Source: an uncultured Porphyromonadaceae bacterium
GTDB lineage: Bacteria; Bacteroidota; Bacteroidia; Bacteroidales; Muribaculaceae
DNA length: 43,154 bases
Assembly: GCA_945916235.1 (NCBI GenBank)
Contig: CAMEGQ010000011.1
Location: forward strand, 1 to 43,154
Direction of reading: 5' to 3'
A program made the translations under genes and the position numbers. The stretch's first letter is position 1. Each line of letters starts with the position of its first letter. The notes below the pieces were generated by a model, which did no database searches, was not told where the DNA came from, and was given only the letters and a program-made list of their open reading frames with translations. Positions 1 to 43,154 of the stretch are shown one piece after another.

Positions 1-269
1 CCGTCTTTCAGATATTTTACCATATCCTTATGCTCGACAACTTCTACAGCCATTTGGCGTAGTGTTTCTTCAAGAGAATGATTATCTGTTAAAAACCAAT
101 CTTTCCAGTTACACTCACTATGTAAACAATGGTGATAGCGGTCGGGATATTCAAAGAGGTATCTGGCACCCATGTCCCAGTTAGTAACCGGGCACTCAGC
201 GTCGTAGTCAGGATATATGGTAATCCGGTAATCTCCGATTTCTTTTCTTTCAATATAATCTCTGCTCAT
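1..269 (-). CDS. hypothetical protein, N-terminal part
   Basis: The reading frame opens at an ATG at 269 and runs off the left edge of the window, so only the first 89 residues are visible. The start is preceded by ACGATT, the same leader as other minus-strand genes here (for example those starting at 3413 and 4313). The protein begins MSRDYIERKEIGDYRI and is rich in aromatic, Cys and His residues, with a Tyr/His/Cys cluster (DRYHHCLHSEC) near residues 43-53. I do not recognise the family. It lies just downstream of a terminator, so it may belong to a separate transcription unit from the genes to its right. Confidence 0.65.
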   Translation of the reverse strand, partial: MSRDYIERKEIGDYRITIYPDYDAECPVTNWDMGARYLFEYPDRYHHCLHSECNWKDWFLTDNHSLEETLRQMAVEVVEHKDMVKYLKD

Positions 270-291
270 AATCGTGAATTGTTATAGCCTG

Positions 292-332
292 GATGAAAAG
301 AAACCACGCAATCAGGATAGACTGCGTGGTTT
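292..332 (-). terminator. rho-independent terminator
   Basis: A perfect 10-bp stem (AAACCACGCA at 301-310 pairing with 323-332) with a 12-base loop is followed, on the minus strand, by a T-rich run (complement of 293-300). It sits directly after the stop of the gene at 359-619 and ends that minus-strand operon. Confidence 0.8.
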
Positions 333-358
333 CGGAACTCCAAACTGAATGAATAATA

Positions 359-619
359 TCAGTATCGCTTCAGATGCTCATTCTTAGAGCCATCGAAGAA
401 GCAATATGTGTATCGGTCTTTGAGGTCTTCTGATTTGACTTCTGTGTTGTAATGTGCTACAAAAATTGTTCGCATACCATTCTGAGGGTCATAAACGGTA
501 ATGAACCGCGCTTTATGCTCAGACAGAATAGTGATGCAAATGTTGGCAAGGTAGAACGGATCCACCACAGCCATCTCGTCACTCTTCTCAGTGACGAACC
601 GGAGTATACGCTCAAACAT
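359..619 (-). CDS. hypothetical protein, paralogue of the upstream gene
   Basis: An 86-residue protein whose ATG lies one base after the stop of the previous gene (621-857), so the two are almost certainly co-transcribed and translationally coupled. The sequence aligns by eye with that neighbour: both have an aromatic or hydrophobic start, a [N/D]P[M/F][F/Y] motif, an LSE..A[K/R]F block near residues 32-39, a D...G turn and a Y.[S/N]T block. The pair therefore looks like a tandem duplication. I do not recognise the family. The protein has no signal peptide or membrane segment, so it is probably cytoplasmic. Confidence 0.65.
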   Translation of the reverse strand: MFERILRFVTEKSDEMAVVDPFYLANICITILSEHKARFITVYDPQNGMRTIFVAHYNTEVKSEDLKDRYTYCFFDGSKNEHLKRY

Positions 620-620
620 A

Positions 621-857
621 TCAATCTTCGTCTTTAGGTTCGTCGTCGGGGAAAAGGAACATAAAACCGCCGTTTGGGTTGGTTGAGCGATAGACGCAAA
701 CCATCTCAGTTACACCGGTCTCGGAGTCCGCGATTTCCATGAATTTGGCGTTGTTCTCAGACAGGGCCACAACAGCAGCCTGGCGAATGAACATCGGGTT
801 GCATAATGCCTCAAACTCTCCGTTTTCGTGACGGAATATGAATTTTCTTTTGAACAT
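621..857 (-). CDS. hypothetical protein, paralogue of the downstream gene
   Basis: A 78-residue acidic-tailed protein. The frame extends upstream to 887, but I choose the ATG at 857 (MFKRKF) because it falls 11 bases after the previous stop, whereas 887 would overlap the upstream gene and add an unlike extension. The core LSENNAKFMEIADSETG aligns with the equivalent stretch of the next gene. The C-terminus is strongly acidic (DDEPKDED). Its function is unknown, and it is part of the minus-strand cluster that ends at the terminator near 300. Confidence 0.65.
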   Translation of the reverse strand: MFKRKFIFRHENGEFEALCNPMFIRQAAVVALSENNAKFMEIADSETGVTEMVCVYRSTNPNGGFMFLFPDDEPKDED

Positions 858-868
858 AACTTTCAGTA

Positions 869-1588
869 TTAAGTGTGGGAGCTCCAACCATATTTAGGGT
901 TAAGCTGGACTGCTCCGTTGATTTGGTATCCAGTTTCGGGCCAACCGTGGAATACAATATGTCCTTCAAGCCCTTCTTCGTCGTTGACATACTCACAAAA
1001 AGTGAACTCGTTCCAACCTTTATGCCATGTAATGACGGCAAACTGGTTATCAGCAACTCGGCAGCTTTTGTGACGCATCTTGAAGCACTCAAGCAAAGAG
1101 TCGTTGCCGTGAGCACGACAATCAGCAATGAGTGCTTTTAGTTCGTTGAAAGTAATGCCTTTGAACTTGACCGGAACTTTCGTGAGTCTGGGAATAGGGC
1201 CATTTTCCTCCTCCCAGGCTTTGACAGCCGGGATAACATAGTCCTCGATAGCCGCTTTAGCCTGTTCTCGATTGATAGACTGGAGGCCGTTCTCAGTGAT
1301 GAGGAACCATTTGTCCTTGGCAAAATAGCCCTCATTCAGAAAATATTTATACGGATTCGGCTCTCTGAGATAGTCATACCTCACACTCTCTGCTTCAAAG
1401 AACAAGTCTTTGTAATTGCCAAGTTCGAGGCGATGCGTATGTGACTCGCCGACAATCCATATCGCCGGGAATTTAAACTCCGGACTGGCGATTCGGGGCT
1501 TATCGTACTGAAAGAAGTCGCTCTGATAGTTCTTCACCACATCAGCCACGACCGCTTCCATCTGCTGAAGTAGTTGCTCTTTGTTCAT
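869..1588 (-). CDS. hypothetical protein
   Basis: A 239-residue protein starting MNKEQLLQQMEAVV, five bases after the stop of the preceding gene. It has an amphipathic helical N-terminus, then many aromatic residues, including a conspicuous IWIVGESHTHRLEL stretch near residues 43-56 and a Trp/His-rich C-terminal half (ITWHKGWNEFTF, FHGWPETG). There is no signal peptide or transmembrane segment. I do not recognise a family. The tight spacing with its neighbours places it in an operon of accessory early genes. Confidence 0.65.
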   Translation of the reverse strand: MNKEQLLQQMEAVVADVVKNYQSDFFQYDKPRIASPEFKFPAIWIVGESHTHRLELGNYKDLFFEAESVRYDYLREPNPYKYFLNEGYFAKDKWFLITENGLQSINREQAKAAIEDYVIPAVKAWEEENGPIPRLTKVPVKFKGITFNELKALIADCRAHGNDSLLECFKMRHKSCRVADNQFAVITWHKGWNEFTFCEYVNDEEGLEGHIVFHGWPETGYQINGAVQLNPKYGWSSHT

Positions 1589-1593
1589 GGCGT

Positions 1594-1821
1594 TCAGAAT
1601 GTGGGGTACATGGAATGTTCGTTATCGAGGAGGGCCTGGAGCTTCTTGGCACGTTTGTCATGCCACTGATGATAAGCAGGCGTTTCGATGCCAAAGTGCA
1701 TCCAGAGTACCTTGATGCAAAAGCGGCGGTATGAGCGGCGAATAAAGCGAGATACTGAGGCGATTATGTGGAGGGTAATCTCAAATATTACTTCAAGAAG
1801 GTTTGTTGTTAAAGTTTTCAT
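1594..1821 (-). CDS. small basic protein with hydrophobic N-terminus
   Basis: A 75-residue protein whose first 25 residues (MKTLTTNLLEVIFEITLHII...) form a hydrophobic or amphipathic helix, followed by an Arg-rich stretch (RFIRRSYRRF) and a polar tail. This looks like a small membrane-associated protein, though a soluble amphipathic helix is equally possible. The stop is five bases before the start of the 239-residue gene. I recognise no family. Confidence 0.55.
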   Translation of the reverse strand: MKTLTTNLLEVIFEITLHIIASVSRFIRRSYRRFCIKVLWMHFGIETPAYHQWHDKRAKKLQALLDNEHSMYPTF

Positions 1822-1856
1822 CGTTGTTTGGAGGTTTGGTTGGGGTTAATAATGAA

Positions 1857-1885
1857 GGGCCGACGCCTAATACCGGCACCGGCCC
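1857..1885 (-). terminator. probable terminator hairpin
   Basis: GGGCCG at 1857-1862 pairs with CGGCCC at 1880-1885 just beyond the stop of the lipoprotein gene. A T run follows on the plus strand (1887-1893) and only a weak one on the minus strand, so polarity is uncertain. Position argues for termination of minus-strand transcription. Confidence 0.45.
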
Positions 1886-1908
1886 GCTTTTTGATTGTTG
1901 GTTTGCGT

Positions 1909-2310
1909 TTAGAGGTTTGCTGATGCTTTGGCCATTTCAAATTCCGGGTCTTCTACGAATGTGAATACCTCAACATCATCGTATGAGTAATCGTCGTTGA
2001 GTACGAGAGCACCTACAAGAGGTTTGCCAGTTTTGTGGGTTTCAAGGCAGAGCTGGTAGGTTTCCAGGTCCACGGCTATTTCCACGTTAAACATATTGGC
2101 GTCTGCATCATCGTAGAGCAGCCAATATGAACCCTCGTTTTCGTATACTTTGACTACAGATTCGGTGGTGAAGAACATTCCGCTGATAGGCTCGTTGTCT
2201 TCCAGATAAGCCTCAGCTACGGGCGCTTTGGTGGTTGTATTGCAAGCTAAGAGTGTCAGCGCTTCCATAGCTATCGCCATGAGTGCGCAAATTTTGGCTA
2301 CGTGTTTCAT
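1909..2310 (-). CDS. small lipoprotein
   Basis: A 133-residue protein with a typical lipoprotein signal: a Lys-containing N-terminus, a hydrophobic core and the lipobox LLAC with Cys at residue 23. The mature part starts NTTTKAPVAEAY, is acidic (many Asp/Glu) and ends KASANL. It is expected to be exported and lipid-anchored, possibly surface-exposed on a Bacteroidetes host. The start ATG overlaps the stop of the 38-residue gene upstream (ATGA), so the two are coupled. Its role is unknown. A lysogenic-conversion or superinfection-exclusion role would fit an exported phage lipoprotein, but that is inference. Confidence 0.65.
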   Translation of the reverse strand: MKHVAKICALMAIAMEALTLLACNTTTKAPVAEAYLEDNEPISGMFFTTESVVKVYENEGSYWLLYDDADANMFNVEIAVDLETYQLCLETHKTGKPLVGALVLNDDYSYDDVEVFTFVEDPEFEMAKASANL

Positions 2311-2423
2311 TTTACGCTGACGGGTTTAGGGGTTGCAAAATTGATGTAAACACCATTTGTGCATGTTGCGACGCGGACGGCAATGCGAGGGCGTCCGTAA
2401 AGGGTATAGACTTTTGTTTCCAT
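2307..2423 (-). CDS. 38-residue hypothetical protein
   Basis: A short frame (METKVYTLYGRPRIAVRV..., 38 residues) starts at 2423, 13 bases after the stop of the previous gene, and its TGA overlaps the ATG of the lipoprotein gene. It exactly fills what would otherwise be a gap in the operon, which is the main support for it being real. It is basic, with alternating hydrophobic residues that suggest a small beta-rich domain. I recognise no family. Confidence 0.5.
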   Translation of the reverse strand: METKVYTLYGRPRIAVRVATCTNGVYINFATPKPVSVK

Positions 2424-2436
2424 TGTTTTGTGGGGG

Positions 2437-2691
2437 TTAATTTGCAAGGTTGGCGTTTTGTAAAATTGAGTTTAGCTCGTCTGGGGACGGAGCTTCTTGT
2501 GATTGTACTTCAAAATATCTCTGTGCGTTTGTTCCATTGAATGCCATTCCAGCATCTTCCAGCTTTTTGCAAAGCTCAAACGCGATTTCGTGCATCCGCT
2601 CTTCGGTGCAATAATATGCCATATCTTTCACGACCTTAACAACACGTTCGTATGAACACAGCACGATTTGGAAATACCAATATTTTTTCAT
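2437..2691 (-). CDS. hypothetical protein
   Basis: An 84-residue protein. The frame is open up to 2808, but the upstream part crosses a terminator hairpin and overlaps the preceding gene, so the ATG at 2691 (MKKYWYFQIVLCSYERVV) is the plausible start. The protein is mostly helical, with a C-terminal half rich in Glu, Asn and Gln. I recognise no family. It heads the minus-strand operon 2691 to 1909. Confidence 0.55.
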   Translation of the reverse strand: MKKYWYFQIVLCSYERVVKVVKDMAYYCTEERMHEIAFELCKKLEDAGMAFNGTNAQRYFEVQSQEAPSPDELNSILQNANLAN

Positions 2692-2703
2692 TTTCGATTG
2701 GGC

Positions 2704-2745
2704 ATAAAAATAGCCACGACCGGATTTTACTCCGACCGTGGCTAT
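2704..2745 (-). terminator. rho-independent terminator
   Basis: ATAGCCACG (2710-2718) pairs with CGTGGCTAT (2737-2745). On the minus strand the stem is followed by a TTTTT run (complement of 2706-2710). It lies just after the stop of the 216-residue gene and separates it from the next operon. Confidence 0.8.
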
Positions 2746-2762
2746 CACGATTATGGAACTTA

Positions 2763-3413
2763 TTACAACACTTCTAAAATTTTGTTGGCGGTGCTCACAA
2801 CCTTGCACTCGTAGTCTATGCGCTCCATTTTCACTCGCTGGTCACGGGCTTCCTCGAAGCTGATGCGCATCCGACCGCCCTTCTTTGTGCGGATAGGTCG
2901 GGCGAGGTCATAAAACTCTTTTTCTTTGCGTCGGGCCGTTCTAATCTGACTGACTTCGCGCTTTGTAGGCTGGATGTCATAGCCACGAGCATCCGGCTCT
3001 GTTGTGAGCGAGCGATACACTCGGCTCCAATTGTCCCAGGTCACTTCGGAGGCAAAGCCGTTTTCTCTGACGTAAACGATACGATAGCCGTCTTTAAGCA
3101 TTTGGCCGAAATGCTTTGCCCAGACCACATTGCGGACTACGGGCATTATCTCACGCATATTGTGACCCTTCAGGCATATAACGTGCCCGATATGCCGGCC
3201 TATGTGGGCGTTGATTTCACCCCAAAAAGCACGGTCTAACTTCTGGCCCATTTCATAGGCAATATCGTAAATCATATTCCAGACATTTTCAGAAATATTG
3301 TCGGTCGGTATAGCGGATTTTGCGCTGCTTTTACGCGCTTTTGTAGCGGCGACGGCATCCGCTTTGATGGTTGCTTTTTGGGTGTTGCTGAGAAAATCTC
3401 CTAATGTTGCCAT
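2763..3413 (-). CDS. hypothetical protein
   Basis: A 216-residue, strongly basic protein with an Ala/Lys/Thr-rich N-terminus (residues 1-35), a central helical and aromatic domain (NVWNMIYDIAYEMGQKLDR and onward) and a Lys/Arg-rich C-terminal half (RTARRKEKEF, RTKKGGRMR). The charge suggests a nucleic-acid-binding protein, but I see no defined motif. The start is preceded by AACGATT, as in neighbouring genes, and the stop is followed by a good terminator. It is the last gene before the repeat-rich block, so a link with those repeats is possible but unproven. Confidence 0.6.
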   Translation of the reverse strand: MATLGDFLSNTQKATIKADAVAATKARKSSAKSAIPTDNISENVWNMIYDIAYEMGQKLDRAFWGEINAHIGRHIGHVICLKGHNMREIMPVVRNVVWAKHFGQMLKDGYRIVYVRENGFASEVTWDNWSRVYRSLTTEPDARGYDIQPTKREVSQIRTARRKEKEFYDLARPIRTKKGGRMRISFEEARDQRVKMERIDYECKVVSTANKILEVL

Positions 3414-3505
3414 AATCGTTGAAGTTAACCGGCTCCTTGCTCCGGGGGAAAATTTTGAGTTTCACGCATTTAGCGACTTTGCCACGACACAACGCACAAC
3501 ATAGA

Positions 3506-3615
3506 TGGAGGCGTATGCTACGCACTTATGTGGACACGTATTCGTTTGTGGGCACACGTCTGTTGTGGAGGCGTATGTTTGTGAGTGGGGGCGTGTTGCA
3601 ATGTGGGCACAAGCG
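3506..3615. repeat. short array related to the large 21-base-period array
   Basis: Six TGG-starting units lie at 3506, 3531, 3549, 3566, 3586 and 3604 (17-25 bases apart), each TGG[A/G] plus a short C/G/A segment and then CGT or CAC. The 12-mer TGGAGGCGTATG occurs exactly twice (3506 and 3566). The motif resembles the first half of the large array's core. The stretch 3414-3620 contains no convincing gene, and apart from this array it is ordinary leader sequence for the gene starting at 3413. Confidence 0.6.
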
Positions 3616-3620
3616 AGGGC

Positions 3621-3656
3621 ATAAGAAAGCCACCCAACCCCGTAGGGCTGGGTGGC
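3621..3656 (-). terminator. rho-independent terminator
   Basis: GCCACCCA (3629-3636) pairs with TGGGTGGC (3649-3656), with a further CCC/GGG pairing inside the loop. The minus strand continues with TTTCTTAT. It lies about 20 bases past the stop of the 211-residue gene. Confidence 0.8.
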
Positions 3657-3677
3657 GTCGCTTGTGTCAGTGCGAGA

Positions 3678-4313
3678 TTATGCGGCTTGTTTTTTGGCAG
3701 TTTTTGCCTCACTTGTGGGGGTTAAAGCGGGCTTGTTGTCCACGGCATCGTTGTAGATGCTCTCAGCCTTGGCGAGGATAGACGTACGGAGATTGGCTTG
3801 CTTGGCGATAGCTTTTGCCGTGGTCTTCATCAGTGCGGCCAGTGCGTCACCTGTCGCAGTGAGCAGGGGCGAGGTTTTCTTAACGTTGAGCGCCGTGTGT
3901 CGGAGCAGCAAGCCGTCGTCGAGGGTGAGGTCGCTTTTGAGTGTGCCGTTGCTGTCGGTCTTATACACGACGTTACCTGCAAGCCAGCGAGTGAACGTGC
4001 TCTTGGCCGTGAGTTTGGTTTCGATTTCCTCAGTGCCGACCTTGACGACCTTGAACGCCACGGCGAACCCGTTTCGCTCCTGTGCGTCTGCCACCATAAG
4101 GGCGAGCAGGGGGAGGAGGATGCCGTCGCCGGAAATGCGTTTCACGCCCTCCACGGCCATAAACTCAGTCACTTCAACCATTTCGCCGTCGATACGTTTT
4201 TTGGCGTTGCGGAGGAGCACCGCTGCGTTGGCGGGCATAGGTGTGACGCCCTGGGTGCCGAATGTTACGTTGAACTTGATTTCGTTGTTGTTGGTTTTGT
4301 TGGTCTTAGCCAT
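3678..4313 (-). CDS. hypothetical protein bordering the repeat array
   Basis: A 211-residue protein with a Thr/Asn/Lys-rich start (MAKTNKTNNNEIKFNVTF), a hydrophobic helix near residues 65-75 (ILLPLLALMVADAQ) and an Ala/Lys-rich C-terminus ending KTAKKQAA. Codons are GC-rich compared with the phage late genes. The start is preceded by AAACGATT, and the stop is followed by a strong terminator, so it appears to be monocistronic. Upstream lie a cluster of hairpins and then the large repeat array. I do not recognise the family. A role in binding or using the array is a hypothesis based only on position and basic charge. Confidence 0.65.
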   Translation of the reverse strand: MAKTNKTNNNEIKFNVTFGTQGVTPMPANAAVLLRNAKKRIDGEMVEVTEFMAVEGVKRISGDGILLPLLALMVADAQERNGFAVAFKVVKVGTEEIETKLTAKSTFTRWLAGNVVYKTDSNGTLKSDLTLDDGLLLRHTALNVKKTSPLLTATGDALAALMKTTAKAIAKQANLRTSILAKAESIYNDAVDNKPALTPTSEAKTAKKQAA

Positions 4314-4350
4314 AATCGTTTCGCTTGGCCCTTATGCCTATGGGTAACTC

Positions 4351-4678
4351 GCACACCGCTTCCGTGTGCCCTTGTGAGTGAGTGTACGCTTGACTCTGCC
4401 TATCGATTGAGTTACAAACCGATTTTCGCCTTGTCACGAACGGACATAGTACGAGCCTATGTTCGGGGGCATTAAGCGTATCAACAACGATATGCAGTTT
4501 GCCATCTGCTACCCTACGTGTACTCGCTACGCTAAGCGTAGTTTTCGACCACTCTCCGAGAGGCATCTTGTGCTCACGTCGTGCGCCATACGGCTCACAC
4601 GACGCTTGTCGCATATCGCATTATGTCAAAGTTCTCTTGTCGCCGTTTGCCGTTGGTCTTGCTCACCTTGGCGGCGAC
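4351..4678. other. row of hairpins in the leader of the 211-residue gene
   Basis: This non-coding stretch (4314-4799) holds at least five inverted repeats in about 330 bases: 4351-4356/4364-4369 (6 bp), 4441-4449/4457-4465 (9 bp with one G-T pair), 4527-4532/4536-4541 (6 bp), 4577-4583/4598-4604 (7 bp with a GCC/GGC inner stem) and 4639-4645/4672-4678 (7 bp). If transcribed from the minus strand, they would form a structured 5' leader of the downstream gene. They could equally be DNA sites. An overlapping 102-residue frame (4306-4614, minus) has no gene-like support. I see no clear promoter here. Confidence 0.5.
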
Positions 4679-4799
4679 ATCAACAATATATGCACAACGA
4701 CCAAATTGTCAAGCATTTAAGTGAAGAAAATTTTGAAAAACTTGGCGCACGAGGCGAAGCCGGCGCGTGAAAAGTTTCGTGGGCAAGGAGGCGCAAAAA

Positions 4800-6295
4800 T
4801 GGGCGCTCCCACGGCTATGGGCATGGGCGCACCAATGTGGACGTGCCCATTTTGCGTGTCCATGTCCACACGACCTGGGCGACCACGCGAAACGCGAAAC
4901 GTCTGGCCACAATGGACGCACGTGTACATCCAGCCGCGCCCATAATTTTGGGTGACCACACGCACACGTCGTGTACGGCCAAGTCAGCGTCACTATGCAC
5001 GTCCACGACTTTCCCACTCACCCACATTATTCGTGTACGTCCATACGTGCCCATACAACTCCACGCGGCTCCACGTAAGTCCATGTCTGCCCAGTATTTT
5101 GGGCGCCCAACCGCAAGCTGGCCTCCCACGTTTCGTGCCACCACATTTGTCCACAGCCCTCCATAATTCACGGCCACCATCGTCCACGGCCTGTTATGGG
5201 CACCCACGAAATTTTGGACAGCCATCACGTTATATGGGCGTCCACGGAAAATCTTGGGTCTTGGACAGCCACACACGTCCACGAAGTCTTTGGGCGACCA
5301 TGCAATCATCTGGACGCCAACGAAGTTTTACGGACAGCCACGTAATCGTGTGGACACCCAACGACGACTGTTCTTGGACGGCCATGCGATATGTGTGAAC
5401 GACCATGACATCTTGTGGGCGGTCACGCAAATCTTTGGGCGCCCATGAAGTTTTGTGGGCCTGCACACGAGACATGTGGACGGCCAAGCCACGGCTCTTT
5501 TGGGTGCCCACGCACATATTGTGGACGTCCAACAACGGCAATCCTTGGACTCCCAAACATGTGGCCAATATCACGCATTTTGGGCCACCACAACGTTATG
5601 GGTGGAGCTCCACGTTATTTCGTTGGCCTCCCACGTTAAGTATTGGGCGACCACGAGGTATTATGGGCGACCAAGCAACTGCCGTATTGGACACCCACGA
5701 AGTTTTATGGACGGCCACGAGAATTTGTGGACGCTCACGTATAATCGTGGACTGCCAAAGTGAGGCGGCTTTTGGACGTCCACGTCACGAAATATTGACG
5801 TCCATCATGCGTTAATGGGCGACCATCACGCATTTTGTGGGCATCCAGCACATTATTATGGTCGCCCACGTTATGCGGATTGAGTCCCACGTTTATTCAT
5901 GGACGCCCACGTGAAAAATGTGGACTTCCACGCATTTATGTGGACTGCCGCAACATTTTTGTGGACGGCCACGAAACTTGTGTGGACGACCACGGAAAAT
6001 ATGTGGAGCCTCACGCATTTAGCTGGGCCACCACGACAACGTCATGGACGTCCACGGCGTATTTGTGGGCAGGCATCACGGCGTTGTGGGTATCCACGCA
6101 ACGTTGTGGAGGCGCATGGCGATAGTGTGGGCGCGTGGTGGGCGCCCACGACGCGAACTGTGGGCGCGTGGTGGGCGCCCACGACGCGAACTGTGGGCGC
6201 GTGTGGACACCCATGCGCGATTCTGTGGGGGCGCACGTGTTGCGTGTGGGCGTATGTGGGCGCGTGTATTTTGCGCACGTGGACGCGCACGTGTA
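4800..6295. repeat. large degenerate array with about 21-base period
   Basis: About 1.5 kb of non-coding DNA built from imperfect units. The best-ordered part (5197-6128) has 45 units I could place by eye, 44 intervals in 931 bases, mean about 21 bases, most intervals 20 or 21. The unit core is TGGRCGnCCACG, a near-palindrome followed by an 8-9 base A/T-rich spacer. Perfect palindromes TGGACGTCCA (5522, 5773, 6045) and TGGGCGCCCA (5100, 5436, 6139, 6172) are examples. Left of 5190 the half-sites are less regular, with CCA motifs about 10 bases apart around 5040-5095. Intervals of 20 and 24 bases break any reading frame. Twenty-one bases is two helical turns, so sites and A/T patches would lie on one face of the helix. 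Confidence 0.85.
6127..6203. repeat. exact 33-base tandem duplication inside the array
   Basis: A 33-base unit starting GTGGGCGCGTGGTGGGCGCC occurs twice without change (6127-6159 and 6160-6192), followed by an 11-base partial third copy (to 6203). Unlike the diverged units to the left, the identity implies recent duplication by slippage or unequal exchange. Confidence 0.9.
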
Positions 6296-6300
6296 AGGGC

Positions 6301-6334
6301 AAAGCAAAACCCCCAACCCCAAAGGGGTTGAGGG
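6301..6334 (-). terminator. rho-independent terminator
   Basis: CCCCCAACCCC (6310-6320) pairs with GGGGTTGAGGG (6324-6334) around an AAA loop. The minus strand continues TTTTGCTTT. It ends the 174-residue gene and separates it from the array. Confidence 0.85.
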
Positions 6335-6362
6335 CGAGCTTGCAGGGCGGTTGGTTGGCGGT

Positions 6363-6887
6363 TTATAGCTTCGCTATAACGGCGGCGATGAGGGACTTGG
6401 CTTGTTTTGGCTCGGCTCCGCCGACGTTTTTGCTCCAGTTGAATTTGGGCCAAAGGCCCAAAGCGACCGACTTAGCGACCTCTTCGAGGTCGAGGGTTTC
6501 AAGGGCTGTGCCCTTGGAGTGCTTGATAGCCTTTTTGCTGCTAAAAGCAGCAAAGAGCGAGTACAGGTAGCCGTGGATGTTGGGCTGGTCTTTGCTTGCT
6601 AAACTACGTTTAGCAGCAACCTCAAGCTCCTTGGTTTCCTCGTTTCGGCTCACCTTTTTGCCGAAGGCAAAGCCGTCGATGTCTTCGCTGGTAACGGCTA
6701 CGCCGTTAATGGCCTTGGCAAGCAGGGTTGCGGTGTGGTCGAAGACCACAGCCCACATGTCGCGGGTTTCCACGACACGAACCAGAGCCTTACCCCCTTT
6801 GGGGGTAGTTGCGGTTGTGGACTGAGGGTTAACAACTACGTTGTTAGCGTTGGCGGTGGTGTTGGGGGTGTTTGCGGACTGTGCCAT
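6363..6887 (-). CDS. hypothetical protein bordering the repeat array
   Basis: A 174-residue protein. The frame is open to 6953, but that extension covers the promoter, so I use the ATG at 6887 (MAQSANTPNTTANANNVVV). Residues 1-33 are a low-complexity Asn/Thr/Ala segment. The rest is a compact helical domain containing VVETRDMWAVVFDH and LYSLFAAFSSKKAIKH, ending with a Lys/Ala-rich helix. A TAnnTTTG promoter lies about 65 bases upstream and a strong terminator follows, so it is transcribed alone. I do not recognise the family. Like the 211-residue protein, it is flanked by array-type repeats on both sides. Confidence 0.65.
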   Translation of the reverse strand: MAQSANTPNTTANANNVVVNPQSTTATTPKGGKALVRVVETRDMWAVVFDHTATLLAKAINGVAVTSEDIDGFAFGKKVSRNEETKELEVAAKRSLASKDQPNIHGYLYSLFAAFSSKKAIKHSKGTALETLDLEEVAKSVALGLWPKFNWSKNVGGAEPKQAKSLIAAVIAKL

Positions 6888-6950
6888 GATTGTGAAAATT
6901 TTGGAAATTTGCCGAAACCCGTCGGCGGCGGTTTGTCGATGTTGACGGTG

Positions 6951-6958
6951 CAAAGTTA
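6951..6958 (-). promoter_or_regulatory. Bacteroidetes -7 element
   Basis: The minus strand reads TAACTTTG, matching the Bacteroidetes -7 consensus TAnnTTTG, 64 bases before the start of the 174-residue gene. No clear -33 TTTG is present at the usual distance. Confidence 0.55.
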
Positions 6959-7001
6959 GCCTCCCTCCCAGTGGGCTGGTGCGTGAAGGGTTTTAATACT
7001 T

Positions 7002-7025
7002 TTTTAACATCTAAAGATGTTAAAA
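7002..7025. promoter_or_regulatory. 11-bp dyad, possible operator
   Basis: TTTTAACATCT (7002-7012) and AGATGTTAAAA (7015-7025) form a perfect inverted repeat around AA. Outer arms ATACTT (6996-7001) and AAGTAT (7027-7032) extend the symmetry. It lies about 45 bases upstream of the -7 box of the 174-residue gene and could bind a dimeric regulator. A terminator role is less likely because no gene ends here. Confidence 0.5.
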
Positions 7026-7035
7026 CAAGTATCAA

Positions 7036-7192
7036 AACCCCGCGAGCGTCCACGCCGGAGTTGTGCGCCCACGCGCCCAATTTAACAACCCCGCACATGG
7101 GCGCACGGTCTTTGCTCGCCCATACGTGCGCACGGTTTTAGCTCGCGGGGTTGTTATATCGCGCATGTGGGCACGTGGTTGTTATACCGCGA
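7036..7192. repeat. nested inverted and direct repeats
   Basis: AACCCCGCGAGC (7036-7047) is the exact reverse complement of 7141-7152, and AACAACCCCGC (7084-7094) of 7145-7155. A 19-base direct repeat starting GCGCACGG occurs at 7101-7119 and 7128-7146 (two differences). A 15-base repeat (GGTTGTTATAYCGCG) occurs at 7149-7163 and 7178-7192 (one difference). Array-like GTCCACG, GCCCACG and GTGGGCACG words recur here. No gene is visible. Confidence 0.7.
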
Positions 7193-7221
7193 CGCTAACT
7201 TGCATGGAGTCAACACATAAG

Positions 7222-7346
7222 CGCAATTTACTACGTAAATTGCGAGGCGAGGGCGGTAGGGGCTGATTTTTGGGGTTTGACATACGCCCATTTTACCCCG
7301 TAGGGGTAACAGCGCCGATGGGGCTTTCACTTACTACAAAAGTGAA
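7222..7346. other. three hairpins in non-coding DNA
   Basis: Perfect stems: CGCAATTTAC (7222-7231) with 7235-7244; TACCCC/GGGGTA at 7294-7308; TTCACTT (7326-7332) with 7340-7346. The surrounding 7193-7782 contains no credible gene; its second half is pyrimidine-rich, with AT tracts (ATATATATA near 7423). Confidence 0.5.
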
Positions 7347-7433
7347 CCATCTAACTGCTTGATTTTGAGCACCTTAGCTGAACAAAAATGGAACGGAGGG
7401 CGTACCCGATGGTGGGGATTCCATATATATACT

Positions 7434-7728
7434 CCGGCCCCGATTTTCAAATTCGTTTTTTGGGAGGTTTTATTAACCCCGATGAGCAGACACAATCCTC
7501 CCAGCTTTCCTAAAGCCCTTCCCCTACCCTCTTAACATCAATCCTGGGAATCTATCACATGTTCCGTTACCTTTTTCATCGTTAAGACCAAACCTTCCCA
7601 GCACACATTAATATATATAACACCCACACCGTCTCATTGCTCCAAATTTTTCAACCTTCCACCATACGTTTTCTTAATATCAAAATCCAAAATTTTCCCC
7701 GGACTCCAATTTTGAAATCCGTTTTTTG
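7434..7728 (+). repeat. diverged direct repeat upstream of the plus-strand operon
   Basis: Two copies of a CCGG...ATTTTnAAATnCGTTTTTTG element lie at about 7434-7463 and 7699-7728. Four of the last 22 bases differ. The second copy lies about 55 bases upstream of the -7 box at 7783, so the element may be regulatory. Confidence 0.4.
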
Positions 7729-7782
7729 ACATTTTGACCAATTTTACCGCACATATTTCCCAAATATGCCAAAATTATCTCC

Positions 7783-7790
7783 TACCTTTG
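7783..7790 (+). promoter_or_regulatory. Bacteroidetes -7 element
   Basis: TACCTTTG matches TAnnTTTG 33 bases before the ATG of the 324-residue gene. The -33 region is AT-rich but lacks an exact TTTG at 19-21 bases. Confidence 0.6.
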
Positions 7791-7823
7791 CAAAACAGTT
7801 GATAATACCATAATCCATCAGCA

Positions 7824-8798
7824 ATGAAATCACAATTCCAGACCCTATCCTTTCTCTCGAATTACACCCCTCAAACCGACCTCGACGGCGATTTTATAAA
7901 TTCCTTTCTGGCACAATACCTCCAGACTACCCCAAAAACCGCCGTATTTGCCCCTAATTTCGACGGGAAGCCCTTGGATGCCCAATCATTCATCTCGTGG
8001 TTTAAAAACGGCTCAGAGGCCCTTAAAATTGCAAAATTCAAAAATCAGTTAATTTTGCTGGGAAATTGTACTCTTGACACATGCGATATAATAGGCTCTC
8101 TCCTTCCAGACGGTTCTATAAGCACTGAGAAATTTACCGTCACACCCGAACAAATTTCTGAAGTATCCGAACAGGAGGAGCAAACTTTTAAACAGGCTCT
8201 GCTGGATAACGGCCTTCAGCCATCCCCCACCACAATGCAGCTTGTCCCCAAATTTATTCCTGAGCTGGGAAATCGTGTAATCTTCTATGATTTCTCCATA
8301 AACGTTCAGGGCGTGGGGGTCGTTCGTGAGATAACCGATGATGATAACGTGATATTCTTTTGCTACTTCATCTATCCGACATCCACCCAGCCCAAACGTA
8401 TCGGCTACAACCTCCACGAAAACATCGGAGTCGCACTTCAGTCTTTTGTCTTCGAGAACATCGACAAGGAAGGTATCACTTCTACCCTGGGTGAATCCAC
8501 CAGTTGCTTCAGACGTCTCGGAAGAGAGCTAAACAAAGTCGGTAAGGTCTGGAAGGATAAACTGCACAGAATCGAACCGCTCGGCTTTGAACCCAAGCCC
8601 GGCTCAACATACTACTACATCACGGATAAGCTGGATGTAAAGACAGACCACGAAAAAGGCGTTGCCACCTCCAGAATGCGTTATTTGGCCGGGAACTATT
8701 TTACCAACATCAAGACAGCCTACAAGATGGAAAACAAAATCCGCGATCTGCTTAAAGATTATCTGGCCTCTGACGCATGGCCCGAAATGGAAGACTAA
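7824..8798 (+). CDS. hypothetical protein
   Basis: A 324-residue soluble protein, with no signal peptide or membrane helix. It has a helical N-terminal region, an acidic middle (VSEQEEQTFKQALLDNG) and a beta-rich stretch (NRVIFYDFSINVQGVGVV...FFCYFIYPT). The C-terminal part is basic and helical, containing SCFRRLGRELNKVGKVWKD and a Tyr-rich segment. I do not recognise the family. It is the first gene of a two-gene plus-strand unit with the BspA-like gene 18 bases downstream. This unit is oriented against all its neighbours, which suggests acquired cargo. Confidence 0.65.
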   Translation: MKSQFQTLSFLSNYTPQTDLDGDFINSFLAQYLQTTPKTAVFAPNFDGKPLDAQSFISWFKNGSEALKIAKFKNQLILLGNCTLDTCDIIGSLLPDGSISTEKFTVTPEQISEVSEQEEQTFKQALLDNGLQPSPTTMQLVPKFIPELGNRVIFYDFSINVQGVGVVREITDDDNVIFFCYFIYPTSTQPKRIGYNLHENIGVALQSFVFENIDKEGITSTLGESTSCFRRLGRELNKVGKVWKDKLHRIEPLGFEPKPGSTYYYITDKLDVKTDHEKGVATSRMRYLAGNYFTNIKTAYKMENKIRDLLKDYLASDAWPEMED

Positions 8799-8816
8799 CA
8801 TAAAACCTGAGCCAAA

Positions 8817-9548
8817 ATGAGAAAAATTATCACTACCCTTCTTTTATGCTTATTGACGCTGGGAGTAATTGCCCAGGTCTCAAGCCGTATCAAGACCCGC
8901 TACGGTTACGTAAACCAACTGAAAGCTTACGGACGTGTACTCTACAAGGGTTTGAACTATTGCCCAGCTGGGAAAGATTCCCTTGTAGTTATGGATAACG
9001 GCAGTAAATCCGATAGCATCGTTATCCCGCCGATATTAACCATCGACAAAAAGCCATACACCGTCAGCGGCTTTAAGCAGATGGCTTTCGAGTACAAACA
9101 GGATTTGCGCTATATCAGCATCCCTTCTACAATCACTGAGATTCCTAACTCATGCTTCTATCATTGCCACAGGTTATCCAAGTGTGTGATGCCTGGGGTG
9201 GAAACCATCAAGGGCTATGCTTTTTTAAGCACCGGATTTGAACGCCTTGTTTTCCACGAAGGGCTGAGGTATATCGGAGACTATGCCTTTAACGGATGTT
9301 CGGACTTGAGATATGTCGAATTTCCCAGCACCCTGAAGAAAATCGGTTCCGGAGCTTTCCTTCAATGCAACATCGATACATTCAAGGTTCATGCCACCGA
9401 ACCCATTCAGCTGGAAAAGGGGGCCGTAAGCACACACGCCAACGATTACCACCATAGACAGACCGTGCTGTTGGTCCCCAAGGGAAGTAAGGCTCTGTAT
9501 CAGGCAGACAAAAACTGGGGACACTTCACCCGCATCGAAGAATTTTGA
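8817..9548 (+). CDS. secreted BspA-type leucine-rich-repeat protein
   Basis: A 243-residue protein with a cleavable signal peptide (MRKIITTLLLCLLTLGVIAQ, cleavage around residue 20). LRR_5/BspA repeats cover about residues 85-180, with the typical pattern I-P-S-T-I-x-x-I, C-F-Y-H-C and Y-I-G-D-Y-A-F-N-G-C. The tail has the VPKGSKALYQAD motif commonly ending such proteins in Bacteroidales. The family is known in Bacteroidetes and other host-associated microbes as surface or secreted binding proteins. In a phage region it is probably lysogenic-conversion cargo or a horizontally acquired host gene. The family call is strong; the ligand is unknown. Confidence 0.85.
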   Translation: MRKIITTLLLCLLTLGVIAQVSSRIKTRYGYVNQLKAYGRVLYKGLNYCPAGKDSLVVMDNGSKSDSIVIPPILTIDKKPYTVSGFKQMAFEYKQDLRYISIPSTITEIPNSCFYHCHRLSKCVMPGVETIKGYAFLSTGFERLVFHEGLRYIGDYAFNGCSDLRYVEFPSTLKKIGSGAFLQCNIDTFKVHATEPIQLEKGAVSTHANDYHHRQTVLLVPKGSKALYQADKNWGHFTRIEEF

Positions 9549-9582
9549 AGCTGGGAATTTTGTGGCCGATTTCCGGGTTTCT

Positions 9583-9666
9583 CCCCCTTGGTCCCCCAGC
9601 CCCTCCTCCCCCCGGTACCCCCTACTACCCTTAACCCCCTATAATCCCCCTTTTCCCTCCCCGCCC
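9583..9666 (-). other. C-rich tract with G-quadruplex potential on the minus strand
   Basis: Eleven C runs of three or more lie within 84 bases (for example 9583-9587, 9593-9597, 9608-9613, 9618-9622, 9635-9639, 9646-9650), with short linkers of which several are 1-7 bases. The minus strand therefore has many ways to form a G-quadruplex, and the plus strand an i-motif. It lies between the convergent BspA-like and initiator genes. Confidence 0.65.
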
Positions 9667-9689
9667 GCGAACTGCGCTTCGCTTGTTCG

Positions 9690-9730
9690 TTAACCTTTTG
9701 TTATATTCTTTATCTTGCTTAAAAGGTTAA
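9690..9730. repeat. 10-bp inverted repeat
   Basis: TTAACCTTTT (9690-9699) is the reverse complement of AAAAGGTTAA (9721-9730), separated by 21 AT-rich bases. It may terminate the plus-strand BspA-like unit, or be a protein site. Confidence 0.45.
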
Positions 9731-9744
9731 AAAGGGTTTAATTG

Positions 9745-9787
9745 CAAAAACCGCCCGCAAAACCAAATCGGTCGAGCGGACGGTTTT
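9745..9787 (-). terminator. rho-independent terminator
   Basis: AAAACCGCCCGC (9747-9758) pairs with GCGGACGGTTTT (9776-9787), one mismatch. The minus strand continues into TTTTTG. It lies 22 bases past the stop of the initiator gene. The flanking A and T runs would allow function in both directions. Confidence 0.75.
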
Positions 9788-9808
9788 GTGTTTTAAAGCA
9801 GCTGGCGA

Positions 9809-11734
9809 TTACATGATAGCCTGATGCGCAACCGTTCCAGTGTGGCCATTCCGTTCGTTCCATTCCACTACCTTCTCAGCTGAAAAGAGATAGGCTTTCT
9901 TATGAACGCCTTCGCAAGGCTTGTATTTAGTGCTGAACATGCCCGTAAATTCATTGTAGTAGATGAACGGCAAATCATAACACCAGGGCTTCAGAAGATG
10001 ATCCGGAAGCCCGCCACCGCTTTCCAGGGCCGTCCCTCGACCGTCGGTAAACTCATCGACGATATTGTTTTCTCCGGTTATGACAAAATCGCGGTAGAAT
10101 TTTTTGATGGCTGCTTCCATAGGAGTAAGCTGGGAATCCTCAGCCGAAAGGATTAGCTGAAGGAATTTCTTGTTTTGGGCATTCTTGACTTTCTTATCCC
10201 CTCTGCTGGGAGTAAAGACATCCGGAGCCTCGATGTTATAGAACTTGTCGATAGCGACCCTAAGAGCCGGTATAGACTTATCCTGCATGGTACACGGAAC
10301 CCATTGAAAGATTTCGCATGGATTGAAATCTTCGAACGAGCTGAAGGCGAATTTTACTTCCCATTCGTTGTTGTCTCCGTAAACGTATTTGCCTTGTTCA
10401 ACGGCTCCCAGCATATCGTCATAGATATTCTGGGCAAGGGAATATAGCTCGTCCTGGGGAAGCGGGGCGCCAATCATCTCCCTCCATTCTACAATCTGGG
10501 GATCTTCCGCTTCCTCGCCCTCTTCATCAATCTTCTGGGAAGGATGGTAGTGGTCACAATAGAGGTCAAAGACGCCCCACCAGAATTGATAGAGAAAGAA
10601 ATCTACTGGAGATTGCACAACCTCATCAAGACCATAAACAATTTCCTTAACCTTTTCAACCTTTAAGAAAGGTTTATTACGATAAGGGTTCCTTGCCCTT
10701 AAAGCACGGTCTGCTCTTTTATAGGTTTGCTGGGAAATATCATCATCTGCTTCTGAACTTTCTTTAAAATCCTCTGAAGGTTCATTGAGGTCTATGATTT
10801 CAACTTTGCCAAAACTTTCCAAACCTTTTTGAATGCTATCGTCGTCATTTTGGTCTGTTTCACTTTTGAGGTTTTCATTTATTACATTTTTATCATCCCC
10901 TATTATTACTGTACTGCAAGGTTGCACATATTTTTGGCAAAAAACCTGCAAGGTTGCACATATTAAACCTGCAAGGTTGCACATATTTTCGACATCAAAA
11001 GTGAAACTATTTGGGGCTTCTCCAGTGAAAAATGCCGATTTTATGAACTCGAATGCCTCACCCTGCAAGGTTGCAGGTTCAAAGAGGGCACAAAATTCAT
11101 CAAAATCCATGTAAAACCTGCAACCATGCAGATTTTTCGCCATCAGTTGCAAATTTTTCTGCAAGGTTGCATATATGCAAGGTTGCAGGTTTTTTGGGTT
11201 CGGTTGCTGAAATATCTGCAAGGATGCAGGTTTTTCAGCATCATTAGTCAAAATATCTGCATCCTTGCAGGTTTTTGATAACTCGATAGAGCTACCTGAC
11301 ATCCCCAGTAGTTCAGACCTGCATCCTTGCACAACTTCGACAGGAATATCTGCAAGGATGTAGGTTCCACGATTAGCAAAATCTTTCGCAAAGAGTTTCT
11401 TGGAGTTTGGGGACAATGTCTCGTAATATTGGACAAGGGCGACATACTCATCACAAAATACCGTAATGGCATTCTTGCGCTTTTTGATAAGACCGAGTCC
11501 TTCCAATCGTTCAAGGCAACCGGGGATTGTTCGGTATGCGTCTAACCCGGACACACGGGCAAGTTTACTGATAGGACCGATGATTGATTGGTCGTCCAAT
11601 GATTTGCTGAGTTGGCTCCTCACCATATCAATAAGACATTGGAATAATAATCGGTCTGTAGCATTTGGCACCAATTGATTATTGGCATAGTAATGCAACC
11701 CGTAACTGGCAACTTGTGGTTTATCTATCTTCAT
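9809..11734 (-). CDS. probable replication initiator with origin repeats in its gene
   Basis: A 641-residue protein. Residues about 24-105 look like a winged-helix DNA-binding domain: helical LLFQCLIDMVRSQLSK, then KLARVSGLDAYRTIPGCLERLEGLGLIKK and a beta wing NAITVFC. This resembles the N-terminal domains of lambda O-like and plasmid initiators. Residues about 124-273 are a linker rich in LQ, NLQPC and CK motifs, encoded by eleven iteron-like repeats. An acidic stretch follows (about 285-330), then a Trp/Tyr-rich C-terminal half I cannot assign. The ATG overlaps the stop of the preceding gene by four bases. An initiator in a phage without a visible polymerase or helicase would recruit host DnaB or a loader, which is inference. 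Confidence 0.6.
   Translation of the reverse strand: MKIDKPQVASYGLHYYANNQLVPNATDRLLFQCLIDMVRSQLSKSLDDQSIIGPISKLARVSGLDAYRTIPGCLERLEGLGLIKKRKNAITVFCDEYVALVQYYETLSPNSKKLFAKDFANRGTYILADIPVEVVQGCRSELLGMSGSSIELSKTCKDADILTNDAEKPASLQIFQQPNPKNLQPCIYATLQKNLQLMAKNLHGCRFYMDFDEFCALFEPATLQGEAFEFIKSAFFTGEAPNSFTFDVENMCNLAGLICATLQVFCQKYVQPCSTVIIGDDKNVINENLKSETDQNDDDSIQKGLESFGKVEIIDLNEPSEDFKESSEADDDISQQTYKRADRALRARNPYRNKPFLKVEKVKEIVYGLDEVVQSPVDFFLYQFWWGVFDLYCDHYHPSQKIDEEGEEAEDPQIVEWREMIGAPLPQDELYSLAQNIYDDMLGAVEQGKYVYGDNNEWEVKFAFSSFEDFNPCEIFQWVPCTMQDKSIPALRVAIDKFYNIEAPDVFTPSRGDKKVKNAQNKKFLQLILSAEDSQLTPMEAAIKKFYRDFVITGENNIVDEFTDGRGTALESGGGLPDHLLKPWCYDLPFIYYNEFTGMFSTKYKPCEGVHKKAYLFSAEKVVEWNERNGHTGTVAHQAIM
10868..11362. 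repeat. iteron cluster, candidate replication origin
   Basis: Eleven copies of a 12-base near-palindrome TGCAAGGWTGCA lie at 10915, 10947, 10970, 11064, 11119, 11160, 11176, 11217, 11258, 11320 and 11351. The copies at 11119, 11258 and 11320 are in the reverse orientation, and those at 11119 and 11351 are variants. Several are flanked by CC/GG or CATAT. An AT-rich stretch (10868-10914, with ATTTATTACATTTTTAT) adjoins the left end and could be the unwinding element. The arrangement, repeats inside the initiator gene beside AT-rich DNA, matches the lambda O/ori plan. Confidence 0.8.
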
Positions 11735-11943
11735 AGCGAATTATTCATTGTGTTGTGAGAAGTCATGGTCCGATGCCTGTCGCACTTCGGGGTAAAGTTT
11801 TCATCATTCTGATGGGCGTCGCATACTTTCTTAAAGGGGCATCTACTGCACATCTCAGCCTGAAGCGTGGCTGCAACAATGCAGAGGCTAAATACGAGGG
11901 CGGCGATTGCTAAACCTCCCAGTGTAATAAGGAATACATTCAT
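11731..11943 (-). CDS. small membrane protein with Cys-rich tail
   Basis: A 70-residue protein. The frame extends to 12033, but the ATG at 11943 (MNVFLITLGG) gives a clean start two bases after the stop of the upstream gene. Residues 1-25 form one transmembrane helix. The tail has the pattern C-S-R-C-P-F-K-K-V-C and a later C, a possible small metal- or disulfide-binding loop. It overlaps the initiator start by four bases, so the two are translationally coupled. I recognise no family. Confidence 0.6.
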   Translation of the reverse strand: MNVFLITLGGLAIAALVFSLCIVAATLQAEMCSRCPFKKVCDAHQNDENFTPKCDRHRTMTSHNTMNNSL

Positions 11944-11945
11944 GG

Positions 11946-12344
11946 CTATTTTTCGTTGACGAGTTGTTTGAGGTTGGTGATGATTCTGGTACACTCTTGA
12001 GCTTTCTCGTAATCCTCTTCCTCGATAGCACATTCTCTTATGTCATCAACGAAAGGAATCATGCAAAGGACAATGTTGTGTAGCGCAGCGGCGGTATGAT
12101 TCATAAACCCCTGCTCATTTGAAAATGCCGTATTAAGGGCCACGCAGATTTCTTTTAATGCTTGAATCGTGTTGGCTTCATTTTGACTACTTTGCTCAAT
12201 CGACCCACTGGTCTCATTTATCGCTTCACATATAGCATTGAGAAGAGTCGTCGTGTTGTCCATGTGCTTTCTTATCTCTCCAATCTGCCAGAAGAGAATT
12301 AAAAGCAGCATGAGAAAAATGCTACTAATTATTACGTTTTCCAT
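11946..12344 (-). CDS. membrane-anchored coiled-coil protein
   Basis: A 132-residue protein with an N-terminal transmembrane helix (MENVIISSIFLMLLLILFW) followed by a long helical region with heptad-like spacing (residues 25-80) and a second, acidic helix ending LKQLVNEK. It probably sits in the inner membrane with a cytoplasmic or periplasmic coiled coil. It overlaps the end of the upstream gene by 20 bases. No family is recognised. Its place before the initiator may hint at membrane tethering of replication, but this is speculative. Confidence 0.6.
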   Translation of the reverse strand: MENVIISSIFLMLLLILFWQIGEIRKHMDNTTTLLNAICEAINETSGSIEQSSQNEANTIQALKEICVALNTAFSNEQGFMNHTAAALHNIVLCMIPFVDDIRECAIEEEDYEKAQECTRIITNLKQLVNEK

Positions 12345-12885
12345 GTTTATTTACAAAGCTGGGGCAGTATTCGCCGCCAATTACGTAGTCTTGGGGGATA
12401 GTATTCCAGGGACCGTCGGGTTCAGCGATGTCCGCACGATACCAGATACAATGATACCGGTCGAAGCATCCCTTAGACAGGCACATTTCGGCATTATACT
12501 GATAGATTCTCCGATACTCCTCTCCAGTGATGAATTTGTATTGGTCCTGAAGTATCGAATGAAACTGGCTTGGTATCGTTCCACGCAAGATAAGGTCTCG
12601 ACATGTATAGACGTGATTGGATGTAGCATCTATTAAGAAGCACATGTCTTTTGCTCTTACCTGACGTAAGTTAGAAACCTGAATAGGCTGAGTCAGCTTA
12701 TAAAGCTTGCCGCTGATGATGACGGTATCGGGTTCCGGATTGCTCAGCCAGGATTGCCAATATGCACAGTCAAAGCATATTCTGTTCTCTCTCATTTTCG
12801 CAACAAGAGGAGAGCTAATCAAACGATAGGCTTCCAGGTCCTCTCGTTTACCGCAAAGTGAACATGTGATGAATGAGTGTGCCAT
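12325..12885 (-). CDS. hypothetical Cys-rich protein, possible zinc binder
   Basis: A 186-residue protein starting MAHSFITCSLCGKRE (ATG at 12885; the frame is open to 12918). C-S-L-C near residues 8-11 and C-F-D-C near residues 37-40 form a plausible four-Cys zinc ribbon. A second Cys/His group lies further on (CLSKGCFDRYHC). The rest is a mixed domain with no recognised family. The DRYHC word resembles one in the partial gene at the left edge, but a real relationship is uncertain. It appears to start the operon leading into the initiator gene. Confidence 0.6.
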   Translation of the reverse strand: MAHSFITCSLCGKREDLEAYRLISSPLVAKMRENRICFDCAYWQSWLSNPEPDTVIISGKLYKLTQPIQVSNLRQVRAKDMCFLIDATSNHVYTCRDLILRGTIPSQFHSILQDQYKFITGEEYRRIYQYNAEMCLSKGCFDRYHCIWYRADIAEPDGPWNTIPQDYVIGGEYCPSFVNKHGKRNN

Positions 12886-12934
12886 GCCCTTTTGAGAAAT
12901 AACCGTCCGATGTCGCACCGGAAATATGGATTAT

Positions 12935-12956
12935 GAAAGGGCACAGCGAGGTGTGC
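12935..12956 (-). terminator. weak terminator hairpin
   Basis: GCACA (12941-12945) pairs with TGTGC (12952-12956), followed on the minus strand by CCTTTC. It lies 20 bases past the recombinase stop. The stem is short and the T run poor. Confidence 0.4.
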
Positions 12957-12976
12957 TTCAATTTGAAATGCCTTTA

Positions 12977-13564
12977 TTAGAGGCTTATGGAGGCAAAAAT
13001 GCCCGCCACTTCTTCCTGTGTGATACCAATATAAGTTTTGGTAATCTGGATGGATGTGTGATTAAGAATTTTATTAAGGAGCATTAAGCTTTCGGCGCTG
13101 TGATTGTTGGTGTCATACACATAGCGTCCGAATGTTTTGCGAAAGGTGTGTGTCGAGAAGTTCTCAATTTTCAGGTTATATTTCCGCTTAAACTCCTTGA
13201 GCTTTCTATTGATGAACTGGATAGTGACCGGTTTTTCTCCTCGTGAAGATGCCATGATGTAGTCACTTTTATCAGGGCACCCAAGCGCTTTCCAAAGCTC
13301 ATCAAAACTTTTTTGTACCGAAGGATTAAAGGGTACCTTACGAGCTTTCTTTGTTTTCCGTTCTATGACCGTGACAGCAGATACTCCGAGTACATCTTTC
13401 CAGCGGAACTGCAAAGTATCCGAGGCTCTACAGGCAGTACAGAATGAAAGGCGGGCGAACATTTCCCAGCGGTAGTTTCCATCTTCGTGAAGGCAATTGA
13501 GCAAACGCACAAACTCATCATAGGGGAGATGGTCACTTGTTGTTAGTTGATTTTTCTTTGCCAT
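12977..13564 (-). CDS. int: short tyrosine recombinase (catalytic domain only)
   Basis: A 195-residue protein matching the catalytic domain of tyrosine recombinases. It has Arg46 in ACRASDT, Lys in the ERKTKKARKVPF beta-hairpin (residues 68-79), the H-x-x-R box HTFR at 139-142, His169 in NHTSIQ and the nucleophile Tyr178 in KTYIG. The usual N-terminal core-binding (SAM-like) domain is missing or reduced to about 20 residues; typical integrases are 300-400 residues. It would catalyse site-specific integration, excision or dimer resolution. It has its own promoter with both elements visible. Its attachment site was not found. No frameshift with an upstream N-terminal part is visible. Confidence 0.9.
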   Translation of the reverse strand: MAKKNQLTTSDHLPYDEFVRLLNCLHEDGNYRWEMFARLSFCTACRASDTLQFRWKDVLGVSAVTVIERKTKKARKVPFNPSVQKSFDELWKALGCPDKSDYIMASSRGEKPVTIQFINRKLKEFKRKYNLKIENFSTHTFRKTFGRYVYDTNNHSAESLMLLNKILNHTSIQITKTYIGITQEEVAGIFASISL

Positions 13565-13592
13565 ATTACTTCGTTGTTTCAGTTTTGTGCTG

Positions 13593-13623
13593 CAAAGATA
13601 TACAAATGAATTGAAACCACAAA
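13593..13623 (-). promoter_or_regulatory. Bacteroidetes promoter of the recombinase gene
   Basis: On the minus strand, TTTG (complement of 13620-13623) is followed after 19 bases by TATCTTTG (complement of 13593-13600). Both elements match the Bacteroidetes -33/-7 consensus at the right spacing. The start codon is 29 bases downstream. Confidence 0.8.
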
Positions 13624-13679
13624 AGAATTAAGTTAAAATCTATCTTTTTATTTGTAATAAATTTTAAAATGAAGGACAA

Positions 13680-13714
13680 ACCGCTGGCTATTTATAAATA
13701 TAATGGCCAGCGGT
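13680..13714 (-). terminator. terminator after the ligase gene
   Basis: ACCGCTGGC (13680-13688) pairs with GCCAGCGGT (13706-13714). The minus strand continues TTTGTCCTTC. It lies 20 bases beyond the ligase stop and separates it from the recombinase promoter. Confidence 0.7.
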
Positions 13715-13732
13715 TCAAGTATTTGTGTCAAT

Positions 13733-15700
13733 TTATAGCATCTTAAATGACTTAACTGTAAATATCGGTATTCCAAGCGCCTTAGCTTTAGTCATTTTGC
13801 TGGATGTTGAAGCCAAATCTGCAACAATCAGGTGTGTTGTCTTCTTAGATACGCCGTTCACAATTTCGCCACCTTGGGTGATAATTGCCTGCTCCAGTTC
13901 TTTGTCTCGGATGCCGGTAAAGCAGACTTTCATTCCGGCATATTTGTCGCCCACAGGCTTGACCGGCTCCTCCATCGGGAGAAACTTCAGTTTGTTGGTG
14001 GCGACAAAGTTGTAGAATGGAGTGAGCCCTTTGAGGAATGACTGGATGGTCTTTTTAAGTTTGAAGAATTGCGGTGTCTTGTCGAAGCCCTCCTCGGTGT
14101 GAACGAACCCATTGACAATGGCAAGCCTGTCGCTTTTGGACAGATCTAAAAGTATGCTTTTAGCTTTGACTTGGCCTATGCCCTGAAAGCAGTCGCTGGC
14201 ATGCATGAGCTTGGAAATTTCTACCCCTTCGCGGATGCGTTTGTTTGCGTCGAGGATGGCGTTGGCAATCGATTCGCCGAAACCATCGATGAGCATAAGC
14301 TCTTCAAACGTAATGTCAAGAATACGCCGCAGCGTATTGTAACCGGCTCTAAACATCTTGGCTATGGTTTCTCCCCCCATCTGTTCTGCATCCAGCGTGT
14401 TATAGAAGTGGATAATTTTGGCAAGACGGATGCCGGGACAATCCGGATTGGTACAGATGAGTTCGGCTGAGGATTCATTCCAGGTAGTCGGTTGCCCGCA
14501 ATCCGGGCAATACAGCAAGTCATCACGTTGTTGCATCATCACCTCGACCGGCGCTTCTTCAATAACGTTAAGAATTTTAGGAATGACACCGCCTGAGCGC
14601 GTTACAATAAGTCTTGCTCCGGTACCGATGCCGTTGTCAAAAATATATCGCGCATTATAACCCGTGGGATTTTCCATCAGGCAATCACCTGTGTCAACAG
14701 TCTCAATATTGACAACCGGTTTGAGGGCACCGGCTTTGCTGATATTCCAGTCTACGCCTTTGACGGTTGTTTCAAAAGATTCGGTAAAGTTAGGATGCTT
14801 ATAGGCTATTGCATAGAGCGGATTACCGGTTGTTTGTTGGCGACCGATGACTTTCCAGAGGGCCAAGTCGTTAATGTAGATGACAAGGCCGTCAATGTAA
14901 AATTCATGCTGCCAAGCATTGAACAGGCCGGTGAGCATTTCTTCGGTCAGCTCTTGGACGGTCGTAGTGCAGAATGGATATTTCATCCCGTTGGGGGTGT
15001 TCATCATCTGAGCATACTCGATACTCATATCTTCCAGAAGGTCAGCGAATGTGTGCCAGTTGCTGAGTGAATACTCATCCACGCCATAGCGAATAAAGCT
15101 GGCGTAGCGAATATCATCCGGTGCTTCGTCTCGGTTGATAAATCCGGCCACAGTATTTCTGGGCGATCGATAGGGCTCTCCAGTGGTATCGGAGTTGCGT
15201 CCGGCCATTGACGACATCCAGTTGTGACGAGAGAAGACCAATTCTCCGAATGTGTATTCGGCTGGAAACATATCACTGCTGCTGTCGAACTCGCCTTTGA
15301 TAAAGTGCGATGAACAATCCTGGCCTTCGTTTTCGGCGCCGCCACGTGAGTAGGTTTTGTTACGTTTCTCATCATGCAACCATGACACGCCATCATATTT
15401 TGGCATGACGACTAACTTGGCGGTTGGGGGGAGTGCGAGGCTGGAGGTCCATTGCTTCAGGTCCGATAAGCTCTTGACTTTGTTGAGCGACTTCATCGGA
15501 ATGGGAAGTTTTACTTTTCGGCCCTTACTGATTGCTACTGGCTCGATGTGTTGGAACCATTCGTTATCAGGGTCGAGTTCTTTTAGTTCAGCCACTTCTT
15601 GGTCGTATTCAGTATCTGACACCATCGGTTTGCCAGCTCTGTATGCTTGATTGTGTTCTTGAATTGTACTTAGCAGTTGTTTAATTTTTGCTGTGCTCAT
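13733..15700 (-). CDS. ligA: NAD-dependent DNA ligase
   Basis: A 655-residue protein, close to full bacterial LigA length. Domain order: NAD-binding Ia segment (residues 1-50, with VSDTEYDQEVAEL), adenylation domain with the active-site Lys101 in KYDG, motifs FGELVF (151-156) and DGLVIY (270-275), OB fold, four-Cys zinc finger (C398, C401, C416, C421), helix-hairpin-helix region (about 465-530) and a C-terminal BRCT domain (about 585-655). It seals nicks using NAD+. I use the ATG at 15700 (MSTAKIKQLL), because the frame upstream crosses a terminator. Full-length NAD ligases are uncommon in phages of this size. All key residues are present, so it should be active. Confidence 0.95.
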   Translation of the reverse strand: MSTAKIKQLLSTIQEHNQAYRAGKPMVSDTEYDQEVAELKELDPDNEWFQHIEPVAISKGRKVKLPIPMKSLNKVKSLSDLKQWTSSLALPPTAKLVVMPKYDGVSWLHDEKRNKTYSRGGAENEGQDCSSHFIKGEFDSSSDMFPAEYTFGELVFSRHNWMSSMAGRNSDTTGEPYRSPRNTVAGFINRDEAPDDIRYASFIRYGVDEYSLSNWHTFADLLEDMSIEYAQMMNTPNGMKYPFCTTTVQELTEEMLTGLFNAWQHEFYIDGLVIYINDLALWKVIGRQQTTGNPLYAIAYKHPNFTESFETTVKGVDWNISKAGALKPVVNIETVDTGDCLMENPTGYNARYIFDNGIGTGARLIVTRSGGVIPKILNVIEEAPVEVMMQQRDDLLYCPDCGQPTTWNESSAELICTNPDCPGIRLAKIIHFYNTLDAEQMGGETIAKMFRAGYNTLRRILDITFEELMLIDGFGESIANAILDANKRIREGVEISKLMHASDCFQGIGQVKAKSILLDLSKSDRLAIVNGFVHTEEGFDKTPQFFKLKKTIQSFLKGLTPFYNFVATNKLKFLPMEEPVKPVGDKYAGMKVCFTGIRDKELEQAIITQGGEIVNGVSKKTTHLIVADLASTSSKMTKAKALGIPIFTVKSFKML

Positions 15701-15703
15701 ATT

Positions 15704-15739
15704 AATCAAAAAGTGGGCGCACCGTAGAGCGATGCGCCC
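15704..15739 (-). terminator. terminator between dUTPase and ligase genes
   Basis: GGGCGCA (15715-15721) pairs with TGCGCCC (15733-15739). The minus strand continues ACTTTTTGATT, ending four bases before the ligase ATG. It may reduce rather than abolish ligase transcription, since no separate ligase promoter is visible. Confidence 0.7.
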
Positions 15740-15758
15740 GATTAGAGTGAATGGTATA

Positions 15759-16235
15759 TTAGTGAGTGCCGGTCGATCCGAAACCGCCAGTCCCACGAGC
15801 TGTCTCGTTGAGCTGATCTACCACCTCGAACTCGACTTCTTCGTGTTTGATGATGACCATCTGAGCGATGCGAGTGCCCTGAGCGACCATAAATGGTTTG
15901 GGTTCATCGCTTTTGACGATAACGCCAATACCGTCACGATAGTCAGAATCGACGGTACCGTGTTTCACATCGGCGTTGAAACGCTCAGCGTATTCGAGGT
16001 AACCTTGTTCTCCATTAGTGAGAGCGTGACCCTCAAAGCCTTTGCGAGAAAATCCTGAGCGGGGACGGATATGGGCGTGAGTGCCGCGTTCAAGAGCGAT
16101 GGCCACACCCGTAGGTATAAGGTTACGTCCAGGATAAATGATTGTATTTTCTGAAGCATAGAGGTCATAACCGGCAGCTTCATCGCTTCCCTTGGTGGGA
16201 ACTTTGGCTCCGGATGAAAGAAGTTTGATTTTCAT
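15759..16235 (-). CDS. dut: dUTPase
   Basis: A 158-residue trimeric-type dUTP pyrophosphatase, converting dUTP to dUMP and PPi. All five motifs are present: I, AAGYDL (20-25); II, PRSG (58-61); III, GTVDSDYR (93-100); IV, GTRIAQ (120-125); V, RGTGGFGSTG (147-156). The segment between motifs II and III is about 31 residues, clearly longer than the roughly 13 of E. coli-type enzymes, and holds GYLEYAERFNADV. The start overlaps the end of the upstream gene by 56 bases, but MKIKLLSSGAKVPTKG is the typical dUTPase N-terminus, so the start is secure. It keeps uracil out of phage DNA and supplies dUMP. Confidence 0.95.
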   Translation of the reverse strand: MKIKLLSSGAKVPTKGSDEAAGYDLYASENTIIYPGRNLIPTGVAIALERGTHAHIRPRSGFSRKGFEGHALTNGEQGYLEYAERFNADVKHGTVDSDYRDGIGVIVKSDEPKPFMVAQGTRIAQMVIIKHEEVEFEVVDQLNETARGTGGFGSTGTH

Positions 16236-16578
16236 TTTTATTAGGTTTTGAATCTTGTTTATATTTCATGCCTTTTCGGGTCATGCTGGTTGTGGGATAA
16301 TATTTACGCTCAACGCCGCACATTTCATCGTATTCTTCCAATCTGAGGGTTCCATAATCACTGTCCTCTATTTCAAAATCTTTTGAAAGGAAACGAAAAT
16401 AGAGTCCACAGCTGGATATGCAGGGACCTACACAAGCCTGATGAATCGCAGAGTTCGACGTTTTGAACGCTGAGGCTACAGCCGTCATGGAGTGAAAGTA
16501 GCCAACAAGTCTTTTAAAAGGATTGAAAACCAATACCGGACTACTGGTTTTGTTAGTTAGTGTTTTTTTCATAGTCAC
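16180..16578 (-). CDS. hypothetical protein with NUMOD-like DNA-binding segment
   Basis: A 132-residue basic protein. Residues about 17-62 (FNPFKRLVGYFHSMTAVASA, then SAIHQACVGPCISSCGLYFRF) resemble the small helix-turn-helix modules (NUMOD1/IENR1 type) seen beside homing endonucleases and alone in Bacteroides phage proteins. No nuclease motif is visible. The C-terminal third is Lys/Ser/Gln-rich and overlaps the dUTPase start. The start could also be the second Met at 16572. The DNA-binding assignment rests on pattern similarity only. Confidence 0.55.
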   Translation of the reverse strand: MTMKKTLTNKTSSPVLVFNPFKRLVGYFHSMTAVASAFKTSNSAIHQACVGPCISSCGLYFRFLSKDFEIEDSDYGTLRLEEYDEMCGVERKYYPTTSMTRKGMKYKQDSKPNKNENQTSFIRSQSSHQGKR

Positions 16579-17008
16579 TTATCGCTGTTAAGACTTCTCT
16601 TGACAACCGGCTTCGTGCCGCCGACAAGAGGTATGTGTCAGAAACCGCTACCCCATGCGCAAATAGTTCAAATACTCTATCGCACATATATGCCAGGAAG
16701 TCTGGATTGATAAATGATATGAAAAGGAACACGAAAGTTCCGTCAATTAGATAATGCCCTTCTTCATTTATGAGACACACCTGTTTGTCATCTATTTCAT
16801 AGGTGTCACACAGGGCCTTAATTTGATAGCGATATTGTGTAAAGAATGGCTGGATGGGTTTAGGCTCTGTCATCTTCGACAGATAGTATGTTGCGTCAAA
16901 GAACGAGCGTCCGGTCTCGTCCTGACCAAAGAGCAGATTGGGAAATTCAGGAAAGGACTGCTCTTCGCATTTAAGCTTTATTTCGCCTTTCCCTGCCTGC
17001 CCTAACAT
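16553..17008 (-). CDS. hypothetical protein
   Basis: A 151-residue protein. Its start ATG shares its first two bases with the TGA of the DUF4494 gene (TGATG), so translation is coupled. The N-terminal half contains PNLLFGQDETGRSFFDATYYLSK. The C-terminal part (FINPDFLAYMCDRVFELFAHG...) has a faint resemblance to KilA-N-type domains of phage proteins, but I would not assign it. There is no signal peptide. It probably belongs to the early or regulatory operon. Confidence 0.6.
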   Translation of the reverse strand: MLGQAGKGEIKLKCEEQSFPEFPNLLFGQDETGRSFFDATYYLSKMTEPKPIQPFFTQYRYQIKALCDTYEIDDKQVCLINEEGHYLIDGTFVFLFISFINPDFLAYMCDRVFELFAHGVAVSDTYLLSAARSRLSREVLTAISDYEKNTN

Positions 17009-17553
17009 CAGTTAAGCTCATAAGCTTTAACTTTCCCATTATGTACGTCAAGAGGCCAATAGATTGCTTCGGTCTTGTCAAATTTGGCGTCGCGGATTAC
17101 AAAATCTGCGACTGTTTGTTTGAGGTAGCGCTGAATACGACTTGTTGCGTCAGCGTTTGATAGAGCTGGAACATAATAGCTCTCTGTGGTTTTCTTTTCT
17201 TTGGCTGTCTTTTCATCGACGGTGAAGAAGTCCACCTTAACGGCATAAAGGCCGACGCCGGATGATTCGTCTTCAGAAAAGCAATTGCAGACAAAATGCT
17301 TGATGGTTTCTTCCTGGGTCAAAACATCATTGTACTGGATGTCCTCAATTTTGGTTTTGATGATTTCGTAGTTAACGCTTCCAAACTGAGTGCGGTTAAG
17401 CGAGGCGACAATCTCATGAACTAATGCTTCAGCTTCTGTATAGCTGGTAGCCATAATCAGTTCTTCAATCTTTTTTTTGCCAAGCGCACCGTTGGGAAGC
17501 TCTACTATACATTCCGTTTTGACACGGAAGTAATTTAATTCTTTTTCTTCCAT
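17008..17553 (-). CDS. DUF4494 family protein
   Basis: A 181-residue protein with the plan of DUF4494, common in Bacteroidetes phages and mobile elements. There is an N-terminal strand (YFRVKTECIVEL), the conserved TSYTEAEALVHEIVASL helix, the middle strand block KVDFFTVDEKTAKEKKTTESYYV and a helix RIQRYLKQTVADFVI, ending in a region close to AIYWPLDV. Function is unknown. It is the first gene of the minus-strand early operon, read from the promoter at 17583-17612, so it is probably expressed early. Confidence 0.8.
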   Translation of the reverse strand: MEEKELNYFRVKTECIVELPNGALGKKKIEELIMATSYTEAEALVHEIVASLNRTQFGSVNYEIIKTKIEDIQYNDVLTQEETIKHFVCNCFSEDESSGVGLYAVKVDFFTVDEKTAKEKKTTESYYVPALSNADATSRIQRYLKQTVADFVIRDAKFDKTEAIYWPLDVHNGKVKAYELN

Positions 17554-17582
17554 AGTTATGTGGTTAGTTGGTTAATTCATCG

Positions 17583-17612
17583 CAAAGATAAGGATAATTT
17601 TTAAAATAACAA
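17583..17612 (-). promoter_or_regulatory. Bacteroidetes promoter of the early operon
   Basis: The minus strand shows TATCTTTG (complement of 17583-17590), matching TAnnTTTG. Nineteen bases upstream is TTG (complement of 17610-17612), a partial -33 match. The DUF4494 start is 30 bases downstream. Confidence 0.7.
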
Positions 17613-17685
17613 TATCAAAAACTATCCTTTTACATCATAATTTTTATTTTATACCTGAATTTCAACAATATAATTTTTACGCACA

Positions 17686-17701
17686 TAAACAAATTTGTTT
17701 A
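17686..17701. promoter_or_regulatory. 16-bp perfect palindrome, possible operator
   Basis: TAAACAAATTTGTTTA is fully palindromic and lies in the 240-base AT-rich space between the divergent early and late modules. It fits a dimeric regulator site. No regulator gene was recognised, and no clear late promoter was found on the plus strand. Confidence 0.5.
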
Positions 17702-17792
17702 GTCGAATACTCATTTAGGACCATAAAAATTATCATCGCAACACCAACACTGGCCATAACTACTATTCTTGGTAAAGTAAAAATGGTTACAA

Positions 17793-19130
17793 ATGGCCCA
17801 CGCAGAACTTTCAGATAGAGAGCTTGTCACCCAGCAGCTGGAAAGCACTTTTATGACAAGCAAAAAGAGCGTTCAGGAATACGTGCGCGAGATTGAGCGC
17901 CGCTGTCGCTTCCAGAGCGCATATCGACACCTCCAAAACGGTACGGTGCTGGATGACCGTAGCCGTTTAATAGATATTTACGAAGCTTGTGTTCAGCAGG
18001 ATGCCCATCTGAGGGGCGTTCTTGAAACTTTGTTTTCTCAGATTGTTGGCGAACGATTTATGATGGCCAAGCAAAACGAGAAGGGCAAATATTCTAAAGA
18101 CATTGCAGCTACCAAGAAAATTCAGAATACCGAGTTTTTGAAAATTATACATGGTATTGCTGAATCCAAACTGTATGGATATACCGGCTTGGAGTTTTTT
18201 GTTGACCCAAACAAAGAGCACGGCGGTCTCAAAGTCAATTATGTTGAGCGTCGCAATATTTTGGCGGACCAACGTAAAATTGTCCTACGTCAGGGAATAT
18301 GGATGCCTCAATGGAGTTTTGACGACCCCAAATATGCCGACCACTATGTCCTTATTAATAGTGGTGGCTTAGGTCTCTTCTCCGCTGTTGCACCGCTGAT
18401 TTTGGCGAAAAAATTCACTTTCGCCAATTACGTCAATTTCTCTCATACTTATGGTCAGCCTATCATCCATGGCAAAACCGAGTCTGAGAATACCATCGAC
18501 CGCAAGCGAATGGCGAATGACATTGCCAGCGCTGCGCAAAATAAAGTCATCGTTACCGGTCTTAATGATGAGGTAGACATCAAGACTTTTACAATGAGTA
18601 ATTCAGAGCATGTGTTCACCGGTCTGATTGCCATTGTAGATAAAGATGTGTCTAACCTGATATTGGGTTCTGAATCTATGGCCGGAGCTACCCAGTCGTA
18701 TGTCGGTGCTACACGTGCGCACGAAAACATCTTCCGTGACCGTATTGAGGTTTATCGTGACTATATCGAGCTGGTGATGAACGAAACCGTCATACCTCGT
18801 CTTGTGAAATTAGGATATTTGCCTGAAGGTCTTGAGTTCAAATACGCTAAACGTATTGAGATGTCAGATGAAGACCGTATACGTTTATTCCAGAATTTGA
18901 CTACAACCTGGGAAATGGACCCTGAGACGATTGAGCAGGAGTTCGGTGTGAAAGTTAAGCGTCAGCTCAATATTACTCCAGAAGGAGCTGGTGGTGTAGG
19001 CCCCACTGGTGGGGGTGGTAGCGGAAGTGGCTATAGTCATACAGCAACCCGTCACTTAACTGATGAAGAATATTATAGGAGATACGGGCATCCCCGTGAA
19101 ACCAAAAATTTTCTTCTGGAGAGGGAGTGA
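17793..19130 (+). CDS. portal protein (DUF935/Mu gp29-like)
   Basis: A 445-residue protein resembling the DUF935 portal family of Mu-like phages. It has an N-terminal helical segment, a region HGIAESKLYGYTGLEFF (about 122-138) and a core GKTESENTIDRKRMANDIASA. Then comes the family hallmark around SMAGATQSYVGATRAHENI (about residue 295-315), followed by a helical stem and a Gly/Ser-rich linker (about 392-412). It forms the dodecameric ring at the capsid vertex through which DNA enters. It is the first late gene; the terminase usually found just upstream is absent from the window. Confidence 0.8.
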   Translation: MAHAELSDRELVTQQLESTFMTSKKSVQEYVREIERRCRFQSAYRHLQNGTVLDDRSRLIDIYEACVQQDAHLRGVLETLFSQIVGERFMMAKQNEKGKYSKDIAATKKIQNTEFLKIIHGIAESKLYGYTGLEFFVDPNKEHGGLKVNYVERRNILADQRKIVLRQGIWMPQWSFDDPKYADHYVLINSGGLGLFSAVAPLILAKKFTFANYVNFSHTYGQPIIHGKTESENTIDRKRMANDIASAAQNKVIVTGLNDEVDIKTFTMSNSEHVFTGLIAIVDKDVSNLILGSESMAGATQSYVGATRAHENIFRDRIEVYRDYIELVMNETVIPRLVKLGYLPEGLEFKYAKRIEMSDEDRIRLFQNLTTTWEMDPETIEQEFGVKVKRQLNITPEGAGGVGPTGGGGSGSGYSHTATRHLTDEEYYRRYGHPRETKNFLLERE

Positions 19131-20026
19131 AGGGTTCAGCTTCCCTCTCCGATATAATGGCAAAAAGAGAGCCCGATAGCAGTGAGGACCGACATAAAGA
19201 GGAGGTAGCAGTATTGCTGGCTCTATTTCATGATTTTGTCCTTAGCGTAGCCGGACACGAAAACGAATGGGAAACATTGGAAGATCTGATGGCGGCTCGT
19301 GCCGACATTGCCATCCAAAGGGCTTTTGATGGTTTTGGCATCTCTTACGATGATGCCATTGAACTAATTCGCAATGCTGATAGCCTTGATAATGAACAGT
19401 TGGCCCAACGTAACATTGTGCTTGCTGCCGTCGATAATTTAGTTGATTTTTCGGTTGTCGAAGAATATCAGATGGCTGATGACATGGCTGAACTGGAGCA
19501 GACGCTGTCTGAAGAAGAGGCTGAGGAAATGGATGACGAAGACTGGCTGAATTTTTATATGCCTGTATTTTCCAAATTCAATGACCGATATATGCGGACC
19601 GAAAATCAAGATACAGAATATGCGATGATTGTAGCCGCTTATCTTTCAGCTCTTAAAAACGAGACTGTGCTGATGTATATGACTATGGGTGATGAACGAG
19701 TCCGTCCATGGCATCTTCAGTATGAAGGATTCACTGCTCCCAAATCAGGTTTCCCCGCATGGCTTATCCCGCCGATTGAACATCAATGCCGATGCTTTTT
19801 GGTTGAAGATACCGCTTCAGGTATAGAATCAGTTATGGCATCTGCTTCAGTTCCGGAGATGCCGGACTGGTTTAACCGTACATTCAAGGAAAGCGTGGCT
19901 CTCGGTGGCCGTATCTTTTCCGATGAACATCCATATTTCCAAGTTGACGAGCGCCATGTCGGGCGTCTCAATGCCATAGCTCAGCGTATCAAAGATAAAT
20001 ATTTGAAAGATGGCGAGAGTAAATAA
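19127..20026 (+). CDS. minor head protein (Mu gpF-like)
   Basis: A 299-residue protein carrying the Mu F/SPP1 gp7 signature near residues 188-224: DERVRPWHLQYEG, then a Pro/Gly stretch and PPIEHQCRC. Its N-terminal half is helical and acidic. These proteins attach to the portal and assist head assembly or DNA ejection. The frame begins at a GTG overlapping the portal stop by four bases. An ATG at 19160 (MAKREPD) is an alternative. The next gene overlaps its 3' end by 17 bases. Confidence 0.8.
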   Translation: MKGSASLSDIMAKREPDSSEDRHKEEVAVLLALFHDFVLSVAGHENEWETLEDLMAARADIAIQRAFDGFGISYDDAIELIRNADSLDNEQLAQRNIVLAAVDNLVDFSVVEEYQMADDMAELEQTLSEEEAEEMDDEDWLNFYMPVFSKFNDRYMRTENQDTEYAMIVAAYLSALKNETVLMYMTMGDERVRPWHLQYEGFTAPKSGFPAWLIPPIEHQCRCFLVEDTASGIESVMASASVPEMPDWFNRTFKESVALGGRIFSDEHPYFQVDERHVGRLNAIAQRIKDKYLKDGESK

Positions 20027-20543
20027 AGGTATCCCATTAACTCCGCAACAATTTGTAGCACAATGGATGCCTTTGCCGCATCAGTTTGATTTAAATATCT
20101 GGAATTTTGAAGTGTCTGTCGGCCAGTCAGCCGTAGAGATATTCCAAAAATCCTTTGATATGAAACGTTTTAATTCTAACGGCAGTCTGGTGTGGCGGCA
20201 TCGTCCCAAGAGAAATAAAGGAGGATTTACGGTTGGCGGTCTGGTGGAATCACGTTCATTGCGCAATTCAATTGTCTATAAAGTCGAATCGTACAACCGT
20301 TCCAGAGGCAAAGTTCATGTTTACACCGACCCTTCGGCTTTCAATGGCACATATCACCACAAAGGGTTTTGCTTTGCCGCAGTGCACAATTCAGATGACC
20401 CGTCCGTGCGAACTGGGCGTGTGGCCAATATGCCCCAGCGACAGTTCATGCCTACGGAAAAACGCGACTCAACGGTGATGAATGACAAGTTGCGTGAATT
20501 ACAACTCATGATTTTCAGGACTTTCCCAGGTATAAGACGATGA
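20010..20543 (+). CDS. virion morphogenesis protein (Mu gpG-like)
   Basis: A 177-residue basic protein, with an N-terminal helix that includes SVGQSAVEIFQKSFDMKRFN, a central beta region and the motif NMPQRQFMP near residue 146, typical of Mu gpG and tail-completion proteins, where it reads like I-P-x-R-x-F. Its position after the gpF-like gene is also as in Mu-like phages. It probably joins head and tail or completes the tail. It overlaps the genes on both sides. Confidence 0.7.
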   Translation: MARVNKGIPLTPQQFVAQWMPLPHQFDLNIWNFEVSVGQSAVEIFQKSFDMKRFNSNGSLVWRHRPKRNKGGFTVGGLVESRSLRNSIVYKVESYNRSRGKVHVYTDPSAFNGTYHHKGFCFAAVHNSDDPSVRTGRVANMPQRQFMPTEKRDSTVMNDKLRELQLMIFRTFPGIRR

Positions 20544-21271
20544 TTGTTGATAAACATAGTAAACCCGATATTCCGGTTGAACCGGTAGATACACCCCCGC
20601 AGTCGCCGGAAGAAACCGATGGCATTCAAGAGGCAGTGGAAACCAATGCAATGATTGGTGCATACAAAGCAGTGCGCAAAATCTTGGAATCCATAAAAAA
20701 AGACCCGAATGACCCTAAAAGCCCGCCTTTATTTAAAACCATAAAGCTTGATAACGGCCAGCTTAGTCGAATTAAAAACAATAGTCACAATCTGGAGTAT
20801 GGCATAGCTTTCCCGGCTGTTTTTATTCACTTCATTGATGTCTATTACAACGTAGGCACATCTATGATAGCAGAGGGCAAGGGCACCATGCGCATCCATT
20901 ATGTGCTGAATCGACTGAACAACAGCGATGATGAAGTGGAGTGTGAAGGACTGGAAGTCTATAAACGCATCGTCGCTGCGATTGAGGCTCAGAAAGCTGA
21001 TTTCCCGGCTTTAGTCTCTCGTTTCCAGCTGGCGTATTGGGACCAGCCACTCACTTTTGATGATGCGTTACAACCTTATTGGATTGATTATCAGATTTGG
21101 TTTCAAGACTATACTGCATACGCATTCAAGAATTACAAAGACGTATATGTTACAGTGCCGCCGTTTACTCAGCCGAGTGACCAGAATGAGATTGCCAATC
21201 CTGACAATATGCCAAACCATGAATCGCCCAAATTTGAGGATGTTGCAGGGTTCGAGGACAAAATAAGCTGA
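20540..21271 (+). CDS. probable tail completion or terminator protein
   Basis: A 243-residue protein. The first 45 residues are a Pro/Glu-rich disordered lead (PVDTPPQSPEETD). The central domain has beta strands and helices (PAVFIHFIDVYYNVG, then GTMRIHYVLN and LEVYKRIVAAIEAQ) like tail terminator or joining proteins, and the tail is acidic. The start overlaps the previous stop (ATGA). Assignment is from fold pattern and location between gpG-like and protease genes, so a different head-tail role is possible. Confidence 0.5.
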   Translation: MIVDKHSKPDIPVEPVDTPPQSPEETDGIQEAVETNAMIGAYKAVRKILESIKKDPNDPKSPPLFKTIKLDNGQLSRIKNNSHNLEYGIAFPAVFIHFIDVYYNVGTSMIAEGKGTMRIHYVLNRLNNSDDEVECEGLEVYKRIVAAIEAQKADFPALVSRFQLAYWDQPLTFDDALQPYWIDYQIWFQDYTAYAFKNYKDVYVTVPPFTQPSDQNEIANPDNMPNHESPKFEDVAGFEDKIS

Positions 21272-21324
21272 TTTTAACCCATCCATAATCGATTCACCTA
21301 TTCTTGGGAAAAGAGGAATCAATT

Positions 21325-22590
21325 ATGGATATAGCTAATTTGAAATATGTAGTTGGTCAGGCAGAAGCCGACAAACCTGCTATTATTCGGTTTTTCACAT
21401 CCGTAGACAGCTATAGCGTTCAATGCTTCAACGATGAATTTTTGTGGCTCCAGAACTGTGTGAAGCCTTCCAAGATAATCGTGATGATTAATTCTGAAGG
21501 CGGTTCTGTGCTCCACGGAATGAGCATGTTCTCAGTCATCCGCTCGTGCCCGATAGAAGTGGACTGCGTAGTAGAAGGTCTTGCCGCATCAATGGCAAGC
21601 ATCATTTGGGCTGCTGGAGACAATCTATTCATGCACGATTACTCTCTGCTTATGATTCATAATCCTTTTAACGCGAAGTTAATGGATGAAGATCCATCAG
21701 TTAAGCAGACCGTTGAAGCTTTCCGCTCCCAGCTGGAAACAATCTATACAAAACGATTTGGTCTCTCGAAAGACAAGGTCGAAGCGATAATGAATGGTGA
21801 AGGTGATGCTGATGGCACATTCTTCAGTGCGAAGGATGCTGTTAAAGCCGGTTTTTTACCTGCGGAGAATGTAATTAAAACTTCTAAGAAGGTAAGGGAC
21901 AAAGTGAAGAATGAAATGGCAGGTGTCGATGATATGACTTCTATTTGTGACATTATGACGGCTGTATCGGCGGAAGTTGATGAAAATAAACTTATTGAGA
22001 ACATTGATGCTATTCGTAACCGAAAGGAAATTTCACAAATCCAAGACAAATATACAATGGAACAGAACGAAACTATCAATTTCGACGCCATTTCAGCTGA
22101 ACTTGGACTCGCGAAGGACACTCAGGCCGCAGCGATTAAAGCTCGTATCGCTGAGTTAATCAACGCAGAGAATACTCTCAAAACCGTTCAGGGAGAGCTC
22201 ACTGCCACTAAGATTAAACTCGAAGGTAAAGAAGCTGAACTCGTGAACGTCAACAATGAACTGACCGAGACTAAGGCATCGCTCCAGGCGTACAAAGACG
22301 CTGAGCAGAAAGCTCGCGAAGCCGAGATTGCATCCGTTATCGAGGACGCTATCCAGGCAGGCAAAATTGAGGCTGCTGCAAAAGAAGCTTGGGTCAAAAT
22401 GGCTGAGGCCGATTTCGAGACCGTTAAAGCTACTCTTGCATCCATCCAGGCCCGTGAGATAATCACGGAAGAAATCGCCAAAGATGCGGCTAACGTGGAC
22501 AAAATCGAAGAGACCCTGACTGATGTCGAGGCTCAGATGAAGGCCAAAGTTAAGGAACATCTTGGTGAAGTAAAATTTGAAAAATTTTAA
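21325..22590 (+). CDS. ClpP-type prohead protease fused to scaffold
   Basis: A 421-residue protein. Residues about 1-200 are a ClpP-fold protease: oxyanion loop NSEGGSV (56-62), nucleophile Ser89 in EGLAASMAS, and His112 in MIHNPF. The third residue is probably an acidic residue beyond 130. From about residue 230 on it becomes a long Glu/Lys/Ala coiled-coil typical of scaffolds. The frame opens at 21304, but the ATG at 21325 (MDIANLKY) is the better start. It processes and organises the procapsid before DNA packaging. It sits directly before the capsid gene, as expected. Confidence 0.85.
   Translation: MDIANLKYVVGQAEADKPAIIRFFTSVDSYSVQCFNDEFLWLQNCVKPSKIIVMINSEGGSVLHGMSMFSVIRSCPIEVDCVVEGLAASMASIIWAAGDNLFMHDYSLLMIHNPFNAKLMDEDPSVKQTVEAFRSQLETIYTKRFGLSKDKVEAIMNGEGDADGTFFSAKDAVKAGFLPAENVIKTSKKVRDKVKNEMAGVDDMTSICDIMTAVSAEVDENKLIENIDAIRNRKEISQIQDKYTMEQNETINFDAISAELGLAKDTQAAAIKARIAELINAENTLKTVQGELTATKIKLEGKEAELVNVNNELTETKASLQAYKDAEQKAREAEIASVIEDAIQAGKIEAAAKEAWVKMAEADFETVKATLASIQAREIITEEIAKDAANVDKIEETLTDVEAQMKAKVKEHLGEVKFEKF
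22057..22590 (+). CDS. probable internally initiated scaffold protein
   Basis: An in-frame ATG at 22057 (MEQNETINFDAIS) would produce a 177-residue protein equal to the scaffold half of the protease, with Ala/Glu/Lys heptads throughout. It is preceded by AAATATACA, AT-rich like other starts in this phage. Separate scaffold translation from inside a protease gene is known from lambda C/Nu3 and Mu. Here it is inferred from layout only. Confidence 0.45.
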   Translation: MEQNETINFDAISAELGLAKDTQAAAIKARIAELINAENTLKTVQGELTATKIKLEGKEAELVNVNNELTETKASLQAYKDAEQKAREAEIASVIEDAIQAGKIEAAAKEAWVKMAEADFETVKATLASIQAREIITEEIAKDAANVDKIEETLTDVEAQMKAKVKEHLGEVKFEKF

Positions 22591-22608
22591 TTCCCCGAAC
22601 CAATAACA

Positions 22609-23703
22609 ATGGCTACTATCAATTTTGCCGGTAACACTTATGCGGGCGAGGTCCTTGAGGATCTTCTTGTCTACACCGCTAAGGGCAACGAGACCTATGA
22701 GGCCGGTCTTGTGCATGTGAAGCCCGGTATTCAGAAACGTTATGTTCTGCCTCACATTCAGCTCGGTGCAATCATCCAGGACAACAAGCCCACTCCGACT
22801 TCGACCGAGGGCGCTGCCAATGATACTACCGGCTTCAACCAGTATAAGCTTTCGGAGCGCTATCTGGATCCCCAGGACTTTATGGTTTATCTGGAGTTCA
22901 ATCCTCGCGACTTTGAGGAGTATTGGCGTTTTGCTCAGCCTGAAGGTCCCCTCGTATTCCGCGAGCTCGACCCCGCTGTTCAGAAGACCATGCTTCGTCT
23001 GCTTCTCGACCGCAAGGACCAGTACATCAACGACTGCATCTGGTGTGGTAAGAAGGGTGGCGAAGACGGTACCATCACTACGCCTTCCGGCGCTACCAAG
23101 CTCGGCGGTGCTTCCGCAGCTGGTCCCATGAAATACTTCGACGGCGCTCTTGCCCGTATCCTCGCCAACCTCAAGGCTCAGACCGTTGTCGCAGGTGGTT
23201 CATCCGTAACCGAAGCTGACAAGAACGAGGTTGCATCCGGCGAGGTTGTTCTCGCAGGCTCGACTGCCTTCACCACTGGTAAGGATGTTGAAGACGCCCT
23301 CTACGCCATCTGGAAGAAGACGCCTTCTCACATCCGTAAGTCCAAGAAACTCAAATTCGTCATGGGCTGGGAAGTATGGGATCTCTACGACCAGTACCTT
23401 ACTACTCAGAAGGACTACAAGTATGTTGAGAACCCCGACGTGAACAAGCGCACTTTTAAGGGCAAGCAGATCGTTGTCATCGACGGTGTACCCGAATCCA
23501 CCATCTTTTTAGGCAAGTTCTCGGCTGATCAGGACTCCTGCCTCTGGATGGCCATTGACTACAGCACCGACGAAGAGTCCGTTAAGGTTGAGCGCCTTCA
23601 GGCCAACTCGGAGATGTACTTCTTCCAGATGCGCCTCAAGATGGACGTCAACCTGGTTCGCCCCAGCGAGATCGTCGTTTGGACTCCCTACACCAATGCT
23701 TAG
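22609..23703 (+). CDS. major capsid protein
   Basis: A 364-residue protein. The assignment rests on position right after the protease-scaffold, suitable size, a beta-rich composition and a terminator directly after it. Codons end mainly in C or G, unlike the neighbouring genes, as in highly expressed genes. The N-terminus (MATINFAGNTYAGEVLEDLL) and the middle ISO-length loops give no diagnostic motif. The sequence is consistent with the HK97 fold of Mu-like or Bacteroides phage capsids. It would form the icosahedral shell. Confidence 0.75.
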   Translation: MATINFAGNTYAGEVLEDLLVYTAKGNETYEAGLVHVKPGIQKRYVLPHIQLGAIIQDNKPTPTSTEGAANDTTGFNQYKLSERYLDPQDFMVYLEFNPRDFEEYWRFAQPEGPLVFRELDPAVQKTMLRLLLDRKDQYINDCIWCGKKGGEDGTITTPSGATKLGGASAAGPMKYFDGALARILANLKAQTVVAGGSSVTEADKNEVASGEVVLAGSTAFTTGKDVEDALYAIWKKTPSHIRKSKKLKFVMGWEVWDLYDQYLTTQKDYKYVENPDVNKRTFKGKQIVVIDGVPESTIFLGKFSADQDSCLWMAIDYSTDEESVKVERLQANSEMYFFQMRLKMDVNLVRPSEIVVWTPYTNA

Positions 23704-23746
23704 GGTGATGGCGACTAATCACTGAACGCAATAGTATCATCGATAT

Positions 23747-23783
23747 GAGGAGTGGAGACACCGAAACTCCACTCCTCTTTTCA
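23747..23783 (+). terminator. rho-independent terminator after the capsid gene
   Basis: GAGGAGTGGA (23747-23756) pairs exactly with TCCACTCCTC (23768-23777), followed by TTTTCAC. It would limit transcription into the tail genes relative to capsid. Confidence 0.85.
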
Positions 23784-23802
23784 CTTTTAATTCAGTAATC
23801 TT

Positions 23803-24138
23803 ATGGTCAAGAAGAAAGCAAAAGAAGCTCCTGAAAATGTAGCTTCTGAAAATGTAGCTCCTGAAATAGAACCGGCAGAAGCCCCTGTAGCAGAGGCTCC
23901 GGTAGAAGTAATTCCCGCAGCAGAGCCGGACGAGGCTCCGGCTCCAGTAAATGAAATCCCCAATGTGCCCGCTGCTGACCTCAGCATTCTGCCTGTTCAG
24001 GCGGTTGATTATCTCAAACGTCACCCTGAAGTAGACGCGCTCTACATCGACAAATTTGGAGGCATGTTCCCCAAGGACACTCTCAAGGTGTTTGTCAAGG
24101 ATGCCATCCTGTATAATAATCCGTATTTCAAACTGTAA
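23803..24138 (+). CDS. small virion-module protein with disordered N-terminus
   Basis: A 111-residue protein. Residues 1-55 are Pro/Glu/Ala-rich repeats (APEN/ASEN/APE, AEAPV) and presumably disordered. Residues 58-111 form a compact domain (ILPVQAVDYLKRHPEVDALYIDK...) ending NNPYFKL. The position between capsid and sheath suggests a head-tail joining or capsid-associated role. No family is recognised. Confidence 0.6.
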   Translation: MVKKKAKEAPENVASENVAPEIEPAEAPVAEAPVEVIPAAEPDEAPAPVNEIPNVPAADLSILPVQAVDYLKRHPEVDALYIDKFGGMFPKDTLKVFVKDAILYNNPYFKL

Positions 24139-24149
24139 ATCTTCATACA

Positions 24150-25487
24150 ATGGCATTAGGAAATGTATTTATGCGAGACACGGACGGTCACTTTCCCGTG
24201 ATGCAGTCCAACACCATTGAAACGGTGTGCGGTCTCATTTTCGACATCTCTGGACAGACCAACTTCTGGACTACTGGTGGAGGTGCCACAATTGCCGATA
24301 CCTGGAAGGACAAGGTTATTGAGCTCAATAGCCTGAATGATGCAATTGAGGCTGGCCTTACTGAATACACTGGCAAGGTGGATTCGGAAACGAGCCAGAG
24401 CAAGGACGTCCTGGCTGGCATCCCCTACTATCACATTCGTCAGTTCTTCGGTATGGCCGGTGGTAGTGGCCGTCTGTTCGTAATGTTTGCTGACTGCTCG
24501 AAAGATTGGAATGCAATCATCGAAATGCAGCGAGCTGCCGGTGGTGCAATCTTCCAGATTGGCGTTTGGACAGAGCAGCAGCTTTGGTCTAAACCCGATG
24601 AATCGGCCGCCACTTATTCCGTCGGACTGATTGCAGACATCAATCGTGCTGCCACAGAGCTTGCTGACGAGTATTTCTCACCGGTTTCCATTCTGCTGAG
24701 TGCGAATACCTCGAAGGTAAAAGTCGGTAGCACCACCAACAATCAGATTGCTATCAGCCAGATTCCTTCGTGCGTAGTTGACGCCCGTTATGTGACTGTG
24801 CTTCTGTCGCAGTCTATGGACGTGAATGTTCGTAAGATGCAGGCTTCTCTTGCCTCGACTACTCCTGTAGGTCTTGTAGGTCTTGCACTGGGTACTCTTG
24901 TACGAGCCAACGTCGGCACCTCTATCGGTTGGGTGCGCGAATTTGACCTTGTCAATTATTTACCCGCCATTGAGATGGGTTTTGGTGACTCTACCGTATC
25001 CGACGGACTGCTTACCAATAGCCTTAGTTATTCGGCTTTAACCAAGGCTCAGCTCAATGCTCTGGCAGATGCCGGTTATGTGTTTGCCCGCACATTCGAG
25101 GGCCTGGAAGGCCACGCTTATTTCTCGAACGACCATACGTGTTCCGATGGCGATTTCAGTACGATTTCGCGCAACCGTGCCATCAATAAGTCGCGTCGTC
25201 TTATCCGTATCGCACTTCTGCCTTACGTGAACTCGCCTATCAAAGTTGACCCCTCCAGCGGTAGTCTTTCCGCAGCACAGGTAACGGTTTTTGAGAACCT
25301 TATCAGAGACGTGCTCACTGCAATGGAAACCGCTGAGGAGATTAGCGCAACTGCTTTCGTAACAGTCTCCGCTGACCAGAATATTCTTGTTACCAAAAAG
25401 CTGGTGCTCTCGTATGGCATCGTTCCCATGGGCTGCGCTGAGTCCATTGAGGTTACTGAGGGTCTGTACGTTAGCCAGCAGGCATAA
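24150..25487 (+). CDS. contractile tail sheath protein (DUF2586-like)
   Basis: A 445-residue protein resembling DUF2586, the sheath-type family of Bacteroidetes phages. Family-like features are the start MALGNVFMRDTDGHFPV, a central domain (LFVMFADCSKDWNAIIEMQR), and a C-terminal domain with NRAINKSRRLIR and a strand-helix ending. Sheath proteins polymerise around the tube and contract on infection. It is followed by the tube gene, as in myophages, so the tail is most likely contractile. Confidence 0.75.
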   Translation: MALGNVFMRDTDGHFPVMQSNTIETVCGLIFDISGQTNFWTTGGGATIADTWKDKVIELNSLNDAIEAGLTEYTGKVDSETSQSKDVLAGIPYYHIRQFFGMAGGSGRLFVMFADCSKDWNAIIEMQRAAGGAIFQIGVWTEQQLWSKPDESAATYSVGLIADINRAATELADEYFSPVSILLSANTSKVKVGSTTNNQIAISQIPSCVVDARYVTVLLSQSMDVNVRKMQASLASTTPVGLVGLALGTLVRANVGTSIGWVREFDLVNYLPAIEMGFGDSTVSDGLLTNSLSYSALTKAQLNALADAGYVFARTFEGLEGHAYFSNDHTCSDGDFSTISRNRAINKSRRLIRIALLPYVNSPIKVDPSSGSLSAAQVTVFENLIRDVLTAMETAEEISATAFVTVSADQNILVTKKLVLSYGIVPMGCAESIEVTEGLYVSQQA

Positions 25488-25501
25488 ACTAATATACGAC
25501 A

Positions 25502-25951
25502 ATGATTATTAACAACGTCGCCTATTCGTGGGCAATGGTTCAGCTGACGTCTGTTGGTCTTACCGGTTCAGCTAACTCCAATCCTATTATCCTTCAGGGC
25601 GTGACCGCAATCAAGTGGAACCGCAAGAAGAAAGTAGAAGTCAACTATGGCCTTGGTGGCGAGCCTGCCAACCGTGGTTTCGGTAACACCGAGTATCAGG
25701 CTCAGATTACCATGGACTACAACACCCAGGTTCAGCTTCGTGCCCTCAAGGGCTCACTGATGGCGCTGGGCGAGTTCGACCTTGTAATCTCCTTCGCTAA
25801 CGAGTTCAATTCTCAGGACTTCTCGACCGAGACTGTAACCCTGAAAGGCTGTCTCTTCAACGAGGACGGCATGGAGGTATCTCAGGACGATACCAACATC
25901 ACCAAGGAATTTGAGCTCAACCCCTTCAAAATTGAAATCAGCGGACAGTAA
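25502..25951 (+). CDS. tail tube protein
   Basis: A 149-residue beta-rich protein directly after the sheath gene. Strands include VQLTSVGLTG, QGVTAIKWNRKKKVEVNYG and EYQAQITMDYN, with a short helix LRALKGSLMALGEFD, then VTLKGCLFNEDGMEVSQ. This is the fold expected of gp19-like tail tubes. It would form the inner tube through which DNA passes. Assignment is by position, length and predicted fold. Confidence 0.7.
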   Translation: MIINNVAYSWAMVQLTSVGLTGSANSNPIILQGVTAIKWNRKKKVEVNYGLGGEPANRGFGNTEYQAQITMDYNTQVQLRALKGSLMALGEFDLVISFANEFNSQDFSTETVTLKGCLFNEDGMEVSQDDTNITKEFELNPFKIEISGQ

Positions 25952-25983
25952 CTTCTTCCATAGGTTATCAATAGAGTGAATGG

Positions 25984-26024
25984 ATGCGGCACCGGCAATA
26001 GTCGATGCCGCATTTTATTTTTTC
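25984..26024 (+). terminator. rho-independent terminator after the tube gene
   Basis: ATGCGGCA (25984-25991) pairs with TGCCGCAT (26006-26013), followed by TTTATTTTTTC. It probably tunes expression between the abundant tube and later tail genes. Confidence 0.85.
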
Positions 26025-26095
26025 AGTTTTTTCACCTCTATGATAAATACAAGTTCTATTCTCTGATGAAACCACTTAAAATATCATTTTAAATT

Positions 26096-26494
26096 ATGGA
26101 AGATAAAGAAATTCTTGACACCGTAGAAAACGACGTAATCGATTCTAAGGTTATCGCAGCTATCGAAAAGAAGGCCGCAGAACTCAAAGCTAACAACCCT
26201 AAGGCAAAGAAAGTGATTCCTCTGCTGGTAGAAGGTGACGTTGATGACGAGAAAGAGTATTACGTAGGTTACTTCACTCAGCCTTCGTTTATGGACTTCT
26301 CCAAGTATCTCACTCTTTCGCAGAAGGACCAGGCGTCGGCTATGCGCCAGCTTGCTAAGGACTGCTTTATTGAAGGCGACCGCGAGCTTCTGGACGACGA
26401 CTCGCTATTTCTTTTCGGCCTGATGGGACAGCTTCAGCACCTCATTAAGATGCGTGGTGGCCGAGTCATAAATTTATCCAAGCCTGGGAAGTAA
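26096..26494 (+). CDS. tail assembly chaperone, short form
   Basis: A 132-residue acidic, helical protein between the tube and tape measure genes, the normal place of the G-type tail assembly chaperone. Its end (NLSKPGK) lies inside a region where the -1 frame continues open for 61 residues. It has Glu/Asp/Lys-rich helices (EKKAAELKANNPKAKK) and a C-terminal helix GLMGQLQHLIKM. It is expected to coat the tape measure during tail assembly. Confidence 0.75.
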   Translation: MEDKEILDTVENDVIDSKVIAAIEKKAAELKANNPKAKKVIPLLVEGDVDDEKEYYVGYFTQPSFMDFSKYLTLSQKDQASAMRQLAKDCFIEGDRELLDDDSLFLFGLMGQLQHLIKMRGGRVINLSKPGK

Positions 26495-26661
26495 AAGAGG
26501 ACGATTACTTTCGTCAGAAGTTAATCTACCTACGACATTACTTTCCGGGTGTTAATATTGACGATCTTGACGATGAGACATTCGCAATTCTCGTTAACGA
26601 TGCTGAATGGATGCACTCTCAGATGGTCATAACCCGATACGCAAATGCTTTAGGTCTATAA
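26096..26661 (+). CDS. tail assembly chaperone, frameshifted long form (GT-like)
   Basis: The -1 frame entered at 26470-26476 reads on without a start codon to TAA at 26659-26661, adding 61 residues beginning IQAWEVKEDDYFRQK and ending RYANALGL. The joined product would be 188 residues. A stop in the -1 frame near 26446 fixes the shift between about 26449 and 26494, and the only canonical heptamer there is A AAT TTA. This is the known arrangement of G/GT proteins in many tailed phages. The extension has coding-like composition but no ATG near its start, supporting frameshifting over separate translation. Confidence 0.75.
26470..26476 (+). other. -1 frameshift slippery sequence
   Basis: A AAT TTA in the zero frame fits the X XXY YYZ pattern, so both tRNAs can re-pair on AAA and TTT after slipping back one base. 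The zero-frame stop follows 15 bases downstream. No strong downstream stem is evident to me. Confidence 0.75.
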
Positions 26662-26674
26662 TTACACTCGTTGA

Positions 26675-26712
26675 GACCCCGCTGTTTCCTCCTTGCAGCG
26701 GGGTCCTTCTTT
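26675..26712 (+). terminator. hairpin between chaperone and tape measure genes
   Basis: GACCCCGCTG (26675-26684) pairs exactly with CAGCGGGGTC (26696-26705), followed by CTTCTTT. The T run is imperfect, so termination may be partial, which suits a following gene needed in few copies. Confidence 0.65.
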
Positions 26713-26763
26713 ACCCGTGGTTTCTTCGCTATCTCTATTCTATGTAAAGGACTTTCTACAATT

Positions 26764-29700
26764 ATGGCTGGACAAACATACCAAGTTAATTATATAGTCA
26801 ACGTTGACGCAGTCTCTGCTCAGAATGCGATTAATTCGTTTAAAAGAGCGGTTGCATCGATGGACAAAGCCACAAAGCCTCTGATAGACTTACAGAACAA
26901 AGTCCGTGGTCTTGTGGAGACTATGAGTGCGCTTAACCGAGGAAAATATTCGGTTAATATCAACACGAAGCCTGCTACACAAAAGATAGGCAAGCTGATT
27001 CGCGCCTTACAGATGGCAAAGTCTGAGGTACAACAGCTAAATGCCATGGGAGTTACTTTAGGTGCGACTAAAGGACGTGCTGCGACTAAGGCGATTCCTG
27101 CTCCTATTGGAGGGTCGAGGGCATCCCAGCCCCGCGTTTCGCCTGCCCGCACCACTCCTGCGACTTCTACTTCTGCTCGTGCTTATACTCCTATGGCATA
27201 TACTCGTCCAGGTAATTTAAGCTATAAGCTCTTCGGCCCTACGCCTCTGCCGAACAATGGCGGTATGGCTATTGATATGCTGAAAGGCATGGGCATCGCT
27301 TACGGTATTGCCGGTATGGGAACAATGGTTTCCAACATTGTTAATCAGGCCGCTGAATACGACAACCTGATGAAGACGGTTGAGAATATCCTGAAATCGC
27401 ACGACACGGGGGCCAATTTCTCAGGCCGATTCTCTTCGATGTCAACTACCGTCCGTAACGTTGGTATGGAAACTAAGTTCAAGGTGACTGAGGTTGCAGA
27501 TGCCGCTAAGTTCTTGGCGATGGCCGGTCTGAATGTAGAAGCGATTTCTCAGGCCATTCGACCGATTGCTGACATTGCGCTTGTAGGTGATACTGAACTG
27601 GGCCAGACCGCCGACTTGGTTACTAATATTATGACTGCATATAACATTGCGCCGGGCAAGATGCGCAATGCAGCTGATATTATGACCAATACTTTCACCA
27701 TGTCTAACACCACGTTGACGGAGATTGCAGAAGCCTATAAGTATGCTGCATCTCTGTTATCGGCTGGTGATGTGCCTTTTGAAGAGGCGACCGCCGCAAT
27801 CGGTGTACTTGGCGACGCAGGTATCAAAGGTTCTCAGGCAGGCACCACGCTCCGTACCATTATGGCTAACGTGGTCAATCCTACCAAGAAACAGCAAAAG
27901 GCTTGGGCTGAAATTGGCGTAAACCGTTTTAATTCGGACGGTTCCCGAAAGAGTCTTCTTGAGATATTCAAGGAACTTAATCAAGCTAATTTAGATGTAA
28001 GCACATACTATAGGCTTTTTCATAAGACAGCGGCATCTGGAGCGGTTGCTCTCGCTTCTCATGCAGGTAAGTGGGAAGATGTATATCTTGAAAACTTTTT
28101 AGCCGGAGGTCTTTCGGCGAACTTGGCAGACGCAAAAAAGAACACACTTCAGGGTTTATGGGCACAGCTCGTGTCTGTCTTCACTGATAAGGGTGTAACC
28201 GCCTTTAACAGTGTGCAAGGCCAAATTCGAGATATGATGACTACGGCAATCAACTGGCTGAAGAGCGACCAAGCTTCAAAGGCATTTAAGGAGATTTCCA
28301 AAAATTTGATGGAGTTTGTTCATACTATCATTGATGCAACCAAATGGTTTGCTAAATTATATGGATGGGCTTGGCCATTTATTAAAGTGTGGGCCAAATT
28401 CCAGCTTATGATTTGGCCCGTAGTTAAAGCTGTTACTGCTTTGCGTAGCGTCTTCCTGGCAATTATGGGAATACGTAAGCTTGGTTTGTTTATCAGTGGT
28501 TTGATTACCTCTTTTAGAAGCCTCGGAACTGCTGCAACGTTTGCATCAAGAGGAGTGGCCAGCGTAACTGGAACTGGTGTAGCTGCTACTGCTGGCTCTG
28601 CTGCCACATCTATGACGGTAAAGTCAGCTTTAGGAGGATTGTTTATGCTTTCTCCGCAACAGGCAACTTGGGCTAAAAATGGCTTTAGCATTATGGGGCG
28701 CCGTGTTATGCGTCCGCTTGACTTGACTCCAAGATATGATAGAGGCTCCTATGATATTGTCGGCAGACACCAATACAATCGACAGGAACTTGCTCGTGTT
28801 CAGCGAGAGCGCAAAATATACAACCGAAGAGCATTTGCGCAGCAGGCGGTTAATGTAGCCGGTGGCGCGGCTGGCGCTTTGGCTTTAGGCTATGGTATGC
28901 ACAAAATTGCTGATGCAGATAATGGTTATGATACATGGTCTGGCGTAATGTACGGCATCGCCGGTACTGCCGCTATGGTTGGCGGTCCTTATGGCTGGGG
29001 TATTGCCGCTGGTGCCGCAATTGTTGGCGGCATTATGCAGGCAATCGGATCTGCCACTCAGTCTAACAAGATTTACGGTGAGCTTCAGGAGTTTGCGAAA
29101 AAGAATGCGATTAATAGTGGCGTCATAGCAGGCTCTGAGAGCCGAACCATGCAATATCTGGAAGCTCAATATACTAAATATAATGACATTAATGGCCTTA
29201 TAGAAAAGCGTATTGAGCTGACTGCTAAACTTCTTGGATTGCAGAGTGGCGATAATCCCATGGATGCTTCTACTGGTGTATTTCAGGGTCTTATGGAAAA
29301 GCATGAAGACTTGTGGGAGAGCGACAATCTAAAAGCATTCAATGAGATTTATCGCGATAAGTTCAACTCCAATAAGCATCTTATTTTCTATAAAGGAGCT
29401 TATTATTTAACCACAGCCGATTCTCTGACAGGCGGTTATGTCAATGAAGGAGGAAAGAGCTATTATAAAGTGCAGGGAGTCAATGGAGAAGAGGCTCTAA
29501 GAGCTGGTACTTCTGCTACCAATAGCATGAAAGCAGCGTTCGCAAGTATGGCGGCTACTGCTGAGCTTATGTCTCCTGGCGGCTATTATGAAAAGTTAGT
29601 TGAAGGTTTGCGTTTAAATATCGCAAAGCTGGGTAGGAAAGGTGCTAGTGCACTAGAAGCTGATAGCTATTTTGATCAAATTGCCAAAGCTAATAATCCT

Positions 29701-31029
29701 GCTTTTCTCTCTAATTTAATTGGACTTAGCGATATTAAAGATACCGATTGGGATTTGAGCCGCATGCTGCTTGATAAAGAATCCCGTACTATTATGTGGG
29801 CAAGTCTTCAGGCATTAATTACGCCTATGCAAAATGCTTTTCATAAATTCAGAAATGAAGTTGAGTCCGGTAATTTATCATCTAGCACATTAAGAGACTA
29901 TCTGAGATACGTAATTGGCGGTCAGGCGGGCTTAGCTGTGAAAGATTATAACCCGTCAAATATTGCCGATTGGTACGCCAATCATGGTTACGAGAATGGT
30001 GTTTTCACTGGTTATACCACGACTGATGAAAATGGAATTGTTCATGTCTATACTGCTGAAGAAGCTGCTAAAATGGCAGCTTCCAATATGCAGACTATAA
30101 TTGATGCTGTTAAGCAGTCTGGTGCAGCGTCTCAACCGGCAGCTATTGAATTGATGAACTTCTGCAATGTTTTATTGACTCAAGCCCAATCATTTAGTAG
30201 TGCAAGTGAGGAATTAATAGATGTTTCTAAAAATCAAGAAATAACTTTAAATGGACAGCTTTACAGATGGAACGAATTATTAAACATGTACGAAGCCATC
30301 GGTGAGAATGGTGAATTAGAGTACATTAAAACACGAATTACAGGGTTAAGTAATTCCATTAGCAGCTTAGGCAATAGCTTGGGTTATGATTGGAACACTG
30401 GATTTAATGGTTTGTATGATTCCATCTTGAGTGTTCATGATTTTTTAAATATGTATTGGAGTGTTAAATCTGGCACTCCATATTTGCCGCGATGGAATTA
30501 TTCTGAAGATGAATTAGGCACAAGTAGTCGCTATGGTTTGCTTGGTGCAGGGGGCCAATCTAATAGCCTATTAGGCAACGGATGGCGCACTGTTGCTCGG
30601 TCGGGTAGGACAAGTTTATACGACGACAATTGGAATTTGTCAAATTTGGGATACAAGACGTATGGGCGCTATACACCCAATCGTCTATCACTAGAGCGAG
30701 CCAGTGCTGTAATTGCTAATGGCGGTGGTACTGCTGTTGGCTGGGGGCAAAAGGTAAGTTCTACTGATACCAACGACAATTCTCCTGAGACCGAAAAACC
30801 CAATCAGAATCATGGTCTCAATTCCTCCGATTACAAGTCTCACTATAAGGAACGCGCCATCCCCAAACAGATAAATATTAACATTCAGAACCTTATGAAT
30901 GTCGATTCAATTGATATGACCAGCCCCGAAAAAGCTGCGGTAATTGATAGAGTGAAACGAGAAATAGCCTATGCCCTCGTAGAAGCCGCTTCAGACGGCA
31001 CAATGATGTTGAATGGTTTAACGAATTAA
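26764..31029 (+). CDS. tail tape measure protein (TP901 family)
   Basis: A 1421-residue protein, the longest complete gene in the window. The frame extends to 26671, but that part covers a terminator hairpin, so I use the ATG at 26764 (MAGQTYQVNYIV). Residues about 190-380 match the TP901 tape measure core (AAEYDNLMKTVENIL, MAGLNVEAISQAIRPIADIA, and the GIKGSQAGTTLRTI signature). Hydrophobic segments lie near residues 530-570, 697-716 and 727-762, the latter Gly/Ala-rich, as in membrane-inserting tape measures. The gene sets tail length and helps DNA pass the host membrane. The C-terminal half has ordinary, diverse sequence. Confidence 0.9.
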   Translation: MAGQTYQVNYIVNVDAVSAQNAINSFKRAVASMDKATKPLIDLQNKVRGLVETMSALNRGKYSVNINTKPATQKIGKLIRALQMAKSEVQQLNAMGVTLGATKGRAATKAIPAPIGGSRASQPRVSPARTTPATSTSARAYTPMAYTRPGNLSYKLFGPTPLPNNGGMAIDMLKGMGIAYGIAGMGTMVSNIVNQAAEYDNLMKTVENILKSHDTGANFSGRFSSMSTTVRNVGMETKFKVTEVADAAKFLAMAGLNVEAISQAIRPIADIALVGDTELGQTADLVTNIMTAYNIAPGKMRNAADIMTNTFTMSNTTLTEIAEAYKYAASLLSAGDVPFEEATAAIGVLGDAGIKGSQAGTTLRTIMANVVNPTKKQQKAWAEIGVNRFNSDGSRKSLLEIFKELNQANLDVSTYYRLFHKTAASGAVALASHAGKWEDVYLENFLAGGLSANLADAKKNTLQGLWAQLVSVFTDKGVTAFNSVQGQIRDMMTTAINWLKSDQASKAFKEISKNLMEFVHTIIDATKWFAKLYGWAWPFIKVWAKFQLMIWPVVKAVTALRSVFLAIMGIRKLGLFISGLITSFRSLGTAATFASRGVASVTGTGVAATAGSAATSMTVKSALGGLFMLSPQQATWAKNGFSIMGRRVMRPLDLTPRYDRGSYDIVGRHQYNRQELARVQRERKIYNRRAFAQQAVNVAGGAAGALALGYGMHKIADADNGYDTWSGVMYGIAGTAAMVGGPYGWGIAAGAAIVGGIMQAIGSATQSNKIYGELQEFAKKNAINSGVIAGSESRTMQYLEAQYTKYNDINGLIEKRIELTAKLLGLQSGDNPMDASTGVFQGLMEKHEDLWESDNLKAFNEIYRDKFNSNKHLIFYKGAYYLTTADSLTGGYVNEGGKSYYKVQGVNGEEALRAGTSATNSMKAAFASMAATAELMSPGGYYEKLVEGLRLNIAKLGRKGASALEADSYFDQIAKANNPAFLSNLIGLSDIKDTDWDLSRMLLDKESRTIMWASLQALITPMQNAFHKFRNEVESGNLSSSTLRDYLRYVIGGQAGLAVKDYNPSNIADWYANHGYENGVFTGYTTTDENGIVHVYTAEEAAKMAASNMQTIIDAVKQSGAASQPAAIELMNFCNVLLTQAQSFSSASEELIDVSKNQEITLNGQLYRWNELLNMYEAIGENGELEYIKTRITGLSNSISSLGNSLGYDWNTGFNGLYDSILSVHDFLNMYWSVKSGTPYLPRWNYSEDELGTSSRYGLLGAGGQSNSLLGNGWRTVARSGRTSLYDDNWNLSNLGYKTYGRYTPNRLSLERASAVIANGGGTAVGWGQKVSSTDTNDNSPETEKPNQNHGLNSSDYKSHYKERAIPKQININIQNLMNVDSIDMTSPEKAAVIDRVKREIAYALVEAASDGTMMLNGLTN

Positions 31030-31030
31030 T

Positions 31031-32212
31031 ATGAGCTATTTTAAAGATATTTGGTCAAATCTGGTGTTTAATGCCGGTAATGCTGCTTCCCAGTATGTAA
31101 GTAGCATCAATTGGCGTTATTCCAACCGCGACAGTGACATAAAATATGTATCTCAGTCGGCATATAAAAGCGTTGCTGTTCATGTAGCTAAACAGCTGGC
31201 AATGTCCACCCTGGAGGGAGAGCTCAATAGTTTGCTTCCCAAATACGAGAAATATGCCCGCAATAAAATGCTTGAGGCGGTTCGTTCCCAGCAGCATGAA
31301 AATCGTCAGATATTGATTGCAAACGGCAATAAATCGACGGAAGGCTTTGGACGAGTTGATATTAAGCTTGTATCGGGTTCTGGCATTTGGCAACCTCAAG
31401 ATGGTGAAGCGATTGAGAGTACGTCATATCATACATTGATCGCCAAGACCAAATACGGCACTCCTGTGCCGGAGTCTTTGATTTTATCTTACGACTTGCC
31501 AGCAACAGAACCTCCCATTGAAATTAAGGATACATATATTCATGGCAGGGAATCTACAAGATACTCCTTGAAAAAAAAGAGCGCTCTCGAAAAGATATGG
31601 AATCCCGGTAACGAGATAGAAGTAGACCGTGCGGAAATTGGAGAGCTGTCTTATAGCACTCGTACTGTTTTTCACATTGACCTTACTCCCAAGGTCACAA
31701 TGAGTAGTGCCAAGAATGTTGTGCTCACCCAAGTACAAGGACGTGATTTTACTCGCAAGGAATTAGTGTCCGGTGGCGATTTAACATACAATGTTAACGG
31801 CACTATCGTATCTGATGAAGAAGGGGTTTACCCTGCTGAAGCGGTCAAGCGCTTTGTCAAGATTATGCAGTACAATGGAATTGTGAATGTAAACTACATC
31901 ACATTCGGGTTGCTCGGAGTAACTAAAATTATCATTAAAGATTTCTCGCTGGGCACTCCGGAATACAAGAATATCCAGCCATATAGCTTTTCCTGTGTGG
32001 CCGTCGAGCCGGATGAAGCGATACAGATTCTCGGCGATACGATTTCTAAGATTAATCAGGAGATTACCGAGTCTCAGTGGGATACATGGTACAAGGCCAT
32101 ACTTGACAATAAGCGGGCTCAGTTAGGCGCAAAAACTATCTTAAACGTTGGCTCTGGCGCCATTAAATCCGCTGTAGGCGCAGGTCTTGACGCTCTTACC
32201 TCAAACATTTGA
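31031..32212 (+). CDS. tail protein, DUF6046-like
   Basis: A 393-residue protein with a helical N-terminal quarter followed by a beta-rich body. The block RKELVSGGDLTYNVNGTIVS, then AVKRFVKIMQYNGIVNVN, resembles the DUF6046 family found in contractile-tail modules of Bacteroidetes phages. Its position between the tape measure and the hub gene suggests a baseplate role comparable to DNA-circularisation or gp53-type proteins. The C-terminal 30 residues form a Gly/Ala helix. The start lies two bases after the tape measure stop. Confidence 0.6.
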   Translation: MSYFKDIWSNLVFNAGNAASQYVSSINWRYSNRDSDIKYVSQSAYKSVAVHVAKQLAMSTLEGELNSLLPKYEKYARNKMLEAVRSQQHENRQILIANGNKSTEGFGRVDIKLVSGSGIWQPQDGEAIESTSYHTLIAKTKYGTPVPESLILSYDLPATEPPIEIKDTYIHGRESTRYSLKKKSALEKIWNPGNEIEVDRAEIGELSYSTRTVFHIDLTPKVTMSSAKNVVLTQVQGRDFTRKELVSGGDLTYNVNGTIVSDEEGVYPAEAVKRFVKIMQYNGIVNVNYITFGLLGVTKIIIKDFSLGTPEYKNIQPYSFSCVAVEPDEAIQILGDTISKINQEITESQWDTWYKAILDNKRAQLGAKTILNVGSGAIKSAVGAGLDALTSNI

Positions 32213-32216
32213 TAGC

Positions 32217-33743
32217 ATGGAAGAATTTGACCCCAATAAGCAGCCCGGCTTTCACATCTTAATATCATTGATTGAGATATGGACTCCCAAAGACAAAAAG
32301 AAGCCTAATGGTGAAATTGAAGGAGACAAGATGTACATCTGCGAAGTCGAGGAAGTGGAAATAGAAGAATCTTTCAAAAAGCTTATCGGTACTGCTTCAG
32401 TTCGTTTCCCTCGCGGCACCATTGTTCGTAAAACGATTACCCAGCAGACTGCCGAAAAGGAGAACGATTATAATAAAGTAAGCGTTTGTCTTTCCGATAG
32501 TGGCGTGACCGGTTATACTAATGGTGTAGTCCTGGAAAGTCGTACTGGTACATCTGTAATCACAAATCAGACTTTCAGTATTGGCCAGCGCATTAAAATT
32601 TATTTAGGGTACACGACGAACCCAGCCGTAGCTGATATGGCCAAAATTAGCAATACCGGCAAGACTATATATAACGATGATGAGACCCGCCGGAAGTATT
32701 TGGAGAATTTTAAACATACGCCTCAGGAGTCAAAAAAATACATGAATCTTATGTTTGACGGCGTCATCACCAAGGTTAGTCTCGATACGCCCATAGAGTT
32801 GGAATGCGAGAACCTGGCCAGCGTTCTCAAATCCATTTCGTGCCCGCCTCATGTCAGTCTGAAGAAGTGTGAGGTAAAGGATTTTCTTGGTGCAGATGGT
32901 CGCTATAAAATGCTTGAAGGTACCGGTCTGAAACTACATCCCGATACTGCTAACATGACCTTTGACCTTGGCGCCGTCGAGCTTCACTCGGATTTGACTG
33001 TTGCAGATGTGCTGACGGAATGGGCAAAATATGGATTATTCTGTTACGTTAGCGACGACAATGGAGAGCCCGCCATTCAGATTGGCCGAGCATATTTCTC
33101 CAACCCAGGCAAGGACTCGTTACTCAACGCTACTACCACTCCTCAGGCTGTGCCCATTCATTTTGATTATAACGTTGCTGATAACGGGCTTTCGCTGGTT
33201 TCTACCAATAAGGATTTTTTAGCCGTGCAAGCTAAGGGCATTGATTCAGATGACAAGTTTATTGGCCTCACAGTGCTTAGAAACCCCCAGTTTGATGATA
33301 GCAAAGACGAATCCGAAAGCAATCCGAGGTATCGCTACGTCAATGAGACCAAATTGAGTAAGAAGGCATTAAAAGCTGGTAAACGATATTTGACAGACGC
33401 GCCTCATGATAAAGTAGACACTAAGCTTTATACTCAGATTGCATTCGTTTCCAAGACAATCCCAATTACAAAAGAGAAATTAGCTGAAGAGGCCATTCAT
33501 TATCTTGAACATTATAATATGACCGGTATCGAAGGCTCTTTAACTCTCTTTGGGGACTTACATCTTCGTACAGCTCAGCAGGTAGAGCTTATTGACAACC
33601 GTTATCCTGGGAAAAACGGGACTTATTTGGTTGAAGAAGTCCATACCACATTTGGTACCAAAGGCTTCAGACAACGCATTACATTACCTTATTGCATAAC
33701 GAGGAAAGGCAACGAAACCTCAAATAATAAAGACCATGAGTGA
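32217..33743 (+). CDS. baseplate hub protein (gpD/gp44-like)
   Basis: A 508-residue protein, with ATG at 32217 chosen because it follows the previous stop by four bases. Size and location before the spike gene match late-control gpD and Mu gp44 hubs. Mixed beta domains include VEIEESFKKLIGTASVRFPR near the N-terminus and a C-terminal part QVELIDNRYPGKNGTYLVEE that is typical of hub proteins ending in an OB-like domain. It would form the central trimer of the baseplate, binding the tube and the spike. The 3' end overlaps the next gene by eight bases. Confidence 0.7.
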   Translation: MEEFDPNKQPGFHILISLIEIWTPKDKKKPNGEIEGDKMYICEVEEVEIEESFKKLIGTASVRFPRGTIVRKTITQQTAEKENDYNKVSVCLSDSGVTGYTNGVVLESRTGTSVITNQTFSIGQRIKIYLGYTTNPAVADMAKISNTGKTIYNDDETRRKYLENFKHTPQESKKYMNLMFDGVITKVSLDTPIELECENLASVLKSISCPPHVSLKKCEVKDFLGADGRYKMLEGTGLKLHPDTANMTFDLGAVELHSDLTVADVLTEWAKYGLFCYVSDDNGEPAIQIGRAYFSNPGKDSLLNATTTPQAVPIHFDYNVADNGLSLVSTNKDFLAVQAKGIDSDDKFIGLTVLRNPQFDDSKDESESNPRYRYVNETKLSKKALKAGKRYLTDAPHDKVDTKLYTQIAFVSKTIPITKEKLAEEAIHYLEHYNMTGIEGSLTLFGDLHLRTAQQVELIDNRYPGKNGTYLVEEVHTTFGTKGFRQRITLPYCITRKGNETSNNKDHE

Positions 33744-34710
33744 TTATCGTAAGCATTTGACGGATCATTCATCCAATGAAATGATTCGTGAGGCGATACG
33801 AGCCATAGCCTTAAAGGGCGTGGTTAATCGCCAGACCGGAACGATTCGCGGTACATCCAAAGTAACAGGATACGTCGCTAAGATTCATTCCGATGAAAGT
33901 GACGAGTTATTTGGTACTATTGACGTGCAAGAATATGCTGATTGGGCAGTCTCAGAATCTGAAGATGCAAAAATAGGATACCATGAGGGCGTTCTACTGA
34001 CCGCTATTCAGGGGGACCGGCAAGGCTACATCATTATTCCGAAACTTTATTCTGATGTGCTTGTCAGCAAGGACCCTGAGACTGGCAATGAGTATGTGAC
34101 TATGTTTTCACATGTTGACCTCATCCAGCTGGATTCGCATGACAAAATATCGGTTGGCGTAAGAGAACGCGAGGAATATAAGCCAGATGATGAAGACGCC
34201 CCTGACATTCATGAACTGAAGCTAACCGGTGTCCAGACTAACACTACATACACTAAAGATTCTATATCTACGGGCGTTCAGGGTAAAGACTCCAACAATA
34301 AAGTTAGTCAAACAATAGACAGCACCCAAATTGCTCAGATTATTGGCGACAACAAGACTTCCTCCGTGATGAATCAGGATGGTCTGAGCGTTGAGCACGA
34401 TGAAACCAAGCTTGACCTCAACGATAATGAAGCCACGCTTAGCAAAGGAGGCTCTAAAGTAAAGGTCACGAATGGTACCACATATATCGGCGATGACCAG
34501 AACACTGATGATGCAGTGCTTGGTCAAGAGTTAGCTTCAATCCTTTCGGACCTTGTCGGTTATCTGGGGCAGATGATGACGCCCACTATGATGGGTCCCC
34601 AAGCCCCGACTAATGTACTCCCCAGTTTTATTTCCCTTAAAGCCAAAATTCAGGCATTTGCTAAAGGCCACACAGGATTTTTAACTAAGAAAGTTCAAAT
34701 TCAGAAATAG
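33736..34710 (+). CDS. baseplate spike protein (gpV/gp45-like)
   Basis: A 324-residue protein. Residues about 35-140 form an OB-fold-like beta region (VTGYVAKIHSDESDELFGTI, then EGVLLTAIQGDRQGYIIIPK). Residues about 150-260 show short polar repeats with beta-helix character (NGTTYIGDDQNTDD, KGGSKVKV), followed by an amphipathic C-terminus. This is the plan of gpV-type cell-puncturing spikes. It lacks an evident His-x-His iron site. Position after the hub gene agrees. Confidence 0.7.
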   Translation: MSDYRKHLTDHSSNEMIREAIRAIALKGVVNRQTGTIRGTSKVTGYVAKIHSDESDELFGTIDVQEYADWAVSESEDAKIGYHEGVLLTAIQGDRQGYIIIPKLYSDVLVSKDPETGNEYVTMFSHVDLIQLDSHDKISVGVREREEYKPDDEDAPDIHELKLTGVQTNTTYTKDSISTGVQGKDSNNKVSQTIDSTQIAQIIGDNKTSSVMNQDGLSVEHDETKLDLNDNEATLSKGGSKVKVTNGTTYIGDDQNTDDAVLGQELASILSDLVGYLGQMMTPTMMGPQAPTNVLPSFISLKAKIQAFAKGHTGFLTKKVQIQK

Positions 34711-34712
34711 TT

Positions 34713-36533
34713 ATGGCAGAAGCTAAATTAAATTTCGATGAGGCAGCCTTCGATAAAACAAGCGATACCTATCATTTATATGACCGCTTGTATCAGGGGA
34801 TGCAAAAGGCTAATGAAGTAGACGCTCCGACATTGCCTTCTGCTGATGATTTGATTGTCAAAGATAGCAATGGCAACGCTACGTTTGACAATGACGGCAA
34901 TCCCGTGCTCGACTCTGCAAAAGCCGCTCAGATAGCTCAAGTCTCTGCGGCCTATTCAGATATTATGATGAAGAATGCAGCGTATCTGTTTGCAAATTCG
35001 ATAATGTCTGTATTGAATGGTGCTGGAAGTGGCGGTTCATCTACCAATGGCTTTGTTTCTCGTGCCGGTGACTCAATGACGGGTTCGTTGAGCGCCTGGT
35101 ATGGTTTTGATGCGGGTGTTGATGGGCAAAAGATATTTGAGGTTTCCATAGATGCCAGCAATAAAAGCTGGGCCATTGTTCAGGGTAGTTTACGTGTCAC
35201 TGAAGATGCTGAAATCAATGGCTTAGTCAAGCTTGGCCAAGGCATTGCCTTTGATGGCGTTAAGTCAATATACCTGGACAACAATACGCTAACCATTGAA
35301 CGTCAAAACATTACATTGAAAGGCGATGTGGTCGTTGATGGCACGTTCAAATTAGGAAACACTCTTATTAACTCAGCAGGAATTTTTTGGGACAAGTACG
35401 AGTTTTACCATGCCGGAAATTCCAATAAAAGTGACGTGGACTGGGCCATGAACAACGGCACTGTTTATGGCAATCTGACGGTGAAAGGTGATGCCTCAAT
35501 TGATGGTAAGCTTACCTCCAGCGGCGGTTTTTCCCTCGGAGCGGATAATAAGCCATTGCTCTATTCTGAGGTCATTACATCTATGGATGGCGATGGCAAG
35601 CCCGTTAATACGGCTCAGGTTGTTTTGGATTCTGACTTCAGAATTATCAATGGCCATGGCATCAAGTTCGACAATGATTATATCGTGAACGTTCGCAACA
35701 GCAACGTCGTGTCGTTCTCAGCCCCTGGTATGATAATGAACCTGGGCGATAGTGACAATGGGAAACAGACAAGCAAAATTTCTCTTCAGTCAGATATATG
35801 GGATTATACTAATAATTTCAAGCTTATCTCAAAGGAAGGTGCCGGATATTTCCCGAATGGCTTGAAAGCTGATTGCGCGGTGAATGGCTCCAGCGTTCTT
35901 GAGACTTATCGAACCGACGCTGACAATGTGGGAGTCTTGTTCCCGAAGCAAATTCGATTCGGCTCTACTACCGGTCCTGCAATATATCAGGACCCTACCA
36001 CTGGACGTCTCAATATTCAGCTGGCTTACGTAACTGGAGGCGCTACAACTGAGCAATTAACCTTCAATACCTATTTTGCCCAGTCCACTTCTCTGTTTCG
36101 AGACCAGTCGTTAGCGTGGTCTGCTACTCTCCATTTCTTCACTGAGGGTGAGTTTTTCGCGTTTGATAAACCGGTAGAGGCTGAATATTTCGCAATAAAA
36201 AGTAGCTCATATAAAACCCGACTAATTGAGGATGCTCTATTCTTTGATGACGGAAAGTTCATTGAAGGAGTTGTTGATGGTCTCAGATATGCCGGGAACG
36301 GTTATTTCGATGGCAATATTTCATCGCCCAGCTTTGCCAGTGGTTTTGCTGGTTATGGTTGGGCCGTGAAAGACCAAGTGACCAACGGAGGCTTCCACGC
36401 GACTTTTGATTCTCTCACCATTCGTAAGAAGATGAGAGTATATGAACTTGAAGTTCAAAAAATTTCATGTACGAATGGCTCTCTTTGGGTTAGTGATTTC
36501 TGCTCAGGAGACGAAGTAATACCCATAACCTGA
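34713..36533 (+). CDS. tail fibre or baseplate wedge protein
   Basis: A 606-residue protein starting MAEAKLNFDEAAFDK two bases after the spike gene. Residues about 112-125 carry FVSRAGDSMTGSL, a sequence style common at the fibre-attachment region of phage tail proteins. The rest is long beta-rich, Gly/Asn-rich sequence with repeated L-x-V-x-G and D-G strand-turn patterns (VKGDASIDGKLTSSGG), suggesting a trimeric beta-helical shaft. No catalytic motif is visible. It may be the first fibre subunit that links baseplate to receptor-binding parts. Confidence 0.6.
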   Translation: MAEAKLNFDEAAFDKTSDTYHLYDRLYQGMQKANEVDAPTLPSADDLIVKDSNGNATFDNDGNPVLDSAKAAQIAQVSAAYSDIMMKNAAYLFANSIMSVLNGAGSGGSSTNGFVSRAGDSMTGSLSAWYGFDAGVDGQKIFEVSIDASNKSWAIVQGSLRVTEDAEINGLVKLGQGIAFDGVKSIYLDNNTLTIERQNITLKGDVVVDGTFKLGNTLINSAGIFWDKYEFYHAGNSNKSDVDWAMNNGTVYGNLTVKGDASIDGKLTSSGGFSLGADNKPLLYSEVITSMDGDGKPVNTAQVVLDSDFRIINGHGIKFDNDYIVNVRNSNVVSFSAPGMIMNLGDSDNGKQTSKISLQSDIWDYTNNFKLISKEGAGYFPNGLKADCAVNGSSVLETYRTDADNVGVLFPKQIRFGSTTGPAIYQDPTTGRLNIQLAYVTGGATTEQLTFNTYFAQSTSLFRDQSLAWSATLHFFTEGEFFAFDKPVEAEYFAIKSSSYKTRLIEDALFFDDGKFIEGVVDGLRYAGNGYFDGNISSPSFASGFAGYGWAVKDQVTNGGFHATFDSLTIRKKMRVYELEVQKISCTNGSLWVSDFCSGDEVIPIT

Positions 36534-39061
36534 TGGCAGCACCGGTTAAACTGGAAAAATATCAAATACTCATTGCTCCTGACTCAAAGAAAGTTCAGGG
36601 GTTGCAAACAGGTGACATTGTGCGACGTCAGTATTTCGATGGCGCCAATGTCATTTATTCGCTGATGTGTGTATTGGCTTATGGTACAACTAAACGCTCA
36701 TCGACAGAGGCGTTATATGATTCTGCCGATAAGCCGATATTTAATACCGACGGCACTATTGCTACAACCAACGTAGAACGGGACGTGCCATATTTTATCG
36801 GGGCGTTGCTGGAAGGCAACGCTCCTAAGACAAAGGAGCTGCTTGACTTTGCGCGTATCACTAACCTTTTCAATGCTGATAGGTCGGGGGCATTGTACCT
36901 GACCGCTTCCGACCGTCAGGCACCATTTATGGATGTGATTGACGGCATAGGCCGCAACAAGAGCTTGTGTTGGCCGGAGAATATTGCCAGCGAGGCTTTT
37001 GAAGATTCACATTCACAATATATCGTTAAGGGGTCCGGCCTGACACAACAGTTCAAGAGCAATGAAAATGGCAATAGCCGTATTATCCGTTTAACCAGAA
37101 ATCAGACATCGACTGGTTTTTGTGGCCTCAGTCAGGAATTTTATGAACTTGTAGCTGCTCAAAAGAGAGTATTGATTTCATATAAAGCACGAGCCAGCAA
37201 GGCTATTACTGTTAATGCTGAAGTTGCATACTCAGGCGGTATCATTAAGGATGCCGAATGGACCGAAGATTTCACTGAAGATTGGCGCTATTATTTCCAG
37301 GCAGTCAATGTACTAAATTCTGGGCGACATTTACGTGCTTTTAACCTTGATGTTCAGGGCTTAGACGTAGGTGATTGGGTCGAAATAGCCGACTTCAACA
37401 TCATCCTTCTCGACAGCATCGCCAATTTTGGAGATGCAACTTCTATGCGCATCGGCAAACTTGACGGCATAGCGGATCCGGTATTCGGTACATTGACTGG
37501 GTACGGAGCCTATATTCAGAAGCTTTATGCTTCCCAGACGGCTCATATCTCAGGCACATTGACTGCCGGAGATGAGAATGGATTTGCATCGACCTTTTAC
37601 GCTGGCAAGATACATCGCAATTGTTTCCGAAATTCGTGTGATGTCAATTTCCAATCCGCAATCACTATTGATGATGATACACTGATTAACCCGACTGGCA
37701 TGGGTCATGTTTACAAGACGACCAATTCCAGCGAGCTGTTAATGTTCACCCAGTCGCGTGATTGGCTTGATAAGCATTTGGACAAAAGATATTGTTTCTC
37801 ATTCTGGGCCTACGCTAAGAAGCCATGTCAGATTAGCATAAGACAAAATGGTAAGGCCATCGGTACAATCCAGATTTCTTCGGCACAGACGCATGAATGG
37901 AGACGATTGCACGTGTTTTTCGACTTGCTGAAGCCGGATCAGACCACTGACAATATGATTATGGGGCTTGTACCTTCATTCTCAAATTCGCTGTACCAAT
38001 CTGTTGCTGGAAGCGTAGACCCCGATGAGCAAGAGCTTTATATCACCGCACCTCAGCTGGAGGCTGGTGAGTATTGCACTCAGTATCAGCCCACAGACGA
38101 CATCCTTAATGAAACCGACGACTACGGTGCGTGGTTTGCTCGTGGTGGTATCGGCGGTACCATCCAGAATCCCCTACTCAGACTGAATTATGACGGCTCC
38201 GGTGCAATTGATACCAGTACGAATTCCTTCAGATTGAATTTGGATGGCTCCGGATTCTTTGCCAAAAAAAATATTCAGTGGGATACTGATGGCAAAGTAA
38301 CATTTGGCAAAGACGTAACGCTTAACTGGGACAATCTCGGTAAGGACGCTCAGGATGAAATAGCGAACCGCTACATGAGGATTTTGGGCCAGGATACATT
38401 TACCATTATTGGTCAGGAAGATTCTACTACTGGCAAGACTTGTAGCCCGGCTTCGATAGTGATGTCGTTAGAGGAGGTTGGATTTGAATCTACTTCCAGC
38501 CAGCGTCAGTGGTATCTCCAGATCGGCGACAACTGGGTGGCTATTCCCGGAGCTAATGGCCAGTCTCTTGAGATCTTTCCAGATTCTTGCTATTGGTTTG
38601 GCTATGTCACGCCTCCTCCCACTACCGATTCCGATGGCAAACCCATAACGTATCATGGAGAAAGCATGGTATCGTTCCGGTGCGTCATAAAACTGAATGA
38701 TGCCAGAACTTATACTGACACATTTAATATCACCAAGCAGTATGTGCAAGGTTATACTGTTCAGGTAACTTCCTCCAAAGGTAACGCCTTCCAGAACGGT
38801 GTATGTGCCACGGTTCTGACTGCTACTGTGTATTATCAGGGTCAGCCGGTAAGCACCGAGTATGCTCTGGAGCACTTCACCTTTACTTGGCACCGATATA
38901 AAATTGATGACCTGACAACAGATATTGGCTATAGTGACCTTGATGTCACCGATGGCGATAATGTGCTGACCCTTAATTACAACATGGACGGTACTGATGT
39001 CTTTGTTTGTGAACTGGGGTTGGCAGACTATTTCGATTATTCATTTCCCATAATCTTCTGA
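36533..39061 (+). CDS. large tail fibre/adhesin-type protein
   Basis: An 842-residue beta-rich protein starting one base inside the previous stop (TGATG). The region around residues 175-300 and again about 360-520 resembles jelly-roll carbohydrate-binding modules: SRIIRLTRNQTS, CFSFWAYAKKPCQISIRQNG and, in each, an ending such as APQLEAGEYCTQYQPT. The C-terminal part (about 740-842) is Ig-like (YTVQVTSSKG, ALEHFTFTWHRYK). Binding of host surface glycans is the natural guess. No enzyme motif is seen. Confidence 0.6.
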   Translation: MAAPVKLEKYQILIAPDSKKVQGLQTGDIVRRQYFDGANVIYSLMCVLAYGTTKRSSTEALYDSADKPIFNTDGTIATTNVERDVPYFIGALLEGNAPKTKELLDFARITNLFNADRSGALYLTASDRQAPFMDVIDGIGRNKSLCWPENIASEAFEDSHSQYIVKGSGLTQQFKSNENGNSRIIRLTRNQTSTGFCGLSQEFYELVAAQKRVLISYKARASKAITVNAEVAYSGGIIKDAEWTEDFTEDWRYYFQAVNVLNSGRHLRAFNLDVQGLDVGDWVEIADFNIILLDSIANFGDATSMRIGKLDGIADPVFGTLTGYGAYIQKLYASQTAHISGTLTAGDENGFASTFYAGKIHRNCFRNSCDVNFQSAITIDDDTLINPTGMGHVYKTTNSSELLMFTQSRDWLDKHLDKRYCFSFWAYAKKPCQISIRQNGKAIGTIQISSAQTHEWRRLHVFFDLLKPDQTTDNMIMGLVPSFSNSLYQSVAGSVDPDEQELYITAPQLEAGEYCTQYQPTDDILNETDDYGAWFARGGIGGTIQNPLLRLNYDGSGAIDTSTNSFRLNLDGSGFFAKKNIQWDTDGKVTFGKDVTLNWDNLGKDAQDEIANRYMRILGQDTFTIIGQEDSTTGKTCSPASIVMSLEEVGFESTSSQRQWYLQIGDNWVAIPGANGQSLEIFPDSCYWFGYVTPPPTTDSDGKPITYHGESMVSFRCVIKLNDARTYTDTFNITKQYVQGYTVQVTSSKGNAFQNGVCATVLTATVYYQGQPVSTEYALEHFTFTWHRYKIDDLTTDIGYSDLDVTDGDNVLTLNYNMDGTDVFVCELGLADYFDYSFPIIF

Positions 39062-39065
39062 CACT

Positions 39066-39287
39066 ATGGCAATAGATCAACTCAATATAGGAACAAAAAC
39101 CGCCAATCAAGGCGTCAACGCCAGCGGTAAACTGACGGCAGTAGAATTTAATCAGCTTGTTGCCAAAGTCAATGAGATGATTGTGTTATGCAACAAAAAA
39201 GTCTATGTCACCCAAGATGAATATGATGCGTTAGTAACCAATAATCAAGTTGTTAACGATGTCGAATACAATATTTACGAAGAATGA
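39066..39287 (+). CDS. small tail-region protein
   Basis: A 73-residue protein (MAIDQLNIGTKTANQGVNAS...) with an N-terminal Gly/Asn/Thr segment, a central helix EFNQLVAKVNEMIVLCN and a C-terminal YVTQDEYDALV block similar to those ending Bacteroides phage fibre-associated proteins. It starts four bases after the fibre stop. Function unknown; probably a fibre chaperone or cap. Confidence 0.6.
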   Translation: MAIDQLNIGTKTANQGVNASGKLTAVEFNQLVAKVNEMIVLCNKKVYVTQDEYDALVTNNQVVNDVEYNIYEE

Positions 39288-39463
39288 TTATCAGAAACAA
39301 CCTTGAGCTTGCTGCCAGGTATTATGGAACAAAGGCTATCTCGGCGGTTTATCGCGGCACTCGATTGATATGGGAGGCCGTGAGCAACTGTTTGGCTGGC
39401 GGTTGGTGGCAGCATGGGCATGGCTGGGATTATGGCACCGGATGGGGCGCAAACCGAAAATAA
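39284..39463 (+). CDS. 59-residue tail-region protein
   Basis: A short frame from the ATG at 39284, overlapping the preceding stop (ATGA), to TAA at 39463. It begins MIIRNNLELAARYYGTKAIS and ends in a Gly/Trp/His-rich tail (GGWWQHGHGWDYGTGWG). Coupled translation and the style of the sequence (helical start and aromatic Gly tail) support a real gene; it is like small proteins before large fibres in Bacteroides phages. Role unknown. Confidence 0.6.
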   Translation: MIIRNNLELAARYYGTKAISAVYRGTRLIWEAVSNCLAGGWWQHGHGWDYGTGWGANRK

Positions 39464-39484
39464 ATTAACTTAACAATAAATCCT

Positions 39485-42400
39485 ATGGCGAAGAACACCG
39501 TAATTCGTAAAACTTTAACTTCTCTTAAAGAACCCTGGTGCGATGAGACATTGGGGCAAAGCGTGGATATTAAAGACATCGAAGCCTTTTTAAAGACCCA
39601 GCTCGGTTCTAAGATAGGCTATCCCGTTATCCCGCAGACCAAAGATACTGATGGGTATTATCACTTGTGGGGCTTTGCAGACAAAGCGGCTTATGATGAT
39701 TATATGACTGACCCCGTGGCCAATGCTTCATTAAGGTTGGCCAATATTGCAATTCCTCTACTCGAAGAGCAGGGTGGCGTCAGCAATATTGTTACTCTAA
39801 CCAGAAAATCGTCAGCATCGATTGTCACCAGCAAACCGATTGCCAGCATTGAAGTGTCTTATCTCTGGCAGCAATATAACCCTATTACTCATGAGACCAC
39901 CGACCAGGATGAGGACGCTACCATTATAGTTTCGTGCCGTACCCAGAATGCCAACGGCGCCTGGGGTTCATGGGACACGAGCAAAACGTTTTCCGTCAAT
40001 ATACAGTCCGGACAGACAAAAACAATCGACCTCAGCCAGTTGCTTACGTCTGATGCTACCTATCAGATTCGATTAGTCGCTACCGGTGAGCAGAGTGAAA
40101 TTTCGGCCAGTCCTGTGACTATGACTATCGTTTACTCGAATGTTGCCGCGAACTATGAGGGCTCGATTGCTACAGCTTTTCAGGGCGACAGCATTCAGTT
40201 ACCCTTCCGCATTTCGGGTAGTGTACAGAAGCAGCTGAGAATCAAAATTAACGGTTATACCAAGAACTTCTCCCTTGGTACGACTACTTACACTGATAAT
40301 ACTTACGCCGCAGTTCTGACTCAAAGTGAATTTGCGCTTACGCGAGGTGCAGTTAAGGCTGAGGCGTGGGTTGCTTTCGGTGATGGCTATACCGCAGAAA
40401 CCGAACATCAAGCGTTCCAGTTTATTTATCTACCGAAAGACGATACGAACACTACGCCAATCTTAGCCGTGACGGACATCATGGAAGAGTTTGAGAACTG
40501 GACCCGCGCCACTATCTTCCGTTTTGCCATCTATAATCCCACCGGTGAATCCACACCGCTTCGTATCGTACTTCAGGATTCTGGCTCAGGACAGATTTAT
40601 ATTCAGCGTGATATGACTTGTGCCAATGGCGTAAGCTATGACTTTGATGAGAACTTCCAGATGGAATACGCCGGAGATGAACAGCCGACTACGATTCATG
40701 CTCAGGCCATCTTTACAAATGCAGCGGGCCTTACATACGGCAATAATATTTCATTCACGGTGGACAATACCGAGAATTTTGCGCCCACTAAAGGTGCCAG
40801 TGTAATTCTTTCCGCTGAAAAACAGAAGATTACTATTGATGGTACCGATTATCCGCTTGCAAGCCTTTTAAGAGACCCTAAAGATACCAATTCCGGATGG
40901 TTAAGTAATCAGGAAACAGATTCTACGGGAGCAACAGTTAATGTACCCGTAGCGACAATTGGCGCAGGCAATAGGTTAATACTTCCGTATGAATTGTTCG
41001 ACGATAATACTGGCCACAACAATGGCGGCGTTGAAGGTTCCTTGACGGCTGAATTTGACATTAAAGTTCGTAACATCGTAGGCGACGCGCCGATTATTGA
41101 CGCTTCAGCTCCCTTTAGTAGTGCTTATACCGGCTTAAAATTTTATCCTACAAGAGCTGTTTGCCTCAGCCGAAATAACTTTACTGAGGATATATGCGAC
41201 CTTCACTATCAGGAAGAGGTGCGCGAACATGTTACTATCAACATCATTCGCAATCTTCGTGGTGAAGGGTTGAACCTTGTGCGCTTATATATCAACGGTA
41301 AAAGCAACCGCTCCTATATATATACTGATGAAGATTCGTTTATTCCCATCGGCGCCAATGGTGCTCAGTCAATCGTAATCGGTTCGGATGAAGCTGATGT
41401 CGATGTGTATGGCATTCGTATCTACAAAGGTCAGCAGCTCGGCTCCACCCAAATTCAGAACGATTACATGGCCGGTATGCCTACCATTGAGGACAAGAAG
41501 CTGTTTAAGAGATTCAACTCTATCTTTAACGGTACAGAGATTGGCTATGACCTTTGCAATGCAATGGGTCTTAATACAATTCTGCGTAAAATTCCTGAAG
41601 GTGGTCATTATCCTTCTCGTGAAAATCAGAGCAAGCAGAAGAACGTCCAGATAGATGTTCGCATCTACAAGGAACGCGGTAATCCGGAAAGTCTTGACAC
41701 AAAACACTCCGGCACTTTTGTTGGTATGACCGATAAGGGCCAGGGTACATCAGCGAAAGGTTATTATTGGTGGAATATTTCTGATGGCTTTGAAGACGAT
41801 AAAGAAATCTCAGCTGAGGAATACAATCCCAATGACCCCACACATTACGCAGAAGACGGCAAATACTATAAGAAAATTTCTTACTTCAACTCTCTTGATG
41901 GAGTTAGTCAGGTATATACCAGCAAGTATGAATTGGAAGATGGTCGTGGCGGTATCACCAAGCTTGTAGGCAAATGTAATTACGCATCCCCCATGCAGAG
42001 CCATAAACTTGGCAGTATCTGGATGTTCGATGAGTTGTGGCAGCGCCTTGTTAACAATGGCAGTGACGGACGCCCGGTTCTTTCCGGACACGCTGCTTGC
42101 TATGAAAAACCGTTCCTTTGCTTCTACCAGATTGGCAATGGTGCACCTCAATTCTGTGGTTTTCAGACATGGGGCTCCGGCAAGGGCGACAAGAAGACCT
42201 TTGGCTACGACAAGAAAAAATCTCCTGATTACATGTGTATCTCAGGCGCTGATAATGGCGCAATTGCCGCTCTTTACCAGATGCCCTGGATTGTATCGAA
42301 AGACGCCAATGGCGCATGGACCGGCAATATTTATGCGCACAGTGTAACTATTAATACCGGTGACATTAAGAATGGTTATTGTTACAAAAGCGCTTCCAGC

Positions 42401-43154
42401 GATACTTTGTCTTTCGAGGTCGAAATAGGCTCGAAATATGACGGAGGTGAGACAGATAAAGGTGTACTTCGCATTGAGGATGAGGCTAAGGGCGGTACAG
42501 AGAATACTCTCTATACGCACTTTGCTGATTTCGCCAACTTTGTCTTTGCCAGCTCGCCGCTGTTAAAGCCGTATGCTGGAACTGAAGCACAGCTCATTGC
42601 AGACAGCGACAATCTCCTTCGTGACCATCAATATTGGCTTTTCAATACCGGCGCTGACCGCTTTAATGTATACTATTTTAATCCGGCCACTTCTAAATTC
42701 GAAAAAATTGTTAAAGTACCTACAGCTTGGGGTTCCAATAACCGGGCCGCTGCTTATGGAAGTCCTAAACTGACAGAGCAATTAGCTGGTATGACAATTA
42801 CGATAGATACTGTGGATGGGAAGCAAAGTATGTCATTGGAAGACGCAATGAGCGCTCTCGGCACTTCCGATATGAATGTCTTGAATGACATCTTTATCAA
42901 GGGTCGTGTCGCTTTCTTCAAGGCACATGCTTCAGCCTATATCGACGTAACTGACATTGTGTTCCATCAGGCTTGGTGTAAGCTCGAAGCTGCAACTGAT
43001 AACCGTACCAAGAATACTTATCCGTGGATTGACCCGGCGGTAGACTTGCTGGTGCGTCTGAAAGGTGATGACTTCGATACCATCAAGAAGACCGATAATC
43101 AGGGCCGTCAGACCAAGCCCTACTATGTGCTCGAACATACGAAGAGTACATCCG
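39485..43154 (+). CDS. very large tail fibre/adhesin, 3' end missing
   Basis: The frame runs from the ATG at 39485 (MAKNTVIRKTLTSLKEPWCD) to the right edge without a stop that I found, at least 1223 residues. The N-terminal 100 residues form a conserved-looking cap (GYPVIPQTKDTDGYYHLWGF, typical of fibre proteins). Repeated Ig- or fibronectin-like segments follow, then a large Gly/Asp/aromatic region (from about residue 650, with IFNGTEIGYDLCNAMG and WMFDELWQRLVNNG), resembling the big receptor-binding proteins of Bacteroides phages. It is the largest protein in the window if its missing part is counted. Surface adhesion is inferred. Confidence 0.7.
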   Translation, partial: MAKNTVIRKTLTSLKEPWCDETLGQSVDIKDIEAFLKTQLGSKIGYPVIPQTKDTDGYYHLWGFADKAAYDDYMTDPVANASLRLANIAIPLLEEQGGVSNIVTLTRKSSASIVTSKPIASIEVSYLWQQYNPITHETTDQDEDATIIVSCRTQNANGAWGSWDTSKTFSVNIQSGQTKTIDLSQLLTSDATYQIRLVATGEQSEISASPVTMTIVYSNVAANYEGSIATAFQGDSIQLPFRISGSVQKQLRIKINGYTKNFSLGTTTYTDNTYAAVLTQSEFALTRGAVKAEAWVAFGDGYTAETEHQAFQFIYLPKDDTNTTPILAVTDIMEEFENWTRATIFRFAIYNPTGESTPLRIVLQDSGSGQIYIQRDMTCANGVSYDFDENFQMEYAGDEQPTTIHAQAIFTNAAGLTYGNNISFTVDNTENFAPTKGASVILSAEKQKITIDGTDYPLASLLRDPKDTNSGWLSNQETDSTGATVNVPVATIGAGNRLILPYELFDDNTGHNNGGVEGSLTAEFDIKVRNIVGDAPIIDASAPFSSAYTGLKFYPTRAVCLSRNNFTEDICDLHYQEEVREHVTINIIRNLRGEGLNLVRLYINGKSNRSYIYTDEDSFIPIGANGAQSIVIGSDEADVDVYGIRIYKGQQLGSTQIQNDYMAGMPTIEDKKLFKRFNSIFNGTEIGYDLCNAMGLNTILRKIPEGGHYPSRENQSKQKNVQIDVRIYKERGNPESLDTKHSGTFVGMTDKGQGTSAKGYYWWNISDGFEDDKEISAEEYNPNDPTHYAEDGKYYKKISYFNSLDGVSQVYTSKYELEDGRGGITKLVGKCNYASPMQSHKLGSIWMFDELWQRLVNNGSDGRPVLSGHAACYEKPFLCFYQIGNGAPQFCGFQTWGSGKGDKKTFGYDKKKSPDYMCISGADNGAIAALYQMPWIVSKDANGAWTGNIYAHSVTINTGDIKNGYCYKSASSDTLSFEVEIGSKYDGGETDKGVLRIEDEAKGGTENTLYTHFADFANFVFASSPLLKPYAGTEAQLIADSDNLLRDHQYWLFNTGADRFNVYYFNPATSKFEKIVKVPTAWGSNNRAAAYGSPKLTEQLAGMTITIDTVDGKQSMSLEDAMSALGTSDMNVLNDIFIKGRVAFFKAHASAYIDVTDIVFHQAWCKLEAATDNRTKNTYPWIDPAVDLLVRLKGDDFDTIKKTDNQGRQTKPYYVLEHTKSTS

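Follow-up and report, generated by a model that had tools for sequence, protein, structure and literature searches.

A close-packed array of TGG-N4-CCA sites near the apparent replication origin of a Bacteroidales phage lineage: a possible protein docking platform

The window, the whole 43,154-nucleotide stretch of DNA that was analysed, is an entire contig (G000:C11) from a 2.72-Mb genome, and its genes include those for a phage portal, a head protease, a tail sheath and a baseplate hub. In the phage collection, a single record matches the first 25 kb, namely the 111,694-b Bacteroides phage BS-TP1 (PQ571274), at 76% identity across 36% of the query. An array of short inverted half-sites occupies positions 4800-6295, flanked on the left by the start of gene A and on the right by the end of gene B, both of which are read leftward, and the locus is composed of the following features:

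3678-4313, minus strand: gene A, which flanks the array and encodes a 211-aa protein of an orphan family
4314-4490, minus strand: structured RNA leader of gene A, recognized by covariation, a separate feature between the array and gene A
4679-4738, no strand assigned: AT-rich 60-bp block with 28% GC adjoining the left end, found by a lowest-GC search in 13 of 13 arrays
4737-4777, minus strand: conserved hairpin at the left boundary with a leftward T-run, terminator-like by eye, with compensatory stem changes
4800-6295, plus strand: complete TGG-N4-CCA array, 60 sites by TGGRCGNCCA with at most two mismatches
5034-5170, plus strand: left arm of CCA half-sites at 10-bp steps, six in 5041-5091 and three in 5141-5161
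5197-6128, plus strand: regular core with sites mainly 20-21 bp apart, 41 sites by the same TGGRCGNCCA criterion
6107-6295, plus strand: right arm of TGG half-sites together with a recent 33-bp tandem duplication (6126-6233)
6310-6334, minus strand: leftward hairpin directly after gene B, terminator-like by eye, its stem varying with compensation between phages
6363-6887, minus strand: gene B, encoding a 174-aa protein of an orphan family that starts with MAQSAN
7040-7200, no strand assigned: further half-site cluster upstream of gene B, weaker than the array and recognized by eye

An array at 4800-6295 had been proposed from the letters alone, and both its coordinates and the underlying observation hold. 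Within this stretch, there are 11 exact copies of TGGRCGNCCACG and 27 copies with at most one mismatch, as compared to means of 0.0 and 0.28 in 50 dinucleotide shuffles, while the remaining 41.7 kb of the window contain no exact copy and two copies with at most one mismatch. This enrichment of the core over shuffled sequence was one check named by the original prediction; another, an autocorrelation, peaks at lag 20 (0.352, the top of 100 shuffles being 0.307), with lag 21 in third place after lag 65. The more degenerate TGGRCGNCCA with at most two mismatches is found at 60 sites as compared to a shuffle mean of 7.6, and 41 of these start between 5197 and 6128, where 45 units had originally been placed.

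As the recommended comparison with related phage genomes shows, the element recurs next to the same orphan genes in these phages, in 12 distinct arrays besides that of the window. Including the window, 14 records provide 13 distinct arrays of 890-1755 bp as cut with 30-69 sites each, as L017, the array of which is identical to that of L012, was dropped from the array counts. Besides the window, these records comprise BS-TP1, three IMG/VR contigs reached via gene A (L010-L012), contigs of Palleniella muris and Prevotella sp. MGM2 (L016, L017), five more IMG/VR contigs for which the spacing pattern was the sole search criterion (L057, L062, L065, L066 and L067) and two further genomes to which a profile of gene B led (L090, L091). 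The spacing-pattern scan yielded 21 loci, namely five dense arrays accompanied by gene A and/or gene B, one simple 10-bp repeat (L061) and 15 loci that appear chance-like. Gene B adjoins the array in all 13 distinct arrays and gene A in 12 of these; in L067, where a gene A match is absent, a 337-aa protein is encoded in its place. Identity to the proteins of the window falls to 45% for gene A and to 27% for gene B. All 12 records of the gene B search (eight viral contigs, three genomes and BS-TP1) carry an adjacent array, a co-occurrence that is not free of selection since the profile was partly built from array-bearing contigs, and 11 of the 12 also carry gene A. Scans with the gene B and gene A profiles for further relatives returned eight and seven known viral contigs, respectively, and no new one; 397 genomes of the same family contained two new relatives, and 393 genomes of the order only the window's own copy. 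In a limited search of titles and abstract starts in the open-access literature, a published description of such an element was not found, nor was a mention of BS-TP1.

Along the arrays, the half-sites are unevenly distributed. Lone CCA half-sites lie mainly in the first three tenths (134 of 200), with distances peaking at 10 bp (34 cases versus three at 9 and seven at 11), and of 177 lone TGG half-sites, 60 belong to the first tenth and 59 to the last two tenths. Coding sequence was tentatively set aside as a reading of the array, since no frame is maintained across sites 20 or 21 bp apart; long open frames are present in several arrays.

Which part of the site is maintained was read from aligned relatives, using well-aligned columns and exact units of five array pairs, each counted in both directions, while a sixth pair (L066/L090) yielded no usable columns. 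Changed positions amount to 10 of 689 in the arms (1.5%), 80 of 461 in the centre (17.4%) and 536 of 6824 in the spacers (7.9%); the Fisher p values for arm conservation are 1e-23 and 5e-13, with pairs counted both ways and not independent. The invariant part of the site is TGG-N4-CCA, with arms under strong purifying selection and a free centre. Of the core TGGRCGnCCACG initially put forward, the TGG and CCA arms are retained, whereas the RCGN centre is the fastest-evolving part; by eye, the centre preferences are GYGY-like in L066 and NCNT-like in L057. Selection on half-sites instead of recent expansion, as had been suggested, is strongly supported by these numbers. The right end of the array at 6126-6233 does hold a recent tandem duplication of a 33-bp unit (3.3 copies, 89% matches). 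Larger exchanges are apparent as well: the arrays of L012/L017 and L016 are 97% alike on the left and 98% on the right and only 61% in the middle (about 450 bp), the middle of L016 is 77% like that of L011, and the longest blocks common to the L012/L017 and L016 genomes are 96-98% alike, so that the array middle has probably been swapped between relatives by recombination.

The units had been called near-palindromic, which is true for the arms as mirror images but not for a full palindrome, as one polarity prevails. Among 253 distinct exact units of 12 arrays, position 4 carries 0.48 bits versus 0.09 at its mate, position 7, and positions 11-12 carry 0.44 and 0.33 bits versus 0.11 and 0.09 at their mates; because these positions are more constrained than their mates, units tend to point one way. 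The modal intervals in the window are 20 and 21 bp (17 and 14 of 61). With 16 as the smallest interval allowed, the intervals pooled over 13 arrays number four at 18, 18 at 19, 152 at 20, 126 at 21, 50 at 22, 36 at 23 and 26 at 24, with a tail to 26, and the mode in L067 is 23. A permuted-interval test for long-range helical phase gave p = 0.08 for the window and 0.21-1.0 for the other 12 arrays, and strict helical phasing is hence unsupported in 13 of 13 arrays. Of the spacing originally described, the local preference for 20-21 bp persists while a phase kept along the array does not, and the idea of selection on helical phase across the array is not supported by the same test. As the 20-21-bp spacing is local and long-range phase is not kept, the sites look close-packed and not strictly phased, neighbours being about two turns apart without long-range helical register. 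The steep lower edge of the interval distribution together with its upper tail would fit footprints of about 20 bp that are closely packed.

Short inverted half-sites can, in principle, act in DNA or in RNA. A non-coding RNA with dozens of protein-binding motifs, read leftward between two terminator-like hairpins in the manner of a CsrB-like sponge, would make sense of the leftward hairpins at both ends of the array, and TGG-N4-CCA could fold into 3-bp hairpins. Among 437 in-register units of 12 arrays, however, pair 3/8 of the arms shows 168 single changes, 128 of which would break pairing in plus-strand RNA, and seven double changes; motifs in conserved RNA hairpins, as in a CsrB-like sponge, were not found by this count. 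Four of the seven double changes are Watson-Crick versus 2.4 expected from single changes, or four or five pair where 2.4-3.2 are expected, and the other two arm pairs have zero and one double changes. A smaller set of 239 units from six arrays contains four double changes at pair 3/8, none of them Watson-Crick. L065, 97.9% like L062, was left out of the covariation and unit tables. In a looser set that includes out-of-register windows, 19 of 52 double changes at pair 3/8 are Watson-Crick and, with G-U allowed on one or the other strand, 29 or 35 of the 52 pair as compared to 21.5 and 24 expected by hand, which somewhat exceeds expectation and leans towards pairing; the in-register count is more trusted. 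Furthermore, the adjacent leader RNA covaries clearly, unlike the array arms, the CCA half-sites of the left arm are partnerless, and 3-bp hairpins are weak. A search of positions 3600-8000 of the window against Rfam gave three matches, all to microRNA families and all below gathering scores. The RNA sponge is consequently considered very unlikely, and an array of RNA hairpins with TGG-RCGN-CCA as stem and tetraloop was rejected, most arm changes being uncompensated. Because arm changes are mostly uncompensated, and because of the partnerless CCA half-sites in the left arm, duplex DNA read by base fits better than RNA hairpins, and the nucleoprotein element suspected from the beginning is, on duplex DNA, the reading that fits best.

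A search for the 60-bp stretch poorest in GC not more than 250 bp from the left end, in which some low value is expected, gave 22-28% GC in 13 of 13 arrays (0.1-3.5 percentile of the surroundings), the stretch starting 54-99 bp ahead of the array as cut. This AT-rich block overlaps the T-run of the left-boundary hairpin and may be an unwinding element or part of a terminator or promoter. Within the BS-TP1-like group, the stem of the left hairpin reads GGC-GAA-GCC, but GTC-GAA-GAC in L011 and AGC-GAA-GCT in L091, which are compensatory changes, while in L016 the loop is changed; the hairpin after gene B also varies between phages with compensation, as judged by eye. With such hairpins on both flanks, the array seems to be shielded from transcription.

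The leader of gene A (4314-4490) is distinct from the array. Alignment A9 of 12 sequences, 11 of them distinct, supports 34 pairs with 92.7% of cells paired, and 13 pairs have changed on both sides as compared to a shuffle mean of 6.4 and at most five in slid structures. No Rfam family matches this stretch, which makes the leader a candidate for a new RNA element. The location of the array upstream of the leftward gene A and near this structured leader can also be read as that of a giant operator or titration array, where a repressor or silencer coat would control gene A and its neighbours, or a regulator would be soaked up; BS-TP1 indeed has a gene annotated as LexA-like repressor. We regard this as rather improbable, as a hairpin that is terminator-like by eye separates the array from gene A, 30-69 sites far exceed the need of an operator, and the gene labelled LexA-like, gp124, has no Pfam match.

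Sequence searches of genes A and B against Pfam, PHROGs and PDB provided no credible relative. The best PDB match covers 28 residues of a receptor tyrosine phosphatase (E 0.026); gene B weakly matches PHROG 27449 of unknown function (E 0.035) and, in one of eight members, DUF5691 (E 0.0079), gene A weakly matches BIg21 in five of eight members (best E 0.097), and the structure model of gene A is unusable (pLDDT 33). In the neighbouring genes A, B, C and D, Pfam identified neither an initiator domain nor a partition domain (ParR, ParB, ParM).

The position of the array relative to the origin of replication was approached by a regression in which coding strand and a replication term accounted for the GC skew at third codon positions of open frames; origin and terminus were free parameters, the leading strand was assumed to be rich in G and contigs were treated as circular. 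The skew origin is offset from the array by +3.0, +2.0, -5.8, -5.6 and -6.2 kb in BS-TP1, G393, G394, G397 and G396, and by -8.3, -9.7, 0 and +2.0 kb in G789, G790, G791 and G792. By this indirect measure, it lies within 0-9.7 kb of the array in nine of nine genomes of 98-126 kb; five of these are close relatives, and gene order is shared. The 5-95% bootstrap ranges (20 replicates each) include the array in BS-TP1, G393, G394, G397 and G396, and an origin placed at the array attains, among all positions, a rank of 0-12% from the top in seven genomes, of 33% in G789 and of 23% in G790. Among the roles originally considered, a replication control region is therefore favoured by the GC skew. The annotation of BS-TP1 includes its own polymerase, helicase and primase. 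DnaA-box-like sites were found neither inside the array nor up to 1.5 kb to its left in 13 arrays, while a DnaA-like box occurs 1.1-1.5 kb past the right end in five of 13; a host DnaA origin was rejected on these grounds.

Arrays of protein-binding sites equally serve segregation. The parC centromeres of type II partition systems consist of direct repeats of 10, 11 or 20 bp on which the small protein ParR seeds a higher-order structure, according to PMC9426499, and the left arm of the phage array with its 10-bp half-site repeats resembles them to that extent. A centromere-like site, or a condensation or packaging platform, at which the coated array would tether or position genomes in lysogeny or the lytic cycle, could in addition draw on gp90 of BS-TP1, which matches ParA/CbiA families. 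The core of the phage array, unlike parC, is built of inverted half-sites every 20-21 bp, is much longer, and no ParR or ParM domain was found next to it; membership is not claimed. The gene for gp90 is moreover some 20 kb distant from the array, adjacent to one annotated as radical SAM, and its best fit is PF10609, described as NUBPL iron-transfer NTPase, and the terminase genes of BS-TP1 are 37-41 kb away. The copy in G396 is joined to genes for an RND pump, HlyD and an AraC-type regulator close to tRNA genes and looks integrated in bacterial DNA, although a direct repeat of at least 14 bp between its first 1.5 kb and 109-120 kb was not found; as an integrated prophage would need no partition site, this weakens the partition role that had been among the initial proposals, as does the finding that no recognisable partition genes flank the array. 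A segregation or DNA-organising site is accordingly thought unlikely.

The conserved array near the apparent origin suggests a large protein platform that starts or organises phage DNA replication. The explanation we prefer, at a little under an even chance, is a docking array on duplex DNA at or near the replication origin of a Bacteroidales phage lineage with genomes of about 100 kb. A phage-encoded dimer would read one TGG per subunit, the product of gene B being the first candidate and that of gene A the second. Adjacent dimers would bind side by side and coat about 1-1.5 kb, and binding would be looser in the arms of half-sites, which on the left follow one another at 10-bp steps; the coated assembly might then melt the AT-rich block at the left end or recruit the phage's own helicase and primase, while the terminators would keep RNA polymerase out of the array.

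What speaks against this explanation, besides the indirectness of the skew and the negative searches for an initiator domain and for DnaA-like boxes in the array, is that known phage and plasmid origins have, to our knowledge, far fewer sites. In iteron origins such as those of RK2, P1 and F, sites of the same orientation follow each other at 19-23 bp next to an AT-rich block, and the phage sites prevail in one orientation and adjoin an AT-rich block as well; iterons, however, are few, nearly identical and adjacent to a Rep gene, whereas the phage array has 30-69 divergent sites and no Rep domain was found. The stoperators of mycobacteriophage L5 are many phage-borne sites for one phage protein, as the present sites putatively are, but they are scattered over the genome, whereas the sites described here form one compact array. 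Also comparable in layout are EBV oriP, with its family of repeats and dyad symmetry, and the KSHV LANA terminal repeats, in both of which a dimeric viral protein has an array of sites. In the dyad element of EBV, according to PMC3798644, tandem sites 21 bp apart centre to centre are bound cooperatively by viral dimers. The latent origins of EBV and KSHV are linked to replication and genome maintenance. Those origins, in contrast, belong to eukaryotic viruses, and the phage sites are far more numerous and much more divergent. Comparison of the gene A and B proteins with PDB chains gave no sequence relative pointing to EBNA1 or LANA; the likeness concerns how the array might work, and membership is not claimed.

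A more specific proposal, which we put forward tentatively, is that of an undescribed origin platform of a prokaryotic virus: a one-polarity, close-packed array in which an orphan protein of the gene B family would coat up to about 70 degenerate sites for dimers, working like herpesvirus latent origins and marking, together with the adjacent structured RNA, the Bacteroidales phage lineage of about 100 kb. On the replication of this lineage nothing was found in the literature searched. If true, the docking array would give these phages a candidate origin defined by sequence, together with two orphan proteins as candidates for DNA binding, and would be a bacterial-virus counterpart of the herpesvirus origin arrays. 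A long binding array can apparently hold its layout under sequence turnover, with arms fixed, the centre free and the middle swapped between relatives.

Some features in the surroundings deserve mention. Short perfect hairpins (stem of 7 or more, loop of 3-6) cluster within gene B and in the sequence preceding it, some of them thus in coding DNA, with 20 of the window's 34 located in 6000-8000 (three window shuffles: 11, 7 and 9); in BS-TP1, 16 of 60 lie at 65-67 kb (shuffles: 35, 51 and 48). Upstream of gene B, a long hairpin at 6983-7043 matches the Rfam family mir-3047 below threshold (44.3 bits versus a cut-off of 53), which is probably mere hairpin resemblance. A gene for a BspA-type leucine-rich-repeat protein (8817-9548; Pfam LRR_5, E 5e-25) lies near the array. 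The simple repeat of L061 (6165-6270) consists of about ten head-to-tail copies of TGGGCATCCA with a 10-bp period followed by a 7-bp repeat of GACACCA, near a gene for a 248-aa protein that is unrelated to genes A and B by tblastn. In BS-TP1 (L020), genes annotated as reverse transcriptase and four-helix-bundle protein are adjacent at 26168-28151, a pair that we take to resemble a diversity-generating retroelement.
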